Source: Akkermansiaceae bacterium (GTDB lineage: Bacteria; Verrucomicrobiota; Verrucomicrobiia; Verrucomicrobiales; Akkermansiaceae). From it: DNA of 64,000 nt. Made by a program: the position numbers and the translations under genes. The DNA lies in contig JALZUC010000019.1 in NCBI GenBank assembly GCA_023301765.1, positions 1 to 64,000 of the forward strand, read 5' to 3'. Under the pieces are notes generated by a model. That model was not told the DNA's origin. It worked only from the letters and a program-made list of their open reading frames with translations, and ran no database searches. The stretch's first letter is position 1. Each line of letters opens with the position of its first letter. This document shows, piece by piece, positions 1 through 64,000 of the stretch.

Positions 1-281
1 CCCACTATTTCATGAAATTCCCGCCAATGGTGTTGACCTGTGAGTAGGGCAAACCGACTAGGTGTGCAGATGCCGGATGAGCTGTGCCCATCTGAAAAAG
101 ACATACCGCGATTAGCCAAACGGTCAATATTAGGGGTTTGTATTTTCGCATCCGGGTTTCCATAAGAAACGTCAGCCACCCCCATGTCATCGGCATAGAG
201 AATGACGATATTGGGTTTATCTGATGCCTCCACAGCTATTACAAGCAGGCAACTGACAAATAATTTTATAAGGTGATTCAT
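1..281 (-). CDS. Sulfatase, N-terminal part (runs off the left edge)
   Basis: Reading the minus strand from the ATG at 279-281 gives an uninterrupted frame to the window edge, about 93 residues. It begins with a short hydrophobic signal peptide ([20 protein letters not shown]), followed by the sulfatase opening [13 protein letters not shown] (metal-binding Asp pair), then [12 protein letters not shown] and the formylglycine motif CTPSR followed by FALLTGQ. These are the canonical N-terminal signatures of the Cys-type sulfatase family (alkaline phosphatase superfamily), which hydrolyse sulfate esters in the periplasm or outside the cell, often on algal or host polysaccharides. The substrate cannot be told. 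The gene is divergent from the thioredoxin-like gene at 610. The stop codon lies outside the window. Confidence 0.9.
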
Positions 282-609
282 GTGCATATACTTAAGGTGA
301 TCGCGTTTAATGTAATACGTAGTATGCACTCTCTAAATTACAAAGCTATTGTTTGATCTGATTTTTTAAAAAAAACTCGGAATTAGCGCTGGATTAATTC
401 CAGCGGGCGCAATTGATAACTCATCAATTAAATGTGATTCCCCCTATCAGGAGGTGCAAAAGATCATTAAATTTAACCCCATACTTCAGCAATTCATAAA
501 ATCATAATTACTAGTAAATAGTTAGATGTTCAAATATCCGCCAAAAATGATAATTTACTGGTAATACAGATGTTTGCACGACTAATGTAGCAACATCCGA
601 ACATTTTTT
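282..609. other. AT-rich divergent intergenic region with a hairpin
   Basis: This 328-bp gap separates the divergent sulfatase and thioredoxin-like genes, so it must hold both promoters, but no clear -35/-10 pair could be assigned. It contains a perfect 7-bp inverted repeat with a 5-nt loop (CGCTGGA / TCCAGCG) at 387-405 and a weaker one, TTGAT-N5-ATCAA, just after it. No U-tract follows, so a terminator is unlikely. No tRNA or coding remnant was seen. Confidence 0.4.
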
Positions 610-1605
610 ATGAAAAACTCATCTATTAAATTATTATTTTTATCCTGCATGTGCCTAGGCTCTCAGATAGCACTTGTAAATGCACAAGAGAAGGAGGGGC
701 TAACCTCAATTAAAGGTAAAATCGTCCTGCCCACGGTAATCCCGAAGGGGATCAATATGGAGGGGCTATCGCTCAAAGGGGCTGAAGTCATTCTCCGAGG
801 ATCTAATCGAGTTCCTCGTAAACCGAGAGCTGCTAATTGGAAAGAGCTGACCTCTGAAGAAAAAAAGGCATGGGATGAGGCCTTTATTAAAACAAACGCC
901 TACGCTATTTACGAAAAAAGTGTGAAAACAGCCATAGCGAACCGTTTTAAAACAACAACTACGCTTGATGAAAATGGTAACTTTTCCTTTGAAGGGATTA
1001 AGCCAGCTTGGTACCAGTTAACATTGACAGTCTCACCTCCAAACATACCAGTGCCTTATGATGATCAAGACTTTAGCTATTGCAGAGCCTATTTAATCAA
1101 GCAGTTTTTTGTCAAAGATATCAGTAGACCATTACAAATGGGCACTATGAGACCTAATCTCAAAAACGTGCCTATGGTAGGTGATATGGCAGCTGACTTC
1201 ACCATGTTAGATTATGAGGGTAACAGCTTAAAACTATCTGACTTCCGGGGCAAGCACGTGCTATTTGATTGTTGGGCAACATGGTGCGGCCCTTGTATCG
1301 CTCAAATGCCTTACTTAGAAGCAGTGTCAGAAAAACACGGCAGTGATAATTTTATCACGATCGGAATCAATGTTGATGAAAAAATCGATGATGCAAAAGC
1401 CTACCTCAAAAAGAAAGCCTCTCACTATAAGCAGGTTTATGCCGGTGATCTTAAGCTCCACGAAGCGATGAGTAATGCCTACGGCATTGAGAGTATACCT
1501 GCTATCTGGCTGATAGGCCCTGATGGTAAGATTCTCGCGAGAGATCTCAAGGGTGATAATATTGCCAAAGAGGTAGAGAAAGCTCTAGGAGCAGCTAAAA
1601 AGTAG
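610..1605 (+). CDS. Secreted TlpA-like thioredoxin-fold protein
   Basis: The 331-residue protein starts with a signal peptide (about residues 1-25, ending at VNAQ). Residues about 30-170 form a beta-rich region that opens with TSIKGKIVLP and contains TTTLDENGNFSFEGIKP, the pattern of carboxypeptidase-regulatory-like (Cna-B type) domains. Residues about 190-325 are a TlpA/ResA/AhpC-TSA-type thioredoxin domain with the redox motif WCGPC at about 225-229 and the cis-proline segment ESIPAIWLI. Such proteins act in the periplasm as thiol-disulfide reductases or membrane-associated redox partners; the specific client is unknown. It is monocistronic, with an intrinsic terminator 28 bp downstream. 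Family assignment is firm, the N-terminal domain name is inference. Confidence 0.9.
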   Translation: MKNSSIKLLFLSCMCLGSQIALVNAQEKEGLTSIKGKIVLPTVIPKGINMEGLSLKGAEVILRGSNRVPRKPRAANWKELTSEEKKAWDEAFIKTNAYAIYEKSVKTAIANRFKTTTTLDENGNFSFEGIKPAWYQLTLTVSPPNIPVPYDDQDFSYCRAYLIKQFFVKDISRPLQMGTMRPNLKNVPMVGDMAADFTMLDYEGNSLKLSDFRGKHVLFDCWATWCGPCIAQMPYLEAVSEKHGSDNFITIGINVDEKIDDAKAYLKKKASHYKQVYAGDLKLHEAMSNAYGIESIPAIWLIGPDGKILARDLKGDNIAKEVEKALGAAKK

Positions 1606-1632
1606 TCTTACAAGTCACTACATAATAATTTC

Positions 1633-1670
1633 AACCGCCTGTATGATTTTATAATCAAGGCGGTTTTTTT
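1633..1670 (+). terminator. Intrinsic terminator of the TlpA-like gene
   Basis: The arms AACCGCC and GGCGGTT flank a 17-19 nt loop and are followed by a run of T. It sits directly after the stop codon at 1605. Confidence 0.8.
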
Positions 1671-1797
1671 TACCTCAGGGCCAGCTTTGATAGCGCACTG
1701 GTGAATGGTTACTCCTTAGCGTTAAGGATATTCTTGATAAAAAACACCAGCATAACTAGTATATATATTTATTACACATTTCACACTGACTATTAGA

Positions 1798-4515
1798 ATG
1801 AACTCAAAATCAATAATTTCATCCCTTCATCTTATTGGGATTCTCATTATCACTACATGTGATTTTACTCATGCGCAATTAAACGATGAATATAAGCACG
1901 TAGATATTAAGCAGTTTAGTCTACCAGATGGTCTAGAAGTTACTCTTTGGGCAAAATCTCCAATGTTTTTTAACCCAACAAACATGGACGTTGATTACAA
2001 AGGCCGCATCTGGGTGGCTGAGGGTAGAGGCTACCGCGCGTTTAGAAATAAATTTACCAGTAAATACGCTAAACATGGAGATAGAATCATGGTTCTAGAA
2101 GATAGCGATCAAGACGGAGCCGCAGATAAAAGCCATGTTTTTGTACAAGATAAGCAACTGATCGCCCCACTCGGTCTCGCAGTAATAGATAACAAAGTAG
2201 TCGTCTCCCAGCCGCCATCAATCATCGTCTACCATGATGTGAATCGCGATGGAGTGTTTGATTCTAGTGTAGACAAAAAAGAAGAACTACTAACTGGTTT
2301 TGGAGGTAATGATCATGACCACTCACTGCACGCTGTGCACACAGGACCCAGTGGCCAGTGGTACTTTAACTCCGGTAATGCTGGTACGCATGTGATTAAA
2401 GATAAGGAGGGCTTCACTATCAGGGTCGGAAGCTCATATAGAGCAGGTTCGCCTTCTGTTACTAGAAAAGGACCTAACCAAGGAGGCCAGACAGGCCTCG
2501 TCAGCGATGATGGCCACGTCTATGTGGGGTCTGTAGCACTGCGTATGAACTCAGATGGCACCGGCCTCCGAGTAATAGGCCATAACATGCGTAACAGCTA
2601 TGAGGAGACTGTTACCTCGTTTGGCGACGTATTTCAAAATGACAATGATGACCCCCCAGCCTGCCGCACTACATGGTTAATGGAATATGGAAACATGGGA
2701 TTTGCCTCAGATGACGGCTCCCGTACTTGGCTGAGCGAGCGGCGCCCTGGCCAACACCTCTCAGATGCACACTGGCGGCAAGATGACCCTGGTAAAATAC
2801 CAGCAGGTGATATCTATGGAAATGGATCACCCACAGGGATTTGTTTCTATGAAAATGGAGCTCTGGATAATAAATGGGAGGGACTACTGCTCTCATGCGA
2901 GGCAGCACGTAATGTAGTATTTGGATATCTCCCTAAAATACAGGGTGCTGGCTTTTCACTAGAGCGGTTTGATTTTTTTAAGATTGCAGAGACCGCCCAA
3001 AAAGTAGCTGGAGAAGCTGACCCTAACAGCTTCCGCCCCTCTGATGTCACCGTAGGAGCTGATGGCTGTATCTACGTAGCGGACTGGTATGACCCAGGTG
3101 TAGGTGGACATAAAACAGATGATAAAACTTACTCTGGAGCTATTTACCGTATCGCCCCTAAAGGATCATTGGTAAAAACCCCTCAAATAGACCTAAGTAC
3201 AACTGAAGGCCAGCTAGCAGCTATGAAGAGCCCTGCTAATAATGTGAGAAACAATGGATTCACCCGCCTGAAATCAGCCAGTAAAGGCCTCAGTGCAGCT
3301 AAAACTCTGCTCTCTGAGGAATTGGACTTTTTTAAAGCCCGCGGTATCTGGCTATTAAGTCAGATGGGTGAAGAGGGTATTCTTGAGGTGGAGAAATTCA
3401 TGGCGAAAACCGATAACACCCAGCTACGTATCACCTGTTACAGGGCACTTCGTTTCGTAGACCATGATGTCTTAGCTATGGCCAAGACATTCTCTAAGGA
3501 TCCAGATATCTCTATGAGAAGAGAAGTTGCGTTATCTTTGCGTAATTATAGCTGGGAAGAAGTAGGCGAAATCATTCTAGACCTAGCCTCTCAGTATGAC
3601 GGCAAAGACAGGTGGTATCTGGAAGCCATAGGAACTGCTGCCACCAACAAAGAAAACCAGCTTTATGCAGAGTTAGTAAAGAGCTATGATAAAATATCAC
3701 CAGCCAAGTGGCCTATAGCGATGGCAAGACTAGCATGGAGATTACACCCAGATGCGTCTGTAGAGGCCCTCAAGTCAAGAGCGCTTGATAACTCCTTACC
3801 TCTGAACTTACGCAAAGAAATGCTCACTGCACTCGGCTACATCCCTACCGAAGATGCAGCTATGGCCATGGTATCCATCGCAGAACAAGGGCCAAAAGAT
3901 TCAGCGATGCTCTCTAGATGGTGGTTAAATAGCCTTAGTTCAGGTAAATGGAGCGCTTTCAAAAAACAGATGAAAGGTTTGGATAAAAAGCTTAATGAAC
4001 TATCTCATAAAGAAAACTATATCGTGCCTAATACGGGCCCCGCTCTTACCAAGCCATCAATCAAAGAGGTCATAGCACTAACTGGAGACGCTAAAAGGGG
4101 GGCGGCTACTTCCGCTCGTTGTTACATGTGCCATATGATAGACGGCCAAGGTGTCGATTTTGGACCTAATCTAACGCAGTGGGCCATAGGCAGATCTATT
4201 GAAAATATATCAGATGCCATTATTAACCCGGATTCCGGAGTAGCCCATGGCTATGATGGTACCACTGTGAAGATGAAATCAGGAAATAGAATTGAAGGTA
4301 TCAGCCTCTCAGGCGGAGGGAAGGCAAAGCGACTAGTTATACGCGTCATGGGTGGTGGCGAGGTATCTATCCACCCTAAAGATATCGCTAAACGCCAGGA
4401 ACTAGAGCGTTCGTTAATGATGTCAGCCGGTCAGCTAGGCCTTAGCTCTCAAGACGTAGCTGATATAGCTGCCTACCTCAAAGAGCTAGCAAAGAAGAGT
4501 AGCGAGCCAAAATAA
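1798..4515 (+). CDS. PVC-type membrane-bound dehydrogenase with C-terminal heme-binding domain
   Basis: The 905-residue protein has a signal peptide (to about residue 26). Residues about 35-460 match the PVC-specific putative membrane-bound dehydrogenase domain (TIGR02604-like, beta-propeller related to glucose/sorbosone dehydrogenases), with repeats such as FNPTNMDVDYKGRIWVAEGRG and DVTVGADGCIYVADWYDP. Residues about 480-740 are alpha-helical HEAT-like repeats. The C-terminus (about 755-900) is a cytochrome-c-like domain of the TIGR02603 type with the heme site CYMCH at 775-779. The three-part architecture is typical of Planctomycetes and Verrucomicrobia, where such proteins are thought to oxidise sugars or related polyols in the periplasm and pass electrons to the heme; this substrate role is inferred, not shown. 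The length is usual for the family. Confidence 0.93.
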   Translation: MNSKSIISSLHLIGILIITTCDFTHAQLNDEYKHVDIKQFSLPDGLEVTLWAKSPMFFNPTNMDVDYKGRIWVAEGRGYRAFRNKFTSKYAKHGDRIMVLEDSDQDGAADKSHVFVQDKQLIAPLGLAVIDNKVVVSQPPSIIVYHDVNRDGVFDSSVDKKEELLTGFGGNDHDHSLHAVHTGPSGQWYFNSGNAGTHVIKDKEGFTIRVGSSYRAGSPSVTRKGPNQGGQTGLVSDDGHVYVGSVALRMNSDGTGLRVIGHNMRNSYEETVTSFGDVFQNDNDDPPACRTTWLMEYGNMGFASDDGSRTWLSERRPGQHLSDAHWRQDDPGKIPAGDIYGNGSPTGICFYENGALDNKWEGLLLSCEAARNVVFGYLPKIQGAGFSLERFDFFKIAETAQKVAGEADPNSFRPSDVTVGADGCIYVADWYDPGVGGHKTDDKTYSGAIYRIAPKGSLVKTPQIDLSTTEGQLAAMKSPANNVRNNGFTRLKSASKGLSAAKTLLSEELDFFKARGIWLLSQMGEEGILEVEKFMAKTDNTQLRITCYRALRFVDHDVLAMAKTFSKDPDISMRREVALSLRNYSWEEVGEIILDLASQYDGKDRWYLEAIGTAATNKENQLYAELVKSYDKISPAKWPIAMARLAWRLHPDASVEALKSRALDNSLPLNLRKEMLTALGYIPTEDAAMAMVSIAEQGPKDSAMLSRWWLNSLSSGKWSAFKKQMKGLDKKLNELSHKENYIVPNTGPALTKPSIKEVIALTGDAKRGAATSARCYMCHMIDGQGVDFGPNLTQWAIGRSIENISDAIINPDSGVAHGYDGTTVKMKSGNRIEGISLSGGGKAKRLVIRVMGGGEVSIHPKDIAKRQELERSLMMSAGQLGLSSQDVADIAAYLKELAKKSSEPK

Positions 4516-4570
4516 TCGCCCTTCTCTGAGCCAGTTACACATGGGCTATGCCGTTTCTCTAAAACATACT

Positions 4571-4610
4571 AAAAAAGCCAACAAGGATAATACCTTGTTG
4601 GCTTTTTTAA
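4571..4610. terminator. Bidirectional intrinsic terminator
   Basis: A perfect 10-bp stem (GCCAACAAGG / CCTTGTTGGC) with a 6-nt loop is flanked by A6 on one side and T6 on the other. It lies between the convergent dehydrogenase and L,D-transpeptidase genes and can serve both. Confidence 0.9.
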
Positions 4611-4626
4611 TGAGAAGTTGCAAGAA

Positions 4627-5256
4627 TTAGAAATTCCACATTTTGCCTTTTTCAGCATCTTGGAATACTTTCTGACTCTTCATGTAGGACGCTGGAGGGT
4701 TAGGTAAACTGGAGTCATCTAGGCGAGGTAGACTCTTACCCACTGTAGCATCCCAAGGCTGTGAAGTAGCTACATTCACCTTTGTGCCTACGCTAAGGAT
4801 ATCAAAGGCTTTACGCGCAGTATTAAGCGGCATGCGCACACAGCCAGCGGTGCATGGGAACGGCTTTACAAAGCCCCAGTGCATGCCGTAAGCAGGACTG
4901 TAAAAGGACATCCAATACGTCATCGGGTAGCCACGTCCTGGCTCGCTCTGGCGACGGCGGAATTTAGTCTTAGCTGTGATGCGGTGGGTGCCTTGAGGAG
5001 TAGGTGTAGCAGATTTCCCCACAGCCACTGGGCTAGCTAGAAGCACTTTATCACCCTCTAGAATATACATCTTCTGAGCAGAGGTACTGATGGCCACACG
5101 TACCGCTGAGCGGTTAGTAGGCTGCGTAACAGGAGGATCAAATGAAAATGCACTACCAGATGAGGAGCTTTTCGGATTAACGGTACTACAAGAACTTAGG
5201 ACAGAGGCAGCAATAGTGAGCGCTGTAGCTGTAATAATTTGGGCTATTTTATTCAT
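4627..5256 (-). CDS. L,D-transpeptidase (YkuD family) lipoprotein
   Basis: The start was set at 5256 because it gives a clean lipoprotein signal (MNKIAQIITATALTIAASVL then lipobox LSSC, Cys23) and is preceded by an AAGGGGG ribosome site; a longer open frame to 5409 lacks these and its extra part covers a pseudogene. Residues about 50-175 are the YkuD domain: the histidine of MHWGF (126) and the nucleophile motif TAGCVRMP (Cys139, Arg141), the family's (S/T)xGC(I/V)R signature. Such enzymes form 3-3 peptidoglycan cross-links or attach proteins to peptidoglycan at the cell envelope. The family's usual HG before the Cys is AG here, which is tolerated in other members. Confidence 0.9.
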   Translation of the reverse strand: MNKIAQIITATALTIAASVLSSCSTVNPKSSSSGSAFSFDPPVTQPTNRSAVRVAISTSAQKMYILEGDKVLLASPVAVGKSATPTPQGTHRITAKTKFRRRQSEPGRGYPMTYWMSFYSPAYGMHWGFVKPFPCTAGCVRMPLNTARKAFDILSVGTKVNVATSQPWDATVGKSLPRLDDSSLPNPPASYMKSQKVFQDAEKGKMWNF

Positions 5257-5380
5257 GACCCCCTTAGTTCTCATATATCTGAAAAAAAGGCAACCCATCT
5301 CACTTTCAAGAATTAAAATAACCCTGAAACCCCTACCAGTTAGGAGTCCAGGGTCATATAAGTTTGGGCGCTCAACTCCG

Positions 5381-5721
5381 AAGTTTTTACCTCTACGCGC
5401 CTCATCCAAACACGATTATCATCCATTAATTCATATCAGAATCCAGCATAAGGGTTACCGTTGGTTCGCTTGCCCACTTCTTAATTCTACGGGAATGGCC
5501 GTGGGGACTCGCGAGAACCTGCAGGGACTAGATCTGAATCGTGATTAATTACAAAGGACAATTATAGAGGTTCGTAGACATGTAAGCTGGTTAGAGAATC
5601 AGCCTATGCCAGATATTTTTTATCTCTTCATGAGGAGGCTGCGTATATTCGTGGTAGTTGCAGTGTGTGGCTGGATGACGTTTCAGATGTAGCATTGGTA
5701 GGTTCTAATCGTAGTAAGTAG
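5381..5721 (+). pseudogene. Decayed M14-family zinc carboxypeptidase
   Basis: Translation of 5447-5548 gives RWFACPLLNSTGMAV then GTRENLQGLDLNRD, the signature of M14 peptidases (PLLNPTG...TREN...GvDLNRDY). It is cut by a TAA at 5546-5548. Reading through the stop, the same frame continues EVRRHVSWLENQP and DIFYL, as intact homologs do (T-EV-x2-H-x-WLE-x-Q). Near 5620-5626 the match jumps by one base into the next frame, giving LSLHEEAAY where the family has LSLHED. The upstream HxxE zinc-ligand segment is missing, probably deleted. Stop, frameshift and deletion together show a dead gene. The left limit is approximate and the right limit is the stop of the second frame. Identification is by remembered motif order, not by search. 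Confidence 0.75.
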
Positions 5722-5799
5722 CTCTAATTAAGTGACCTCATCAAGGTGGTGCAGAGCATATTGTAGTTGGCTAAAGAAGTTATTTGTTGAAGTGCTATT

Positions 5800-5892
5800 A
5801 TGTCACGTATAGCCATAGCCAAATTTAACTTGCTCTTAACCATGCTACTGGTGCTAACACTCACTGAGTCATCAGCGCATGGATTATCATAG
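5800..5892 (+). other. Orphan 30-codon frame that is a near-perfect signal peptide
   Basis: ATG at 5800 opens MSRIAIAKFNLLLTMLLVL then TLTESSAHG and stops at 5890-5892. It has the charged start, hydrophobic core and A-x-A-like end of a Sec signal peptide but no mature protein. The likeliest reading is the 5' remnant of a lost secreted gene beside the M14 pseudogene; a genuine micropeptide is possible. The remaining bases up to 6034 show no recognisable gene. Confidence 0.45.
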
Positions 5893-6034
5893 ATCTGTAT
5901 ATTTAAACTAAGTCGAGACTTGACGTTTACCTTACAGGATATACATTGTATTCACAGCAAGGTGGACGTTGTATTTATATGTCTAATTATAGAATCTTGT
6001 GCACTAACAGAGTAACAACCTACGCATCGAAAAA

Positions 6035-9000
6035 ATGAATACTAAGACGAAAAAGGAAGTCAGAAAAAGTAGCTTTAGAGGGCAACATAATGGTTTCGCC
6101 CTTATTGCGACTATTTCGATCATGGTGCTTCTTGTGCTGATCGCTTTGGCTATGCTCTCCCTCTCCACCATCACATTGAGGACTGAGAGCTCAAACCAAG
6201 TTGTAGACAAAGCCCGACAGAATGCACGTATGTCACTGATGATGGCAATTGCTCAGCTGCAGTCACTTAGTGGCCCTGATACTAGAGTTACAGCTAGCTC
6301 TAGGCTTCAATCTGAAACCAATGTAGCAGCTACTGGAGTCTGGCGTAGCTGGGAGGGTATAGACCGTGACGGTGTAGGCCGACCTACGGTACCTAACTAT
6401 AATTTAAAGAATATCACAGGGGATCCCTCTGATGAGCCCAGTGCAGCTGGATCAGATGGTCGATTTCTCGGTTGGTTAGCTTCTACCAATGTTACGCCCT
6501 CTACAACAGATTTGAGCGATTTCTCAAAAACTGCAAATGATGATTTTATCTTATTACTTGGTGACGGCTCAGTAGATGACACTGAAGATCACGTCTATAT
6601 GAAACCAACTTACCTCAGTGAGGAAAATGGCGCTATAGCTTGGTGGACCAGTGGAAATAGTCAAAAAGCTACCATCAAGGCAGATCGTGTAGAAACACCA
6701 GATAATACAGTAGCGTGGCAAGAACGAGTCCGCTCAAACGGACAGGCTGATGCTGAAATTTTCGGCCTTGCCGAAGTCAATAACTTGCCTGCTGGATCAT
6801 CCATACCGACTACAAATACATTAAAACTTGTAGATGGGTCTGCCGAAGTGCGTAAATTCCATGACCTTACTACATTCAGTAGAGGTCTCCCCATTAACGT
6901 TGCTACCGGAGGGTGGAAAAAAGACATTTCCTTACTCTCAGAACAATACCAATCTTTACCAAGCTCCGGTCTTCCTTCCTACACTAGAGCGCCTGGTATA
7001 GGCCAAACTTTCACCAAATCAGAAGGCGATGGCACAGTTGGTAACCAGCCAACAGATGCACTGCTCTACCCGTGGGGTAGGTATAAAACTAGATGGCCAT
7101 TTGCTTTTGGCCAAACTCCTCCAATCTGCTCTTGGGCCAGCTTAGTAGATTATGCACGCCAATATAAAGTGCTCTCCAGCACAAGTGCTAGTCTCACAAA
7201 AATGCCACCACACACTGCGAGCGCTGGTCAGAATGACCGTTTTGAGTTCCAAGAACAAGTAAGACGACTGCCTGTCCTCGCCCGTTTGCAATGGATATAT
7301 TCACTCTGCTCTGAACAAGTTAATCCAGCTATTCCTAGTCAAGAATACAGAGTAGGCATCATGGTTACCCCTGTCGTCACATTCTGGAATCCTTATAATG
7401 TGGAACTTGATATGACTGGTATCAGCATTAAAATCACAGGCCATGGAATCGCTCCCTTAAGCTTTTCATTTGACGTAAATGGGAGAATCTTAGAATTAAC
7501 TCCATTAAGAAAGATATTGGATGTAGGTCTTACAGGGGCAGATAGAGGTATTGATCTGGATATTAACTCAACTGTTAGTCTAGCACCTGGGGCGACGCAA
7601 ATATTTAGTATTGCTAGTAACAATGTATTAAACGGACAAGATCCAAACAATGCTGCCGCTAGTAATAAAGTTAATCTAACACCTGGATACACACCAGGAG
7701 GAGGAGTACGCTACTACCAAGTCCGGCACATTAACCAAGATAGCAACCAAGAAGTAAGGGCTGCTGCTGGTGATAATTTTGCTATTGCAGGAGTAGGATA
7801 TGGCAATGAGGGGAGCGGTAGTATTGGTATATGGCTTGATATGACAATCAACGGTGCTACCCACCACCAACGTATGGCTTACCGAGATAGTGAGCTAGGA
7901 GGTTCCGATATTACAGAACTGCTCTATCCCTCTCTAACTGAAAGAGCGTCTGTAACCCAGATTGCTGATATTTCTGGAAACGGACTAAATACCCGCGCAT
8001 TCGCTAGTTCGGTCTTTGGTTATCGGATGGCTACCCCAGTATCATCAGATATGAAACATGCGCACCTTCTTAGCAAAGGTATGTTACAAACTAACCCTCT
8101 AACTTATTATGCTGAGGTTGGTAACCAAGACGATGAGGTTACCCCCACTAGCATGGCCAATTCAGGTGTCTTCCACCCCATCAATGCTCCCTATGATTTT
8201 GCCTTCCAAGATGTCAATGGATGGAATGACACCCAATTTTTACCACAGTTTGAGAGCGGTACTAATAGTAGCTACATCGTCTCAGGTCTTGGAGCTGCAG
8301 ATGGCCTTACTCGATGTGTGATGGCAGAACTACCTACTAGACCACTACAAAGTTTAGCACAGTTGCAGCATTGGGATGCTAGGAATAACAACCCCATTCC
8401 TCCGTTTCAGTTTAACATCATAGGTAATGGCTCAGCCCACCCCCTTTTCGCCCCAGACCAAATAGAAATACCCACGATAGTTAACAATGGTATGGTTAAC
8501 GATGATACATTTATCCTTAATCATGTGCTGTTTGATGATTGGTTTGTCTCCTCCATAGCGCCAGATCTGGTAGATTTCGGAACCACTGAAAATCGTGACC
8601 TTGAAACTGTGTATGAAGAACACGTAAACGGCACTCAGCCTCTCCCAAATCGCTTTTACTTACCTGCTAATGGCGCAGACGCCACCTCCATAGCGTCAGA
8701 GCAAAATTCACAAACAAACCTCTATACATATGAAACAATTGCTTCGGAACTGGAAATAGACGGCGCGTTTAATGTTAACTCCGTATCGCTGGATGCCTGG
8801 AGAGCTATACTACGTCATAGCCGCGGTAATGAGGTTCCTTACCTAACTCGTAATGGAGCAACTGATTCTGACTCCGCTGCTACTTTCCCATATCCAAGAA
8901 CTTCTATTGCAGGTGACCAAGCCAGTAGCTCTGGTTCATTAGAGTCCAACGCTACGAATAGTAGTGCCGTGCATTTTGCTGGCTATAAAGATTTAACAGA

Positions 9001-9580
9001 GGTTCAAATCGATACTTTAGCGGAAGAAATAGTTAGTGAAATTCGTAAACGTGGCCCATTCCTCTCATTCTCTGAATTTGTTAACCGCCAGCTTACCACT
9101 GATAAGGACCTTGCGCTGGCTAGTACTATTCAGAAAGCATTAGATAACTTATCAGAAAGGGGTAATTCACCAGAAAACCCTTACACTGAAATCCAGGCAA
9201 TTGCACCTAATATCACATCCGTGCCTCCAGGAAACACTGATTATAAATTCCCAGAAGCGGCATTTGGATCCTCTGCATTTGGAGTTCCTGGCTGGATTCG
9301 CCAAGCGGATATTTTAACTCCTCTGGCACCGATCATGACTGTTCGTGATGATTCATTTACAATCCGTGCTTATGGTGATGTGAGAGATACCAATGACTCC
9401 AGTATTATACTCGCCTCAGCATGGTGTGAAGCAACACTACAACGCCAAGCTGAATATAATGATCCTACAGATGATAAAACTATAGATCCTTATGGGCAGG
9501 CTACATCCGACCTGAATAAGCGTTATGGTAGAAAATATAAAATCGTAGCATTTCGCTGGCTAAATGAGGGGGAAATATAA
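6035..9580 (+). CDS. Verru_Chthon cassette protein A-like, PilX-type N-terminus
   Basis: The 1181-residue protein starts with a short basic leader, then HNGFALIATISIMVLLVLI, a class III-like prepilin/PilX hydrophobic helix at about residues 18-45 that follows a Gly-Phe processing-like site. The rest (about 60-1175) is a long exported region rich in Asn, Thr and Ser with few charged clusters. This matches the Verru_Chthon cassette protein A family (TIGR02600), found in many copies in Verrucomicrobia, usually with prepilin-like partners B, C and D. Here the B, C and D partners are absent; the only neighbour is the secreted protein at 9633. The function is unknown; assembly by a type II/type IV pilus-like machine is inferred from the N-terminus. 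Pfam-type catalytic motifs were not seen. Confidence 0.8.
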   Translation: MNTKTKKEVRKSSFRGQHNGFALIATISIMVLLVLIALAMLSLSTITLRTESSNQVVDKARQNARMSLMMAIAQLQSLSGPDTRVTASSRLQSETNVAATGVWRSWEGIDRDGVGRPTVPNYNLKNITGDPSDEPSAAGSDGRFLGWLASTNVTPSTTDLSDFSKTANDDFILLLGDGSVDDTEDHVYMKPTYLSEENGAIAWWTSGNSQKATIKADRVETPDNTVAWQERVRSNGQADAEIFGLAEVNNLPAGSSIPTTNTLKLVDGSAEVRKFHDLTTFSRGLPINVATGGWKKDISLLSEQYQSLPSSGLPSYTRAPGIGQTFTKSEGDGTVGNQPTDALLYPWGRYKTRWPFAFGQTPPICSWASLVDYARQYKVLSSTSASLTKMPPHTASAGQNDRFEFQEQVRRLPVLARLQWIYSLCSEQVNPAIPSQEYRVGIMVTPVVTFWNPYNVELDMTGISIKITGHGIAPLSFSFDVNGRILELTPLRKILDVGLTGADRGIDLDINSTVSLAPGATQIFSIASNNVLNGQDPNNAAASNKVNLTPGYTPGGGVRYYQVRHINQDSNQEVRAAAGDNFAIAGVGYGNEGSGSIGIWLDMTINGATHHQRMAYRDSELGGSDITELLYPSLTERASVTQIADISGNGLNTRAFASSVFGYRMATPVSSDMKHAHLLSKGMLQTNPLTYYAEVGNQDDEVTPTSMANSGVFHPINAPYDFAFQDVNGWNDTQFLPQFESGTNSSYIVSGLGAADGLTRCVMAELPTRPLQSLAQLQHWDARNNNPIPPFQFNIIGNGSAHPLFAPDQIEIPTIVNNGMVNDDTFILNHVLFDDWFVSSIAPDLVDFGTTENRDLETVYEEHVNGTQPLPNRFYLPANGADATSIASEQNSQTNLYTYETIASELEIDGAFNVNSVSLDAWRAILRHSRGNEVPYLTRNGATDSDSAATFPYPRTSIAGDQASSSGSLESNATNSSAVHFAGYKDLTEVQIDTLAEEIVSEIRKRGPFLSFSEFVNRQLTTDKDLALASTIQKALDNLSERGNSPENPYTEIQAIAPNITSVPPGNTDYKFPEAAFGSSAFGVPGWIRQADILTPLAPIMTVRDDSFTIRAYGDVRDTNDSSIILASAWCEATLQRQAEYNDPTDDKTIDPYGQATSDLNKRYGRKYKIVAFRWLNEGEI

Positions 9581-9632
9581 TCGAGATTTCTTGTATTGTA
9601 ATATTTTTTTAACCAGTATCAGCACAGTTCAT

Positions 9633-10301
9633 ATGCTTAAATATTTCATCACGGCTGTGATAGTAATTATTACTATTACCCCACTATCAGCTCGTACAAT
9701 CAGGGGGATATTCGTCCAAGCACCTAATGGTGCACCTGAATCAGTATTTTTGTATAGCCCATCTAAAACGACAGAAGTCCTACTACCGCAAAGAAACCTT
9801 TCAAAAGAAGTAGAGCTACCTAAAGGTGACCTGACACTAGCACTACTACCTAAGCCCCTGCCTGAAGGTGCAGAAGTGCCAGAAGAAGCTCAGGTAATAA
9901 CAATACCTGCATCTTGGAAACGCTGTGTAATTATTCTTATACCTTCGGCTACAAATAATACTTTCCCCGCGGTAGCACGTATTATTGACACTTCTAATAG
10001 TAACTTCCCTAAAGGTGAAACACTTGTATATAATCTATCAAACACCCTTTTCATGGGGAAATTTGGTGGGGAAAAACTTAGCCTTAGACCTACTAAATCT
10101 GGAAGATTAAAAGCTCCTTTGGACGATATTGGAACCTATGATGTTGCTATAGACTGTATCCTGCCTGATACCCGTGAACGAAAAGCAGTGTGTAGAAGTC
10201 GCTGGGTTCACAACCCAAATGCTAGACAGCTACTTTTTGTTACACCGTCATTGGGAAAAAAAATCCCGCGCGTATGGGGTGTTTTGGATCACAGGGAATA
10301 A
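9633..10301 (+). CDS. Secreted protein of unknown function, partner of the Verru_Chthon A gene
   Basis: The start at 9633 gives a Sec signal peptide (MLKYFITAVIVIITITPLSA); an alternative upstream start at 9564 would overlap the preceding gene and bury the signal. The 222-residue product is beta-rich, with the segment LALLPKPLPEGAEVPEEAQ and a C-terminal half containing YDVAIDCILPD and SRWVHNPNARQLLFVTP. I do not recognise a named family. It starts 52 bp after the Verru_Chthon A stop and is probably co-transcribed, so a role with that protein is plausible but unproven. Confidence 0.7.
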   Translation: MLKYFITAVIVIITITPLSARTIRGIFVQAPNGAPESVFLYSPSKTTEVLLPQRNLSKEVELPKGDLTLALLPKPLPEGAEVPEEAQVITIPASWKRCVIILIPSATNNTFPAVARIIDTSNSNFPKGETLVYNLSNTLFMGKFGGEKLSLRPTKSGRLKAPLDDIGTYDVAIDCILPDTRERKAVCRSRWVHNPNARQLLFVTPSLGKKIPRVWGVLDHRE

Positions 10302-10808
10302 TTCAATTGGAATTAATTTAAAACTATAGCTCTAGACTCTTAATAAAATGTGGTGCTGAGCAGGTGCTAATAATATCTAAGTTTTCTTTTCTTAGTGATG
10401 TCTGGCTTAGAGCGTATAACCATCAATAGAGTGCCTCTACCCATATGACGCAGACTACCAAGATTCTCGCTATCATATAACAGTGCCGAATACATCCATC
10501 CAGAGGGAAGGTATTTATTTCAGTGTATGCCAGTGATAATTAATTATCATTCAGTAATGGGATAAACCGTGCCCGTAAGTAGGAAGACTTTATTAAGATT
10601 CTCCTCATCAACTAGCTAAATTTAGCTTACAAGCCCAACGTCAAAAAAGCTTCAGCTCATCTAGCTCAGTATGGTTTGATAAAGATTCGCACGTATACAT
10701 GGCTGAACAATTAAATATATGCATGACACTACATGAATTTTTACACATTAAAAAGCCCCTGCCAAAAAGTGGCAGAGGCTCAAAGGTTTAATGATATGAA
10801 GCACTCAC
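10302..10808. other. Intergenic region with a 16-bp perfect palindrome
   Basis: This 507-bp gap between two converging genes has no intact gene. Short open stretches in two frames (around 10440-10560) look like old coding sequence but match nothing I know. It contains TGATAATTAATTATCA at 10534-10549, a perfect palindrome resembling a Fur box with one extra central base. It is not placed in front of a gene, so a Fur role is doubtful. The ftsH terminator lies at its right end. Confidence 0.4.
10749..10780 (-). terminator. Intrinsic terminator of ftsH
   Basis: On the minus strand AGCCTCTGCC pairs with GGCAGGGGCT around a 7-nt loop and is followed by TTTTAA, 29 bp past the ftsH stop. Confidence 0.85.
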
Positions 10809-13202
10809 TTATGTTGGAGTCTTAGCAGTTTCATCAGAGAGAGATTCATCATCATTAGGTGAGGTCTTAGTCCCAGAATTTTCGGCTACGCTTTCACCCG
10901 CTTGCTTATCGGATTTAGCGCTGCCTTTTGGTGACTTGGGTGGATCTTTCATCTCACCGTGTTCCATGATTTCTTCGACTTGAGCTGCACCCAGTGTTTC
11001 ATACTCTAGTAATGCATTAGAGAGGTTAATCAACGCACTGTTATGCTCTAGGAGCATAGACTTCGCCTTCCCATAAGCGTCATCAATCAACTTTTTGATC
11101 TCCTCGTCAATCTTACGAGCCGTGACTTCTGAATAGCCGCGTGAGGATCCTACGTCGCGAGCTACAAAGACTTCTCCTCTTTCTTCACCATACTCTACCA
11201 TCCCGAGGCTTTCGCTCATTCCCCACTCACACACCATTTTACGTGCAATGTTGGTAGCCATACGGATATCACCCACAGCTCCATTAGTAACATTACCAAA
11301 TGTGATCTCCTCAGCTACACGTCCACCCATAGCTACAACCAACTGGTCTAGCAGCTCTTTCTGACGGTATGTAAACTTATCTTCCTCAGGAAGGAACATC
11401 GTGGAGCCTAGTGATGGCCCACGCGGAATGATAGTCACCTTGTGAAGTGGGTCGGTGTGATCTAACAGCACGTTGAGAATAGCGTGGCCAGCCTCGTGGT
11501 ATGCCGTATTTTCCTTTTCCTTCTCACTGAGTGCTAGACTACGGCGTTCACGCCCCCAGCGTACTTTATCACGAGCCTCTTCCATCTCAGCAATAGTAAC
11601 TGATTCAAGATCTCTGCGTGCGGCTAGAAGTGCTGCTTCATTAATAAGGTTAGCCAGCTCAGCACCAGAGAAACCAGGTGTCCCACGTGCGATGATGTTA
11701 AGGTCTGTGCCGGGCTCCATCTTAATCTTTTTCACGTGGACTTTAAGAATCTGCTCACGTCCATTAACATCAGGTAGCCCAACGCTCACTTGTCGATCAA
11801 AGCGTCCTGGTCTGAGAAGTGCAGGGTCTAACACATCTGGGCGGTTAGTTGCAGCGATGATGATCACACCAGTGCGGGTATCAAAGCCGTCCATTTCTAC
11901 AAGAAGGGCATTAAGTGTCTGTTCACGCTCATCATGCCCGCCACCCATACCATGGCCACGGTGGCGACCTACGGCATCAATTTCATCAATAAATATAAGG
12001 CATGGAGAATTTTTCTTTCCTTGCTCAAACATATCGCGCACGCGACTAGCACCTACACCTACAAACATTTCTACAAAGTCAGATCCTGAGATGGAGAAAA
12101 ATGGCACTTCAGCCTCGCCAGCAATCGCTCTTGCCAACAATGTTTTACCTGTTCCGGGAGGGCCTACCATCAGTAGGCCTTTCGGAAGGTTACCTCCCAA
12201 CTTCTCGAACTTCTTAGGGTTACGCAGGTAGTCAACTACCTCTACAAGTTCTTCCTTAGACTCTTGAATTCCCGCTACATCCTTAAACGTAACGCGGTTT
12301 TTATCCATCGTCAGTAAGCGGGCTTTACTTTTACCAAAACTCATCGCCCCCCTGCCAGCAGACTTCATCTGGTGACGAAAGAGGAAGAAAATCACCAGAA
12401 TGATGAGCATAATCGGTAAAAACTGCACGAGTAAAAAACGCATCATACCAGAGTCCGGCTGGAAGGGTGCTATGCTGTTTATAAAAGGTTTTTCAAAGGT
12501 CGGCAGCTCAGAGGTATTTAAATCTATCTCAAAAGGCACAAGATCTTCCTGCTTTGTTGCCACTTCTTTGTCAGTGAAAACATAACGTTGACCAACAATG
12601 TATTTATCATTTGAACCGTCACGAGAAACCATCTCAAAGGCGTTCTGCGGATCATTTAAAACCACCTCATCACGTGCCAGCATACGGCGAAGGTCTACGA
12701 TATTAAGCAGTTCTCCATCAGTTCCTTCGGGAAGATCTTTTACAAGACGTAAAGGAATTGTCTGGCGAGACTGGATTACATCAAGTTGCTCATCATTTAG
12801 CTGGGTGTTAATCGGAATACGAAAAGCACGCTTCTCAGCTTTATCCTTATCAGCATCCCATGGATTTTCTTTGTAATAGAAACCTGCAACCTTATAGACC
12901 ACAGATGATTCTCCAGATTTACTTAAAGTATGACGGATATCAGGGAAACCCTCTCCACGCTTAGGTAAGTCTTGATCTACGATAATCTTCCCAGAGTCCA
13001 CATACTCACGAAACTCGGTATAAGTGAGCCGCTCTGGCTTACCAAAGTTATTAGACTTCCAAGCTAGAACAAGGATTCCCAGTGCGATCGTCATGAGGAT
13101 GATTACACGCCAATTTGGCCCACTATTTTTAGATTGGTCCTTTTCTGAGCTTTTGGAGCCACCTGGAGTCGGCGGAGGTTCTGGTGGTTGCTGATTAGAC
13201 AT
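10809..13202 (-). CDS. ftsH: ATP-dependent zinc metalloprotease FtsH
   Basis: The 797-residue protein is a membrane-anchored AAA+ protease that degrades membrane and short-lived cytosolic proteins. A proline-rich cytosolic N-terminus precedes TM1 (about 31-48); an enlarged periplasmic region (about 50-250, against about 75 residues in E. coli) precedes TM2 (about 255-276). The AAA module has Walker A GPPGTGKT (347-354), Walker B LIFIDEID (402-409) and the second region of homology [20 protein letters not shown]. The M41 peptidase has HEAGH at 569-573. The C-terminus after about 750 is a charged, low-complexity tail. It is divergent from the ABC-fusion gene at 13387 and ends at its own terminator. 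Identification is certain. Confidence 0.98.
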
Positions 13203-13314
13203 AAGTGAAATTTAGGAAATTAGTGAACCCTCAGTATGAGGAAATTACTGATACAGCCCATTGTGTAGGCGCTGTGGAAAAATGTAAGGCGCGGGAGAAA
13301 CTAGCGCGGCTTTG

Positions 13315-13334
13315 AAAAAAGGAAATCCTTTTTT
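13315..13334. repeat. Perfect 9-bp hairpin between divergent ftsH and ABC-fusion genes
   Basis: AAAAAAGGA and TCCTTTTTT form a perfect stem with a 2-nt loop. It resembles a short terminator in either direction but lies between two divergent genes, where no transcript should need ending. It may be an operator or a leader hairpin for the gene at 13387. Confidence 0.5.
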
Positions 13335-13386
13335 GTGAGGATTCTACCGCTCAATTACGCTTAAATACCCACCTAGCTCCAGCAGC

Positions 13387-16300
13387 ATGCTTGCGCTACA
13401 GTCAATTTCAGCTCAAGATACCCGCGTGGCGACTACCCAAGATCATGCTCCAAGGAAAAGACGCAGATTCAAAGACTGCGCCAAGCGCATCCCTCTGCTA
13501 CGTAATTTCTGCACCACCACACAAGGCGGCAGTAGGTATACAGCTGGGCTAATCGACATCTTCGCATCCTTTGCCGCCCTGGACCACAAGGTGGATCGAG
13601 CCGAGGCCGAGGTAACGCTAGATCTACTTCGCCACGCATTTCCTGAGGCAGACCACCGCTGGTTAGCGCGCCGACTATACCGCGCTCTAGCATCTCCTCA
13701 AGCTCCAGAAAAAGTCGCACGCTCCCTGCGCAAGGAACTGGAGGCTGACGAACATGTCTCTCTGGGCCTCCAGTTACACCTCCTAGTAGTAGCTGCCGAC
13801 TCCTCACCACTTGGTAAAGAAGCCTTTTCCAAAGTAATGCGTAGTCTACGTGCTGTGGAGGTGGGAAACTCGATCATCAATGAGATGGAGGATAAAAAAC
13901 ACACCTCCCCCCTCCCCTTTGATAAGGTAGTCTTCTCTACCACCCCCAACAACGGTGTGCTACTCCCCCCCAGCAGCAGTGATTTTGAGTTCTGTATTTA
14001 CCGATCAAAAGATCTGACTCTCATAAGAAATACTGCTGATGAACCTCTCTGGATCAGTGGTAGTTCACTGGTAAAAGGGCAGAGTATTCGGCTCCGACAG
14101 CATCAGAACATCAGCCTCCCAGAGTGGACGCTAACGATGGATGATATATCTTTCTTTCTTAACTCAGCGCTTACAGGCCACAGCCACACACTTTATCTCA
14201 CCGAAAATGGTGACCAACTAACCTCCGAGCGCGTTAAATCTAAGCAAAGTGCCTTAAAACTCGATTTTGGCCTTAATATCAAGGCCACTGCGCTCACAAA
14301 AACCGGTATCCGCCTGAGCTCTGGTGAAGCTTTTACTCCAGAGAAAACACACCTACTCTCAATGTGGGATAGTATCCTACTAGAAAACGGCAGCCCGATC
14401 AGCCTAGAACCACTTAGAAAACAAGCCATGGCCACCGGCAGACGTTTTCGTATGGATGCAGGCAGACAGGAATGCTTAGTCTCTAATGACCCATCTGCAC
14501 TCAAACGTGGCGATGTACTTCTCTCTCCAGACCTAGCTCCCCGTGTGATCTTAAAAATAAGATACAACCCTCAAACTGCTGAAGGGCACTTAGAAATCAT
14601 CAGCTCTGAACGATCAGTCCTGATTAACGACCAGCCAGTACGCAGTGAAGGCACGTTAAAAGATGGAGCCCTCATTCGACTAAGCACCAATCAGGCCGTG
14701 CGCTGCCGATTTAGCGAAAACGTTCTAGATGAGGAACGCTCCGTCATTAACGACCTTCATGTCGTAAGCCTAAGCCACTCCTATGGTAATCATACCGTCC
14801 TCGATAATGTGGAGTTTAGTGTCAATCGTGGAGAAATGCTCTGTATCATGGGTCCAAGTGGCAGTGGTAAAAGCACTCTGCTCTCCACCATCGCAGGGCA
14901 TTTAGAGCCTCGCCGTGGTCACGTAAGGCTTAATGGTACATCCCTCTATCAGCAGCGTAAAGAGCTAGCGCCATTCATCGCTAGCATGCCCCAAGAGGAG
15001 GCTCTAAACCCTCTACTCACCGTACGCGAACATCTAAGACACGCCTCCATGGTGCGCCGCCCACACCTCGCCCACATCGAGCACATCAAGCGCGTGGACA
15101 CCATTCTTGGCCAGCTAGCATTACAACCACTTGCTCACAGGAAAGTAGGCTCTCCAGGTGAAAAAACCCTCAGTGGTGGTGAACGCAGTAGACTTAATCT
15201 AGGTCTGGACCTCAGTAGCTCAGCTGAGATTTATCTCTTTGATGAGCCCATCTCAGGCCTCTCATCAAAAGACTCTGAACATGTGGCAGAAACACTCCAC
15301 ACGCTCTCTCGTGATAAAATCGTAATCGCATCACTACACCGTCCCGGAGCACGAGTCCTGCGGCTATTTGATAAAGTCCTACTATTAGATACGGGCGGTC
15401 GCATCGCCTTCTTTGGCCCCCCTACTGAGATGCATCAGTATTTCCGCGAAGCTAGTGAGGAACTTCAAATAGTCACACCGCAGAGGCTACAGACTCAGCA
15501 AACAGACGGTGCTGACTTTGTTTTTGATGTTTTAGAGACCCCTCTATACGAACAAGCTGGGCGTGAGACAGAAAGCGTGAGGCGCTTCCCTCCCACATTC
15601 TGGCAAGAGCGCTTTGAGGGTAGTCAGCTGGTGGAGGAGGTAGAGCGTGGAGAGTCACCTATACAAAACGCCCCTGACATCTCAGCTACTGACCAGAGCC
15701 AGATAGCTACCCCTAGTCAGTCTCGGGGGAGGCAGAGCATCTTCGAGTGGGAGCGCCTACTACGCACTCACTTCTACCGTACTATGCTCTCTAAGTTTCG
15801 GAATCAAGGCACCATATACAGTATACTCTTAGAAGCCCCCATACTCGCCCTACTCATCGGCATCACCCTCCGCGCATCACCTGAAGGTTCCTACTCATTT
15901 AATAGCGGACTTCACCTTCCAGTTTATATTTTTCTTACCGTAACCGTCGGTATGTTTCTAGGACTTACCAATAGTGCTACAGAAATACTCAGAGACCTAC
16001 CCATCCTCAGACGTGAGCGAAACTGCCGCACAGGCACCCTCCTCTACGTAACAGCCAAATTTCTAGCCTTAGGTATTCTCGCAGCACTTCAGTGTGCCCT
16101 CTATACGTGGGTGGGCCATGAAATGTTAGATATTTGTAATATGTTTATCTCACACTGGCTGTGGATGACTACCACCGCGCTCTGCGGCACTGCTATGGCT
16201 TTAGTCATTTCATCCATAGTCAAAACAGAGCGCGCCGCGCTAAGTGCAGTACCTCTACTATTAGTCCCTCAGCTACTACTTGCAGGTGCCCTAGTCTCCT

Positions 16301-16959
16301 TTGACGAAATGAACAGAGGTATGTTTGAGGGCGCTGCAGATGGTCGAGCTGCTGGTGCAGAGCCCGTCCCTGCTCGTGTGATGCCCCTGCGCTATGCCTT
16401 CGAGGGGATGATGATCTCTCAAGCTACCGATAACTGCTTTGAGAAAGAGCGCCGCAAGATTCAGGCAAAAATAGACCCACTCAAAGAGATTGAAGAAAAA
16501 AGATATAATGGCGATCTCAGCCAAGAGCTTACCCCTGAGCAAAGTGAACGCTACGAGACCCTCAAACAATCTATCCTCATACTTATGGGCTCCCAGGCCA
16601 ACAGCTCCAGCGAGGCCAAATCATTAATCAAGAAAATCTCTCATGCAGGAAGGAAAAGAAATATAGATCAACTAGCCGCCATCTCTCCATACCCGCAGGC
16701 AGAAAGTGAGATTACTAAATCTACTGCCGATTTCTTTGTCAACGCACGCACGGATTTATTAATCAGTAAGGCTGAAATAGACCGCGTAGACTATAGAGAA
16801 AAAACCAAACGTAACATCTTCCTCGCAGAGTGGAAATACTGGTTCGGTATAACCACCAAAACTACTACTGTATGCCTCTGGATGCTAGGTATCAGCATAG
16901 GTATATGCCTCGCGCTCACTACCTTCCTCCTACATAGAAAGAAAAATAAAACATACTAG
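13387..16959 (+). CDS. TerB-like / FHA-like / ABCG-type ABC transporter fusion
   Basis: The 1190-residue protein joins modules normally separate. Residues about 48-165 look like a TerB/tellurite-resistance helical domain (GLIDIFASFAALDHKVDRAE). Residues about 180-445 are beta-rich; the end (LKIRYNPQTAEGHLEI, LINDQPV, LKDGALIRL) has the look of an FHA-like domain. Residues about 455-700 are an ABC ATPase with Walker A GPSGSGKS (489-496), signature LSGGE (595-599) and Walker B YLFDEP (616-621). From about 775 an ABC-2/ABCG-type membrane domain follows, with several hydrophobic segments (about 810-990), a large charged loop and a final helix near 1165-1183. The order NBD then TMD in one chain is that of ABCG half-transporters. 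Substrate unknown. The stop overlaps the stop region of the convergent TPR gene by 4 bp. Confidence 0.85.
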   Translation: MLALQSISAQDTRVATTQDHAPRKRRRFKDCAKRIPLLRNFCTTTQGGSRYTAGLIDIFASFAALDHKVDRAEAEVTLDLLRHAFPEADHRWLARRLYRALASPQAPEKVARSLRKELEADEHVSLGLQLHLLVVAADSSPLGKEAFSKVMRSLRAVEVGNSIINEMEDKKHTSPLPFDKVVFSTTPNNGVLLPPSSSDFEFCIYRSKDLTLIRNTADEPLWISGSSLVKGQSIRLRQHQNISLPEWTLTMDDISFFLNSALTGHSHTLYLTENGDQLTSERVKSKQSALKLDFGLNIKATALTKTGIRLSSGEAFTPEKTHLLSMWDSILLENGSPISLEPLRKQAMATGRRFRMDAGRQECLVSNDPSALKRGDVLLSPDLAPRVILKIRYNPQTAEGHLEIISSERSVLINDQPVRSEGTLKDGALIRLSTNQAVRCRFSENVLDEERSVINDLHVVSLSHSYGNHTVLDNVEFSVNRGEMLCIMGPSGSGKSTLLSTIAGHLEPRRGHVRLNGTSLYQQRKELAPFIASMPQEEALNPLLTVREHLRHASMVRRPHLAHIEHIKRVDTILGQLALQPLAHRKVGSPGEKTLSGGERSRLNLGLDLSSSAEIYLFDEPISGLSSKDSEHVAETLHTLSRDKIVIASLHRPGARVLRLFDKVLLLDTGGRIAFFGPPTEMHQYFREASEELQIVTPQRLQTQQTDGADFVFDVLETPLYEQAGRETESVRRFPPTFWQERFEGSQLVEEVERGESPIQNAPDISATDQSQIATPSQSRGRQSIFEWERLLRTHFYRTMLSKFRNQGTIYSILLEAPILALLIGITLRASPEGSYSFNSGLHLPVYIFLTVTVGMFLGLTNSATEILRDLPILRRERNCRTGTLLYVTAKFLALGILAALQCALYTWVGHEMLDICNMFISHWLWMTTTALCGTAMALVISSIVKTERAALSAVPLLLVPQLLLAGALVSFDEMNRGMFEGAADGRAAGAEPVPARVMPLRYAFEGMMISQATDNCFEKERRKIQAKIDPLKEIEEKRYNGDLSQELTPEQSERYETLKQSILILMGSQANSSSEAKSLIKKISHAGRKRNIDQLAAISPYPQAESEITKSTADFFVNARTDLLISKAEIDRVDYREKTKRNIFLAEWKYWFGITTKTTTVCLWMLGISIGICLALTTFLLHRKKNKTY

Positions 16960-18311
16960 CGTGCTGCTTCTGCCAGATTAGAAATAGCACTACGGTAAGT
17001 TAGAACATCCTTCGTAGATCTGATTTTTAATGCCAGGTCTAACTGCTCAAGAGCATCCTCATATCGTGCTCGGGAGACCTGTAGTTTTGCTAGCTCTAGA
17101 CGTGCCTCATACTCAGAGTGCTCTACTCGTGCAGCCTGCTGGAGAAGCATTTCTGATTCTTGAAAACGTTTTTCAGTGATTCGATATTTCGCCAGTAAAA
17201 TAAGTGCCGGCGCGTCCAGAGGATCAGACTTAATTAAACCTTCTAACACCTCTGCACCACCTTTTGGATCATCTCCAGTCTTAATGTCAATCAGAGCCGT
17301 AAGGCGCTTCTGCTCAGCTATAAGCTTAGCATCCTTACTCTCTGGCCATACTTTGGTAATGGTGTCTGCAAACTCACGTGCAAGTATCCAGTCTTCTAGC
17401 TGAGTAGTAAAAGAAAGAATATTGAGTGCGGATAAGTGCGGTGGTTTTTCATCCATAGCCATAGCTGCCATCATTACAGGGCGGGCCAGTTGGGCACTGC
17501 CTGAGCGAAGATGGAGATTTGCTAACAGCAGATGATTCTCTGCATCCAGCTTACCCATACGCCTTACTAATTCTAGGTTTACCATAGCTGCATCTATTCT
17601 ATCCATACCAATTTGTATAGAGGTCTGCAGTAGGTAGTAAGCAACCTCATTGGGACGCGCCTGAATCACCTCATCTATCAGGGCAAGTGCCTCCTCATCT
17701 CTCTGCAGATACTGCAGGCACTGAGCCACTCCCGCTTTCCAGTCTATGCTATCTGGCTGAGTAAGTTGCGCTAGACGGTATGCCTGTAAAGCAGAGGCAT
17801 AGTGCCCGTTCTGCATACGCCCATAGCCCAGCTGCCCGTATGTAGCACCATCCTGATCTCCCAGCTTAATTGCCTCCTCTAAAGATGGCATTGCCTTTGC
17901 CCAGTCATCATTTCGTGCGTGAACAAAGCCCAGATTACGGTGCGCTCTACGGAAGCTAGGGAAAATTTTCACCGCACGTTCATACTCAGTGATCGCTGAT
18001 TTTAAATCCCCCAGCTCAAATTGAATATTACCTACGTTAAAAGCGATCGCAGCAGAAGATTTGCTCAACGAACTAGATGTAAGCTTCGCCAAGGCGGCCT
18101 TTCTATTCCCCTCCGCCATCGGTGATTGAATAGAAACTAACAGCCCGCGCTCGGCAGTACTCACCGTAGGCTCAATACGGGCATTAATTCGGTATGAACC
18201 ATTAAAAGATTTTAAAAATAAAGTATCCTTCCAGTAGTTCCTGGAAAGGGGGAGTGACTCCGCTGCAGTAAGTGAAGTAACTAGGAAAGAGATGATAAGT
18301 AGAAGTCTCAT
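16956..18311 (-). CDS. Secreted TPR protein of the TonB/TtpC operon
   Basis: The 451-residue protein has a signal peptide (MRLLLIISFLVTSLTAAE) and then an array of tetratricopeptide repeats from about residue 85 to 445, for example AFNVGNIQFELGDLKSAITE and HRNLGFVHARNDDWAKAMPS. Its start codon overlaps the tonB stop (ATGA), showing translational coupling as the last gene of the operon. In proteobacterial TonB2-type clusters a TPR protein occupies the same last position, so a role in the energy-transduction complex in the periplasm is a reasonable inference. No catalytic motif was seen. Confidence 0.88.
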   Translation of the reverse strand: MRLLLIISFLVTSLTAAESLPLSRNYWKDTLFLKSFNGSYRINARIEPTVSTAERGLLVSIQSPMAEGNRKAALAKLTSSSLSKSSAAIAFNVGNIQFELGDLKSAITEYERAVKIFPSFRRAHRNLGFVHARNDDWAKAMPSLEEAIKLGDQDGATYGQLGYGRMQNGHYASALQAYRLAQLTQPDSIDWKAGVAQCLQYLQRDEEALALIDEVIQARPNEVAYYLLQTSIQIGMDRIDAAMVNLELVRRMGKLDAENHLLLANLHLRSGSAQLARPVMMAAMAMDEKPPHLSALNILSFTTQLEDWILAREFADTITKVWPESKDAKLIAEQKRLTALIDIKTGDDPKGGAEVLEGLIKSDPLDAPALILLAKYRITEKRFQESEMLLQQAARVEHSEYEARLELAKLQVSRARYEDALEQLDLALKIRSTKDVLTYRSAISNLAEAAR

Positions 18312-19024
18312 TTTTTAATAATGATAGGCCAGGTCATAACAGCTTTAACAGCCACCCCCCGGCGAGTGGGTGGCGTAAAACGTGATCCACCGGCTATACG
18401 TTTAGCCGCTGGAATAAGTGCTGGGTGAGAGGACGAAATAACAGACAGAAACTGACTCTTCCCAGATGGAAGGATAGCCACCTTCACTACCACTCGGCCA
18501 CTACTCGCATTTCGAATACTACTAGGAAACCTAACAGAGGGGTTACGCAGTAACCGTGGCTTACGGTCTAATTCACCCACGGAATATTCTGACTTCGGCT
18601 TAGGGGGGGCTACCTTCACACGGGCCTTAGGCTTATAGGGCGTCTTGGGCTTAGCTGTAAGCTTAGCTTTGGCCACCGGACGCTTCACGATAGGTTTTGG
18701 TAATGGCGCAGGAGGCTGATCGGTAAAAAAAGTATCTACAGCAATACGTGGGTCTACCTTAATAGTCATTACCGGCAGTACTGGCTGGCTAACATCAAGT
18801 GTAGGTGAGAGGTCTGCAATCGCCGGCGGAGGGGGAGGAGGGGTGTCCTCCTCGACCTGTTCCTCTGGGGGCGGTGGTGGTGGCTCCGGTAACTCTACAG
18901 TCTCAATCTCGCGGATTTCAAATTCAGCCTCCACACGTGTAAGTAACATCATCCGCGTAGCTACCAAAACTGTGATTAACACAGCTGTGGTGGCTATACC
19001 TAGGATGATGGACTTTAGGTTCAT
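18308..19024 (-). CDS. tonB: TonB-family energy transducer
   Basis: The 238-residue protein has a single N-terminal membrane anchor (about 5-28), then proline tracts typical of TonB (LPEPPPPPPEEQ, DTPPPPPPA) and Lys/Pro-rich linkers that span the periplasm. Residues about 160-238 are the TonB C-terminal domain: NPSVRFPSSIRNASSGRVVV, VAILPSGKSQFLSVISSSHP and a final beta strand. It links the inner-membrane proton-driven ExbB/ExbD motor to outer-membrane TonB-dependent receptors. The gene lies 29 bp after exbD and overlaps the TPR gene by 4 bp. No receptor gene lies in the window. Confidence 0.9.
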   Translation of the reverse strand: MNLKSIILGIATTAVLITVLVATRMMLLTRVEAEFEIREIETVELPEPPPPPPEEQVEEDTPPPPPPAIADLSPTLDVSQPVLPVMTIKVDPRIAVDTFFTDQPPAPLPKPIVKRPVAKAKLTAKPKTPYKPKARVKVAPPKPKSEYSVGELDRKPRLLRNPSVRFPSSIRNASSGRVVVKVAILPSGKSQFLSVISSSHPALIPAAKRIAGGSRFTPPTRRGVAVKAVMTWPIIIKK

Positions 19025-19053
19025 TAACGGAATTAAGGGGAATTAAAAGTGAG

Positions 19054-19458
19054 CTATTTCGATGTCGCTAAATTAACTGTTTGAGCGCCGGCAAGTTTAG
19101 CAGCATCAATCACCTGAACCACAATACCATGATTAGCATTTGTATCGCCTTGGATGATCACGGGGGTCTTTTGATCATCCTCTAACATTGCCGCTACTAC
19201 GCTACGGACACCGTTAACACCTATACTACGTCCTCCTTGATAAACCTCACCGTTAGAGGTCACGGCAATGAGAATAGAATTTTTCTCCAGATCTTCAGCA
19301 GATGCTGCCCGCGGCTTATTTACATCCACTCCTGTTTCCTCAACAAAGACAGTGGTAACAATAAAGAAAATCAGCAGAATAAATACCACATCAATCAGCG
19401 GTGAGATATTTATCTCTGAGCTAGAATCATTGGCTGAAAAATGACGAAAACGGCGCAT
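19054..19458 (-). CDS. exbD: ExbD/TolR biopolymer transport protein
   Basis: The 134-residue protein has the ExbD/TolR pattern: a short cytosolic N-terminus, INISPLIDVVFILLIFFIV as the single membrane helix (about 17-38) carrying the key proton-handling Asp of PLIDVVF, and a periplasmic domain ending with the stretch GIVVQVIDAAKLAGAQ. It forms the proton-conducting stator with ExbB. It is 13 bp downstream of exbB within the DUF3450-to-TPR operon. Confidence 0.95.
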   Translation of the reverse strand: MRRFRHFSANDSSSEINISPLIDVVFILLIFFIVTTVFVEETGVDVNKPRAASAEDLEKNSILIAVTSNGEVYQGGRSIGVNGVRSVVAAMLEDDQKTPVIIQGDTNANHGIVVQVIDAAKLAGAQTVNLATSK

Positions 19459-19471
19459 AGCGAAAATGTGA

Positions 19472-19987
19472 TCAGTGGTTAGCGATGATTGATCGATGTA
19501 AACTCTGCTGTAATTTAGCGTAAGCAGAGGATGTTTGCTTACGAAGCAGCGCTAAGAGAAAAGCAGCCGGAATAGCGATAAGTAAGCCTGCCTGAGTCGT
19601 TATCAGAGCCTCAGCAATCCCCACGGAAATCTTATCAATAGGCTTAGCTGTACTACTAGTAGCAAGTCCGGAAAAGGTAACTAACATACCAGATACAGTA
19701 CCCAGCAGCCCAGCAAGTGGTGCCGCCCCTGCCAGCACTCCAATAAATGGCAAACGCCGCTGCACCCACGCTAGACGATCCAGTTCATAAGCGGCAAACT
19801 CCCCCTCAAGAGCTCGTCTCCCCAGATTTAATGAGGGTTGAACACTCTCTACACCCAGCTCCTTTTTCACCTTACTAAGCCCCATCCAAGTAGACGCTAA
19901 CAGAGTGTAAAGCCCCACCCCTAGCAAGAGCAAAGCCCACAGAATGAACCCTCCTTGATGCATTACTTGCTGAAGTTCAGAAAACAT
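19472..19987 (-). CDS. exbB: ExbB/TolQ/MotA-type proton channel protein
   Basis: The 171-residue protein has three hydrophobic helices, at about 15-35, 85-110 and 130-155. The region LPFIGVLAGAAPLAGLLGTV then SGMLVTF and GIAEALITTQAGLLIAIPAA is the MotA/TolQ/ExbB signature. It is the short ExbB2-type partner, beside a longer ExbB homolog upstream. Start and the previous stop overlap by one base (TAATG), so the genes are translationally coupled. Confidence 0.93.
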   Translation of the reverse strand: MFSELQQVMHQGGFILWALLLLGVGLYTLLASTWMGLSKVKKELGVESVQPSLNLGRRALEGEFAAYELDRLAWVQRRLPFIGVLAGAAPLAGLLGTVSGMLVTFSGLATSSTAKPIDKISVGIAEALITTQAGLLIAIPAAFLLALLRKQTSSAYAKLQQSLHRSIIANH

Positions 19988-21363
19988 TATTCAGAATGAG
20001 AATGAGTAAACCTGCTACCTCGCAGCCCATTTACCAACGTAAGGCCGAGCTTCTCTGTCGTCTGGGCGATCCCCTGACAACGACGCGAAAGTAGTGCGTG
20101 AATAATCAGCGCTGGAATGGCCACCACTAGGCCAAAAAGCGTGGTAACCAGAGCTTCTGAAATACCACCTGCCAGCGGCTTAGCATCACCAGTTCCAGCA
20201 ACAGTGATCACATTAAAAGTGCGGATCATTCCTGACACTGTACCTAACAAACCTAACAATGGCGCGGTAGCCGCTGTCACGGCAATGAATGGCAGCCATG
20301 ATTGCAGCTTATTCTGCACACCGATAAGCTGCTCATAAAGTACCTCCTCCACAACATCTGGCCCAGTTTTCACAAAACCTAAACACCTCCCAACAACGTC
20401 AGCCGCCGGATGATAAGCCTTACTAGCAACCGTTTCTGCCCTCTCCTGATCACCGGCACTCAGCGCTTCAAGAATTTCAGTAACCCAGCCACTACCCGGT
20501 GTCCGGATCCGGAAGATCTGCGTAAACTTAACCATACCACACACAGCAGAAATTAATGCAATCGTTAGAATGGGCCAGATCCAGAATCCTCCCTTACGGA
20601 AAATATCCAGTTTATCTTTTTCAAGTGCAGCCAATGCAAGTGCCTTCCCCCCAGTTACATCGATACTAACAATGGACTCACCTCCTGCGATAATGGTCTG
20701 AATCTCGCCACGCTCCCCAGGTAGCACCTGCGGCATACGGCTACCTTTCTCCCTTACTATAGAACCAGCTAGAGAATCATCCTCAGCAATAAACCACGCC
20801 GCCGGGCCAGCCAGCGCAAAAGTTCCTTTTTTCACCACCCCATCCGGAGCGACAGCCTCCCCCTGCACAACAGAGCCCCCAAGTAGTTTCTCCAGACGCC
20901 CCATACCTGCTTCCAGTCCAGCTAAGCGCTTTTTCATCTGCTCAAAGCGTGTTCCATCTAGGTTACGCAGACCACTAAGGGTGCTCTCATAAGAAGCTTC
21001 TTCACCAGGTAACAAAAACGTTTCCCATGTGAGACCGTAATCGCGTAGCTTACCTTCTACAAAGCTATAATCTTGAGCTGAGAGATAGTGCTTCTTCTCC
21101 AACTCACCAAAGAGTGCCTTACGGTCAGACACAGACATACGCGCTATACGCACCGTCCTACGCTTCTCCACAAGCTCTGCACGAGTAATATCAAACGCCT
21201 TTGCTAGCGCTGGCTTCTCCGAGGCAATCTTCTCTCGCTGTGAGGCAAGTTCCTGCCGGGCCTTTTTAAAATCTTTCTCTATACTTACTAGTTCTTGCCC
21301 TGTGGCAGACAAACTCAGTGTTAGAAAAATAGGTAAGTGTTTCCAGATAGTCATAGCAAACAT
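19987..21363 (-). CDS. TtpC-like long ExbB/MotA-family protein
   Basis: The 458-residue protein has a signal sequence, a predicted coiled-coil periplasmic region (about 25-170, with LEKDFKKA-like and KRLAGLEAGMGRLEKLLGG heptads), a beta-rich stretch, a helix at about 265-285 and a C-terminal MotA/TolQ/ExbB channel domain (about 285-445) with AATAPLLGLLGTVSGMIRTF and GGISEALVTTLFGLVVAIPA. A long N-terminal periplasmic extension on an ExbB domain is the defining feature of TtpC, the extra component of the Vibrio TonB2 complex. Its position directly after DUF3450 and before exbB-exbD-tonB agrees. The true start may be the ATG three codons in (MTIWKHL). Confidence 0.85.
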   Translation of the reverse strand: MFAMTIWKHLPIFLTLSLSATGQELVSIEKDFKKARQELASQREKIASEKPALAKAFDITRAELVEKRRTVRIARMSVSDRKALFGELEKKHYLSAQDYSFVEGKLRDYGLTWETFLLPGEEASYESTLSGLRNLDGTRFEQMKKRLAGLEAGMGRLEKLLGGSVVQGEAVAPDGVVKKGTFALAGPAAWFIAEDDSLAGSIVREKGSRMPQVLPGERGEIQTIIAGGESIVSIDVTGGKALALAALEKDKLDIFRKGGFWIWPILTIALISAVCGMVKFTQIFRIRTPGSGWVTEILEALSAGDQERAETVASKAYHPAADVVGRCLGFVKTGPDVVEEVLYEQLIGVQNKLQSWLPFIAVTAATAPLLGLLGTVSGMIRTFNVITVAGTGDAKPLAGGISEALVTTLFGLVVAIPALIIHALLSRRCQGIAQTTEKLGLTLVNGLRGSRFTHSHSE

Positions 21364-22151
21364 TATTGACCTGTTGTTTGGTTAGATTTTTTAAGCTTCA
21401 CAGGAAGCTGAATAAGTTGAGGTTGCTGATCTTTTTTATAAACCGCAATCGCTTTGCGGATATCACCAGCTAACTCTGGCCGGTCTACCCACTGCCAACC
21501 ATCTTTAACAGGGCTACCTACACCGGCACTAGCTCCGGCACTAGCGGCAAAATAAGCACGTGCTAAGCCGAGGTATACCACACCTACAGTCATCTTTTTC
21601 CCTCCAGCTAGTTCTCTGGTCTCCTCAGCTAGTGTAATACTACGGTTAAACTGCCCAGCACCTATAAGCACACTCAGCATAGATTTTAAAACATTTCGTG
21701 GCTTCTCCATCGCCTCTGTTGACACCAGCACCGCGATATCTTCTCCGAGCTTTTTCTTCAGTGGCTCAGGGAAACGATTTACCAACAAACGGGCACGAGG
21801 TAGTAAACTAGCTAGAGAATCTGCTAGCAGCAGCTGAGCCTCACGATACTCCTTCAGCTCAGACTGTAACTCGGACTGACGGCCATCGGCCAGCTTCGCT
21901 GAAGCCCCCGCCTTTTCAATCTCCTCATTAAGTAACATAAGCTCCTTCCCATAAAGATCCAATAAATCCTGCATACGTTGCCTCTCAATATTCCACGAAG
22001 CTTTCTCCGCAGAAATAAGGCGCTCCGTTTTAAGCCACTGCTCGATAAGTTCACGACTCGCTGCAGGATCCAGTACCACCCCGCCTGATTGGGCAAAAAG
22101 TGGAGCTGCCATAGCCAAAATGCCAATGATAGTAAGGTAATTTCTGTTCAT
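21363..22151 (-). CDS. DUF3450-like periplasmic protein, first gene of the TonB/TtpC operon
   Basis: The 262-residue protein has a signal peptide (MNRNYLTIIGILAMAAPLFAQ) and a long coiled-coil segment (about 35-110), followed by segments LSVLIGAGQFNRSITLAEE and KMTVGVVYLGLARAYFA, as in DUF3450 proteins, which head TonB2-type operons in gammaproteobacteria. It overlaps the TtpC-like gene by one base. The molecular function of DUF3450 is unknown; a structural role in the complex is inferred. The operon promoter must lie in 22152-22426, shared with the divergent lepB. Confidence 0.8.
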   Translation of the reverse strand: MNRNYLTIIGILAMAAPLFAQSGGVVLDPAASRELIEQWLKTERLISAEKASWNIERQRMQDLLDLYGKELMLLNEEIEKAGASAKLADGRQSELQSELKEYREAQLLLADSLASLLPRARLLVNRFPEPLKKKLGEDIAVLVSTEAMEKPRNVLKSMLSVLIGAGQFNRSITLAEETRELAGGKKMTVGVVYLGLARAYFAASAGASAGVGSPVKDGWQWVDRPELAGDIRKAIAVYKKDQQPQLIQLPVKLKKSNQTTGQ

Positions 22152-22426
22152 AATTACATTAAAAATGTCTATTAAGAGAGTTATAAGGACGCGAAATTCT
22201 TAGCCTCTCCAATAGATACCACTAGCCATGAATAAGAACTAAGCTACCGCTATCGCGACAACAAAGCCTCTCTATTGACATCGAATCTCAATAACAAGGA
22301 CAAATTAATACTTTTCATAAAAAAAGCAAGTGGAAGCGAACATCCGGATAAGAATATAAAAAACTAACTCTAGAACCACATTTTTCCCTTGCTGGATGGG
22401 CGGCTCTGACCGCTAGTAAATACAAC

Positions 22427-23695
22427 ATGTTTGCACCCAAGTGGAAAAAGGAAGCTAAGTTACTCGACAAGGCTGCGAAGAAATTTCTGAATTATAAGCG
22501 CGATTTGCTAGATGAGCAGCAAATCAGCGAGATCAATTCACGCCGCGATGATGTTAAAGCCACCGTTAAAGCCGGAGACAAAGACAAGTATGAAGAAGCC
22601 AATAAACAGCTAAAAGCCACCTGCGAAGGCGCACTTCCCCGCTACCAGAGCCAAGGCTGGGTGGAGGAAAATCTTGAAGTATTCTTCGTCGCCGTCGTGG
22701 TGGCACTCGGTCTCCGCGCCTATGTCGTTCAGCCGTTTCGCATCCCCACCGGCTCCATGCAACCTACCTTAAATGGCATCGTAGCCACAGCTCTACCTGA
22801 CCAAGAGAAGCTACCCTCTTTTGCCTTAAAGATGTTCCAAAAGGCATCCCACGGCCGCACCTATGTAGACCTTACCACAGAGGGAGCTAAAACACTGCGT
22901 GCTAATAACCCCGTCGTAGAAGGCTTGTCTATGTTCGTCTTCCCCCGCACCTACATCCACTTTAGCGACGGCACTAAAATGGCATTTCCGGGTAAAAAAT
23001 CCGCCCTGATGCACAAAGGCACGGACGGCAAAGGTTTTGGCTTTGCCAACCTCATTAAATACGGCCCAACCAGCCACCTCACCGCAGACCAGATAGAACA
23101 ATGCAGACGTGCAAACATCCCCTATGATGGGCAGCCTGGTAAAGAAACTGGATTTTACACCTCCCCTATGATCCAGTCTGGCACCACTATCGCACGAGGC
23201 TATATCGATACTGGAGACATGATTTTAGTTGATAAAATGTCCTACCACTTTCGCACCCCTACGCGCGGTGAGGTTTTTGTATTTGATACCCGCGATATTA
23301 AAAAAATTCATAATGATGCACGCAAAACTGGCAGCATTGCTGGCTCCCACTACATTAAACGTCTAACTGGCATACCTGGTGACGAATTACAAATCAGAGG
23401 CACAGACCTCTATATCAACGGTAAATTAGCGGAAGAAAAAGGCATTCTCGGAGTCATGAGTAAAGCAAACGGCTACCGCGGCTACTCACCACGTGAGCGA
23501 CTCTTTGGCCAAAAAATCTTCAAAGCCTCCATATCACCTCACCCTGGTATGGATGAATACATAGCCCTTGGTGATAACTCTGAAAATTCTTCAGACTCCA
23601 GACACTGGGGCACGGTTAAGGAATTTAACGTCATTGGCCCAGCGGCATTTACACTATGGCCATTTGCAAGTGGCCACTGGGGGATCATTAAATAA
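22427..23695 (+). CDS. lepB: Signal peptidase I with N-terminal extension and large insertion
   Basis: The 422-residue S26 peptidase removes signal peptides of exported proteins at the inner membrane. The order is a charged cytosolic extension (1-80), one membrane helix (about 84-103), then the catalytic serine motif RIPTGSMQPTL (Ser110), a substrate-binding box GDMILVDKMSYHFRTPTRGE (about 263-282), the lysine box YIKRLTGIPGD (Lys311) and GDNSENSSDSRHWG. All five family boxes are present. About 200 residues separate Ser and Lys, against about 55 in E. coli, so there is an insertion of about 150 residues in the catalytic domain. The gene is monocistronic or leads the squalene synthase gene 49 bp downstream. 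Confidence 0.95.
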   Translation: MFAPKWKKEAKLLDKAAKKFLNYKRDLLDEQQISEINSRRDDVKATVKAGDKDKYEEANKQLKATCEGALPRYQSQGWVEENLEVFFVAVVVALGLRAYVVQPFRIPTGSMQPTLNGIVATALPDQEKLPSFALKMFQKASHGRTYVDLTTEGAKTLRANNPVVEGLSMFVFPRTYIHFSDGTKMAFPGKKSALMHKGTDGKGFGFANLIKYGPTSHLTADQIEQCRRANIPYDGQPGKETGFYTSPMIQSGTTIARGYIDTGDMILVDKMSYHFRTPTRGEVFVFDTRDIKKIHNDARKTGSIAGSHYIKRLTGIPGDELQIRGTDLYINGKLAEEKGILGVMSKANGYRGYSPRERLFGQKIFKASISPHPGMDEYIALGDNSENSSDSRHWGTVKEFNVIGPAAFTLWPFASGHWGIIK

Positions 23696-23744
23696 ACTCT
23701 CTAAACGCACCTGAATAACCAGGCGCAAGAGCCACACCTACTTC

Positions 23745-24569
23745 ATGGCTTCCTCCCAAGAAATCACACGTAAGGCGAAATCAAATCTCGCAATAACGCT
23801 CACCTGCCTACCTAAGGAAAGGAAGCGTGATATGATTACCTTCTATGCATTCTGCCGCGTTATTGATGACTTAGCGGATGATGTAAATATCCCCATAAAA
23901 AAAAGGAACCGTGAACTCACGGAGTGGCGGCATGGGATAGAGCATGGCTTTAAAGCCCCAGACGAGCTACAGACAGAGCTCGTTAACCTCATTAAAAGGT
24001 ATAACATTTCCAAACAGCCCTTTATAGACCTTATTGAGGGCTGTACCTCTGACCTTGAGCCACAGCGCTTTGGCTCATGGTCTGAACTTGAAAGCTACAC
24101 CTACCGCGTAGCCAGCTGCGTAGGAATCATCTCCACTCGTATCTTTGGCTGCACCCATCCGGACTCAGAGAAATACGCCGTAGCACTAGGCCACGCACTT
24201 CAGCTAACCAATATCCTCCGAGATGTTGATGAAGATTTACGGAACGGTGGCCGTATCTATCTTCCTCTCGATGACTTTATGCGCTTCCAATACAGTGAAC
24301 GTGACCTCATAGGCCGAGTCCATGATGGACGTTTTATGGCCATGATGGCATGGCATGCCGATAGAGCCGAAAAATTCTACCAAGAAGCCATCAGCCACTT
24401 ACAGCCCGAGGACGCCAAAGCACTAATAGCAGCCGAAGCCATGCGTAAAATCTACCACACACTACTTACCAAAATGCGCGCTGACAGCTTTCAGGTTTTT
24501 CATCAACGGTATTCCATTTCAAAACCACGAAAAATCGCCATCCTTATTTCAAGTTTTATCACAGCTTAA
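23745..24569 (+). CDS. Squalene/phytoene synthase family protein
   Basis: The 274-residue enzyme shows both Asp-rich substrate motifs of trans-isoprenyl diphosphate head-to-head synthases: FCRVIDDLADD (about 32-42) and LTNILRDVDEDLRNGGRIY (about 152-170). These bind Mg and the diphosphates of two farnesyl (C30) or geranylgeranyl (C40) units. Length and the HpnD/CrtM-like compactness fit a C30 (squalene or dehydrosqualene) synthase, and Rubritalea-type verrucomicrobia are known to make squalene and C30-type carotenoids, but the product cannot be decided from sequence. No desaturase or hopanoid cyclase is nearby. Confidence 0.92.
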   Translation: MASSQEITRKAKSNLAITLTCLPKERKRDMITFYAFCRVIDDLADDVNIPIKKRNRELTEWRHGIEHGFKAPDELQTELVNLIKRYNISKQPFIDLIEGCTSDLEPQRFGSWSELESYTYRVASCVGIISTRIFGCTHPDSEKYAVALGHALQLTNILRDVDEDLRNGGRIYLPLDDFMRFQYSERDLIGRVHDGRFMAMMAWHADRAEKFYQEAISHLQPEDAKALIAAEAMRKIYHTLLTKMRADSFQVFHQRYSISKPRKIAILISSFITA

Positions 24570-24678
24570 CATAGCCACCTCGTATTACTGTTATTTCTTG
24601 ATAATCAGAATTATTCATTCTTCTATAAGCCCCATTATATTTAATATATATTTCACTAAACTGCGTATCACCCAACTC

Positions 24679-25038
24679 ATGAAAATATCTAACATTACAA
24701 TCGTAAGCCTCACAGCAGCTGCCCTTGCCTCATGCACCCCCGCTACCACACCAAGCATTCCTACCCCAGAACCCCCAACAACTGGCGTAACAACAGCTCC
24801 AACACCCGATACTACAATTACTGCCCCCACAGCCGCAGCAGCTACAGCTACCCCATTAGCAAACCCCACACCAGACGGTAAGAAAAACACCGTAATCAGC
24901 CCATACTCACCATATAATTTGATTGATGTTACAGGCTATAGCAGTGGAGACATTGTGGGTGACCCCTCCACAGCCACACTAGACCCATCCACCCAAAAGG
25001 TTGACCTTAACACCGCGAAACCCCTCCGCATTCCGTAA
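24679..25038 (+). CDS. Small Pro/Thr-rich lipoprotein
   Basis: The ATG at 24679 gives a lipoprotein signal (MKISNITIVSLTAAALASC, lipobox ALASC); the longer frame from the TTG at 24598 places hydrophobic junk ahead of it. The 119-residue product has a low-complexity Pro/Thr/Ala linker (about 20-75) of the kind that spans the periplasm or cell wall, then a short conserved-looking tail with SPYSPYNLIDVTGYSSGDIV. No family recognised. It ends at an intrinsic terminator. Confidence 0.75.
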   Translation: MKISNITIVSLTAAALASCTPATTPSIPTPEPPTTGVTTAPTPDTTITAPTAAAATATPLANPTPDGKKNTVISPYSPYNLIDVTGYSSGDIVGDPSTATLDPSTQKVDLNTAKPLRIP

Positions 25039-25060
25039 CTAGGACAAACCCCACTAGACT

Positions 25061-25094
25061 CCTCTGCCGCATCATTGCGCAGGGGATATTTTTT
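25061..25094 (+). terminator. Intrinsic terminator of the lipoprotein gene
   Basis: CCTCTGC-c-GC pairs with GC-GCAGGGG around ATCATT (one bulged C, one G-U pair), followed by ATATTTTTTA. Confidence 0.7.
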
Positions 25095-25170
25095 ACACTA
25101 GTAACCAGCGCCAGAACGCTTTCCATTACTAGTAGCTAACCACTTCTCATTGGGAATCCCCCCTCACCTC

Positions 25171-26583
25171 ATGAAACACAGCACCTCCAGCCACGCCCGA
25201 CTCCCCATGGTCATGGCCACACTAGTAGGTGCCGCCGTATCTTGCTCACCCATAGGGTCTCCATCCACTGGAGAAAAAATCGCTGTTCCCACAGCATGGA
25301 AATCATCTGATCAAGGGATTTCAAAAAAAATTAGCCGTGGTTGGATCGCTGACCTTAATGACCCTAAACTACCCAGCCTCATCAATGAGGCCATGGAAAA
25401 AAACCCTAGCATCCTAGCCACCGCAGAGCGACTTAAAGCATCACGATCCGCTCTCGTAAGAGCTCGCGCCACCCGCTTACCCTCGCTAAACATCTCAGGA
25501 GGAGAAAACCGGAACAGAACTAACTCCGATGCCGCTGGCGGCAGCACCAGATACTCAGGGAGTAGGAACATTAACCTCGGCGCTAGCTGGGAGATCGATC
25601 TCTGGGGCAGACTTCGCCACCTCCATACCGCTGCAAAAGCGGACTACGACTCCACCGTAGCTGACCTCAGAGGCGCACGCCTCTCCCTCGCCGCAAACAC
25701 CGCCAGTACATGGTATAACCTCATCAGTGCAGAGAACCAAGTGAAGCTAGCTAGAGATACTCTTACCAGCTACGTTAAGGTAGAGAAAATCATCGTCCGT
25801 AACTACAAAGCTGGCACCGCCCGCGCCCTAGAACTTCAGCTCTCGCGGAATAATGTTTTCGGTGCCGAACGTATTCTCAGAGCACGTCTAAGCACCCGTG
25901 ATGACGCTAGGCGTAATCTAGAAACCCTCCTCGGCCGCTACCCGTCTGCCAGTATTAAAGCCCCCACAAAGCTTCCTTCCATTCCACAGAGTATACCCAG
26001 TGGTCTTCCCTCTGAGCTTATCGCACGGCGGCCAGACATCGTAGCTGCCAGACTTGACCTAGAAGCATCCTTCCAGCGTGCGCTAGCTGCTAAAAAGGAC
26101 CTTCTACCCAGTCTAAACCTCACCGGCAGTAGTGGTACTAGCACGCCCAACTACAGTAATTTACTAGATCCTGGCTTCCTCTCCTCATCCATAGCTACAT
26201 CTATTAGCCAATCACTCTTTCAGGCAGGAGCTGACCGTGAGGCTGCCCGTGCATCAGTGGCGCAGAATAAAGCCGCCATCCATGACTATGTCGACACCGT
26301 GCTGGAAGCCTACCGGGAGGTAGAATCTGCTCTAGCATCAGAAAGTTGGCTAAAACAGCAGGAATTTTATCTCCGTAAGGAACTCCAACAAGCAGCACTC
26401 GCTGAACGCCAAGCTGAACGTGACTACGCAGAAGGAGTAGACGGTACCGACATCCTAGATTTACTAGAAAGTCAGCGCCGTGCCTCAAACGCACGTGACT
26501 CCCTCATTGATTTACAAAATCTACGCATACAAAACCGCCTTAACCTCTACCTCGCATTAGGAGGGGACTTCTCCACTCAATAA
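25171..26583 (+). CDS. RND efflux outer-membrane factor (TolC/OprM/NodT family lipoprotein)
   Basis: The ATG at 25171 was preferred to the TTG at 25150 because it opens directly into a lipoprotein signal ending VGAAVSC. The 470-residue protein carries two OEP repeats typical of TolC-like channels: the first half with SWEIDLWGRLRHLHTAAKAD, the second with LIARRPDIVAARLDLEASFQ and YREVESALASE. These trimeric beta-barrel/alpha-barrel channels export drugs or metabolites through the outer membrane. It is the first of three genes (18 bp to the adaptor) that make a complete tripartite pump. Confidence 0.93.
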   Translation: MKHSTSSHARLPMVMATLVGAAVSCSPIGSPSTGEKIAVPTAWKSSDQGISKKISRGWIADLNDPKLPSLINEAMEKNPSILATAERLKASRSALVRARATRLPSLNISGGENRNRTNSDAAGGSTRYSGSRNINLGASWEIDLWGRLRHLHTAAKADYDSTVADLRGARLSLAANTASTWYNLISAENQVKLARDTLTSYVKVEKIIVRNYKAGTARALELQLSRNNVFGAERILRARLSTRDDARRNLETLLGRYPSASIKAPTKLPSIPQSIPSGLPSELIARRPDIVAARLDLEASFQRALAAKKDLLPSLNLTGSSGTSTPNYSNLLDPGFLSSSIATSISQSLFQAGADREAARASVAQNKAAIHDYVDTVLEAYREVESALASESWLKQQEFYLRKELQQAALAERQAERDYAEGVDGTDILDLLESQRRASNARDSLIDLQNLRIQNRLNLYLALGGDFSTQ

Positions 26584-26601
26584 CCTCACCCTGATTTAGC
26601 T

Positions 26602-27834
26602 GTGCGTCACATCATTCAAATCATAGTTATCATCGCCATTCTTGGTGGTGGTTTCATAGCGTTTAGCTCACTTAAAGGCTGCAAAACTAATATTTTCAGC
26701 ACTAAAAAAACTAACCTCATCAAAAAGGGGCAATCAAAAAACAAGCCCACCATTAAAACGCGAGCTCTACCGTTAAAAAAAATAGACTACACCGTAGAAA
26801 TTATCACCCAAGGCGAAGTAAGAGCTCACCATAACACCTCTCTCACATCACAAGTCAGCGGCAGAATCATAAAAATATCACCCAAGTTCGAAAATGGTGC
26901 TTTCTTCAAAAAAGGAGACACTCTCGTAGAACTTAGTACGGCAGACTTCCTAACAGATATTGAAAGCTCCAAAGCTCAGTTAGCACGCACCCAGTCCACT
27001 TTTGCGCAAGAAGAAGCTCGAGCCAAACAAGCTCTACTAAACTGGCAAGACGCCGGCTTCAAAGAAGAGCCTAGCGATCTAGTCCTCCGTAAGCCACAAC
27101 TACGCGAGGCTCAAGCAGATGTCACCTCTGCACAAGCTAACCTCGCACGCGCAGAGCGAAACCTAAATAGCACGAAGGTCAAAGCTCCTTACAATGGAAG
27201 AGTCAGAATCAGAAATATCGGTATAGACCAGCAAGTCAGCCCTAATACCCCCCTGGGAGAAATTTTCACCACAGACAACGCCGTAGTACGCCTACCTATC
27301 ACAACACGTGATCTCAAATACTACACCCCCCCTAACAAGCCTCAAGACACCACCACAGAGAAAAACAAAGTTATATTCACCTCCACTGTAGCCACTCGCC
27401 AAGGAACTACAGTATGGCCAGGTAGCATAATCCGCGCAGAAGGCGTCCTGGATGAAAGTTCACGGCAGATCTTTGTCATTGCAAGTATACAAGACCCCTT
27501 TGGCCTGAAATCTGACAAAGGCGCCCTCTATTTAGGCCAGCCAGTACGAGGAACCCTCCCCGTACACACCCTCAAAGACGTTTATAAGATCCCACGTCAC
27601 GGACTCAGTGAGCTAAATCAAATTATCATCATTCGCGAAGGCCTTATTAGACGTGTGGAAATCACCCCCATATGGTCCACCCAAGATCACATAATCTTTA
27701 ACAACGAACTACTCCCCGGAGATCTCCTAGCAACTACTCGTATCCCATACGCGCCAGATGGCGCAGCTGTAGAAATCATCCCTCACCTTACGGAACAGGC
27801 TGATACTACCACTGCTAACCAAGATCGGAAGTAA
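26602..27834 (+). CDS. RND efflux periplasmic adaptor (HlyD/MFP family)
   Basis: The frame has only GTG at 26602 as a sensible start, giving an N-terminal anchor (about 2-22) followed by a Lys-rich stretch. Residues about 55-230 contain the lipoyl halves and a short helical hairpin: GRIIKISPKFENGAFFKKGD, AQADVTSAQANLARAERNL, and KAPYNGRVRIRNIGIDQQV. Beta-barrel and membrane-proximal domains follow to about 395. It bridges the inner-membrane pump (32 bp downstream) and the outer-membrane channel. Substrate unknown. Confidence 0.92.
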   Translation: MRHIIQIIVIIAILGGGFIAFSSLKGCKTNIFSTKKTNLIKKGQSKNKPTIKTRALPLKKIDYTVEIITQGEVRAHHNTSLTSQVSGRIIKISPKFENGAFFKKGDTLVELSTADFLTDIESSKAQLARTQSTFAQEEARAKQALLNWQDAGFKEEPSDLVLRKPQLREAQADVTSAQANLARAERNLNSTKVKAPYNGRVRIRNIGIDQQVSPNTPLGEIFTTDNAVVRLPITTRDLKYYTPPNKPQDTTTEKNKVIFTSTVATRQGTTVWPGSIIRAEGVLDESSRQIFVIASIQDPFGLKSDKGALYLGQPVRGTLPVHTLKDVYKIPRHGLSELNQIIIIREGLIRRVEITPIWSTQDHIIFNNELLPGDLLATTRIPYAPDGAAVEIIPHLTEQADTTTANQDRK

Positions 27835-27865
27835 CCATACTTCAAACCCCCACCCCGCACTCACC

Positions 27866-30800
27866 ATGATCCGCTGGTTTGCCCGCAACGGCCACGCTGC
27901 CAATTTCCTGATGATCGCCATCCTCTTGGCTGGCGCATACTCGGTGATGTACAAAATCCCCACCGAAGTCTCCCCCCGTTATCAATTTAACTACATCTAC
28001 ATAAGAGTCGCCCTCCTTGGAGGAACCCCCAAGGAAGTAGAGCGAAAAGTCATCCTTCCCGTTGAAAAAGCTCTAAAAGGTCTAACTGAGATCAAAGCCC
28101 TCAGTGCCGAAGCAGGCAGTGGCCGCGGTGAATTTTACGTGATTACTCACGATGGTGTGGATATGGATAAACTACGCGCTGATATAGAATCACGTATAGA
28201 CGCCATTGACACCTTCCCCAGTGAGATAGAGCGCCCCAGAGTTCGCATACCAGACACCGCAAAGTGGCTAGAAGTCATCTCCATCGCCATCTCTGGAGAC
28301 ATGCCAGAAAAAGAACTCCAGACAGCAGCAAGGAAAGTGCGCGATGACCTCACCACACTCCCGGGAATCTCTAACGTCGACATCATCGGTGACCGTGTGG
28401 GTGAAATATCCATTGAGGTAAACCAACAAAACCTCCACAACTACGGACTCACCATTGAGGACATCTCCGGGGCAATCAGACAAAACTCCCTAGACCTATC
28501 CGCAGGATCTATCAGCACAGACGCTGCAAAAATTCTTCTGCGCTCTACTAGTCAGGCGCTGGATCGAAATGCCTTTGAAAACATCATCATCACACGCAGT
28601 AACGGCGCCGAAGTAAGACTTAAAGATGTAGCCACGGTCAAAGATAAATTTGATGATGATAAAAAGATCACACGTTTTAATGGTAAACGCTGCGTACTCG
28701 TAGAAGTAAAACGCCTAGGGGATGAAAGCTCACTACACATCGCAAACACCGTTCAGGACTACGTCGCAAACTCAGAGCAGAACTTCCCTGAAGGTGTTAC
28801 CCTCACCGTATGGGATGATGACTCCGTGAGCCTCAGAGGCCGTATCTCCACACTATTTTGGAACCTTCTCCAGGGCTGTATCCTAGTCTTTATCCTGCTA
28901 GGTATATTCCTCCGTATCTCACTCGCTTTCTGGGTGGTTATGGGCATCCCTATCAGCTTTGCAGGAGGCCTCATCTTCATGCCTGCCATGGACGTAACAG
29001 TCAACGTCATGAGCATCTTTGGATTTATCATCGTACTCGGCATAGTAGTAGATGACGCCATCGTCACCAGTGAACATATCTACTCGAAATTAAAAACTGG
29101 CATGGAGCCTCTGGAAGCCACTGTTCTGGGCACCAAGGAAATCGCTGTTCCTGTAACATTTGGTATACTAACAACAGTAGTAGCATTTATTCCACTAGCA
29201 TTCTTTGATGGCTGGCTCGGCACACTTGCACGGCAGATACCCTATGTTGTTATCCCCGTTCTGATCTTCTCACTTATCGAGTCTAAACTCATATTACCAG
29301 CACACCTACGACATGTTAAAATCAACCGCCCTAGTAGTGGTATGATTACTCGTATCCAGCAAGGAGCCGCTAATGGCCTAGATTTCATTGTAGAAAATCT
29401 ATACAAGCCTGCCATCGTTACAGCCGTTAAGTTCCGTTACGTAACACTCGCTATATTCCTAGCAATCGCCATGATTACCGTAGGATTCATCTACAGTGGC
29501 GTGATGGGATTTGAATCTATCCCAAAAGTAGACCGCTACTACATAAGAGCTAAACTCCGTATGGTAGAAGGAGCCAACTTTCAGCAAACAGACATCCAAG
29601 TCGCACAAATCAAGGACGCTGCATACGCGTTAAAAGATCAATTTACTGATGGTGAAGGTGGTAAATCTCTCATTGCCAATATCATGACTGCTACCGGAGG
29701 CAGCCCTACTAGATCATACAACAATGAACGGGAAGGATATGTATTAGTAGAAATTGTCCCTCCAAGTAAACGTAAATACCCCGGCCCAAAAAACGAAAAA
29801 ATCGCAGATGCTTGGCGTAAACTTGTCGGTCAAATCCCCGGCGCACAATCATTTTCAATCCGCACAGAAAGCTCTGGGGGCATACTACTAGGTGATGAAG
29901 AAGATATCGAAATAGAGCTACGCGGCTCAGATAACAAGGCCATGATTTCGGCAGTTCAAGAAATAAAAGATATCGTCGACAACCAACCCGGCGTGATTGG
30001 CACCCATACCAGCATCGAAAAAGAACAAAACGAATTTCAAGTCACCCTACTCCCTTACGGGCGAGAACTTAACCTCACGCAAGAACAGCTAGCTCGCCAA
30101 GTCCGGCGCGCATTCTACGGAGATGAAGCCCAGCGTATTCAGCGCGGTGAAGACAGCATTAAAGTGATGGTACGCTTACCTGCCGAAGAACGTGAATCAC
30201 TACACACACTCGATAACCTCAGAATCACTCTACCTAACAACTCCACGGTAAACCTCAATCAAGTAGCTAAGATAACACGTGGTAAATCTCCACCCAGTAT
30301 CATCCGCCAGGACGGCTCACGCGTCTACACAATCTCAGCCTCACGTGCTAGTAGAAGTGTAGATACCAACACCATTGCCGAAAACATGACCCCCATCATC
30401 AATCAAATTGTCAATGCGCACCCTAATATGAGCTGGAGATACACTGGCTCAATAGCCGAAACAAAAGAGAATAAACAGCGTATCTGGGTAACTGGCGGAC
30501 TCTTACTCTTTACCATCTTTACCCTTCTAGCCATCCCCTTCCGCTCAATTACCCAGCCCATCTTTGTCCTGTTAGCAATCCCCTTCGGGGCTGTTGGCGC
30601 TATCTTTGGTCATATTATCATGGATATCACACCATCCTTCTTTAGCTTTTTTGGTCTACTTGCCCTCACAGGCGTGGTCGTAAATGACTCTCTAGTCATG
30701 GTGGACTTTACCAATGTAAAAAGACGTGAAGGAGCCTCCGCATATGACGCTGTAATCCACTCAGGAGCTTCCAGATTCCGCCCTATCCTACTCACATCCA

Positions 30801-31003
30801 TGACCACTTTCGTAGGGCTTATACCACTCATCTTTGAGAGCTCTATCCAGGCTCAGACTCTCATACCCATGGCTGTATCACTAGCCTTTGGTATTCTCTT
30901 TGCCACTGTGATCACCCTCTTCCTTATCCCCTGCGCCTACCTCGCTACAGAAGACCTAAAAAACCTTTTCCGTAAACTCCTTGGCATGCAAGCTCAGTCA
31001 TAG
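27866..31003 (+). CDS. RND efflux pump permease (AcrB/HAE1-like)
   Basis: The 1045-residue protein has the RND layout: TM1 at the N-terminus, a periplasmic domain (about 35-330), TM2-6, a second periplasmic loop (about 545-865) and TM8-12. The proton-relay acidic pair is visible in TM4 (GIVVDDAIVTSEH), and TM10 has GVVVNDSLVMVDF, as in HAE1-type drug exporters rather than CusA/CzcA metal pumps. It is the last gene of the outer-membrane-factor/adaptor/pump operon. No local regulator was seen. Length is normal for the family. Confidence 0.95.
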   Translation: MIRWFARNGHAANFLMIAILLAGAYSVMYKIPTEVSPRYQFNYIYIRVALLGGTPKEVERKVILPVEKALKGLTEIKALSAEAGSGRGEFYVITHDGVDMDKLRADIESRIDAIDTFPSEIERPRVRIPDTAKWLEVISIAISGDMPEKELQTAARKVRDDLTTLPGISNVDIIGDRVGEISIEVNQQNLHNYGLTIEDISGAIRQNSLDLSAGSISTDAAKILLRSTSQALDRNAFENIIITRSNGAEVRLKDVATVKDKFDDDKKITRFNGKRCVLVEVKRLGDESSLHIANTVQDYVANSEQNFPEGVTLTVWDDDSVSLRGRISTLFWNLLQGCILVFILLGIFLRISLAFWVVMGIPISFAGGLIFMPAMDVTVNVMSIFGFIIVLGIVVDDAIVTSEHIYSKLKTGMEPLEATVLGTKEIAVPVTFGILTTVVAFIPLAFFDGWLGTLARQIPYVVIPVLIFSLIESKLILPAHLRHVKINRPSSGMITRIQQGAANGLDFIVENLYKPAIVTAVKFRYVTLAIFLAIAMITVGFIYSGVMGFESIPKVDRYYIRAKLRMVEGANFQQTDIQVAQIKDAAYALKDQFTDGEGGKSLIANIMTATGGSPTRSYNNEREGYVLVEIVPPSKRKYPGPKNEKIADAWRKLVGQIPGAQSFSIRTESSGGILLGDEEDIEIELRGSDNKAMISAVQEIKDIVDNQPGVIGTHTSIEKEQNEFQVTLLPYGRELNLTQEQLARQVRRAFYGDEAQRIQRGEDSIKVMVRLPAEERESLHTLDNLRITLPNNSTVNLNQVAKITRGKSPPSIIRQDGSRVYTISASRASRSVDTNTIAENMTPIINQIVNAHPNMSWRYTGSIAETKENKQRIWVTGGLLLFTIFTLLAIPFRSITQPIFVLLAIPFGAVGAIFGHIIMDITPSFFSFFGLLALTGVVVNDSLVMVDFTNVKRREGASAYDAVIHSGASRFRPILLTSMTTFVGLIPLIFESSIQAQTLIPMAVSLAFGILFATVITLFLIPCAYLATEDLKNLFRKLLGMQAQS

Positions 31004-31060
31004 CTATTAGCCTCTGCTTTTTAGAAATCTTTCTGTGAGTTCCGCCTGTTTCGTGGTTCA

Positions 31061-32428
31061 ATGCCCTCCAGAAAATTTATGGACTCCCTCTTTCCAGAAT
31101 CCATCCCCGCGGCATCTGGCCCAGTGGAAACAGCCTCAGATGCGCCGCTGGCTGCACGCATGAGACCTCTCACACTATCTGAGGTAGCAGGGCAAAGACA
31201 TATCCTTGCCGAAGGTAAGCTACTACGCCGTGCCATTGAGTCAGATCGCTTTTCTTCACTCATCTTCTACGGCCCACCAGGCACTGGTAAAACTACACTA
31301 GCAACCGTAATCGCTCAAAGTACCGATAGCCGTTTTGAAATGCTTAACGGTGTAGAATCTAATGTCGCTGAGATCCGAGAAAAAATCTCCCAAGCGGAGA
31401 AATGGCGTCAGCTACGTAGCCAGACTACCATTCTATTTATAGATGAAATACACCGCTTTAACAAAGCACAACAAGACGTCCTACTACCCCACGTCGAGCG
31501 TGGCACGGTAAGGTTCATCGGTGCCACCACACATAATCCATACTTCTACGTTAATTCCCCACTCGTCTCACGGTCTCAAATCTTTCAACTAGAACCAATT
31601 CCTAACGAAGACCTCATCAGCCTCATGCATCGCTCCATCTCTGATGACACGCGTGGCCTTGGTAAACTTCAAATCACCGCAGCCCCCGCGGCACTTGCAC
31701 ACATTGCAGAGAAATCAGATGGTGATGCCCGCCGCTGCCTCACAGCATTAGAACTGGCCGCTTTCACCACACCCGAAGGTAAAACCGGTGATATCCACAT
31801 TACGCTCGAAGTAGCCGAGGAGTCCATACAGCAAAAAGCCATCGTCTACGATGCAGATGGAGATGCTCACTATGATACTATATCCGCATTTATCAAATCT
31901 ATCCGCGGCTCAGATCCAGATGCCGCCCTCTACTGGCTCGCAAAAATGCTCACTGCAGGAGAAGACCCTCGCTTCATTGCACGTAGACTCGTCATCTCAG
32001 CTAGTGAAGACATCGGCCTAGCAGACTCTAATGCCCTGCGTGTAGCCATGGACGCCCAACAAGCCTATGAATTTATTGGTATGCCCGAAGGCCGTATCCC
32101 CCTAGCACACGCCACCGTCTACCTCGCCACCGCACCTAAGTCGAACTCAGCCTACGCAGCGCTGGGAGCAGCCATACAAGATATTAAAGAAGGCCGTACC
32201 CTTGCCGTCCCAAAACATCTCAGAACTACCACATGTAAAAAAATCGCTAAAGCATCTGGCACCACCACTGAGGAGCTTACCTATTTTTATGCTCACGACT
32301 ATGAAGGCAGCTACGTGCCACAAGCATATTTACCAGAGGGTAAAACCTACTACACCCCCACGGAAAACGGGCTAGAAAAACGTATCAAAGAACGTCTAAA
32401 TTACTGGAGGGAAAATTATAAAACTTAA
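31061..32428 (+). CDS. rarA: Replication-associated recombination protein A (RarA/MgsA)
   Basis: The 455-residue AAA+ clamp-loader-like ATPase acts at stalled forks. [20 protein letters not shown] opens the conserved part; Walker [14 protein letters not shown], Walker [17 protein letters not shown] and sensor 1 [20 protein letters not shown] follow. The MgsA C-terminal part has [20 protein letters not shown] and [14 protein letters not shown], the family's strongest signature. A second possible start at 31079 would remove six residues. The product is complete. Confidence 0.96.
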
Positions 32429-32439
32429 CTAATAAGAAT

Positions 32440-32490
32440 AAAAAAAGCCGCCCGCATCCGGATACCCCCCAGTAACAGACGCGAACGACC
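32440..32490 (-). terminator. Probable intrinsic terminator of the YHS-domain gene
   Basis: On the minus strand GTCGTTCGCGT pairs with ATGCGGGCGGC (several G-U pairs) around a loop of about 21 nt, then T7. It lies 25 bp past the stop at 32515. Confidence 0.6.
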
Positions 32491-32514
32491 ACCCTTAATA
32501 CTCAAGAAAACTGA

Positions 32515-32973
32515 CTACTTTTTCATTTCCATCTCTTTTTTCTTCATTTCCATTTTTTTCCAGTGTGAATCAGCCTTAACAAGGTGCCCTGCAGTGCCTT
32601 TAGCAAACATCCCCTGAATTTTAGCATTCTTGTTCAAATAGATTTTTCCATCAATAACGGTAAATGCGGTAGGGTCTGACTCAAATTTCTTTCCGAGGCT
32701 CATACCGAATGCGCAGTACCCATCATATTGAGGAAGAAACTTAGCCGGCTCTTTATCAAACATTGCCTTAGTTCCTGCACTCACAAACTGGTAAGTCTTG
32801 CCATTATACTCTGAAGTAAACTTATCAGTGCCCATATTAGCTTTACCAGCAGCTATGTAACAAACTGGACAATATCCACCGAGAGCGAGCTCCTTTTTCA
32901 TCTCTTTGGTAGGCGCAGCGTTAACACTGAATGTAAGTGCTATAAAAACGGTGATCATTTTAATTAATTTCAT
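32515..32973 (-). CDS. Secreted YHS-domain protein
   Basis: The 152-residue protein has a signal peptide (MKLIKMITVFIALTFSVNA), then a YHS-type metal-binding unit: GGYCPVCYIAAGK, YNGKTYQFVSAGTKAMFDKE, PAKFLPQYDGYCAFGMSLG. The cysteines of CPVC and the YCAFGMS stretch are the probable metal ligands. The mature end is a Lys/Met/Glu-rich tail. YHS proteins of this secreted type are often linked to copper or other metal handling; that is inference here. The gene is divergent from grpE. Confidence 0.85.
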   Translation of the reverse strand: MKLIKMITVFIALTFSVNAAPTKEMKKELALGGYCPVCYIAAGKANMGTDKFTSEYNGKTYQFVSAGTKAMFDKEPAKFLPQYDGYCAFGMSLGKKFESDPTAFTVIDGKIYLNKNAKIQGMFAKGTAGHLVKADSHWKKMEMKKKEMEMKK

Positions 32974-33130
32974 ATCTATTATTTGGTTCTAGTTTTGGTT
33001 TACCCATGGATGGCCTAGACTAACTAGCCTTCATCACCTGGATAGCAGTAAGAGTGAGCTCCCTCTAAACTATTCCATCAAAGTTCATTCCTCAAGTATC
33101 AGTCAATCTGCAAAAAACAATCAAAAGGGC

Positions 33131-33146
33131 TTAGCACCATGGTGTT
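33131..33146. promoter_or_regulatory. Palindrome upstream of grpE
   Basis: CACCATGGTG (33135-33144) is a perfect 10-bp palindrome inside TTAGCACC...GGTGTT, 41 bp before the grpE start. The left half (TTAGCAC) equals a CIRCE half-site but the right half and the 9-bp spacer of CIRCE are missing. A heat-shock operator role is only a guess. Confidence 0.3.
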
Positions 33147-33186
33147 CTTTTTTTACCCCTTGCTTGACGAAACGCCATAGCTAGCT

Positions 33187-33840
33187 ATGAGTTTCGCCAT
33201 GCAAGAGTCAATGCAGGGCAAGGAAGAAAATATCACTGAAGAAAACGAGGCTGACACCACTACTCCTGAGCAAGAAGTAGCTAACTCCGCCTCGGCGGAT
33301 AAGGATGCCACTGAGGAGACCTCAGAACCTGAGCTAGACCCTATGGAAGCTCTTCAGCTGGAAGTCGCCAAGTGGAAAGATCAAGCCATCCGTAGTGCAG
33401 CTGAGCTAGATAATTACCGCAAGCGTATGGCACGTGAAAAGCAAGACTCCGTACGCTACGGAAACCAGCGCCTACTAGAAGAACTTCTCCCAGTACTAGA
33501 TAACTTTAATATGGGCATGCAAGCAGCAGCCCAAGAACAAGGATCTATGCTCTACATGGGTATGGATATGGTGCAAAAGCAGATTATCGAATTCCTATCT
33601 GCGCAGGGCGTAGAAGAAGTACCCGCAGACGCCGGCTCCGAGTTTGACCCCAATGTTCACGAGGCCATCAGCCAAGAAATAAGTGAGGAAGTTGAGGACG
33701 GTAAAATCATCCGTGTAATCCGTAAAGGCTACCGTATAGGTGAACGCCTACTACGCCCATCCAATGTCACTATAGCTCAAACTGAATCCCCTGAAGAATC
33801 AGTAGATAGCGAAACAGCACCTCAATCAGAAAGCGAATAA
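33187..33840 (+). CDS. grpE: GrpE nucleotide exchange factor
   Basis: The 217-residue co-chaperone releases ADP from DnaK. After an acidic N-terminal tail (about 1-60) come the long coiled coil ([20 protein letters not shown]) and the head domain ending in [20 protein letters not shown], the family's most conserved motif. It begins the grpE-dnaJ-rsmE run; only 2 bp separate it from dnaJ. dnaK is not in the window. Confidence 0.96.
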
Positions 33841-33842
33841 AC

Positions 33843-35000
33843 ATGGCTACCAAACGCGATTACTACGATGTTCTTGGAGCCTCCAAGGATGCTTCAGCTT
33901 CTGAGCTTAAAAAAGCTTACCGCAAACTAGCACTCAAATATCACCCAGATAAAAATCCTGATGATGCTAAAGCAGAGGAGCAGTTCAAAGAACTCGGAGA
34001 GGCCTATGAAGCGCTGAGTGATGAAGACAAACGTGCTGCCTATGATCGCTACGGACACGCCGCCTTTGAAAACGGTGGTGGTGGCGGCGGCGGCGGTTTC
34101 GGCGGTGGTGGTGGCTTTCATGATGCTTCAGATATTTTCTCCCAAGTCTTTGGCGGCGGCGGTGGCTTTGAAGATCTCTTTGGTGGCGGTGGTGGAAGAC
34201 GTCGCAGAAAACCTTCAGGTAGACAGCCAGGAAGCGATCTACGCTATGACTTAGAGATCTCTCTCGAAGAAGCTGCAGAAGGCATCCAGAAAGAACTCGA
34301 AATCGAAAAACTCGAAGCCTGTGATAGCTGTAATAGCAGTGGCTCCAAAAGTGGTAATGGCAGATCAACCTGTACTACCTGTGGCGGCCATGGAGTGGTA
34401 ACTCGTCAAGGTGGCATTTTTATTCAGCAAATAGAATGCCCAGCCTGCCACGGCTCTGGTCAGACTATATCTGACCCATGCTCAGACTGTAGCGGAGAAG
34501 GACGAAAAACAGAAACCTCACGTATCAAAATCAACATCCCAGCTGGTGTAGATGATGGCACACGCCTCAGATCCACTGGTAATGGCGATGCCGGTATGCG
34601 CGGGGGTCAGCCTGGCGACCTCTACGTTTTCCTCCATATCAAAAAGCACGAAATTTTTGAACGTGATGGTGATGACCTCTTCTGTGAGGTTCCTATGCCC
34701 TTCTCTACAGCGGCCCTAGGTGGTGAACTAGAAGTCCCCACGCTAGAAGGGCGTTCATCCATCAAAGTACCTGCCGGCACTCAGGGAGGCACCACCTTCA
34801 GGCTACGTAACCGTGGCATCAAAGATCTGCGCACAGGAGGAAAAGGAGACCTACACATTGAAGTGCAGGTAGAAGTCCCCACAAAGCTTAACAGTGAGCA
34901 GAAAGATAAGCTTACTGAATTTTCTGAATCTATCGGTGAAGAAAATAACCCCATGCAGGAATCATTCTTCGAGAAAGCTAAAAAATTCTTTGGTGCCTAA
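33843..35000 (+). CDS. dnaJ: Chaperone protein DnaJ (type I)
   Basis: The 385-residue Hsp40 stimulates DnaK ATPase and delivers substrates. Residues 5-70 are the J domain with the HPD motif (KYHPDKN). A long Gly/Phe linker (about 76-122) contains three oligo-glycine runs. The zinc-finger domain (about 158-230) has four CxxCxGxG-type repeats: [32 protein letters not shown]. The C-terminal substrate-binding domains follow, with [17 protein letters not shown]. The first zinc repeat has Ser in place of the first Gly. Confidence 0.97.
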
Positions 35001-35031
35001 TCCTAGCATGTAGGCATAGCTCTCAGAGATT

Positions 35032-35760
35032 ATGAACCGCTACTACCTACCTTCCTCAGAATGGCAGAGCCACACGCTATGCATAACTGGCGAAGAGGCG
35101 CGCCATGCCACACGTGTCATGCGCGTGCAGCTAGGTGCACAGGTAGAAATTATCGATGGCTGTGGGAAATCCGCCGTCTGTATTATTACACACATCGAAC
35201 GCAGTATTTTACACTGTGAGATTCAACACCAGAAATCTCACCCAGCCCCGCAGTTCCCCGTCACCCTCTGCCAGTCTATTCCCAAGGGAGGTAATATGGA
35301 ACTTATCGTCCAGAAAGCTGTTGAGCTAGGAGTAAATACCATCCAGCCACTCATAACCCAACGCACCGTAGCTAGGCCAGATACACTCGAAAAAAAACAA
35401 GCTAAGTGGCAACGCATCGCACTAGAAGCCTGTAAACAGTGTGGCCAGAACTACCTCCCAAAAGTAGCTGCACCACTTAATTTCCAACCATGGATCTCTC
35501 AGCTGGAAAAATTTGACACCTCCATCATCGCCTCTCTGGATGATCAAGCTCTCCACCTCAAAGAGCACCTAACAAATAACCCTCTAAAAGGTAGCATAGC
35601 ACTGCTCATCGGACCAGAGGGAGACTTCTCCCCAGATGAATACACTCAGGCCTATAATGCTGGGTTTCAGCCGATCAGCTTCGGAGGGATTATCATGCGC
35701 GTGGAAACGGCATCAATATACGGCCTAAGCGTCATTCAGCACGAGATTACGTCTAGCTAA
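35032..35760 (+). CDS. rsmE: 16S rRNA (uracil1498-N3)-methyltransferase
   Basis: The 242-residue SPOUT-class enzyme methylates U1498 of 16S rRNA. A PUA-like N-terminus (about 1-70, HATRVMRVQLGAQVEIIDG) precedes the knotted methyltransferase domain with QSIPKGGNMELIVQKAVELG, the cofactor loop LLIGPEGDFSPDE and the end motif IIMRVETASIYGLSV (usually ILRxETA). It follows dnaJ by 31 bp, a common bacterial linkage. Confidence 0.95.
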   Translation: MNRYYLPSSEWQSHTLCITGEEARHATRVMRVQLGAQVEIIDGCGKSAVCIITHIERSILHCEIQHQKSHPAPQFPVTLCQSIPKGGNMELIVQKAVELGVNTIQPLITQRTVARPDTLEKKQAKWQRIALEACKQCGQNYLPKVAAPLNFQPWISQLEKFDTSIIASLDDQALHLKEHLTNNPLKGSIALLIGPEGDFSPDEYTQAYNAGFQPISFGGIIMRVETASIYGLSVIQHEITSS

Positions 35761-35933
35761 TTTCTCTGCATTTGCTTTTAAAATCCATCATCAGCTGAAT
35801 CATAACGGCCTTATTATAAATAGGTTGCATGTGAACATGGTCACTATTTACTAGCTTTCTAAGACTAGTTTGACACCGCCATAGTAATCGAGTATTTTGA
35901 TATTCTATCCTTATTTTAAAAGAATATCATTTT

Positions 35934-38195
35934 ATGGGCTCATCATTGTTATCACTTACACATACCGCCGCTGCTATCCTCTTCACCGCCACCGCCCTAC
36001 CGCTAAGTGCATGGTCGCCAGGCACTGGAAACGAAGCAGCAACCGTAGGATTCTCTGTAGATACAAAATCACGGAATGATGTGATATCTTTTTGGCACTG
36101 TGTTTATATGGAGTCTGAAGGTTTTGAGAATACCCCTCCCTCATCCCTGAACTTTAAAAATGATGTACAACGCAGAGTAAACTATTACCGTGCAATGGCA
36201 GGGCTAAATGCCAATATTAACCTCACAAGCAGCGCTACTGTTATTATTAATACTGCCACCCCTTCTGTAGCAAGCCCCAGCCCCACCACTACCAAACAAG
36301 AGGCTGCTCAAGCCGCCGCTGAAATGCTCTCAGCAAACTCATCAGAGTTTATCGCACCCAATGGAGGAGTGGCTAATGGCACTCAAAATCCTCATTCCCC
36401 CCCTAGTAGCTGGTCTTCAGATGGAGCCGTCGCCCGTAATGGCGCATTTAACTCAAATCTAGCAGTAGGGGTTTACGGACCAGCTGCCATTGACGCCTAC
36501 ATTTCTGAGGATGCTCAGTCCGCAGCTGGCTCTGAGAATGATGAAGTAGGCCATCGCCGGTTAATCCTTCAAACTCGCCTTCAAGAACTTGCTACTGGTG
36601 ATACTACAGGTAGTGGGGATACTAGTAATGGAGGAAGCTTCGATGCAAATGCACTCTACATTAGAGGTAACCTATTAAGCTCTCCTCCCATACAATTTGT
36701 TCCATGGCCAAATTCTGGATATATCCCAGAAGCCATTACTCCTGAGCGATGGTCACTTAGCTATCCAGGCGCAGACTTCACCTCTGCAGTGGTAAATGTA
36801 ACAAATGTAACTGGAGCGAACCTACCAGTCACTATCCAGTCTACCTCTGCTAACTTTGGTGATGAAACCATCATCTGGCAATTTAACCAAAGCCTTCCTA
36901 CTGCCGTAATCACAGACCAAGTATACAACATTAGTATATCTAACATAGGTATTAATGGCTCAGTTATAAATCATAGTTACCAAGTAATCGTTATTAATCC
37001 AGACCGCCTTTCAGAAAGTACCGACCTCATCGGCAGCTCTACCCCTCCAGATAGCGGCGCTAACTACTTCTTTAATCCAGTAGATCACGCAGAGGAATAC
37101 GAACTTGATGTATCAACTCTAATAAATGCCACTTGGAATGAAGGTGCTGAAAACTCTGAAATAAATGTTAATCCCGTCACCATCATTGACAACACAGATA
37201 TCGCGTATGAATTACGCTCTTCTTTTACAAGTACAGTCGGAAATGGCAATTTCTGGGATACAGGAACGCAAGCATTTAGACTAGCATTCCCCAGAAATGA
37301 AATAGGAGCCTTCCAAGCATTTGAGATAAACCGCACCCTAATCCCTCGGGCAGATGGCGCCATTAAATTCCGCCTACGCAGGGGATTTATAGGTAATGCC
37401 ACCGAGTTTGCCGTTCAGTCTTCCATAGACGGTGGTGCCACCTGGAATGACCGTGCCGTTTTTAATGGTAGTAGTAGCGGTCTAGTAGACTCAGCCTTCA
37501 ACTCGCAGACTATCAACCTTCCCAATACTGGCACAGAGACTCTCGTGCGCTTTGTTATACGCCAAGTTGGGCTTAATGGCGTTTTCAGCTTTGATAACCC
37601 AGCTGTTAGCTCGTTCGAAATTGGTGTTTTTCTCGACAATATTGAACCAGTAAACTGCGATACCCTAGAGTCACTCCCAGCCACAACTTATGGCGCAAGT
37701 GTAAGCTCGGTACCTCTTAATAACACTACAGGAGGAGGCACACTCGTAACTGACGCCACTTATACTCTCCGCCTTCGCGTCAGAGTGGGTTGTCACTGGT
37801 TTCCCTTTGGCCAATCACTTGATGTAACACCTACTCCAGCGGCCAGCCTCAGTGCTTATGATCTATGGTTTCGTGGACAGTTCGCCATTATTGGTAGTTT
37901 CTCTGATGATTATGACCAGGATGGTATCTCCAACGGTGCCGAGCGTATATTTGGCCTGAATCCACTCGATTCATCTGATGCTAGCGCAGCTCTCACTCCA
38001 GTAATTTCTGCAGGAAATTTACAGCTTAGTCACCCAGTTATACCCAATGAAATGATCACGGCAGAATACTCCACCACGCTTCTACCTAACAGCTGGACCC
38101 CTGCAACAGTCAATATATCCAACGGCATAGCAACCGCTTCAGTATCAGTAACTCACAGCGATTCCTGCTTTATCCGTTGGATCACTAATCCTTAA
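35934..38195 (+). CDS. Secreted CAP-domain protein with C-terminal type-3-repeat-like segment
   Basis: The 753-residue protein has a signal peptide (to about residue 27). Residues about 60-260 look like a CAP/SCP-PR1 domain: VQRRVNYYRAMAGLNANINL, the AAAEMLSAN helix, and the ENDEVGHRRLIL segment. The middle (about 420-580) is beta-rich with FRLRRGFIGNATEFAVQSSI and SIDGGATWND, reminiscent of MAM/jelly-roll folds. Near residue 660 a calcium-type DYDQDGISNGAERIFGLNPL repeat appears, then a beta C-terminus with EYSTTLLPNSW, common at the end of large verrucomicrobial secreted proteins. Ligand and function unknown. Confidence 0.8.
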   Translation: MGSSLLSLTHTAAAILFTATALPLSAWSPGTGNEAATVGFSVDTKSRNDVISFWHCVYMESEGFENTPPSSLNFKNDVQRRVNYYRAMAGLNANINLTSSATVIINTATPSVASPSPTTTKQEAAQAAAEMLSANSSEFIAPNGGVANGTQNPHSPPSSWSSDGAVARNGAFNSNLAVGVYGPAAIDAYISEDAQSAAGSENDEVGHRRLILQTRLQELATGDTTGSGDTSNGGSFDANALYIRGNLLSSPPIQFVPWPNSGYIPEAITPERWSLSYPGADFTSAVVNVTNVTGANLPVTIQSTSANFGDETIIWQFNQSLPTAVITDQVYNISISNIGINGSVINHSYQVIVINPDRLSESTDLIGSSTPPDSGANYFFNPVDHAEEYELDVSTLINATWNEGAENSEINVNPVTIIDNTDIAYELRSSFTSTVGNGNFWDTGTQAFRLAFPRNEIGAFQAFEINRTLIPRADGAIKFRLRRGFIGNATEFAVQSSIDGGATWNDRAVFNGSSSGLVDSAFNSQTINLPNTGTETLVRFVIRQVGLNGVFSFDNPAVSSFEIGVFLDNIEPVNCDTLESLPATTYGASVSSVPLNNTTGGGTLVTDATYTLRLRVRVGCHWFPFGQSLDVTPTPAASLSAYDLWFRGQFAIIGSFSDDYDQDGISNGAERIFGLNPLDSSDASAALTPVISAGNLQLSHPVIPNEMITAEYSTTLLPNSWTPATVNISNGIATASVSVTHSDSCFIRWITNP

Positions 38196-38211
38196 CTACT
38201 TCTATGGAGTT

Positions 38212-39234
38212 TTAGCGCTTTCGCGTAATAGATGCCTTATAGACATCCACAGCACGGACGATCGCACTAGATAGCGTCTGCTGATAGACAGGTGAGTTAA
38301 TCTTAGTAGCCTCAGTACGGTTAGATAGGAAGCCACCTTCAAATAATATTGCGGGAACCTTAATACCTGTAAGTACATTAAAGCGCGCACGCTTAATCCC
38401 GCGGTCAATAATTCTATAATTATTTCCCCGAGGATTATTCAAATAAAGCAATGTACGACCATGAACAGCTGTAGCGAGAGCAATACTAGCTGAGTCCATA
38501 ATATTCCCCGGTACTATTTTAAAGTCGCGCTCTCTAACACCTCTCCCTACGTGGGGAACACCCACAGGAGAAACTGTAAATGTTTCTATACCACTGGCGG
38601 CACGCGATTTGGCGGCATTAAAATGAATACTAATAAAAATAGCATTTTTATACCTATTAGCAATTGCTACTCTATTGGCGAGACTAATGAAAACATCGCT
38701 ATTACGCGTCATCACTACACGGTAACCTTTCTTTTGTAGCATATCTCTTACTAGGCGCGCTACCTTCAGCGCATAGAACTTCTCAGTTCCTAGATACCCC
38801 ACAGCTCCAGAATCATTACCACCATGTCCAGCATCAATGACTACCGTATTAAATACAGTAGCACTATTAATATAGGAAGGCCTCATCACTGGCTCTATGA
38901 GTTTCACCAAGTCAGTGCGTGCGATGAAATATTTACCCTTCAGTGGCACTATAGGATAGCTTAAGATGAACAGCACACCATTCATGCGGCATTGGTAAGA
39001 TCCAGATTTAAACTGCAGCTTCACCCCCGCATTTTCCAGAGTCACCCCCCCCCCCTGAGTAGTCAATTTCTGAAAACCGTAGAATGTTTTCACATTATTA
39101 AGGCTCACGTACTCATTGCCTTTATGCTGCACAGGCGCCCAAGGGAATCCCTGTCCATAGCTAGTCAAAGCCCCACAATAAAGTAGGCAAAACGTAAGAC
39201 AAAAAGTAACAGAAAGGCGCAAATTTTTTACCAT
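38212..39234 (-). CDS. N-acetylmuramoyl-L-alanine amidase (Amidase_3)
   Basis: The 340-residue zinc amidase cleaves the peptide from MurNAc in peptidoglycan. It has a signal peptide (to about residue 28), an N-terminal domain of about 100 residues resembling a copper-amine-oxidase-like/AMIN-type wall-binding unit, and the catalytic domain (about 125-335) with zinc ligands in VVIDAGHGGNDSG, the Glu after GYLGTEKFYALK, the His of FISIHFNAA, and the catalytic Glu in ILFEGGFLSN. It converges on the CAP gene with 16 bp between stops. Which Glu is ligand and which catalyst is taken from the family. Confidence 0.93.
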   Translation of the reverse strand: MVKNLRLSVTFCLTFCLLYCGALTSYGQGFPWAPVQHKGNEYVSLNNVKTFYGFQKLTTQGGGVTLENAGVKLQFKSGSYQCRMNGVLFILSYPIVPLKGKYFIARTDLVKLIEPVMRPSYINSATVFNTVVIDAGHGGNDSGAVGYLGTEKFYALKVARLVRDMLQKKGYRVVMTRNSDVFISLANRVAIANRYKNAIFISIHFNAAKSRAASGIETFTVSPVGVPHVGRGVRERDFKIVPGNIMDSASIALATAVHGRTLLYLNNPRGNNYRIIDRGIKRARFNVLTGIKVPAILFEGGFLSNRTEATKINSPVYQQTLSSAIVRAVDVYKASITRKR

Positions 39235-39369
39235 CGGAAGGTATTAAAGTTAAAGATCAGCAGGGCCATAGAATAATACGCCAAAGTAGTAATGACAACG
39301 GAATTTCTTTATAATGAAATATCTATAAATTATGCTCACTGGACACCGTCACCACACGCTGCTAGGCGT

Positions 39370-40245
39370 ATGGCCATGGAAAACATATCTCCTATCGGAA
39401 ACTACCGTGCTCAGTGGGGCGAAGGCCCTATCTGGTGGAATGATCGCTTACTCTACGTCGATATCGAAAAGCATACCGTCCTGGAGTTCGATCCTAAATC
39501 TGGCCTTGAAAAATCTTGGAATCTACATGCTACCGTAGGGCGGGTAGGAACTATCGTACCACGCGCAGAGGGATCTGGCCTAGTAGTCGCAGGAGACAAT
39601 GGACTCCACTTTCTAGACCGCGAAACGGGTAAGACTTCTGCTATTACTGACCCTGAAACGACCAAAAATAACAATCGCTTCAATGATGGTAAATGCTCTC
39701 CAGATGGTCGCTTCTTCGCCGGCACTATTAGCCTAGTTAAAGAACAAGGTGACGCATCCCTGTACCGCCTAGATTCAGACCTATCACTACACACAGCTTA
39801 TAGTGGTGTGACCAATTCTAACGGGATCATCTGGAGTGCTGATGGAAATACCTGCTACTACATTGATACGCCTCGCCTCGCCGTCATCGCATTTGATTAC
39901 TCAGCAGAGACAGGCCTACTAAGTAATGAGCGCACGGCATTCTCCACCAGTGCTATAAATGCCTCCCCAGACGGCATGACCATGGACGAACAAGGTAATC
40001 TCTGGATCGCCTTCTGTCACGGTGCCTGCGTAGCGTGCTATGACCCGGCTACCGGTAAAGAGCTTCACCGCGTAGAACTACCCTGCCTGGAAACTACTGC
40101 ATGCTCCTTTGGTGGCGAAAATTTTGATGATCTCTACGTCACCACTGGTATCCATAAAACAGAAGTAGAAGAGCACGCTGGCAGGCTCTTTGTCATCAAA
40201 GGCCTTGGGGTAAAAGGTATCCCCGCCACGCCATTCAATGGCTAG
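39370..40245 (+). CDS. SMP-30/gluconolactonase/LRE family protein
   Basis: The beta-propeller enzyme family hydrolyses sugar lactones with a divalent metal. Visible signatures are GEGPIWWNDRLLYVDIEKHT at the start (metal-binding Glu in EGP), NRFNDGKCSPDGRFFAGTIS in the middle (Asn, Asp), and NASPDGMTMDEQGNLWIAF (catalytic Asp). The frame is open to an ATG at 39292, but the family normally begins shortly before the EGP strand, so the ATG at 39370 or 39376 is more likely, with AGG 9 bases before the latter. Cytosolic, no signal peptide. Confidence 0.88.
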   Translation: MAMENISPIGNYRAQWGEGPIWWNDRLLYVDIEKHTVLEFDPKSGLEKSWNLHATVGRVGTIVPRAEGSGLVVAGDNGLHFLDRETGKTSAITDPETTKNNNRFNDGKCSPDGRFFAGTISLVKEQGDASLYRLDSDLSLHTAYSGVTNSNGIIWSADGNTCYYIDTPRLAVIAFDYSAETGLLSNERTAFSTSAINASPDGMTMDEQGNLWIAFCHGACVACYDPATGKELHRVELPCLETTACSFGGENFDDLYVTTGIHKTEVEEHAGRLFVIKGLGVKGIPATPFNG

Positions 40246-40430
40246 TAAGAACATACCCTCAGCGTCTGAAGAGAGGAGTCCAGTAACAGGTCGCTTTGGC
40301 GGTTCCTGCCTTATTTTGGTAAGATAAATATGAGGGCTCCAGCTCTTCGCCATACCCCTTCTGCTGTAATTATCAGATAGATTTTCAAAATAAGGCTAAT
40401 GAAGCCTTAGATATGGAGCTCTATAACAAC

Positions 40431-40470
40431 AAAAAATGAGAGCCTACCTTTACAGTAGACTCTCATTTAA
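40431..40470 (-). terminator. Intrinsic terminator of the TorF-like gene
   Basis: On the minus strand AATGAGAGTCTAC pairs with GTAGGCTCTCATT (one mismatch) and is followed by TTTTG, 42 bp past the stop at 40512. Confidence 0.8.
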
Positions 40471-40511
40471 CCAGACAACTGAATAATACTACTCAGTAAA
40501 TTTTTGGTTAA

Positions 40512-41276
40512 TTAGAATGAGTAGCTAAGTGATACACCACCGTAGAAGAGGTCTTCACTTCTACCTGTGCGGAAATCACTAGCAAGGTCACTGTCAGCAC
40601 CTACAAACTTAAGGTAAGGAGTAAGAGTAAACTTCTCGCTGATTGACCATGGTGTAGCTACAGAAATGTAGTAGTGGTTGAAGCCATCACGACCACCACC
40701 GTTTACATCACTGTTGTAACTGAAGCTCCATGCTGCACCAACTGCAACATCAAGGTTTACACATGGTGAAAGCTCCCAGCTTTTAGTTCCCTCAAGCTCA
40801 AGGTATTCACCTTCAGTTGTGTCTCTACCACCGCTACGACCGTTAAAGTCATCGTAAAAGTTAAGCGATACACCGATTCCGTTTTTAAACTCAGTGGCAA
40901 GACCGATAAAATATTCATCAGAATAACTACCTGAACCAGCAAAGTCATAATAAGTGTAACCTACGCTTAGATCGATAGCACCAAAGCTCTTACTAAGACC
41001 GATGTAGTAATCGATTTCTTCGAAGTCACCACCATTTGAACCTTCAGAATCTCCATACCAAACACCTGCGTTAAGGTTGATACCGCTACCCAGATCGTAG
41101 TTAAGGTCAATACCAACATCGATGAGGCCGTCATCGCCAAGCTCAACACCACGGAATTCGTAGATGCTATGGAAGCCTGTATAGAGCTCTGCTTCGAGTT
41201 CAGCGTGTGCCGCGGAAGTTGCGGCAAGCATTGTGCCGCCGACTAGGATTGATTTAATTGCTTGTTTCATAATCAT
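40512..41276 (-). CDS. TorF/Gcw_chp-family outer-membrane beta-barrel protein
   Basis: The 254-residue protein has a signal peptide (ends SAAHA) and alternating aromatic beta strands throughout (LYTGFHSIYEFRGVELGDDG, DLSVGYTYYDFAG) with a C-terminal phenylalanine (SLSYSF), the signs of an outer-membrane barrel. The opening pattern fits the TorF/Gcw_chp putative porin family (TIGR02001, PF09694), members of which often lie beside amt/glnK. Here it is divergent from amt and has its own sigma-54-type promoter, so expression under nitrogen limitation is probable. The start may be the Met at 41270. Confidence 0.85.
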   Translation of the reverse strand: MIMKQAIKSILVGGTMLAATSAAHAELEAELYTGFHSIYEFRGVELGDDGLIDVGIDLNYDLGSGINLNAGVWYGDSEGSNGGDFEEIDYYIGLSKSFGAIDLSVGYTYYDFAGSGSYSDEYFIGLATEFKNGIGVSLNFYDDFNGRSGGRDTTEGEYLELEGTKSWELSPCVNLDVAVGAAWSFSYNSDVNGGGRDGFNHYYISVATPWSISEKFTLTPYLKFVGADSDLASDFRTGRSEDLFYGGVSLSYSF

Positions 41277-41306
41277 AATTGCTTAATTGGTAAGCAAAAT
41301 AGATTT

Positions 41307-41324
41307 TAGCACAGCGTGTGCCAA
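41307..41324 (-). promoter_or_regulatory. Sigma-54 (-24/-12) promoter of the TorF-like gene
   Basis: The minus strand reads TTGGCACACGCTGTGCTA. The invariant GG (complement of 41321-41322) and GC (complement of 41309-41310) are exactly 10 bases apart as in sigma-54 promoters. The predicted start of transcription is near 41297, about 20 nt before the ATG at 41276. The 423-bp divergent region 41277-41699 contains nothing else clear; no good NtrC palindrome was found. Confidence 0.75.
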
Positions 41325-41653
41325 CGTGAAATATTTTTTTTTGAAAAACTAACGTCTAAAATTGATTCCTTATTTTAGCTATATATCAAAAGAACCTGAA
41401 ATCTCACAAAAAAACTAAATTATAGTTTATCTAGATAATAGACTGACAGAATGAGATCTCCCTACTTGGCCTCAAGGCAATCTAGTCATTATATACACAA
41501 TTAATAGAATAAGCATTTCATCTCCAATATAGACAATATACTCAAACACTCTATATCTATCCAATAGCATGTTGCAGATGACCCTCCATTTATATAGGGG
41601 AAGACTGGATTACAGCCGTTAAAATGCAGCTTAATTTCACCACTCAGAAAAAC

Positions 41654-41670
41654 TTGGCACACCACATGCT
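41654..41670 (+). promoter_or_regulatory. Sigma-54 (-24/-12) promoter of amt
   Basis: TTGGCACACCACATGCT has GG at 41656-41657 and GC at 41668-41669, 10 bases apart, with the full TTGGCAC block. The predicted start of transcription is near 41681, about 20 nt before the amt ATG at 41700. The geometry copies that of the divergent TorF-like gene. Confidence 0.78.
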
Positions 41671-41699
41671 ATGAGTTATTTGAATTAGTCCAACTAAAC

Positions 41700-43190
41700 A
41701 TGATGAAAACTACCATCCAACTAACCGTCCTGACATGCCTTATGGCATTCCTCAGCATGATGCCTGCCGCCAACGCGGAAATCATCGATCCTAAAATCGA
41801 CGACTACCAAGTTACCACTGAAATGCTCGACTCCGAACATGATGACTACGACGAAGGCGCTGTCGACCTAATCGGAAAAAGCATCTATAAATACATGCAA
41901 CTAGGTGGTGATACCTCAGCACTCACTATAGAGCAAAAAAATGCAGCTGAAGGCTACTACGATCGCTACGAAGACGCTCCATTCTTCGGTTTATCGAATC
42001 TATGGATCCTTTTATGTGCATTTCTCGTATTCATAATGCACCTCGGCTTCTCATGTATTGAGTCAGGTCTCTGTCAGAGAAAGAACACAGTGAACATTCT
42101 CTTCAAAAACGTGTTCATTATCTGTGCAGGACTTTTACTCTATGCCGTTTGGGGCTTCAATGCAATGTATCCTGGTGACTTCGGCGGCATCTTCGCCCCT
42201 GGTTCACCTATCTCTAATGCCGACTACGGCGCCACTGACATTTCATATGGTGGCACAGGCCTCTGTCAGACAGGCTTTGCTGACTTCATTTTCCAAGCTA
42301 TGTTCGCAGCAACAGCGGCAACAATCGTATCCGGTGCCGTAGCTGAGCGAGTTAAGCTCTCTAGTTTCATGATCTTTGCAGTTCTCCTCGTTGGCTTTGC
42401 CTACCCAATTACAGGTAGCTGGAAGTGGGGTGGCGGAATGCTAGACGGAATGGGATTCTATGACTTCGCTGGTTCTTCAGTAGTTCACGCATTTGGTGGC
42501 TTCGCAGCACTGGCATGTGTTATTATACTCGGGCCGCGCAAGGGCAAATACACTAAGAGTGGCGTAAAGCCGATTCTCCCGTCCAATATGCCTCTGGCCA
42601 CCATCGGAGCATTCCTCCTCTGGTTCGGATGGTTTGGTTTCAACGGAGGTTCCGTACTCTCTGCAGATCCAAGCAGTATCTCATACGTCATCGTCACCAC
42701 AGCACTCGGTGCTTCAGCTGGCGGTATTGCCTGCCTGTTCTTCTCATGGGGCGTGCTGAAAAAGCCTGATCTTTCCATGTCACTTAACGGTATCCTAGCA
42801 GGCCTAGTAGGTGTAACAGCTGGTGCTGACCAACTCACTCTCATTGGCTCAGTAATCGCAGGTGGAATTGCAGGTATCCTCGTAGTAGTCTCTGTTCTCT
42901 TCCTTGATAAGGTCAAGATTGATGATCCAGTAGGCGCCATTTCAGTCCACGGCACATGTGGTATCTGGGGCACGATCTGTATCGGATTTCCGTTCCTTAC
43001 AAAAGCAGATGTTGAAACATCATTCATCACACAGCTTATTGGAACTGCCGCCATCGGAGCATTTGCATTCATCTTCTCCTTCGTCGTATTTTCCATCATC
43101 AAACTCGTTATGGGAGTAAGAGTTGATGAACAGGAAGAAATTGAAGGCCTTGACGTAGCAGAGCACGGAGTGCCAGCCTACAATGAATAA
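41700..43190 (+). CDS. amt: Ammonium transporter Amt with long periplasmic N-terminal extension
   Basis: The 496-residue channel carries ammonium across the inner membrane. A signal peptide (MMKTTIQLTVLTCLMAFLSM, cleaved near PAANA) is followed by about 65 acidic residues and then the 11-helix Amt core from about residue 97 (LWILLCAFLVFIMHLGFSCI, ESGLCQRKN). The pore twin-His sites are visible: SSVVHAFGGFAALA and SVHGTCGIWG. The acidic extension between signal and core is longer than in E. coli AmtB. glnK, usual downstream, is missing; the gene ends at a terminator. Confidence 0.96.
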   Translation: MMKTTIQLTVLTCLMAFLSMMPAANAEIIDPKIDDYQVTTEMLDSEHDDYDEGAVDLIGKSIYKYMQLGGDTSALTIEQKNAAEGYYDRYEDAPFFGLSNLWILLCAFLVFIMHLGFSCIESGLCQRKNTVNILFKNVFIICAGLLLYAVWGFNAMYPGDFGGIFAPGSPISNADYGATDISYGGTGLCQTGFADFIFQAMFAATAATIVSGAVAERVKLSSFMIFAVLLVGFAYPITGSWKWGGGMLDGMGFYDFAGSSVVHAFGGFAALACVIILGPRKGKYTKSGVKPILPSNMPLATIGAFLLWFGWFGFNGGSVLSADPSSISYVIVTTALGASAGGIACLFFSWGVLKKPDLSMSLNGILAGLVGVTAGADQLTLIGSVIAGGIAGILVVVSVLFLDKVKIDDPVGAISVHGTCGIWGTICIGFPFLTKADVETSFITQLIGTAAIGAFAFIFSFVVFSIIKLVMGVRVDEQEEIEGLDVAEHGVPAYNE

Positions 43191-43227
43191 TCTCTTGCTG
43201 TATTCATAATCTAATAATAACCACCAC

Positions 43228-43258
43228 CGGAAAGGCATCATGCCTTTCCGGTTTTTTT
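43228..43258 (+). terminator. Intrinsic terminator of amt
   Basis: A perfect 11-bp stem CCGGAAAGGCA / TGCCTTTCCGG with loop TCA is followed by T7. Confidence 0.93.
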
Positions 43259-43325
43259 ATGCTAATTTTTACAGGCTGAGCTTTGCAATTTCTCACTTAT
43301 CAGACTAGACTCTCCTCGCCAAAAC

Positions 43326-44069
43326 ATGCGCTACCTTCTGATAGATAACTCAAACACCCGTACCAAGCTTACGCTCTCTAGCCGTGATAGACTGGAAGAT
43401 TGGCTATGCGTTATCCCTACAAATGACGTTACAGAGCAAACACTAGCAGAAAAACTCCAAGGTATCTCATACGATGCCACGCTCGTTAGCTCCGTTGTTC
43501 CAGAGAAAGCACAGGTAATGAAAGAGTTCTTCTCTAAGAAGCCCTGTCACCTACTCAGCCATCAAAGCAAGCTACCTATCGGTATTAATTACCCAAAACC
43601 TGAACAAATCGGTGCAGACCGCTTGGCCAATGCAGCTGCCGCCCACGAACTATACGGAAGCCCAGCTATCGTCTTAGATTTTGGCACCGCTGTCACCTTT
43701 GACATCATCACACAGGACGATGGTAAAAAACCTATTTACCAAGGTGGAGTCATCGCCCCCGGTCTGGCATCCATGACAGAAGGACTAGCACGCCGCACGG
43801 CACTACTCCCACACATCGAACTCGAAGAGCCTAAACAAGCCATCGGAAAATCCACAGAACAAGCCATGCTTGCCGGTGCCGTATACGGATATCGAGGACT
43901 CGTCCGGCAAATCATCAAACAAATTCAAGACGAAATCCCCCAAGGGGCAGCCATCATCGCCACTGGTGGTGATGCCTCCCTCATCTCCAGGGGGCTTCCG
44001 GAAATTAAACACCACTGCTCACAGCTTACCCTCCAGGGCTTACGCCTCATCGCCACCCTTAACCTATAG
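43326..44069 (+). CDS. coaX: Type III pantothenate kinase
   Basis: The 247-residue enzyme phosphorylates pantothenate, the first step of coenzyme A synthesis. The actin-fold motifs of CoaX are present: LLIDNSNTRTKL (phosphate 1, normally DxGNT), GADRLANAAAA, LDFGTAVTFDII (phosphate 2), and GGVIAPGLASMTEGLARRTA. It starts a biosynthetic run and is 3 bp from the ROK kinase gene, so the two are co-transcribed. Confidence 0.95.
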   Translation: MRYLLIDNSNTRTKLTLSSRDRLEDWLCVIPTNDVTEQTLAEKLQGISYDATLVSSVVPEKAQVMKEFFSKKPCHLLSHQSKLPIGINYPKPEQIGADRLANAAAAHELYGSPAIVLDFGTAVTFDIITQDDGKKPIYQGGVIAPGLASMTEGLARRTALLPHIELEEPKQAIGKSTEQAMLAGAVYGYRGLVRQIIKQIQDEIPQGAAIIATGGDASLISRGLPEIKHHCSQLTLQGLRLIATLNL

Positions 44070-44072
44070 ATA

Positions 44073-45035
44073 ATGATCGCTTCACACATCCACACCGCAC
44101 TAGGCATTGATTTTGGTGGCACCTCTGTAAAATTTGGAGTCGTGCAAGGCCATGACGTTATCGATAGAGTTCCACCTATTGCCACAGATGATTACACGGA
44201 GCCGGCACCATTAATAGACGCCATCGCCCGTGTTATCGAAGACCTCCGCGCCCGTCACCCCAGTATCACCAGCATCGGCGTAGGAGTCCCAGGCTTTGTA
44301 AACTTCCGCACCGGCACTATTCACAACCTAACCAACGTTCCCGGCTGGGTAAAAATCCCACTGCGTGAAATCCTGCACCAGCGCACTGGGCTACCAGTCA
44401 CGGTGGAGAACGATGCCAACTGTATGGCTTACGCAGAATGGAAACAAGGTGCCGGCAGAGGTATGGAGCACCTCGTCTGCCTCACCCTAGGCACCGGTGT
44501 AGGTGGTGGTATTATCACCCACGGCCACTTACTTCGCGGAGCACAATCAGTAGCAGGGGAACCCGGCCAAACATCCATTAATTACCAAGGTAGAAAAGGA
44601 GCCTATGGCAACCTAGGTTCACTAGAAGACTACATTGGTAATAACGAAATCGCCGCAGACGCGCGTGACCATTACCTCGCCAAGGGCTATGAACGTAGCA
44701 TCACAGACTGCACACCCGCCGCCCTCGCCACCGCCGCATCCGAAGGAGACCAGATCGCTATTGAGATCTGGCAAAATATAGCTGCTAAACTTGCCACTGC
44801 AGCACTTAATGCCTGTTGGCTCCTAAACCCAGAAGCCATCATCATTGGCGGCGGTGTAGCCAAAGCGGGGGCCGTCCTCTTTGACCCACTCAAAGAAAAC
44901 ATCAACAGTCAACTCGCAGCAGCATTTAGCGAAAACCTACAAATCCTACCTGCAGCATTCAGTAATGATGCAGGACTCATCGGCGCAGCAGCACTATCGC
45001 TCGAAGAAGCAGATAATTCTCCACCTCTGGCATAA
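44073..45035 (+). CDS. ROK-family sugar kinase (glucokinase-like) without the zinc motif
   Basis: The 320-residue protein shows the ROK kinase pattern: phosphate loop LGIDFGGTSVKFGVV, the VGVPGFVNFRTGTIHNLTN segment, catalytic-Asp motif VENDANCMAYAEW, and adenosine motif IIIGGGVAKAG. Such enzymes phosphorylate glucose or another hexose. The zinc centre of classical ROK proteins (E-x-G-H and C-x-C-G-x2-G-C) is replaced by EPGQTS and GAYGNLGSLEDY, so the metal ligands are absent. Substrate unproven. Confidence 0.9.
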   Translation: MIASHIHTALGIDFGGTSVKFGVVQGHDVIDRVPPIATDDYTEPAPLIDAIARVIEDLRARHPSITSIGVGVPGFVNFRTGTIHNLTNVPGWVKIPLREILHQRTGLPVTVENDANCMAYAEWKQGAGRGMEHLVCLTLGTGVGGGIITHGHLLRGAQSVAGEPGQTSINYQGRKGAYGNLGSLEDYIGNNEIAADARDHYLAKGYERSITDCTPAALATAASEGDQIAIEIWQNIAAKLATAALNACWLLNPEAIIIGGGVAKAGAVLFDPLKENINSQLAAAFSENLQILPAAFSNDAGLIGAAALSLEEADNSPPLA

Positions 45036-45091
45036 TTTATCGTGCCAAATCCATCTTCCATGCCTAGCCTCAACAGCAAACTTTCAAAACC

Positions 45092-45901
45092 ATGACCCAA
45101 ATCGGCAATCTTAATCTAAATCCATCTACACCGTTTTTCATCCTTGGCCCCTGCGGCCTGGAATCAGAAGACTTCGCCTGGGAAATGGCGCGCGCCCTTA
45201 AGGAAATAGCCGATCGCACCGGAATCCAATTTATCTTTAAAGCATCCTACGACAAAGCGAACAGAACCTCCGTAGACTCCTTCCGCGGACCTGGCGTTAC
45301 CGAGGGTTGCCGTATCCTTGGGGAAATTGGTAAAGAGCTTGGCCTTCCAGTCACCACAGACATCCACACCCCCCAAGAAGCAGAAATAGCTGCTGAAACT
45401 GTAGACTTCCTTCAAGTCCCAGCCTTCCTTTGTCGGCAAACTGACCTACTAGAGGCATGTGCTAAAACTGGCCGACCACTTAATGTAAAAAAAGGTCAAT
45501 TTCTCGCCCCATGGGACGTCTCCAACATCGCAGAAAAGCTAACACACTTTGGTTGTGAACACTTCTACCTTACTGAGCGCGGTACTAGCTTTGGTTATAA
45601 CAATCTAGTTACAGATATGCGCTCACTCTACTGGATGAGAGACATGGGCATCAAAGTCATCTTTGACGCCACTCATTCCGTACAGCGCCCCGGAGGCCTG
45701 GGGGGCACAACAGGCGGAGATGGTGAGCTAGCCCCCGTACTCGCTCGCGCAGCCGTTGCCACCGGTGTGGACGGTGTATTTATGGAAACACACCTAAACC
45801 CAGAAAAAGCCTTCTCAGACGGACCAAACCAAATCCCTCTGACTGAAATTGAAGCTGTCCTCACCAAGCTACTTGCCGTGCACAAAGCCGCACACGGCTA
45901 A
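45092..45901 (+). CDS. kdsA: 3-deoxy-8-phosphooctulonate synthase (KDO-8-P synthase)
   Basis: The 269-residue enzyme condenses PEP with arabinose 5-phosphate to make KDO-8-P for LPS inner core. Signatures are FILGPCGLES, FKASYDKANRTS, FRGPGVTEG, and DATHSVQRPGG. A Cys in GPC, where E. coli KdsA has Asn, marks the metal-dependent class as known from Aquifex. It heads the LPS-related genes that continue with the LptC/LptA-like protein and lptB. Confidence 0.95.
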   Translation: MTQIGNLNLNPSTPFFILGPCGLESEDFAWEMARALKEIADRTGIQFIFKASYDKANRTSVDSFRGPGVTEGCRILGEIGKELGLPVTTDIHTPQEAEIAAETVDFLQVPAFLCRQTDLLEACAKTGRPLNVKKGQFLAPWDVSNIAEKLTHFGCEHFYLTERGTSFGYNNLVTDMRSLYWMRDMGIKVIFDATHSVQRPGGLGGTTGGDGELAPVLARAAVATGVDGVFMETHLNPEKAFSDGPNQIPLTEIEAVLTKLLAVHKAAHG

Positions 45902-45921
45902 TAGACAACGTCATAAAAACT

Positions 45922-47304
45922 GTGTTAGTAAAATCAAAGCATAAACAGCCGTGGCTTGCCCACCGGATAATCTGTGTCGGTTTACTTACACTAAGCTCTA
46001 TCTCTTCGGTCTCAGCGGAAACACCCACACAGACAAAAACCGAAGAAGAGCCCATTAAGGGAACCTTCCCCACACTAGATATACTACCAGAAGGCAGTAT
46101 CCTGCGCCGTGTTAGGCTACCGCGCTATGATGAGAACTTTAGCCCTACCTCACTGCTCACGGCAGACAGCATGACCGTGCTTGATAAACAGCGCATAGCC
46201 GCCGTGGATGTAAGTATCAACCTCTACGCAAAAGACGGAAGTATAGATGCACGCTCAAAAATGCGGCGCGCCATCTACGACCAGAAACTCTCCACCCTGA
46301 ATGCCAGCGAAGCTATCTTTATTGAAGGTAAAGGCTACCGAGCCAATGGCACAGGGATAATATTTGATTGGCTAAACAGTCAAGGCCTTCTGTTAGGCCC
46401 AGTAAAGACAGAATTTAAAAGAACTCTACCTCCTAAGTCCACCGCCATGAAGTTACAGCCATCAACAGTTCCCGGGCGCTCCATCGCCAGATCACTCATG
46501 TTAGTCACCAGTCTGAGCACAAGCGCCATGGCTGAACCACCCGCTAAGCTGACCTCAGCGCAGCTGGAAGAATTTGATAACCATGCACGCCCCATAAAAG
46601 ACCTTATCGCGATCGAGCAACAGAAGACTCACAGCTCACTCCAAGAGGATACACAACGTCACAAAAAGGCCAGAGCCGCTATGGAACCCTTCCTAAAAAA
46701 GGTCAATCAAAGCAACCTGCTCATCAGCACCACTGATGCAAAAAGGGATACCGCAGAATCTAAAAAAGAATCTAAAAGCCAAGGCCAAGGCCAAGAGATT
46801 AACAAAAAGCCAGAAATCCAAACCCTTAAAATCAGCTGTGATGGCGGCCTCTACTTTGACACAGACACCGGTATTCTTGCCTACCTCAAGAACATCCGCC
46901 TCACCGAGACCAGCTTTAACCTCACCTGCTCAGACGAGCTTAAGGTTTTCCTCGAAAAATCACCCGAAGCCAAAACAGAGAATAAAAAGAAAGGAGAGCT
47001 CTCCAAGTTTGGAGAACTCGAGCGTATCATTGCCACCGGCAATGTAAAAATCACTCGCAAAGACGAGCAAGGCAGAACCTTTATCGCCACTGCAGAAAGC
47101 TCAAGCTATAATGCTAAAACAGGTGAAATGATACTAAAAGGCGGTAAACCTCGGCTCCAGCTAGGACCTAACCAATTCCTTCAATCACTCGCCCCAGGCC
47201 AGTGGATCCGTATTCTACGCAATGGTAAATTTATCACAGAAGGAAAATGGACCATGGTAACTCCATTACCACAAGGTAAAGGTAAAGGTAAAGGTAAACG
47301 ATAA
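45922..47304 (+). CDS. LptC-LptA-like fusion protein (LPS transport, putative)
   Basis: The frame opens with GTG at 45922 (20 bp after kdsA), giving a signal peptide ending SSVSA. Residues about 75-165 resemble LptC: LLTADSMTVLDKQRIAAVDV, SKMRRAIYDQKLSTLNASEA, FIEGKGYRANGTGIIFDW. A long charged helical linker (about 200-295) follows. Residues about 300-455 resemble LptA/OstA: LKISCDGGLYFDTDTGILAY, LERIIATGNVKITRKDEQG, SSSYNAKTGEMILKGGKPRL. Both families share the same beta-jellyroll and bridge LptBFG to the outer membrane. Lying between kdsA and lptB supports this. The chain ends in a GKGKGKGKR tail. Fold assignment is by pattern only. Confidence 0.72.
   Translation: MLVKSKHKQPWLAHRIICVGLLTLSSISSVSAETPTQTKTEEEPIKGTFPTLDILPEGSILRRVRLPRYDENFSPTSLLTADSMTVLDKQRIAAVDVSINLYAKDGSIDARSKMRRAIYDQKLSTLNASEAIFIEGKGYRANGTGIIFDWLNSQGLLLGPVKTEFKRTLPPKSTAMKLQPSTVPGRSIARSLMLVTSLSTSAMAEPPAKLTSAQLEEFDNHARPIKDLIAIEQQKTHSSLQEDTQRHKKARAAMEPFLKKVNQSNLLISTTDAKRDTAESKKESKSQGQGQEINKKPEIQTLKISCDGGLYFDTDTGILAYLKNIRLTETSFNLTCSDELKVFLEKSPEAKTENKKKGELSKFGELERIIATGNVKITRKDEQGRTFIATAESSSYNAKTGEMILKGGKPRLQLGPNQFLQSLAPGQWIRILRNGKFITEGKWTMVTPLPQGKGKGKGKR
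47275..47298 (+). repeat. Hexanucleotide repeat GGTAAA x4
   Basis: Four exact GGTAAA copies encode the GKGKGKGK end of the LptC/LptA-like protein. Six-base units keep the frame, so copy number could vary without a frameshift. Confidence 0.9.
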
Positions 47305-47364
47305 CTCACCTCACCATATATTAGTCTACCCAAATACCCCCCTCTCCATCTTCTTCCCCAAACT

Positions 47365-48162
47365 ATGAAAAGTAACCCGTCACCTAAAGCCGAAGGCCCT
47401 ATCAAAGTAGGCACGGCAAAGCGTAGAGCTACATCCACGCTACTAGAAGCAGAAGGGCTAATGAAAAGCTACGGTGGCCGCACTGTAGTCAATAACGTCT
47501 GCCTCTCAGTACGTGAAGGTGAAATCGTAGGCCTCCTAGGTCCTAATGGTGCCGGTAAAACAACCTCATTTTACATGATCGCCGGTTTAATCCCGCCGGA
47601 TGCAGGTATCGTCCGCTTCAGTGGAAATGAAATCTCCACCCTACCCATGCACAAGCGTGCCAGACTAGGTATGGGCTATCTCCCGCAGGAGGAATCCATC
47701 TTTCGCCACCTAAGCGTTGAAGGAAATCTTATGGCCGTGTTAGAAACCCGTAGTGACCTCAGCCGTAAGCAGCGCCAAATGAGAGTAGATGAACTACTAG
47801 AAAGATTTAACATTACCAAGCTCCGCAAGTCTGAGGCCCTTGCCCTATCTGGTGGTGAGAAACGCCGCCTAGTCATTGCTCGCTCACTCTGTACAGACCC
47901 ATCACTACTCATGTTAGATGAGCCCTTTGGTGGAGTGGACCCAATTGCTGTAGGTGACATTCAGAAAATTGTCTGCGATCTCCGTGATCAAGATGGCCTC
48001 TCCATTCTTATTACAGATCACAACGTCCGCGAGACCCTACACATAGTAGACCACGCCTACCTCCTCCACGAAGGTAAACTCATCCTTGAGGGCGAAGCCA
48101 AAGAAATAGCTGAAAATCCCCTTGCACGGAAACACTATCTGGGAGAAAGTTTTGTATTGTAG
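47365..48162 (+). CDS. lptB: LPS export ABC transporter ATP-binding protein LptB
   Basis: The 265-residue ATPase powers LPS extraction with LptF/LptG. Walker A GPNGAGKTTSFYMIAG, Q-loop GYLPQEESIFRHLSVEGNL, signature ALSGGEKRRLVIARSL, Walker B LLMLDEPFGGVDPIAV and switch His ILITDHNVRETL are the exact LptB variants. An extra basic N-terminus of about 25 residues precedes the ATPase. lptF and lptG are not in the window. Confidence 0.96.
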   Translation: MKSNPSPKAEGPIKVGTAKRRATSTLLEAEGLMKSYGGRTVVNNVCLSVREGEIVGLLGPNGAGKTTSFYMIAGLIPPDAGIVRFSGNEISTLPMHKRARLGMGYLPQEESIFRHLSVEGNLMAVLETRSDLSRKQRQMRVDELLERFNITKLRKSEALALSGGEKRRLVIARSLCTDPSLLMLDEPFGGVDPIAVGDIQKIVCDLRDQDGLSILITDHNVRETLHIVDHAYLLHEGKLILEGEAKEIAENPLARKHYLGESFVL

Positions 48163-48167
48163 TAATA

Positions 48168-48196
48168 CAGAAATTTCTGCTGTTTTCTAAAACAGC
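48168..48196 (+). promoter_or_regulatory. Two adjacent perfect inverted repeats before hpf
   Basis: CAGAAATTTCTG (48168-48179) is a perfect palindrome and GCTGTTTT-CT-AAAACAGC (48179-48196) a perfect 8-bp hairpin. They fill the gap after the lptB stop. No T-run follows the second, so they may be an operator or an RNA leader element of hpf, which also has a strong AAAGGA ribosome site. Confidence 0.5.
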
Positions 48197-48225
48197 CTAA
48201 CAACAAACCAGAAAGGAACCCCAAG

Positions 48226-48816
48226 ATGCAAATAGCAAATGCCCATACTCACATAACCGTAACCGTCAGACACGAGGAAATCACTGACTCTTTGCGCGAC
48301 TATGTGACCAAAAAAATCCAAGGCATACACCTCGATTATCCAAAAATCGTAGAAGCAAAAGCCATCCTCGACGTTCAGAAGAACCGCCATATTGCGGAAA
48401 TCATACTCTTCTGCACAAATCATATCACCATCGATGCCTCCACTGAAGGCAAAGACATGTATGCAGCTATTGACGAGACTATCTCTAAAATCACTCGTCG
48501 TATGCGCAAACACAAAACACGCCTGTTAAAAAAACAGCGCGCTAACAGAGGGCAGGACACAATCCGCCATCTAGATGAAAAAGTCTACGCAGCTGACTTC
48601 CTAGACGTAGTCCCAGACGAAGAGCCGGAACATGATCCAGAGCCTATGATCATTCACCGCGAGGGCTACCGCATGCGTACCATGCTCAAGGAAGATGCCA
48701 TCATGGCACTAGAACTATCTGACAAGCCATTTATCGTCTACAATAACGAGCGACGTAATGTCACCCAGATCCTCTACCGCCGTAGTGATGGCGACTACGC
48801 CATCATTGAGCCATAA
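48226..48816 (+). CDS. hpf: Ribosome hibernation-promoting factor, long form
   Basis: The 196-residue protein stops translation by binding 30S subunits and dimerising 70S ribosomes to 100S. The N-terminal S30AE domain (about 6-105) has VRHEEITDSLRDYVTKKIQG and DMYAAIDETISKITRRMRKH. A linker follows, then the C-terminal dimerisation domain (about 140-196) with FIVYNNERRNVTQILYRRSD. The length is that of the long HPF form, not of the short HPF/YfiA. Stress-dependent control through the leader hairpins is possible. Confidence 0.93.
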   Translation: MQIANAHTHITVTVRHEEITDSLRDYVTKKIQGIHLDYPKIVEAKAILDVQKNRHIAEIILFCTNHITIDASTEGKDMYAAIDETISKITRRMRKHKTRLLKKQRANRGQDTIRHLDEKVYAADFLDVVPDEEPEHDPEPMIIHREGYRMRTMLKEDAIMALELSDKPFIVYNNERRNVTQILYRRSDGDYAIIEP

Positions 48817-48837
48817 GATAACATCTTAACACTCATC

Positions 48838-48873
48838 ACGGGCTCTACCATTCTGGCAGAGCCCGTTTTTTTT
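48838..48873 (+). terminator. Intrinsic terminator of hpf
   Basis: ACGGGCTCTaCC pairs with GGcAGAGCCCGT around ATTCT, followed by T8. Confidence 0.92.
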
Positions 48874-48971
48874 CTGCTCTAACACCACTTGATAGCTGCA
48901 GTATAACCACTTCAGTGTTTCACTTCACCGAGAATTAAAACAGTGTCTGTTAATTAATAATTATCAATAGA

Positions 48972-49427
48972 CTACTCTGTTTCCCCGTTCATTAGAGCTT
49001 TAGCACGTTTAATTATTTCTTCGAGAGGCACTTCTTCAAATGTGTGGCGTAGGTTCCAGCGGTAGCCGTATTTATCTTTTACCATACCCGTGCGCATTCC
49101 CCAGAACTGATCTTGAGGCTCCATGAGAGGTTCAGCTCCGGCCTCCAGAGCTTTTTGAAATGCATCATCACAGTTCTCCACCCAGAGGGCAAACATGCAG
49201 GGAGCTTTTTCTCCATCTCCCAGCGCTTTGGCATGCCACGCCGGATCCCCCTCTGATAAATAGACATGGCTGTTTCCCAGCACAAACTCAGCCTGCCCGA
49301 TACTACCGTCTGGAGCGGTAATACGGTAGAGTTCTACAGCATCAAATGCTTTAGCATAAAAGTCTAGAGCCTCACTGCCATTATCAACAGTAAGGGATAC
49401 AACGAGGGTGGGTTCAAATTCTGCCAT
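48972..49427 (-). CDS. VOC-family (glyoxalase/PhnB-like) protein
   Basis: The start at 49427 (MAEFEPTLVV) has an AAAGGG site upstream; a longer frame to 49451 lacks one. The 151-residue protein has two beta-alpha-beta-beta-beta units: FYAKAFDAVELYRITAPDGS and QAEFVLGNSHVYLSEGDPAW, then VENCDDAFQKALEAGAEPLM and GMRTGMVKDKYGYRWNLRHT. This is the PhnB-like subgroup of vicinal-oxygen-chelate proteins, related to glyoxalase and fosfomycin-resistance enzymes. Activity unknown; no signal peptide. Confidence 0.88.
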   Translation of the reverse strand: MAEFEPTLVVSLTVDNGSEALDFYAKAFDAVELYRITAPDGSIGQAEFVLGNSHVYLSEGDPAWHAKALGDGEKAPCMFALWVENCDDAFQKALEAGAEPLMEPQDQFWGMRTGMVKDKYGYRWNLRHTFEEVPLEEIIKRAKALMNGETE

Positions 49428-49662
49428 GTGCCCTTTTAGCCAAGTGCGCAAGTTCGAGTCAACCCAATAGGAATGTATCCTCCTGAACCAAGCTCCCGGT
49501 TTTTATAAGTGTTAGAGCTAAAATTTTAGTCTCTAAATAAAGACTACTGCTACTACATAACATCAACGATTAGCTTTATAAAATCAGACATAGAAATCTA
49601 TTACCATGGTAGATACTTCATAAAAAAGAAGTCTATTCACCCACTAAGACTAGCGAAAAATC

Positions 49663-51009
49663 TTATAGCTCACTGCCGTCCCACCAGTCGTCTAGTAACT
49701 TTCTCAGGTCCAGTGCTCTCTCCGTATACACCCCTGATAGATTTACTTTCTCATGAGGGTCTTTAGTAAGATTATAAAGCTCAGCTTCACCTGTGAGGTT
49801 ATCTTTTTTACCAAATTTCAGAGGTGGTGGAAAGTTCTCCTGATTATGGACAATAAGCTTCCACTCACCACGGACGATGTAGCGTGATTCTAGGTTTTTA
49901 GCACACTGATCTACTCCCACAATATCGTGGGAGTGATCAGCACCGTAAACGGTATTACGCTTTTTCTGTGCTGCAAGCTCACGCAGATCTATACCCGGCA
50001 TAGCCGCTGGCACTGTCACTCCTGCAAGATTCAGGATGGTGGGCGCTATATCTATACTAGAGACGGGTGTGGTATTATCCATTAAGGGCGTGATCTTACC
50101 TGGCCACTTGATGGTGATCGGAGTGCGGATACCGCCCTCATGCACGTCTTGCTTCGATAACGGTGCAAAGCGAGAATGCTTAGCCGCCTGTATCCACCCG
50201 TTATCAGTCACGTAGATCACCACGGTATTTCTACTCAGTCCTCGATTTTCTAATTCGTCTAAAACCTCACCGCAGGTTTGATCAAACCATTCCACCATAG
50301 CGTAATAGCGCGCTATGTGGGGCGAGTCTGTGAGGGCTCTATATTTTTCAAAAAGTGCTTTAGGAGGAGTATGAGGGAAATGAGGTAGATACGGTGCATG
50401 CCAGATGAAGAAGGGCTTTTGACTATCATTTGCCTCATCAAGAAACTCACGAATATCCGCTATACCATTACGTGAGACCTTCAGGCCTAAGTCTCCGTGT
50501 CTAGCTCCGCGTGTAGGGTCACCATGTGTCATGGTGTGATGAAAACCAGCTCGCTTAGGATCAGACTCCCACCATTTACCCGTCTGCATTGTGAGGTAAT
50601 TAACTTTTTTTAACTCACCTACAATACCTTGCTGCCTGTAGAATTTGTCATAGAGATTCTTGTGCAGGTCAGCTCCTACTGCGGTATTACGTGGGATTTT
50701 TTTACCCTCAATAGAACGTAGGTCATTACCAGTGATGCCGTGCTGGTGCGGATAGAGCCCTGTGTAGATGGATGCTAAGGATGGACGGCAGAGTGGAGCT
50801 GTAACATAGCCTCTGGTGTATGTGAGTGACTCAGCGGCCAATTTATCTAAGCGCGGAGTTTCTATCTGCTTATGCCCCATGTAGCTATAGTCAGTCCATG
50901 ACTGATCATCTGATATAATCAAAAGGATATTCGGTTTTTCATCCTTTGCTGACATCTTAGTTACGGGTATCCAAAAAATTACCAGCATTAGAATGATTCT
51001 GACGAACAT
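49663..51009 (-). CDS. Sulfatase-family protein with CRPSL instead of CxPxR
   Basis: The 448-residue secreted protein has a signal peptide (to about residue 21), the sulfatase opening KPNILLIISDDQSW, then PLCRPSLASIYTGLYPHQ with Cys74 in the formylglycine position. The fifth residue of the motif is Leu78 instead of the usual Arg. Metal and substrate motifs follow: HAPYLPHFPHTPP, VVIYVTDNGWI, KQDVHEGGIRTPITIKWPG. Related heparan-sulfatase-like proteins with CRPSL are, to my recollection, common in planctomycetes and verrucomicrobia. Whether Cys74 is matured to formylglycine is open. It is divergent from furA. Confidence 0.9.
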   Translation of the reverse strand: MFVRIILMLVIFWIPVTKMSAKDEKPNILLIISDDQSWTDYSYMGHKQIETPRLDKLAAESLTYTRGYVTAPLCRPSLASIYTGLYPHQHGITGNDLRSIEGKKIPRNTAVGADLHKNLYDKFYRQQGIVGELKKVNYLTMQTGKWWESDPKRAGFHHTMTHGDPTRGARHGDLGLKVSRNGIADIREFLDEANDSQKPFFIWHAPYLPHFPHTPPKALFEKYRALTDSPHIARYYAMVEWFDQTCGEVLDELENRGLSRNTVVIYVTDNGWIQAAKHSRFAPLSKQDVHEGGIRTPITIKWPGKITPLMDNTTPVSSIDIAPTILNLAGVTVPAAMPGIDLRELAAQKKRNTVYGADHSHDIVGVDQCAKNLESRYIVRGEWKLIVHNQENFPPPLKFGKKDNLTGEAELYNLTKDPHEKVNLSGVYTERALDLRKLLDDWWDGSEL

Positions 51010-51093
51010 AGCTTAAAATAACACATCACGCTTACCAATAATATCATAATATAAGAAGGGCAGATCAGAAAACGTATGTTAATTTTGTAAAAT

Positions 51094-51105
51094 ACTTGAC
51101 CAAGT
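51094..51105. promoter_or_regulatory. Candidate FurA operator
   Basis: ACTTG-AC-CAAGT is a perfect inverted repeat 26 bp before the furA GTG start, in an AT-rich stretch. FurA-type regulators repress their own furA-katG operon through a site at the promoter, so this is the natural candidate. The sequence does not match the B. subtilis PerR box. Confidence 0.35.
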
Positions 51106-51131
51106 CCAAATCTATATGAAGTATATTTGAA

Positions 51132-51563
51132 GTGTCTGATTTAGCTAACCAATTACGCAAACGAAAAATCCCTGTGACTGCACAGCGGCTGGCCGTTATG
51201 CGTACTGTGGAGAAAAATCCGCACTCCACCGCAGATGCCATCATAGACCTAGCGCGGGGCGAGCTGGGGGCGATATCACGGCAGGCAGGCTACAATGTCC
51301 TAGGGATGCTATCTGAAAACGGCCTGATCCGCAGGATCCAGCCAGCAGGTTCAGCTACACGTTATGAGTCCCGCGTGGGTGATAACCACCATCATCTGGT
51401 ATGCAGAAAGTGCCGCTGTATGGTGGATGTGGACTGTGCCGTGGGTGATACACCCTGCCTAACTCCATCCAATGATACAGGCTTTATCATTGACGAGGCA
51501 GAAGTTATCTACTGGGGGCTGTGCCCAGAATGCCAAAAAATCAAAGCAGAAAAAATTTCGTAA
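51132..51563 (+). CDS. furA: FurA-type peroxide/iron regulator of katG
   Basis: GTG start at 51132 gives 143 residues. The winged-helix N-terminus ends with the recognition helix ([20 protein letters not shown]). The metal domain reads [28 protein letters not shown] and [16 protein letters not shown]. This is strikingly like mycobacterial and Streptomyces FurA as I remember them ([38 protein letters not shown]). The CxxC pairs for structural zinc are present, as is the Asp equivalent to PerR Asp104 needed for peroxide sensing. It is 54 bp before katG, in the same order as the actinobacterial furA-katG operon. Confidence 0.93.
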
Positions 51564-51584
51564 AACCCCCGATTTAAACAATAA

Positions 51585-53819
<2,235 letters not shown>

Positions 53820-53842
53820 TTCACGCTTCTCATAACAAACAA

Positions 53843-53881
53843 AAGGCGCGCTGCGGAGAAACTCCACAGTGCGCTTTTTTT
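53843..53881 (+). terminator. Intrinsic terminator of katG
   Basis: AAGGCGCgCTGcGGAG pairs with CTCCaCAGtGCGCtT around AAA, followed by T6. Confidence 0.9.
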
Positions 53882-54338
53882 CTTAATAAAGATGTTTAGG
53901 CCTAACGGCTATCATTATTTTAGTAAGGCCTTCCATGAGCTTTTATATTTAAATAGCCAGATTAGACTGCTTTTACAGATCCTAGCTACCGCTTATAAAA
54001 AAACTAGGCGGCTATAAAAGGTTAAGAAAAATGAAAATAGGCGGTTGCAGATACAGTATACCTTTTTAGGTAAGCCTCTGATATTTAAACTTTATCTATA
54101 GTAGGTAATGGAATAATTCTGAGAGTAGCTTTATAAAGGTAAAAAAAGAAGTAATCATCAGTGGTAACAGTAACAACATCCAGTTACATTGAGTGATCAT
54201 TGTATATAACATCTACGCTAAATCCCACTACCTGGTAACCTCAAGATTTCACCCCCTCATGCCGAAGCTATTACTCAATAAAAAAGAGGTAGCGACACAC
54301 GCTCGTGTGAGTAGATAATCACAAATCAACCAACTAAA
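53882..54338. other. AT-rich region upstream of the sulfatase, with a short hairpin
   Basis: No gene, tRNA or coding remnant was recognised. CACACG-CT-CGTGTG at 54296-54309 is a perfect 6-bp hairpin 29 bp before the sulfatase ATG; it may be an operator or leader structure. A small ACCT-TTTT-AGGT hairpin lies near 54061-54072. Confidence 0.35.
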
Positions 54339-55877
54339 ATGATCAAAAAACTGACCGTCATCCTGCTGTTATTAAGCAATATAATTGTAGCATCTGAATT
54401 ACCGAATGTCGTCCTTATCTTTGCTGATGATCTCGGCTACGGTGATTTAGGCTGTTACGGTGCTACTAAGCTACAGACCCCCAATATTGATAAATTAGCA
54501 AGCGAGGGCAGACGCTTTACAGATGCCCATTCTGCATCTGCCGTCTGCACAGCCTCGCGCTACGGGCTACTTACAGGTGAATACCCTTTTAGGAAAAACA
54601 TTTGGGCACCGTGCGGGCATGAACAATCTTTGTTAATTGATACCCATAAGCTTACCCTCAGTCAGCTATTTAAAAATAAAGGTTACGCCACTGCAGCTAT
54701 AGGTAAATGGCACTTAGGCTTTGGCGTAGGCAAGACGGACTGGAATAAACCGCTACGTCCTGGGCCACTAGAGCTTGGGTTTGATTACTATTTTGGTGTG
54801 CCTAAAGTAAATAGTGGATTTCCTTATGTATATGTAGAGAATCACAGGGTAGTCGGGTGGGATCCTAATGACCCCTTATTGATCGATAAGAATATAGCGG
54901 CTACCCCCACTCCTGTATTTCCTCCAGAGGCTGGACAGAAAACAGCAAACAAATTCTCAGGAGCTAAGAGAGCACATGAGATTTACCATGATGAGCGCAC
55001 TGCCACTCTACTCGTTGAAAAGAGTGTAAAATGGATTAATGAAAATAAAGATGATCCTTTCTTCATGTATATTGCCACAACTAATATTCACCACCCATTT
55101 ACTCCAGCACCACGTTTTAAGGGTACTAGTCAATGTGGACTCTATGGTGACTTTGTCCATGAGCTGGACTGGATGGTCGGTGAAGTGATGAATTCCTTAG
55201 AAAAAAATGGATTAGCCGATAATACATTGGTGATTTTCACTAGTGATAACGGAGGTATGTTTAACCGTGGTGGACAAGACGCATTTAATGCTGGTCATCG
55301 TATAAATGGTGACCTTCTTGGTTTTAAGTTTGGTATCTGGGAAGGTGGTCACCGCGTGCCATTCGTTGCTAAATGGCCAAATAAAATCAAACCCGGAACG
55401 GAGTCTAAACAGCTTATTAGTGGCGTAGATATGTTAGCGACTTTTGCTGCTTTGACTGACCAAAAGATCGACAAAAAACAACTAGCAGACAGCGTAAATA
55501 TCCTTCCAGCTCTTATCAGTGAGCCAAATGAGGCATTAAGAGAAACGATGGTTATTTCCCCCAGATCTTCAAGTCATCTTGCACTGCGCATGGGGAAATG
55601 GATGTATATCCCAAGACAGGGGAGCGGAGGATTTAAAGGTCCAGTAGGAACACATTTAGCGGGAGGCCCCAAGGCAACATCGCATGTAGGAAGCATCAAT
55701 AGCGATATTACAAAGGGTACAGTTAATAAAGATGCACCACCAGCCCAACTTTATGACCTTGAAGCAGATGTTAATGAAACTAATAATCTCTATAATAAGG
55801 AACCTGAAGTTGTAGAAACAATGAAGGCACTCCTTAATTCATACCGCCCAAGTGGTCGGAGGAAAAAACAAAATTAA
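54339..55877 (+). CDS. Arylsulfatase-type sulfatase (CTASR)
   Basis: The 512-residue secreted enzyme has a signal peptide (to about residue 18), LPNVVLIFADDLGYGDLGCY with the metal Asp pair, and the formylglycine motif CTASR at 70-74 followed by YGLLTGEYPFR. Further active-site motifs are AIGKWHLGFG, TTNIHHPFTPAPRFKG, and VIFTSDNGGMFN, plus IWEGGHRVPFVAKWP. The whole set of catalytic residues of type I sulfatases is present. The substrate is probably a sulfated polysaccharide, by analogy only. No FGE gene lies in the window. Confidence 0.95.
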   Translation: MIKKLTVILLLLSNIIVASELPNVVLIFADDLGYGDLGCYGATKLQTPNIDKLASEGRRFTDAHSASAVCTASRYGLLTGEYPFRKNIWAPCGHEQSLLIDTHKLTLSQLFKNKGYATAAIGKWHLGFGVGKTDWNKPLRPGPLELGFDYYFGVPKVNSGFPYVYVENHRVVGWDPNDPLLIDKNIAATPTPVFPPEAGQKTANKFSGAKRAHEIYHDERTATLLVEKSVKWINENKDDPFFMYIATTNIHHPFTPAPRFKGTSQCGLYGDFVHELDWMVGEVMNSLEKNGLADNTLVIFTSDNGGMFNRGGQDAFNAGHRINGDLLGFKFGIWEGGHRVPFVAKWPNKIKPGTESKQLISGVDMLATFAALTDQKIDKKQLADSVNILPALISEPNEALRETMVISPRSSSHLALRMGKWMYIPRQGSGGFKGPVGTHLAGGPKATSHVGSINSDITKGTVNKDAPPAQLYDLEADVNETNNLYNKEPEVVETMKALLNSYRPSGRRKKQN

Positions 55878-56180
55878 AAATTTAACAATCAGATACAAAG
55901 GCTGAAAAATTATTTCATAACTTATCACGAAAATTCTCCACGAAGGCATGCCCCAGTAACCAGCTAGGATTCACGTATTAAATTTTAATTTCTGTAGCTT
56001 CCTCACGGCACTTGCTCGTGTAGATTATAAATATTGGCTACACTATCATCCAAGGTAGATCAGCATTTTAAGAAAAAAGTCATCTCAATAAAATTATTTT
56101 AGCATACGGCCCAGTTAACGTGTTCCACCTCAAACACAACAGCATAGTTCGGAATCATACCTCCTAATAACAGCTGACGC
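55878..56180. other. Non-coding gap between sulfatase and hisD
   Basis: I see no gene, tRNA or convincing terminator in this 303-bp stretch. The hisD promoter follows directly. Confidence 0.4.
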
Positions 56181-56209
56181 TTGCAGAAAAGGTCGCTAGC
56201 ATGTATACG
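56181..56209 (+). promoter_or_regulatory. Probable sigma-70 promoter of hisD, near-leaderless
   Basis: TTGCAG (56181-56186), a 17-bp spacer and TATACG (56204-56209) form a good -35/-10 pair. The -10 ends 8 bases before the hisD ATG, so transcription would begin at or within a base or two of the start codon. Confidence 0.5.
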
Positions 56210-56217
56210 CTGTCTCA

Positions 56218-57513
56218 ATGAGAATCCTCAGTCACAAAGATACTGCCTACGCAAAATTTGTCCGCAGTTTAGATCGCCGTGCCATACCAAACAAAGCAGG
56301 TAACAAGGTAGAGGGCATAGTCTCCGCCATAATTGCAGATGTCCAAAAACGCGGAAACTCTGCCGTTTTTGAATACACACAGCGCTTTGACGGTCTAAAA
56401 CTCAACGCTAAATCACTCTTTGTTACCAACAAAGAGATTAAGGAAGCTTACTCACAAATAGACGCTGACGTAAAAAAGGCTGTGGCCCTCAGCAGAAAAA
56501 ACATCCACAGCTTTGCTAAGCGTAGTATGCGTAAAGACTGGAAGGCTAAAAATCTGCAAGGTGTCGAGGTAGGAGAGAGGTTTACTCCCTACGATCGAGT
56601 GGGTGTCTATGTCCCAGGAGGGAAAGCACCGCTAGTATCCTCCGCACTTATGACAGCCGCTTTTGGACAAGCCGCCGGGGTGCCTGAAATTCTAGCCGCT
56701 ACTCCAGCGGGTAAAGACGGTAAAATTAACCCCGCATTACTCTATGCACTTGTAGAAAGCGGAGCCACACAGATCATCAAAATAGGAGGGGCTCAAGCCA
56801 TTGCCGCCATGGCACTCGGCACTAAATCCGTCCTTCCTGTAGAAAAAATATTCGGTCCAGGAAACAGCTTTGTCGTAGAAGCCAAGCGTCAACTAGTAGG
56901 TGCCGTTAGTATCGATCTTTTACCAGGACCTAGTGAGGTACTCATCGTTGCAGATAAAACAGCTAACGCTAAATTTATTGCCGCTGACATGCTAGCACAA
57001 GCAGAACACGGTGGTGACAGTGTCATCGGATTTGCCACCGACTCCAAACGCTTATTAACGCAGGTTCAAAAAGAAATCGAGCTACAGACTGCTACATTAA
57101 CTCGTGAGCAGTATCTCCGTGAGGTGCTAAAGAAAGGCACCTTCTGCCTACTTACTAAATCTATCAGCGAAGCGATTGACATCTGTAACGCGTTTGCACC
57201 TGAACACCTCTCCCTAGTAGTAGCAGATGAAGACAAGTGGCTCAATGAAGTGCGCACAGCAGGAGCCATCTACGTAGGGGCTCTGTCCGCCGTTGCAGTG
57301 GGTGACTTTGTCGCAGGCCCTAGCCACACCCTCCCTACAGGAGGCTCAGGTAAATCATTCTCCGGACTCCGTGCGGATCAGTTCCAACGCCGTGCAAGCA
57401 TCGTGCGTATGGATCAAAAGGCCCTTCAGAAATCTCTCCCCGCTGTGGAGACCTTCTCCAGAGTCGAAGGCTTAGATGCACATGGGAAATCTGTGAGTAT
57501 CAGGGTGGAATAG
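56218..57513 (+). CDS. hisD: Histidinol dehydrogenase
   Basis: The 431-residue zinc enzyme oxidises L-histidinol to histidine, the last two steps of the pathway. Signatures are YVPGGKAPLVSSALMTA, KIFGPGNSFVVEAKRQL, SIDLLPGPSEVLIVAD, QAEHGGDS (zinc ligands Gln and His), FAPEHLSLVV, and GPSHTLPTGGSGKSFSGL. All expected catalytic residues (Glu-His in PEHL, Asp in the C-terminal part, final His of GLDAHGKS) are present. It stands alone, without other his genes. Confidence 0.97.
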   Translation: MRILSHKDTAYAKFVRSLDRRAIPNKAGNKVEGIVSAIIADVQKRGNSAVFEYTQRFDGLKLNAKSLFVTNKEIKEAYSQIDADVKKAVALSRKNIHSFAKRSMRKDWKAKNLQGVEVGERFTPYDRVGVYVPGGKAPLVSSALMTAAFGQAAGVPEILAATPAGKDGKINPALLYALVESGATQIIKIGGAQAIAAMALGTKSVLPVEKIFGPGNSFVVEAKRQLVGAVSIDLLPGPSEVLIVADKTANAKFIAADMLAQAEHGGDSVIGFATDSKRLLTQVQKEIELQTATLTREQYLREVLKKGTFCLLTKSISEAIDICNAFAPEHLSLVVADEDKWLNEVRTAGAIYVGALSAVAVGDFVAGPSHTLPTGGSGKSFSGLRADQFQRRASIVRMDQKALQKSLPAVETFSRVEGLDAHGKSVSIRVE

Positions 57514-57549
57514 ACTTCCCCTAACGCCTCCTTGCCATTCAGGCTGATA

Positions 57550-57582
57550 AGAAAATAAGCACTCCCGTCATACATGGGAGCG
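57550..57582 (-). terminator. Possible intrinsic terminator of the LTXXQ-like gene
   Basis: On the minus strand GCTCCC pairs with GGGAGT around ATGTATGAC, followed by GCTTATTTTCT. The T-run is interrupted, so strength is doubtful. Confidence 0.4.
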
Positions 57583-57593
57583 CCTCTAAATAC

Positions 57594-58571
57594 TTATTGC
57601 TCCTCACCTGCTTGAATCATCATATTAAACATACCACCTGCATTCTTTAGTTGTCCACGGTATTGGTCAAGTTGGACCTCGTTTAGAATAGGCGCCATAA
57701 GCTCCACTTTGCGATCAATCTCTTTTTGACGATTACTAGCGATCTGATCCATCATCCCCTGCCCACTGACTCCGCCTGGAGAAGCCATTTGCGTCTGAAG
57801 AACACTACCGAAGTCAGACTCACCCATGAAACCTGACATACCTTGGTTAGCCATGTAGCCACGCAGCACAACATCAGCATCAGTTTGCTTATCTAGCTTA
57901 TCTTGAGACTCTTTTAGTAAGATTCCATAAACTTCATTTTCCTGTTCCTCAGTAAGGTCTAGGTTCTGCTGTAACTTCGCCAAAGTTTTCATCGCCTGAC
58001 CCTCTACTTTATTTTTTTTCTGACGCTGCTCCATTTCTTTCAGTCCCTCTTGCTGCTCTAGCGTTAGCTTATCCCCCATAAATTCACTAAGACCATCACC
58101 GCGCACAGCTGCAGCGAGATCCTTTAATAACTCAGGATCACTCATCATGGTAAGTGCATCCATGGAGCTAAGTTTCTCAAGTTGCTTATCATAAAATGAC
58201 CTCAGTGCCTTTTCTTGCGAAGAATTTAACCCTAGTTCTTTTACTATGGCTATGATCCGTAGATCATATTTTTCTTTCAGCCTCTTGTTCGCCATTTTTT
58301 TCTGTTTCCCCTGTGCCTCTTCCATGGCCCTACGCATTTCAGGGTCCATTTTACCATCTTCATCTGTACCGTAAACGACCACGGAACTCTGTACACTTGG
58401 TCGTGGTTCATTCTCTACTCTTGATACCCTTGAACTCTCTGCCCTTGTAGATGACCTAATGGACTCTTCACTACTGACAGCCTCTAAAGACTGTGCATTT
58501 GGTTTAAAAAACCAACCAGCTGTAAAACCAAAAGCAGTAGCGACGACAATTATAGGAATAATAGCTTTCAT
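57594..58571 (-). CDS. Anchored periplasmic helical protein, LTXXQ/Spy-like repeats
   Basis: ATG at 58571 gives MKAIIPIIVVATAFGFTAGW as signal-anchor; the longer frame to 58595 starts at TTG. The 325-residue protein is helical and charged after an Arg/Ser-rich linker. Three segments resemble the L-T-x-x-Q unit of CpxP/Spy: LGLNSSQEKALRSFYDK, LTLEQQEGLKEMEQRQKK and LDLTEEQENEVYGILLKE. The relation to Spy-type chaperones is tentative. Neighbours (antiporter) are on the same strand 46 bp upstream. Confidence 0.65.
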   Translation of the reverse strand: MKAIIPIIVVATAFGFTAGWFFKPNAQSLEAVSSEESIRSSTRAESSRVSRVENEPRPSVQSSVVVYGTDEDGKMDPEMRRAMEEAQGKQKKMANKRLKEKYDLRIIAIVKELGLNSSQEKALRSFYDKQLEKLSSMDALTMMSDPELLKDLAAAVRGDGLSEFMGDKLTLEQQEGLKEMEQRQKKNKVEGQAMKTLAKLQQNLDLTEEQENEVYGILLKESQDKLDKQTDADVVLRGYMANQGMSGFMGESDFGSVLQTQMASPGGVSGQGMMDQIASNRQKEIDRKVELMAPILNEVQLDQYRGQLKNAGGMFNMMIQAGEEQ

Positions 58572-58616
58572 AAATGTATAACCGTAGCGGTTCAAATTTC
58601 ACCATTTGTCTTAAAT

Positions 58617-60302
58617 TTATATATCCACGGAATAACAACCTAACACAGCCTGCACCATTGCTTCACCACTGGTAACTTCATCATGAAAAATATGATGCAC
58701 ACCTTCTCTTTTTAATAGCTTCACCTCGGCAGAAAATTTTGCCCGCGCATAAGTAACAATAGCTGGATTAAGTTCACGAGCCGCCCGGATACCATCACAG
58801 GCAAGTCGAGGTTCCGGGAATGTATAAGCAATGGCCCGCGCTACGTTCACCTTCGCCAAGCTCATGGTATCTTCTTTGGTAGCATCTGCAAACATCACAC
58901 GTACACCCCGCTGGTGTAGGTCACGCACTGTATCCGCATTCATCTCTAGCACCACCACCGGTATAGATGCGCGCTCCATAGCATCATGTAACTTCTGACC
59001 CACTGGACCATAGCCACAGATTACTACGTGGTCTTCTAGTGCATCAGTTTCAGAGTCATCGCTTAACTCATGTTTTATTGATTTAGGTTTCCCCCATCCA
59101 CGAGCTTCCAGCTTAGCTGACAACGGGATCATCCCTCTCATCAGTCCAGGAACCAATGCCATGGAAACCGCTGTACATGCTAATAAAATCTGCTCCAGCG
59201 CTGGCGCTAGCCCACCAAGGTCAGCAGCCCTATTCATAAGGACAAGAGAAAATTCGCCACTACTGGATAGCGCTGCACCTGCTAGTAATGCCTGCCTGAG
59301 CCGCAACCCCATCCAGCGCCCAATCACCAGAACAATAAGCCCCTTTACTAAGATGATCCCCGCCACCCCTGAAAGAATAATCCACCATGACTCCTGCACC
59401 ACGGATAGATCAATCATCAGACCTATCGAAACAAAAAACACAGTAAGGAATAGGTCCTTAAAGGGCAAAATATCTGAAAGCACTCGGTGTGAGTAGATGG
59501 ATTCACTAACTACTAAACCTGTAGCAAATGCACCCAACGCGAGACTTAAACCAAACCAATTTGCTAGCCATGCGATAGCGGCACACAAAGCCACCACCGT
59601 AACCGTAAATAACTCTCTACTCCGCGAGGAAGCCACCGCATGTAGCAGGTGGGGAATTCCCAGTCTGCTCAGTAACCAGCAAAGTAATAGGAAAACAAGC
59701 CCCTTACACATAGATGCGGTAATAGCCATGGCACCGCCAGCTCCATCACCTATGATAGATGGTAGTACCACCATAAAAACAATCACAGCTAGGTCTTGGA
59801 AAATAGCTATGCCCAAAGCCATTCGAGCACCCGGAGTATCAGGCTGACCGAGATCCTGGAAGGACTTGATACTCACTGCTGTAGAGGAAAGAGCTAGCGC
59901 AAAACCTACTACCAATAAAGTGCTGCCAGAAACTCCAAAAAGCCAACACACCACCATAGCTACCATGGCACTAAGAAGCATCTGCAGACCTCCACCACCA
60001 ATGACTACACGCCTCAAATGCAGTAATTCACGTATAGAAAATTCAATCCCCAGTGTAAACATTAACAGGACTATACCAAGCTCTGAAAGCCCAGATACAG
60101 CCTCATCAGCCCCATCCCCCAGCCACTGATAGACCCCTGTATTTGCCAGAATAACTCCACAGATAAAGTAGCCGACTAGTAGCGACTGCTTAAAGCGAAT
60201 CAGCAACAACGACACCAGAACTACCGCCCCTAGCACCAAGGCCATAAGAGCTACAACTGGGGCTACCTCACTTGAGGCGGCTAGTAAGGAAAAACCAAAC
60301 AT
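58617..60302 (-). CDS. CPA2 monovalent cation:proton antiporter with TrkA-N domain
   Basis: The 561-residue protein resembles KefB/KefC/YbaL. Residues about 10-395 are about 12 membrane helices of the Na/H exchanger fold, with LMFTLGIEFSIRELLHLRR and SSTAVSIKSFQDLGQ, as in KefB-type proteins. Residues about 420-545 are a TrkA-N (RCK) nucleotide domain beginning DHVVICGYGPVGQKL (Rossmann GxGxxG) and FADATKEDTMSLAKVNVARA. It probably exchanges K or Na for protons at the inner membrane and senses NAD(H) or glutathione adducts; the ion is not determined. Confidence 0.92.
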   Translation of the reverse strand: MFGFSLLAASSEVAPVVALMALVLGAVVLVSLLLIRFKQSLLVGYFICGVILANTGVYQWLGDGADEAVSGLSELGIVLLMFTLGIEFSIRELLHLRRVVIGGGGLQMLLSAMVAMVVCWLFGVSGSTLLVVGFALALSSTAVSIKSFQDLGQPDTPGARMALGIAIFQDLAVIVFMVVLPSIIGDGAGGAMAITASMCKGLVFLLLCWLLSRLGIPHLLHAVASSRSRELFTVTVVALCAAIAWLANWFGLSLALGAFATGLVVSESIYSHRVLSDILPFKDLFLTVFFVSIGLMIDLSVVQESWWIILSGVAGIILVKGLIVLVIGRWMGLRLRQALLAGAALSSSGEFSLVLMNRAADLGGLAPALEQILLACTAVSMALVPGLMRGMIPLSAKLEARGWGKPKSIKHELSDDSETDALEDHVVICGYGPVGQKLHDAMERASIPVVVLEMNADTVRDLHQRGVRVMFADATKEDTMSLAKVNVARAIAYTFPEPRLACDGIRAARELNPAIVTYARAKFSAEVKLLKREGVHHIFHDEVTSGEAMVQAVLGCYSVDI

Positions 60303-60334
60303 TAATTATTATTGAGCAGCTAAGACATCTTAGC

Positions 60335-61150
60335 CTACTGCATTTCTAATTTTGTTTTTGCCCACAGCCACTTCACCACACTACCAGCTTTAATCAGGGC
60401 AATAGCCTCATTCTCTTGCACCCCAAGAATAGTCTCAGCCTTAAATATCACGTGTCCAGACTGGTAGCTTTCACCATCAAGTTCAATCTCAGAGCCACCC
60501 TTCCAGGAAGTTACTTGAGCTGCTTCAAACTCCGTGACTTTACCGTCTGCAACACTGGACTTCATGATTTCGACAATCCCTGCACTATCCATTTTCTTAA
60601 TTTCCTTAATAGCCTCTGGCTCCTCAACGGGTTCAGCATCCTCCATGGTCTTAGGCTCTTCCACAGGTTTAGCCACCACTTGATTCATGGTATCATCAGC
60701 AGGATCAGTTTCAATTACAGGGTCATCCTTAGGCATGCTGTTTTTTGCGATCATGCGTTTTTTTATCATTTGCACAGCTAACAGCTTAAAATTTGTCTGA
60801 TCTACATGTAACTTTCCCTCTATTGGGAATTTTACTGGCTGAACGATGAGCTGGTCACCTTCCAGGCGCAGAGGCTTTACCTCGCTACCTTTTTTTAGGT
60901 TCATCGTTATACCTCCGGGATCTTCGATATTAAGCGGAGCTTTGAGCAACACCTTCTCAGGGAAATCTTCAGCTGTAATTTTACTCAGATCTAATTGTAC
61001 ATCTGGGCTAAGAATTTCTCTCTCCCCGCTACCACTGACGGATTCACTTTCCTTTGATGGTTTTTTGGTATCTGCAATAAAAATTGGCTCTACTACATAG
61101 CCGATACCCAGAGAAATAATGATGAAAATAATAGGACCTGCGTTAGTCAT
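60335..61150 (-). CDS. Membrane-anchored protein of unknown function
   Basis: The 271-residue protein has an N-terminal anchor (IIFIIISLGIGYVVEPIFIA), a Ser/Glu linker, a beta-rich unit (about 50-130; ITMNLKKGSEVKPLRLEGDQ), an acidic Pro/Glu hinge with VEEPKTMEDAEPVEEPEAIK, and a second unit (about 185-271; WKGGSEIELDGESYQSGHVI, IKAGSVVKWLWAK). The KKGSEV and KAGSVV segments suggest two related SH3-like beta folds, but I recognise no named family. It lies between the antiporter (32 bp) and ftsZ (99 bp). Confidence 0.6.
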   Translation of the reverse strand: MTNAGPIIFIIISLGIGYVVEPIFIADTKKPSKESESVSGSGEREILSPDVQLDLSKITAEDFPEKVLLKAPLNIEDPGGITMNLKKGSEVKPLRLEGDQLIVQPVKFPIEGKLHVDQTNFKLLAVQMIKKRMIAKNSMPKDDPVIETDPADDTMNQVVAKPVEEPKTMEDAEPVEEPEAIKEIKKMDSAGIVEIMKSSVADGKVTEFEAAQVTSWKGGSEIELDGESYQSGHVIFKAETILGVQENEAIALIKAGSVVKWLWAKTKLEMQ

Positions 61151-61249
61151 AGTTTTTAAAATATAACGCTCACATCAGCATCCTGCAAGAATCATTGCTA
61201 TCTGATCCTTTTTTTATTTCTAATATAAATTATTCTTTCTTTCCACAGA

Positions 61250-62875
61250 TTAGCGGCGTTTTTTTCGTAAAAACGGTGGGATATCTAGATCTTCACCTTC
61301 GTGAAAATTAGGGCTGCCCCCTTCGAATTTACCTCTTGGCCCACCATCTAGCTCCAGCTCAGACTGTGCAGGGGTGACGGGTACGGCACTAGTTGGAGGG
61401 CATTCCTTCACCTCTTCATCTTCACTACCAGCACTGTCGGCTATATCATTTTCAAAAGAGTCTGACACTTCAGACAAGTTTTCACGGCCTAACTCAGGCT
61501 CCGCTACTGGCTCAGTTAACCATGAAGCGTCACCTTCAGGCTGGTCCTCATCCTCATCTTCTGAATTATCTATAAAATCTACTTTTTGAACGGAATCAGG
61601 CTCTGAGGCCACCGCTGCAAATGGACCATCAATTGTAGGCTCATCCACTGGATCTTTTTGGGCAGTTATAAAGGACTCATCATCTACCTTCGTATTTTCT
61701 GATTCTAGATTTGTTTCACCAGCTTCGTCTTCAGATATTTCCAGCTCAAGATCATCTTCTACCACTAAGGCCGTAGCGGCTGCTGCAGCAGTGAGATCAG
61801 CTGCAGCAGTAATAGCAGCCTTATCCTTATCCTTACCTTTATCTAGCTCTGACTCTGAGTTCTTCTCTGTAGGTCCTGAGCTTTCCGGCCTTGTAGGGTT
61901 TAGTATACCCTCAGGTAAAGCACTTACTATGGTTACACTTATGCTATCACCCATCACTGGATCTACCGCCGCTCCAAAGAGCACATGTGCACTAGCTGGC
62001 ACATACTTAGAAAGCCCACTCATCAACAGCTCTACTTCATGAAGTGTTAGACTCTCACCCCCACAAATATGAACAAGAATAGTAGTAGCGTCTTCTAACA
62101 GGCTTCCCTTATCAAGAAGTGGACTATTGAGAGCGTTTTCCAGTGCACTTTGTGAACGATTTTCCCCCTTTGCAATACCTGAACCAAAGAGACAGCGTGA
62201 ACGAGTAGTCTTCAACGCTGACATAAGATCATCTAATCCCACGTTAATAAGACCTGGCTTTACAACAAGGCGAGTCACCGCCTTGATAGACTCTGAAACT
62301 ATACGGTCAGCCGCTACAAAAGCTTCATGGATACCCTGCTTGGCAAGCACGAGCTCCCCCATGCGCCCGTTATCAAAGGTCACCAGAGCATTCGATAACA
62401 CGGCTATCTCATTCAGTGCTTTTTCTGCCTGCTCACGCCGGCGAGTACCTTCAAAGCTAAATGGCATAGTGGCAAACACCACGACAAAGGCACCCTCCTC
62501 ACGCGCTAATCGACAGAGCAGCGGTGCAGCCCCAGAGCCGGTACCTCCGCCAAGACCTACACAGAGAAAAATCATTTTACGCTCACGCATTGCATCACGC
62601 AGTTCTAGCTCAGACTCTTGCGCTGCCCTTAAGCCAAGATCAGGGTCACCACCCGCACCTAAGCCCTTGGTGAGGTTCCGTCCAATCTGGATCTTTTCAC
62701 CGACTACAGAGCTGGAGAGCGTTCGCATATCTGTATTTACACACATCATCTCAGCATCAACCATGCCGTCCAGTGCAGTTCGGGCTAACATATTTGCACC
62801 TGCACCACCTAATCCTATGATTTTAACTGAAGATTCTGGAATAGCTTGCTGGGGGTCTCTTTCGTAGGAAATCAT
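61250..62875 (-). CDS. ftsZ: Cell-division GTPase FtsZ with long acidic linker and altered T7 loop
   Basis: The 541-residue tubulin homolog assembles the division ring. GTP-binding motifs are intact: GLGGAGANML (20-29), GLGAGGDPDLG, and the tubulin signature GGGTGSGAAP (109-118), plus FDNGRMGEL. The catalytic T7 loop reads LINVGLDDLM (209-218) where the family has NVDFADV, so the first Asp is Gly213 while the second (Asp216) is kept. A linker of about 190 residues, rich in Glu and Asp (about 340-525), leads to a conserved C-terminal peptide DIPPFLRKKRR that normally binds FtsA/ZipA-like partners. Division-cluster neighbours (ftsA, ftsQ) are outside the window. Confidence 0.95.
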   Translation of the reverse strand: MISYERDPQQAIPESSVKIIGLGGAGANMLARTALDGMVDAEMMCVNTDMRTLSSSVVGEKIQIGRNLTKGLGAGGDPDLGLRAAQESELELRDAMRERKMIFLCVGLGGGTGSGAAPLLCRLAREEGAFVVVFATMPFSFEGTRRREQAEKALNEIAVLSNALVTFDNGRMGELVLAKQGIHEAFVAADRIVSESIKAVTRLVVKPGLINVGLDDLMSALKTTRSRCLFGSGIAKGENRSQSALENALNSPLLDKGSLLEDATTILVHICGGESLTLHEVELLMSGLSKYVPASAHVLFGAAVDPVMGDSISVTIVSALPEGILNPTRPESSGPTEKNSESELDKGKDKDKAAITAAADLTAAAAATALVVEDDLELEISEDEAGETNLESENTKVDDESFITAQKDPVDEPTIDGPFAAVASEPDSVQKVDFIDNSEDEDEDQPEGDASWLTEPVAEPELGRENLSEVSDSFENDIADSAGSEDEEVKECPPTSAVPVTPAQSELELDGGPRGKFEGGSPNFHEGEDLDIPPFLRKKRR

Positions 62876-62967
62876 GGTCTGCGTTATCTGTGAGATGAAA
62901 TATTATTTAAGTTATGTGTAACAAGTGAATCAAATCATGGCGAGGAAAGAAATTCTACATAGAGAAA

Positions 62968-63618
62968 TCAAGTTACAAACCTAGCAAAGATGCCTGGTAA
63001 AATGGAACGCCAAGCGTGAGCTCGGGCTGAGGCCACCACAGACTCTTCATCACTAAGCCTGGGGTAAATATGCTTTTTTTCCAATACCACAGCGACAAGC
63101 GCTGAAGCACGGCGCTCAGTACTGAGCACAAGTATCTGTGCACACACCGCGATACCACAAGATGCCATGATGATACCAAGCCCCCATAATCCAGCTAGAC
63201 GCGCTGCTATAAGAGCAAAGATCACAACAATAAGGCTAAAAATAGGGAATACATGACCAAATCGAATAGCCCACCGACGGCGCGCGAGAGCCTTTGGATC
63301 ACGTAGAGATAGTAAATAAAGCCCTACCTGCAGGGCCGCCTGACCATGTGCCCGAGCACTCAGCCCATCAGCACTCTCTGAAGCTAATACTAACCACTTA
63401 CTGCCAAGATCAGCCGCAGCAGCCCAGTGGCGCTTAGGAGCTCTCACCTCTACCTCATTCTGCTTAACCGAATCTAACATTTTTCGTGCAGCGTCACCTG
63501 CTGAAGAGCTGAGGCGAACATCTTTTAACCCATGCAATACTCGATCTGCATTCAACTTCCTCAACACAACAGCTACCGCCAAAGTGAAGAGTGCAAATAG
63601 TAATAAAATACGATGCAT
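62968..63618 (-). CDS. YugP-like (zinc metallopeptidase 2) membrane protein lacking the HExxH site
   Basis: The 216-residue protein has an N-terminal helix, then GDAARKMLDSVKQNEVEV and WLVLASESADGLSARAHGQA, and a pair of helices near 122-140 and 144-163 followed by STERRASALVAVVLEKKHI. The order and spacing match YugP (PF04298) as I remember it: G-x-AA-x-x-ML, KVLRLS, AAHEVGHA, a helix pair, PVEFNASSRA. Where YugP has HEVGH this protein has HGQAA (91-95), so the catalytic Glu and the second His are missing. It should be inactive as a peptidase. It lies 92 bp upstream of ftsZ on the same strand. Confidence 0.65.
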   Translation of the reverse strand: MHRILLLFALFTLAVAVVLRKLNADRVLHGLKDVRLSSSAGDAARKMLDSVKQNEVEVRAPKRHWAAAADLGSKWLVLASESADGLSARAHGQAALQVGLYLLSLRDPKALARRRWAIRFGHVFPIFSLIVVIFALIAARLAGLWGLGIIMASCGIAVCAQILVLSTERRASALVAVVLEKKHIYPRLSDEESVVASARAHAWRSILPGIFARFVT

Positions 63619-63654
63619 AAGAATCAGTAGGTAAGAAAAAAATAGAACAACCGG

Positions 63655-64000
63655 CTACTTAGATAATGGCGCTTTTTTAAATCTGCTTAATTGCCTATGA
63701 AGCAGACTAAAATTTACCAACTCCTGCCCCTCCCCCCGGGGCGCTCCCTGAGCATTACCCACACTCGCTTTTATCGCTTTTTCACTCCACTCTATGGCTT
63801 TGATACGCTCTCCACGGGCAAACCAGACCTCCGCCATGGTATCCAAGTAGGCACCTTGAAGAGGTTGCTCTCTCAGTGCTGCTTGCGCGTGCTTATGAGC
63901 ATCATCTAGCCGCCGTAACGCTCTGGATGCCAGCCATGCTGCTGTGTTCTGGGTATTATGTGAGCCTGGGTATAACTTACAGACTACAGCAAGGGGGCGG
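63655..64000 (-). CDS. TPR-repeat protein, C-terminal part (runs off the right edge)
   Basis: Minus-strand reading from 64000 gives an open frame of 114 residues to TAG at 63655-63657. It includes TAAWLASRALRRLDDAHKHA and GAYLDTMAEVWFARGERIKA then IEWSEKAIKAS, two tetratricopeptide units, and ends in a basic tail FKKAPLSK. The start lies beyond the window. It is 36 bp upstream of the YugP-like gene, likely in the same transcript. Confidence 0.8.
   Translation of the reverse strand, partial: RPLAVVCKLYPGSHNTQNTAAWLASRALRRLDDAHKHAQAALREQPLQGAYLDTMAEVWFARGERIKAIEWSEKAIKASVGNAQGAPRGEGQELVNFSLLHRQLSRFKKAPLSK

Follow-up and report, generated by a model that had tools for sequence, protein, structure and literature searches.

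The window that we analysed, a 64,000-nucleotide stretch of an Akkermansiaceae contig (JALZUC010000019.1), contains on its minus strand (61250-62875) an intact open reading frame of 541 amino acids that encodes FtsZ. Both the Tubulin/FtsZ GTPase domain (PF00091, 120 bits) and the FtsZ_C domain (PF12327, 73.6 bits) score above the Pfam gathering scores. The host genome is 2.46 Mb and 97.8% complete; a genome-wide search detected this one FtsZ/tubulin gene, and a second, canonical FtsZ was sought elsewhere in the genome and not found. The partner FtsA is full-length in the same genome (329.8 bits, over the cut-off). The two genes lie apart: a murCB fusion, ddl, ftsQ and ftsA are clustered on another contig (G000:C16, L242), and a Beta-CASP nuclease comes after ftsA in the expected place of ftsZ. 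The ftsZ loci of genera g1, g9, g10 and g12 also lack a nearby ftsA (flanks of ~1.5 kb), and the ftsA-ftsZ pair is retained in genera g6, g7, g8 and g11 and in other families. The features of BtubA/B tubulins (T4 GGGSGSGLG, T7 NTDL) are absent from the host genome; BtubA/B-like fragments with T4 GGGSGSGLG or GGGTGSGLG and T7 NTDLNE or NTDLSE occur in families f4 and f2 (L240 in G306, L241 in G243 and perhaps L238 in G284). The features of the gene are as follows.

61250..62875, minus: ftsZ, 541 amino acids, single FtsZ/tubulin gene detected in the genome
62723..62725, minus: Arg51 (E. coli Gln47, S. aureus Gln48), lying opposite the neighbouring subunit's T7 loop (alignment; role from PMC8936486)
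62645..62647, minus: Asp77 in T3 (E. coli Asn73; alignment)
62531..62551, minus: T4 tubulin signature GGGTGSG, residues 109-115, matching GGGTG[STA]G
62438..62440, minus: Arg146 (E. coli Arg142, S. aureus Arg143), the catalytic arginine, kept (alignment)
62228..62245, minus: T7 (synergy) loop NVGLDD, residues 211-216, AACGTGGGATTAGATGAT
62237..62239, minus: Gly213 (GGA), aligned with E. coli Asp209 and S. aureus Asp210
62231..62233, minus: Asp215 (E. coli Ala211), the 'extra' acid
62228..62230, minus: Asp216, aligned with E. coli Asp212 (S. aureus Asp213), the single retained T7 acid
61253..61288, minus: C-terminal FtsA-binding peptide LDIPPFLRKKRR

The sequence-only reading of this locus had proposed that Gly occupies the place of the first catalytic Asp of the T7 loop and that the second Asp is kept, and both parts are confirmed. 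In phmmer alignments with the FtsZ chains of Aquifex, S. aureus and Klebsiella in the PDB, whose loops read NVDFAD or NLDFAD, the loop aligns without a gap (in E. coli numbering, Gly213 with Asp209, Leu214 with Phe210, Asp215 with Ala211 and Asp216 with Asp212), and two aligners gave the identical register in 154 of 154 homologues, which rules out a shifted register that would restore the Asp. Of the published FtsZ T7 hydrolysis motif, NxDxx[D/E] (PMC12583498), NVGLDD has the Asn and the last Asp, with Gly for the first Asp, and we therefore class the protein as a variant rather than an ordinary FtsZ. A sequencing error, a misalignment or a non-division paralogue might be suspected from the score of 268.7 bits against the NCBIfam equivalog TIGR00065, which is under its cut-off of 295.2. 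However, 131 of the 145 genomes in our phylum sample likewise have no match above this cut-off, implying that it is poorly set for the phylum, and the loop is ungapped, in one register by two aligners, common to hundreds of genomes and encoded by a single-copy gene. Sequencing or assembly error is ruled out by the Gly in all 14 genomes of the host genus and in nearly the whole order, and the probability of any such artefact is negligible.

The claim that all other GTP motifs are intact was borne out in part: T4, Glu138, Arg142, Asn165 and Asp45 are kept, but the protein also departs from E. coli FtsZ by Q47R, N73D, P164D and D166G. With the canonical FtsZs of E. coli and S. aureus it shares the fold, the tubulin signature, the Mg and catalytic-arginine residues, the second T7 Asp, the FtsA-binding C-terminal peptide and the partner FtsA; it differs from them in the Gly at the first T7 Asp, the Arg at Gln47, a T6 motif of FDNG instead of IPND, one additional residue after T7 and a long acidic linker. 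An AlphaFold2 model built with 48 sequences (pLDDT 87.6, pTM 0.87) has the FtsZ fold according to Foldseek (TM 0.82-0.86 to most top PDB FtsZ matches) and places H7 at residues 182-205, the loop at 206-213 and H8 at 214-220, with Gly213 just before H8, at its start; the local confidence near the T7 loop is ~71-77, and the model is a monomer in which the subunit interface is not represented.

To read the T7 loop across relatives, FtsZs were taken from related genomes and from genomes sampled evenly over the phylum, and were aligned. Gly stands at 209 (E. coli numbering, as for all positions below unless stated) in 43 of the 45 genomes of the order Verrucomicrobiales, and all 43 have an acid at 212 (Asp in 35, Glu in 8); G016 and G033 are the exceptions, with Glu209 and Gln212. 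At the level of DNA, a degenerate pattern for the Gly-form loop hit 246 of the 289 genomes of the order; its counterpart encoding an acid at 209 hit G033 alone, and a reversed-pattern control had no hits. Among the genomes that the pattern missed, those that we opened had mostly Gly with small context changes; the others were G306, with Ser, and genus g20. Across 60 order sequences the Gly is written with every one of its four codons (GGC 22, GGG 16, GGA 12, GGT 10), and it is thus held at the protein level, under purifying selection. The Gly209 form is a clade-wide variant of a known protein. Two genera of the survey deserve separate mention. Genome G190 of genus g20 has two divergent FtsZ genes, both without an acid at 209 and 212 (G..Q and G..A) and with a T4 of GGGTASG (genus g20 loci L224, L227 and L239); G033 belongs to the same genus. 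In genus g5 (family f1), G017 and G385 (~90% complete, 1.5-1.6 Mb) gave no FtsZ match at E 0.001, and FtsZ may possibly have been lost naturally or be extremely divergent in them.

The same alignment bears on the proposal that the catalytic acid is shifted, with Asp215, one residue ahead of the usual second Asp, standing for Asp209. The equivalent position, 211, is Asp in 38 of the 45 order genomes (Ala or Gly in 3 each and Ile in 1), as such a substitute would have it, but four congeneric species of the host (L010, L011, L014, L015) have Gly or Ala there, and Ala is found in Verrucomicrobium spinosum and in a relative within family f4 (L048), all of these with Gly209. This part of the sequence-only reading did not survive: Asp215 is ruled out as a general substitute acid, and we regard the shifted-acid explanation as highly improbable.

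V. spinosum provides the closest link to an FtsZ studied in cells. We found its FtsZ in genome G204, in which three of the four primers published for this gene (PMC1845146) have an exact match; its T7 loop reads RMGIAD, with Gly209, Ala211 and Asp212. It shares with the host protein the order, Gly209, Arg47, Asp212 and the long linker, and differs from it in Ala211, that is, no extra Asp, and in Arg207 in place of Asn. Because V. spinosum ftsZ is essential in vivo by TraDIS (PMC12283558), its loop argues that a Gly209 FtsZ works in cells and that Asp215 is dispensable. Together with the single gene copy, the intact FtsA-binding tail, the full-length FtsA and the order-wide Gly, this agrees with the earlier expectation that the protein is probably not dead. 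Slow GTP hydrolysis by the host protein is plausible. A weak enzyme could suffice, since E. coli D212A is cited as having ~7% activity remaining (cited in PMC8142252) and in B. subtilis with D213A beside the wild type partly condensed rings still constrict (PMC8079713). In the open literature that we searched we found no GTPase measurement or other biochemistry of any verrucomicrobial FtsZ.

The loss of the first Asp would be expected to be intolerable from the work on S. aureus filaments, in which Asp210 swings and positions the water, Asp213 holds the water and contacts Arg143, and a K+ within the T7 loop has Asn208 as a ligand and is locked in place by the adjacent subunit's Gln48 (PMC8936486). 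D210N, D213N and N208L each abolish assembly there, and Q48A assembles with a roughly six-fold lower GTPase (PMC8936486). We found only seven alignment sites (47, 163, 168, 171, 177, 209 and 223) at which the order is uniform and distinct from both clade B (defined below) and the reference FtsZs, and Q47R and D209G are two of them. By the geometry of the S. aureus filament (PMC8936486), 47 and 209 face each other in one T7/H2 contact. Arg is present at 47 in all 43 Gly-form sequences of the order, and position 207 is relaxed there (Asn 23, Arg 9, Lys 5, His 3, Gln 3); of the 23 clade B sequences, 16 have Gln47 and 21 have Asn207. In G033 and G190, whose loops have changed again, position 47 is Gly or Ala. 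The sister family f10 combines Gly209 with Gln47, implying that Gly209 probably preceded Arg47 and that Arg47 is not strictly required. As a hypothesis, Arg47 might replace the brace of Gln and K+ and assist the remaining acid.

We then compared the order with the rest of its class on an FtsZ tree computed without the T7 loop columns, on which the class falls into two supported groups. Clade A comprises the order and families f10, f11, f12 and f15 (50 sequences), and clade B comprises families f7, f9, f13, f14, f16 and f17 of the same class (23 sequences). In clade A, position 209 is Gly in 44, Glu in 2, Thr in 2, Ala in 1 and Ser in 1, and position 212 is Asp in 40, Glu in 8 and Gln in 2; in clade B, 209 is Asp in all 23, and 212 is Thr in 13, Ala in 5, Ser in 4 and Gly in 1. 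By these alignments the second T7 acid is kept by clade A and the first by clade B. The clade B protein is like the host FtsZ in its one-acid loop and otherwise its mirror image, with Asp209 kept, Asp212 changed to Thr, Ala, Ser or Gly, Gln47 mostly kept and Asn207 almost always kept. Either T7 acid alone therefore seems, from these sequences, able to support division. In a first survey each of the 73 genomes of the class whose loop could be read had exactly one T7 acid; taken as a strict rule this fails, because it is broken by both G190 copies and by FtsZs of family f8 that have no T7 loop. Reciprocal loss did not reach significance in a sign test on the tree (median p 0.63, with 7 supported independent pairs); the test lacks power since the class pattern stems from few events, and we therefore state the reciprocity as a pattern and not as a proven constraint. 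The sequence-only reading had missed the order-wide extent of the Gly, the loss of the other acid in sister families and the co-fixed change of Gln47 to Arg.

Outside the phylum, our controls were 33 distinct FtsZs from IMG/VR contigs, the reference PDB sequences and the literature, and all 33 IMG/VR proteins have both Asp209 and Asp212, which agrees with the published NxDxx[D/E] motif (PMC12583498). We recovered 50 FtsZ genes (L171-L220) from IMG/VR 'viral' contigs, mostly of one family with PGQINIDFADIKRV, and these are either cellular contamination or virus-borne FtsZ. The same controls weigh on the idea that Asp77 in T3 (position 73), beside the gamma-phosphate, replaces the lost T7 acid. 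Position 73 is acidic in 43 of 43 order sequences and in 23 of 23 of clade B, a striking pattern inside the order, yet Asp73 is also present in 18 of the 22 both-acid FtsZs from other classes of the phylum and in 26 of the 33 IMG/VR FtsZs, which have both T7 acids. Being equally common in both-acid FtsZs, Asp73 is not specific to acid loss, although it may still be permissive; as a compensating acid we rejected it, and T3 compensation has only a slim probability.

A further possibility is that hydrolysis is slow or dispensable in these bacteria, so that FtsZ acts as a scaffold for FtsA and septal synthesis with near-zero hydrolysis, other factors drive its turnover and the T7 loop decays as the dependence on treadmilling weakens. 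The loop is indeed loosened across the phylum: among 81 phylum genomes outside the class, 22 have both acids, 39 the first only, 15 the second only and 5 neither. Four genomes of family f8 have an FtsZ-like protein without a recognisable T7 loop, three of them showing the C-terminal peptide, FtsZ is missing from two sister phyla, Planctomycetota and Chlamydiota (PMC12283558), and the ftsZ of M. infernorum was reported to be fast-evolving (PMC2474590). On the other hand, the remaining acid is almost invariant within each clade of the class, as are Arg142, Asp45, Glu138 and T4 in the order, which is not expected of a decaying hydrolase, and the essentiality in V. spinosum also speaks against it; we consider this explanation unlikely, though less so than those above. 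The T7-less FtsZ-like proteins (L085-L088 in f8, a family that we take to be possibly Methylacidiphilaceae, and L161 in f34) keep the GTP-binding half and, where the stretch extends to it, the FtsA-binding C-terminal peptide; the f34 protein is only ~300 amino acids long.

We consider it reasonably probable, from the sequence comparisons, that the host protein is a genuine working division FtsZ whose composite GTPase site operates with one T7 acid instead of two. That it hydrolyses GTP, at what rate, and what Arg51 does are points that we infer from sequence. For this one-acid site we propose that Asp209 changed to Gly in the ancestor common to the order and family f10 and that Gln47 changed to Arg by the base of the order. 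Asp216 alone would polarise the attacking water, aided by Arg146 and T3 of the adjacent subunit, and that neighbour's Arg51 would take over the interface bracing done by Gln47, K+ and Asn207 in the two-Asp enzyme. Hydrolysis would probably be slower and less K+-dependent, yet enough for filament turnover. The genus g20 copies with neither acid count against the one-acid reading. A related protein is alpha-tubulin, whose T7 loop, NVDLTE, retains an Asp at the first position and in which the acid equivalent to Asp212 is credited with hydrolysis; that acid is Glu, as it is in some members of the order. The FtsZ of Nitrosopumilus maritimus resembles the host protein in its unconserved T7 motif, but it has no GTP-binding motif and forms no polymers, and cell division in this organism relies on Cdv (PMC3684127).

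The divergence of verrucomicrobial FtsZ was already known (PMC1845146, PMC9871819, PMC12283558). The 2007 paper described V. spinosum FtsZ as 'canonical' and marked eight diverging positions in a figure, with its text silent on the T7 Asp (PMC1845146). In the open-access literature we found no prior statement that the order lacks Asp209 and none on the mirror-image loss in other families. FtsZ is held to need Asp209 and Asp212 together in order to hydrolyse GTP and assemble, and mutations there inactivate FtsZ of E. coli and of S. aureus. A large order, with gut and environmental bacteria among its members, in a phylum neighbouring two phyla that dispensed with FtsZ, here has native FtsZs of the essential type without one or the other acid. 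In a broader and more tentative picture, which we find somewhat doubtful as a whole, the T7 Asps would be individually replaceable and lost reciprocally in two clades, Arg47 in place of Gln and K+ would give a K+-independent one-acid GTPase, and this would be one stage of a stepwise weakening of hydrolysis that leads to T7-less FtsZ and to the FtsZ loss of the sister phyla. These native FtsZs are ready-made material for identifying the acid that activates the water, for testing the need for K+ and for finding out how much hydrolysis division requires.
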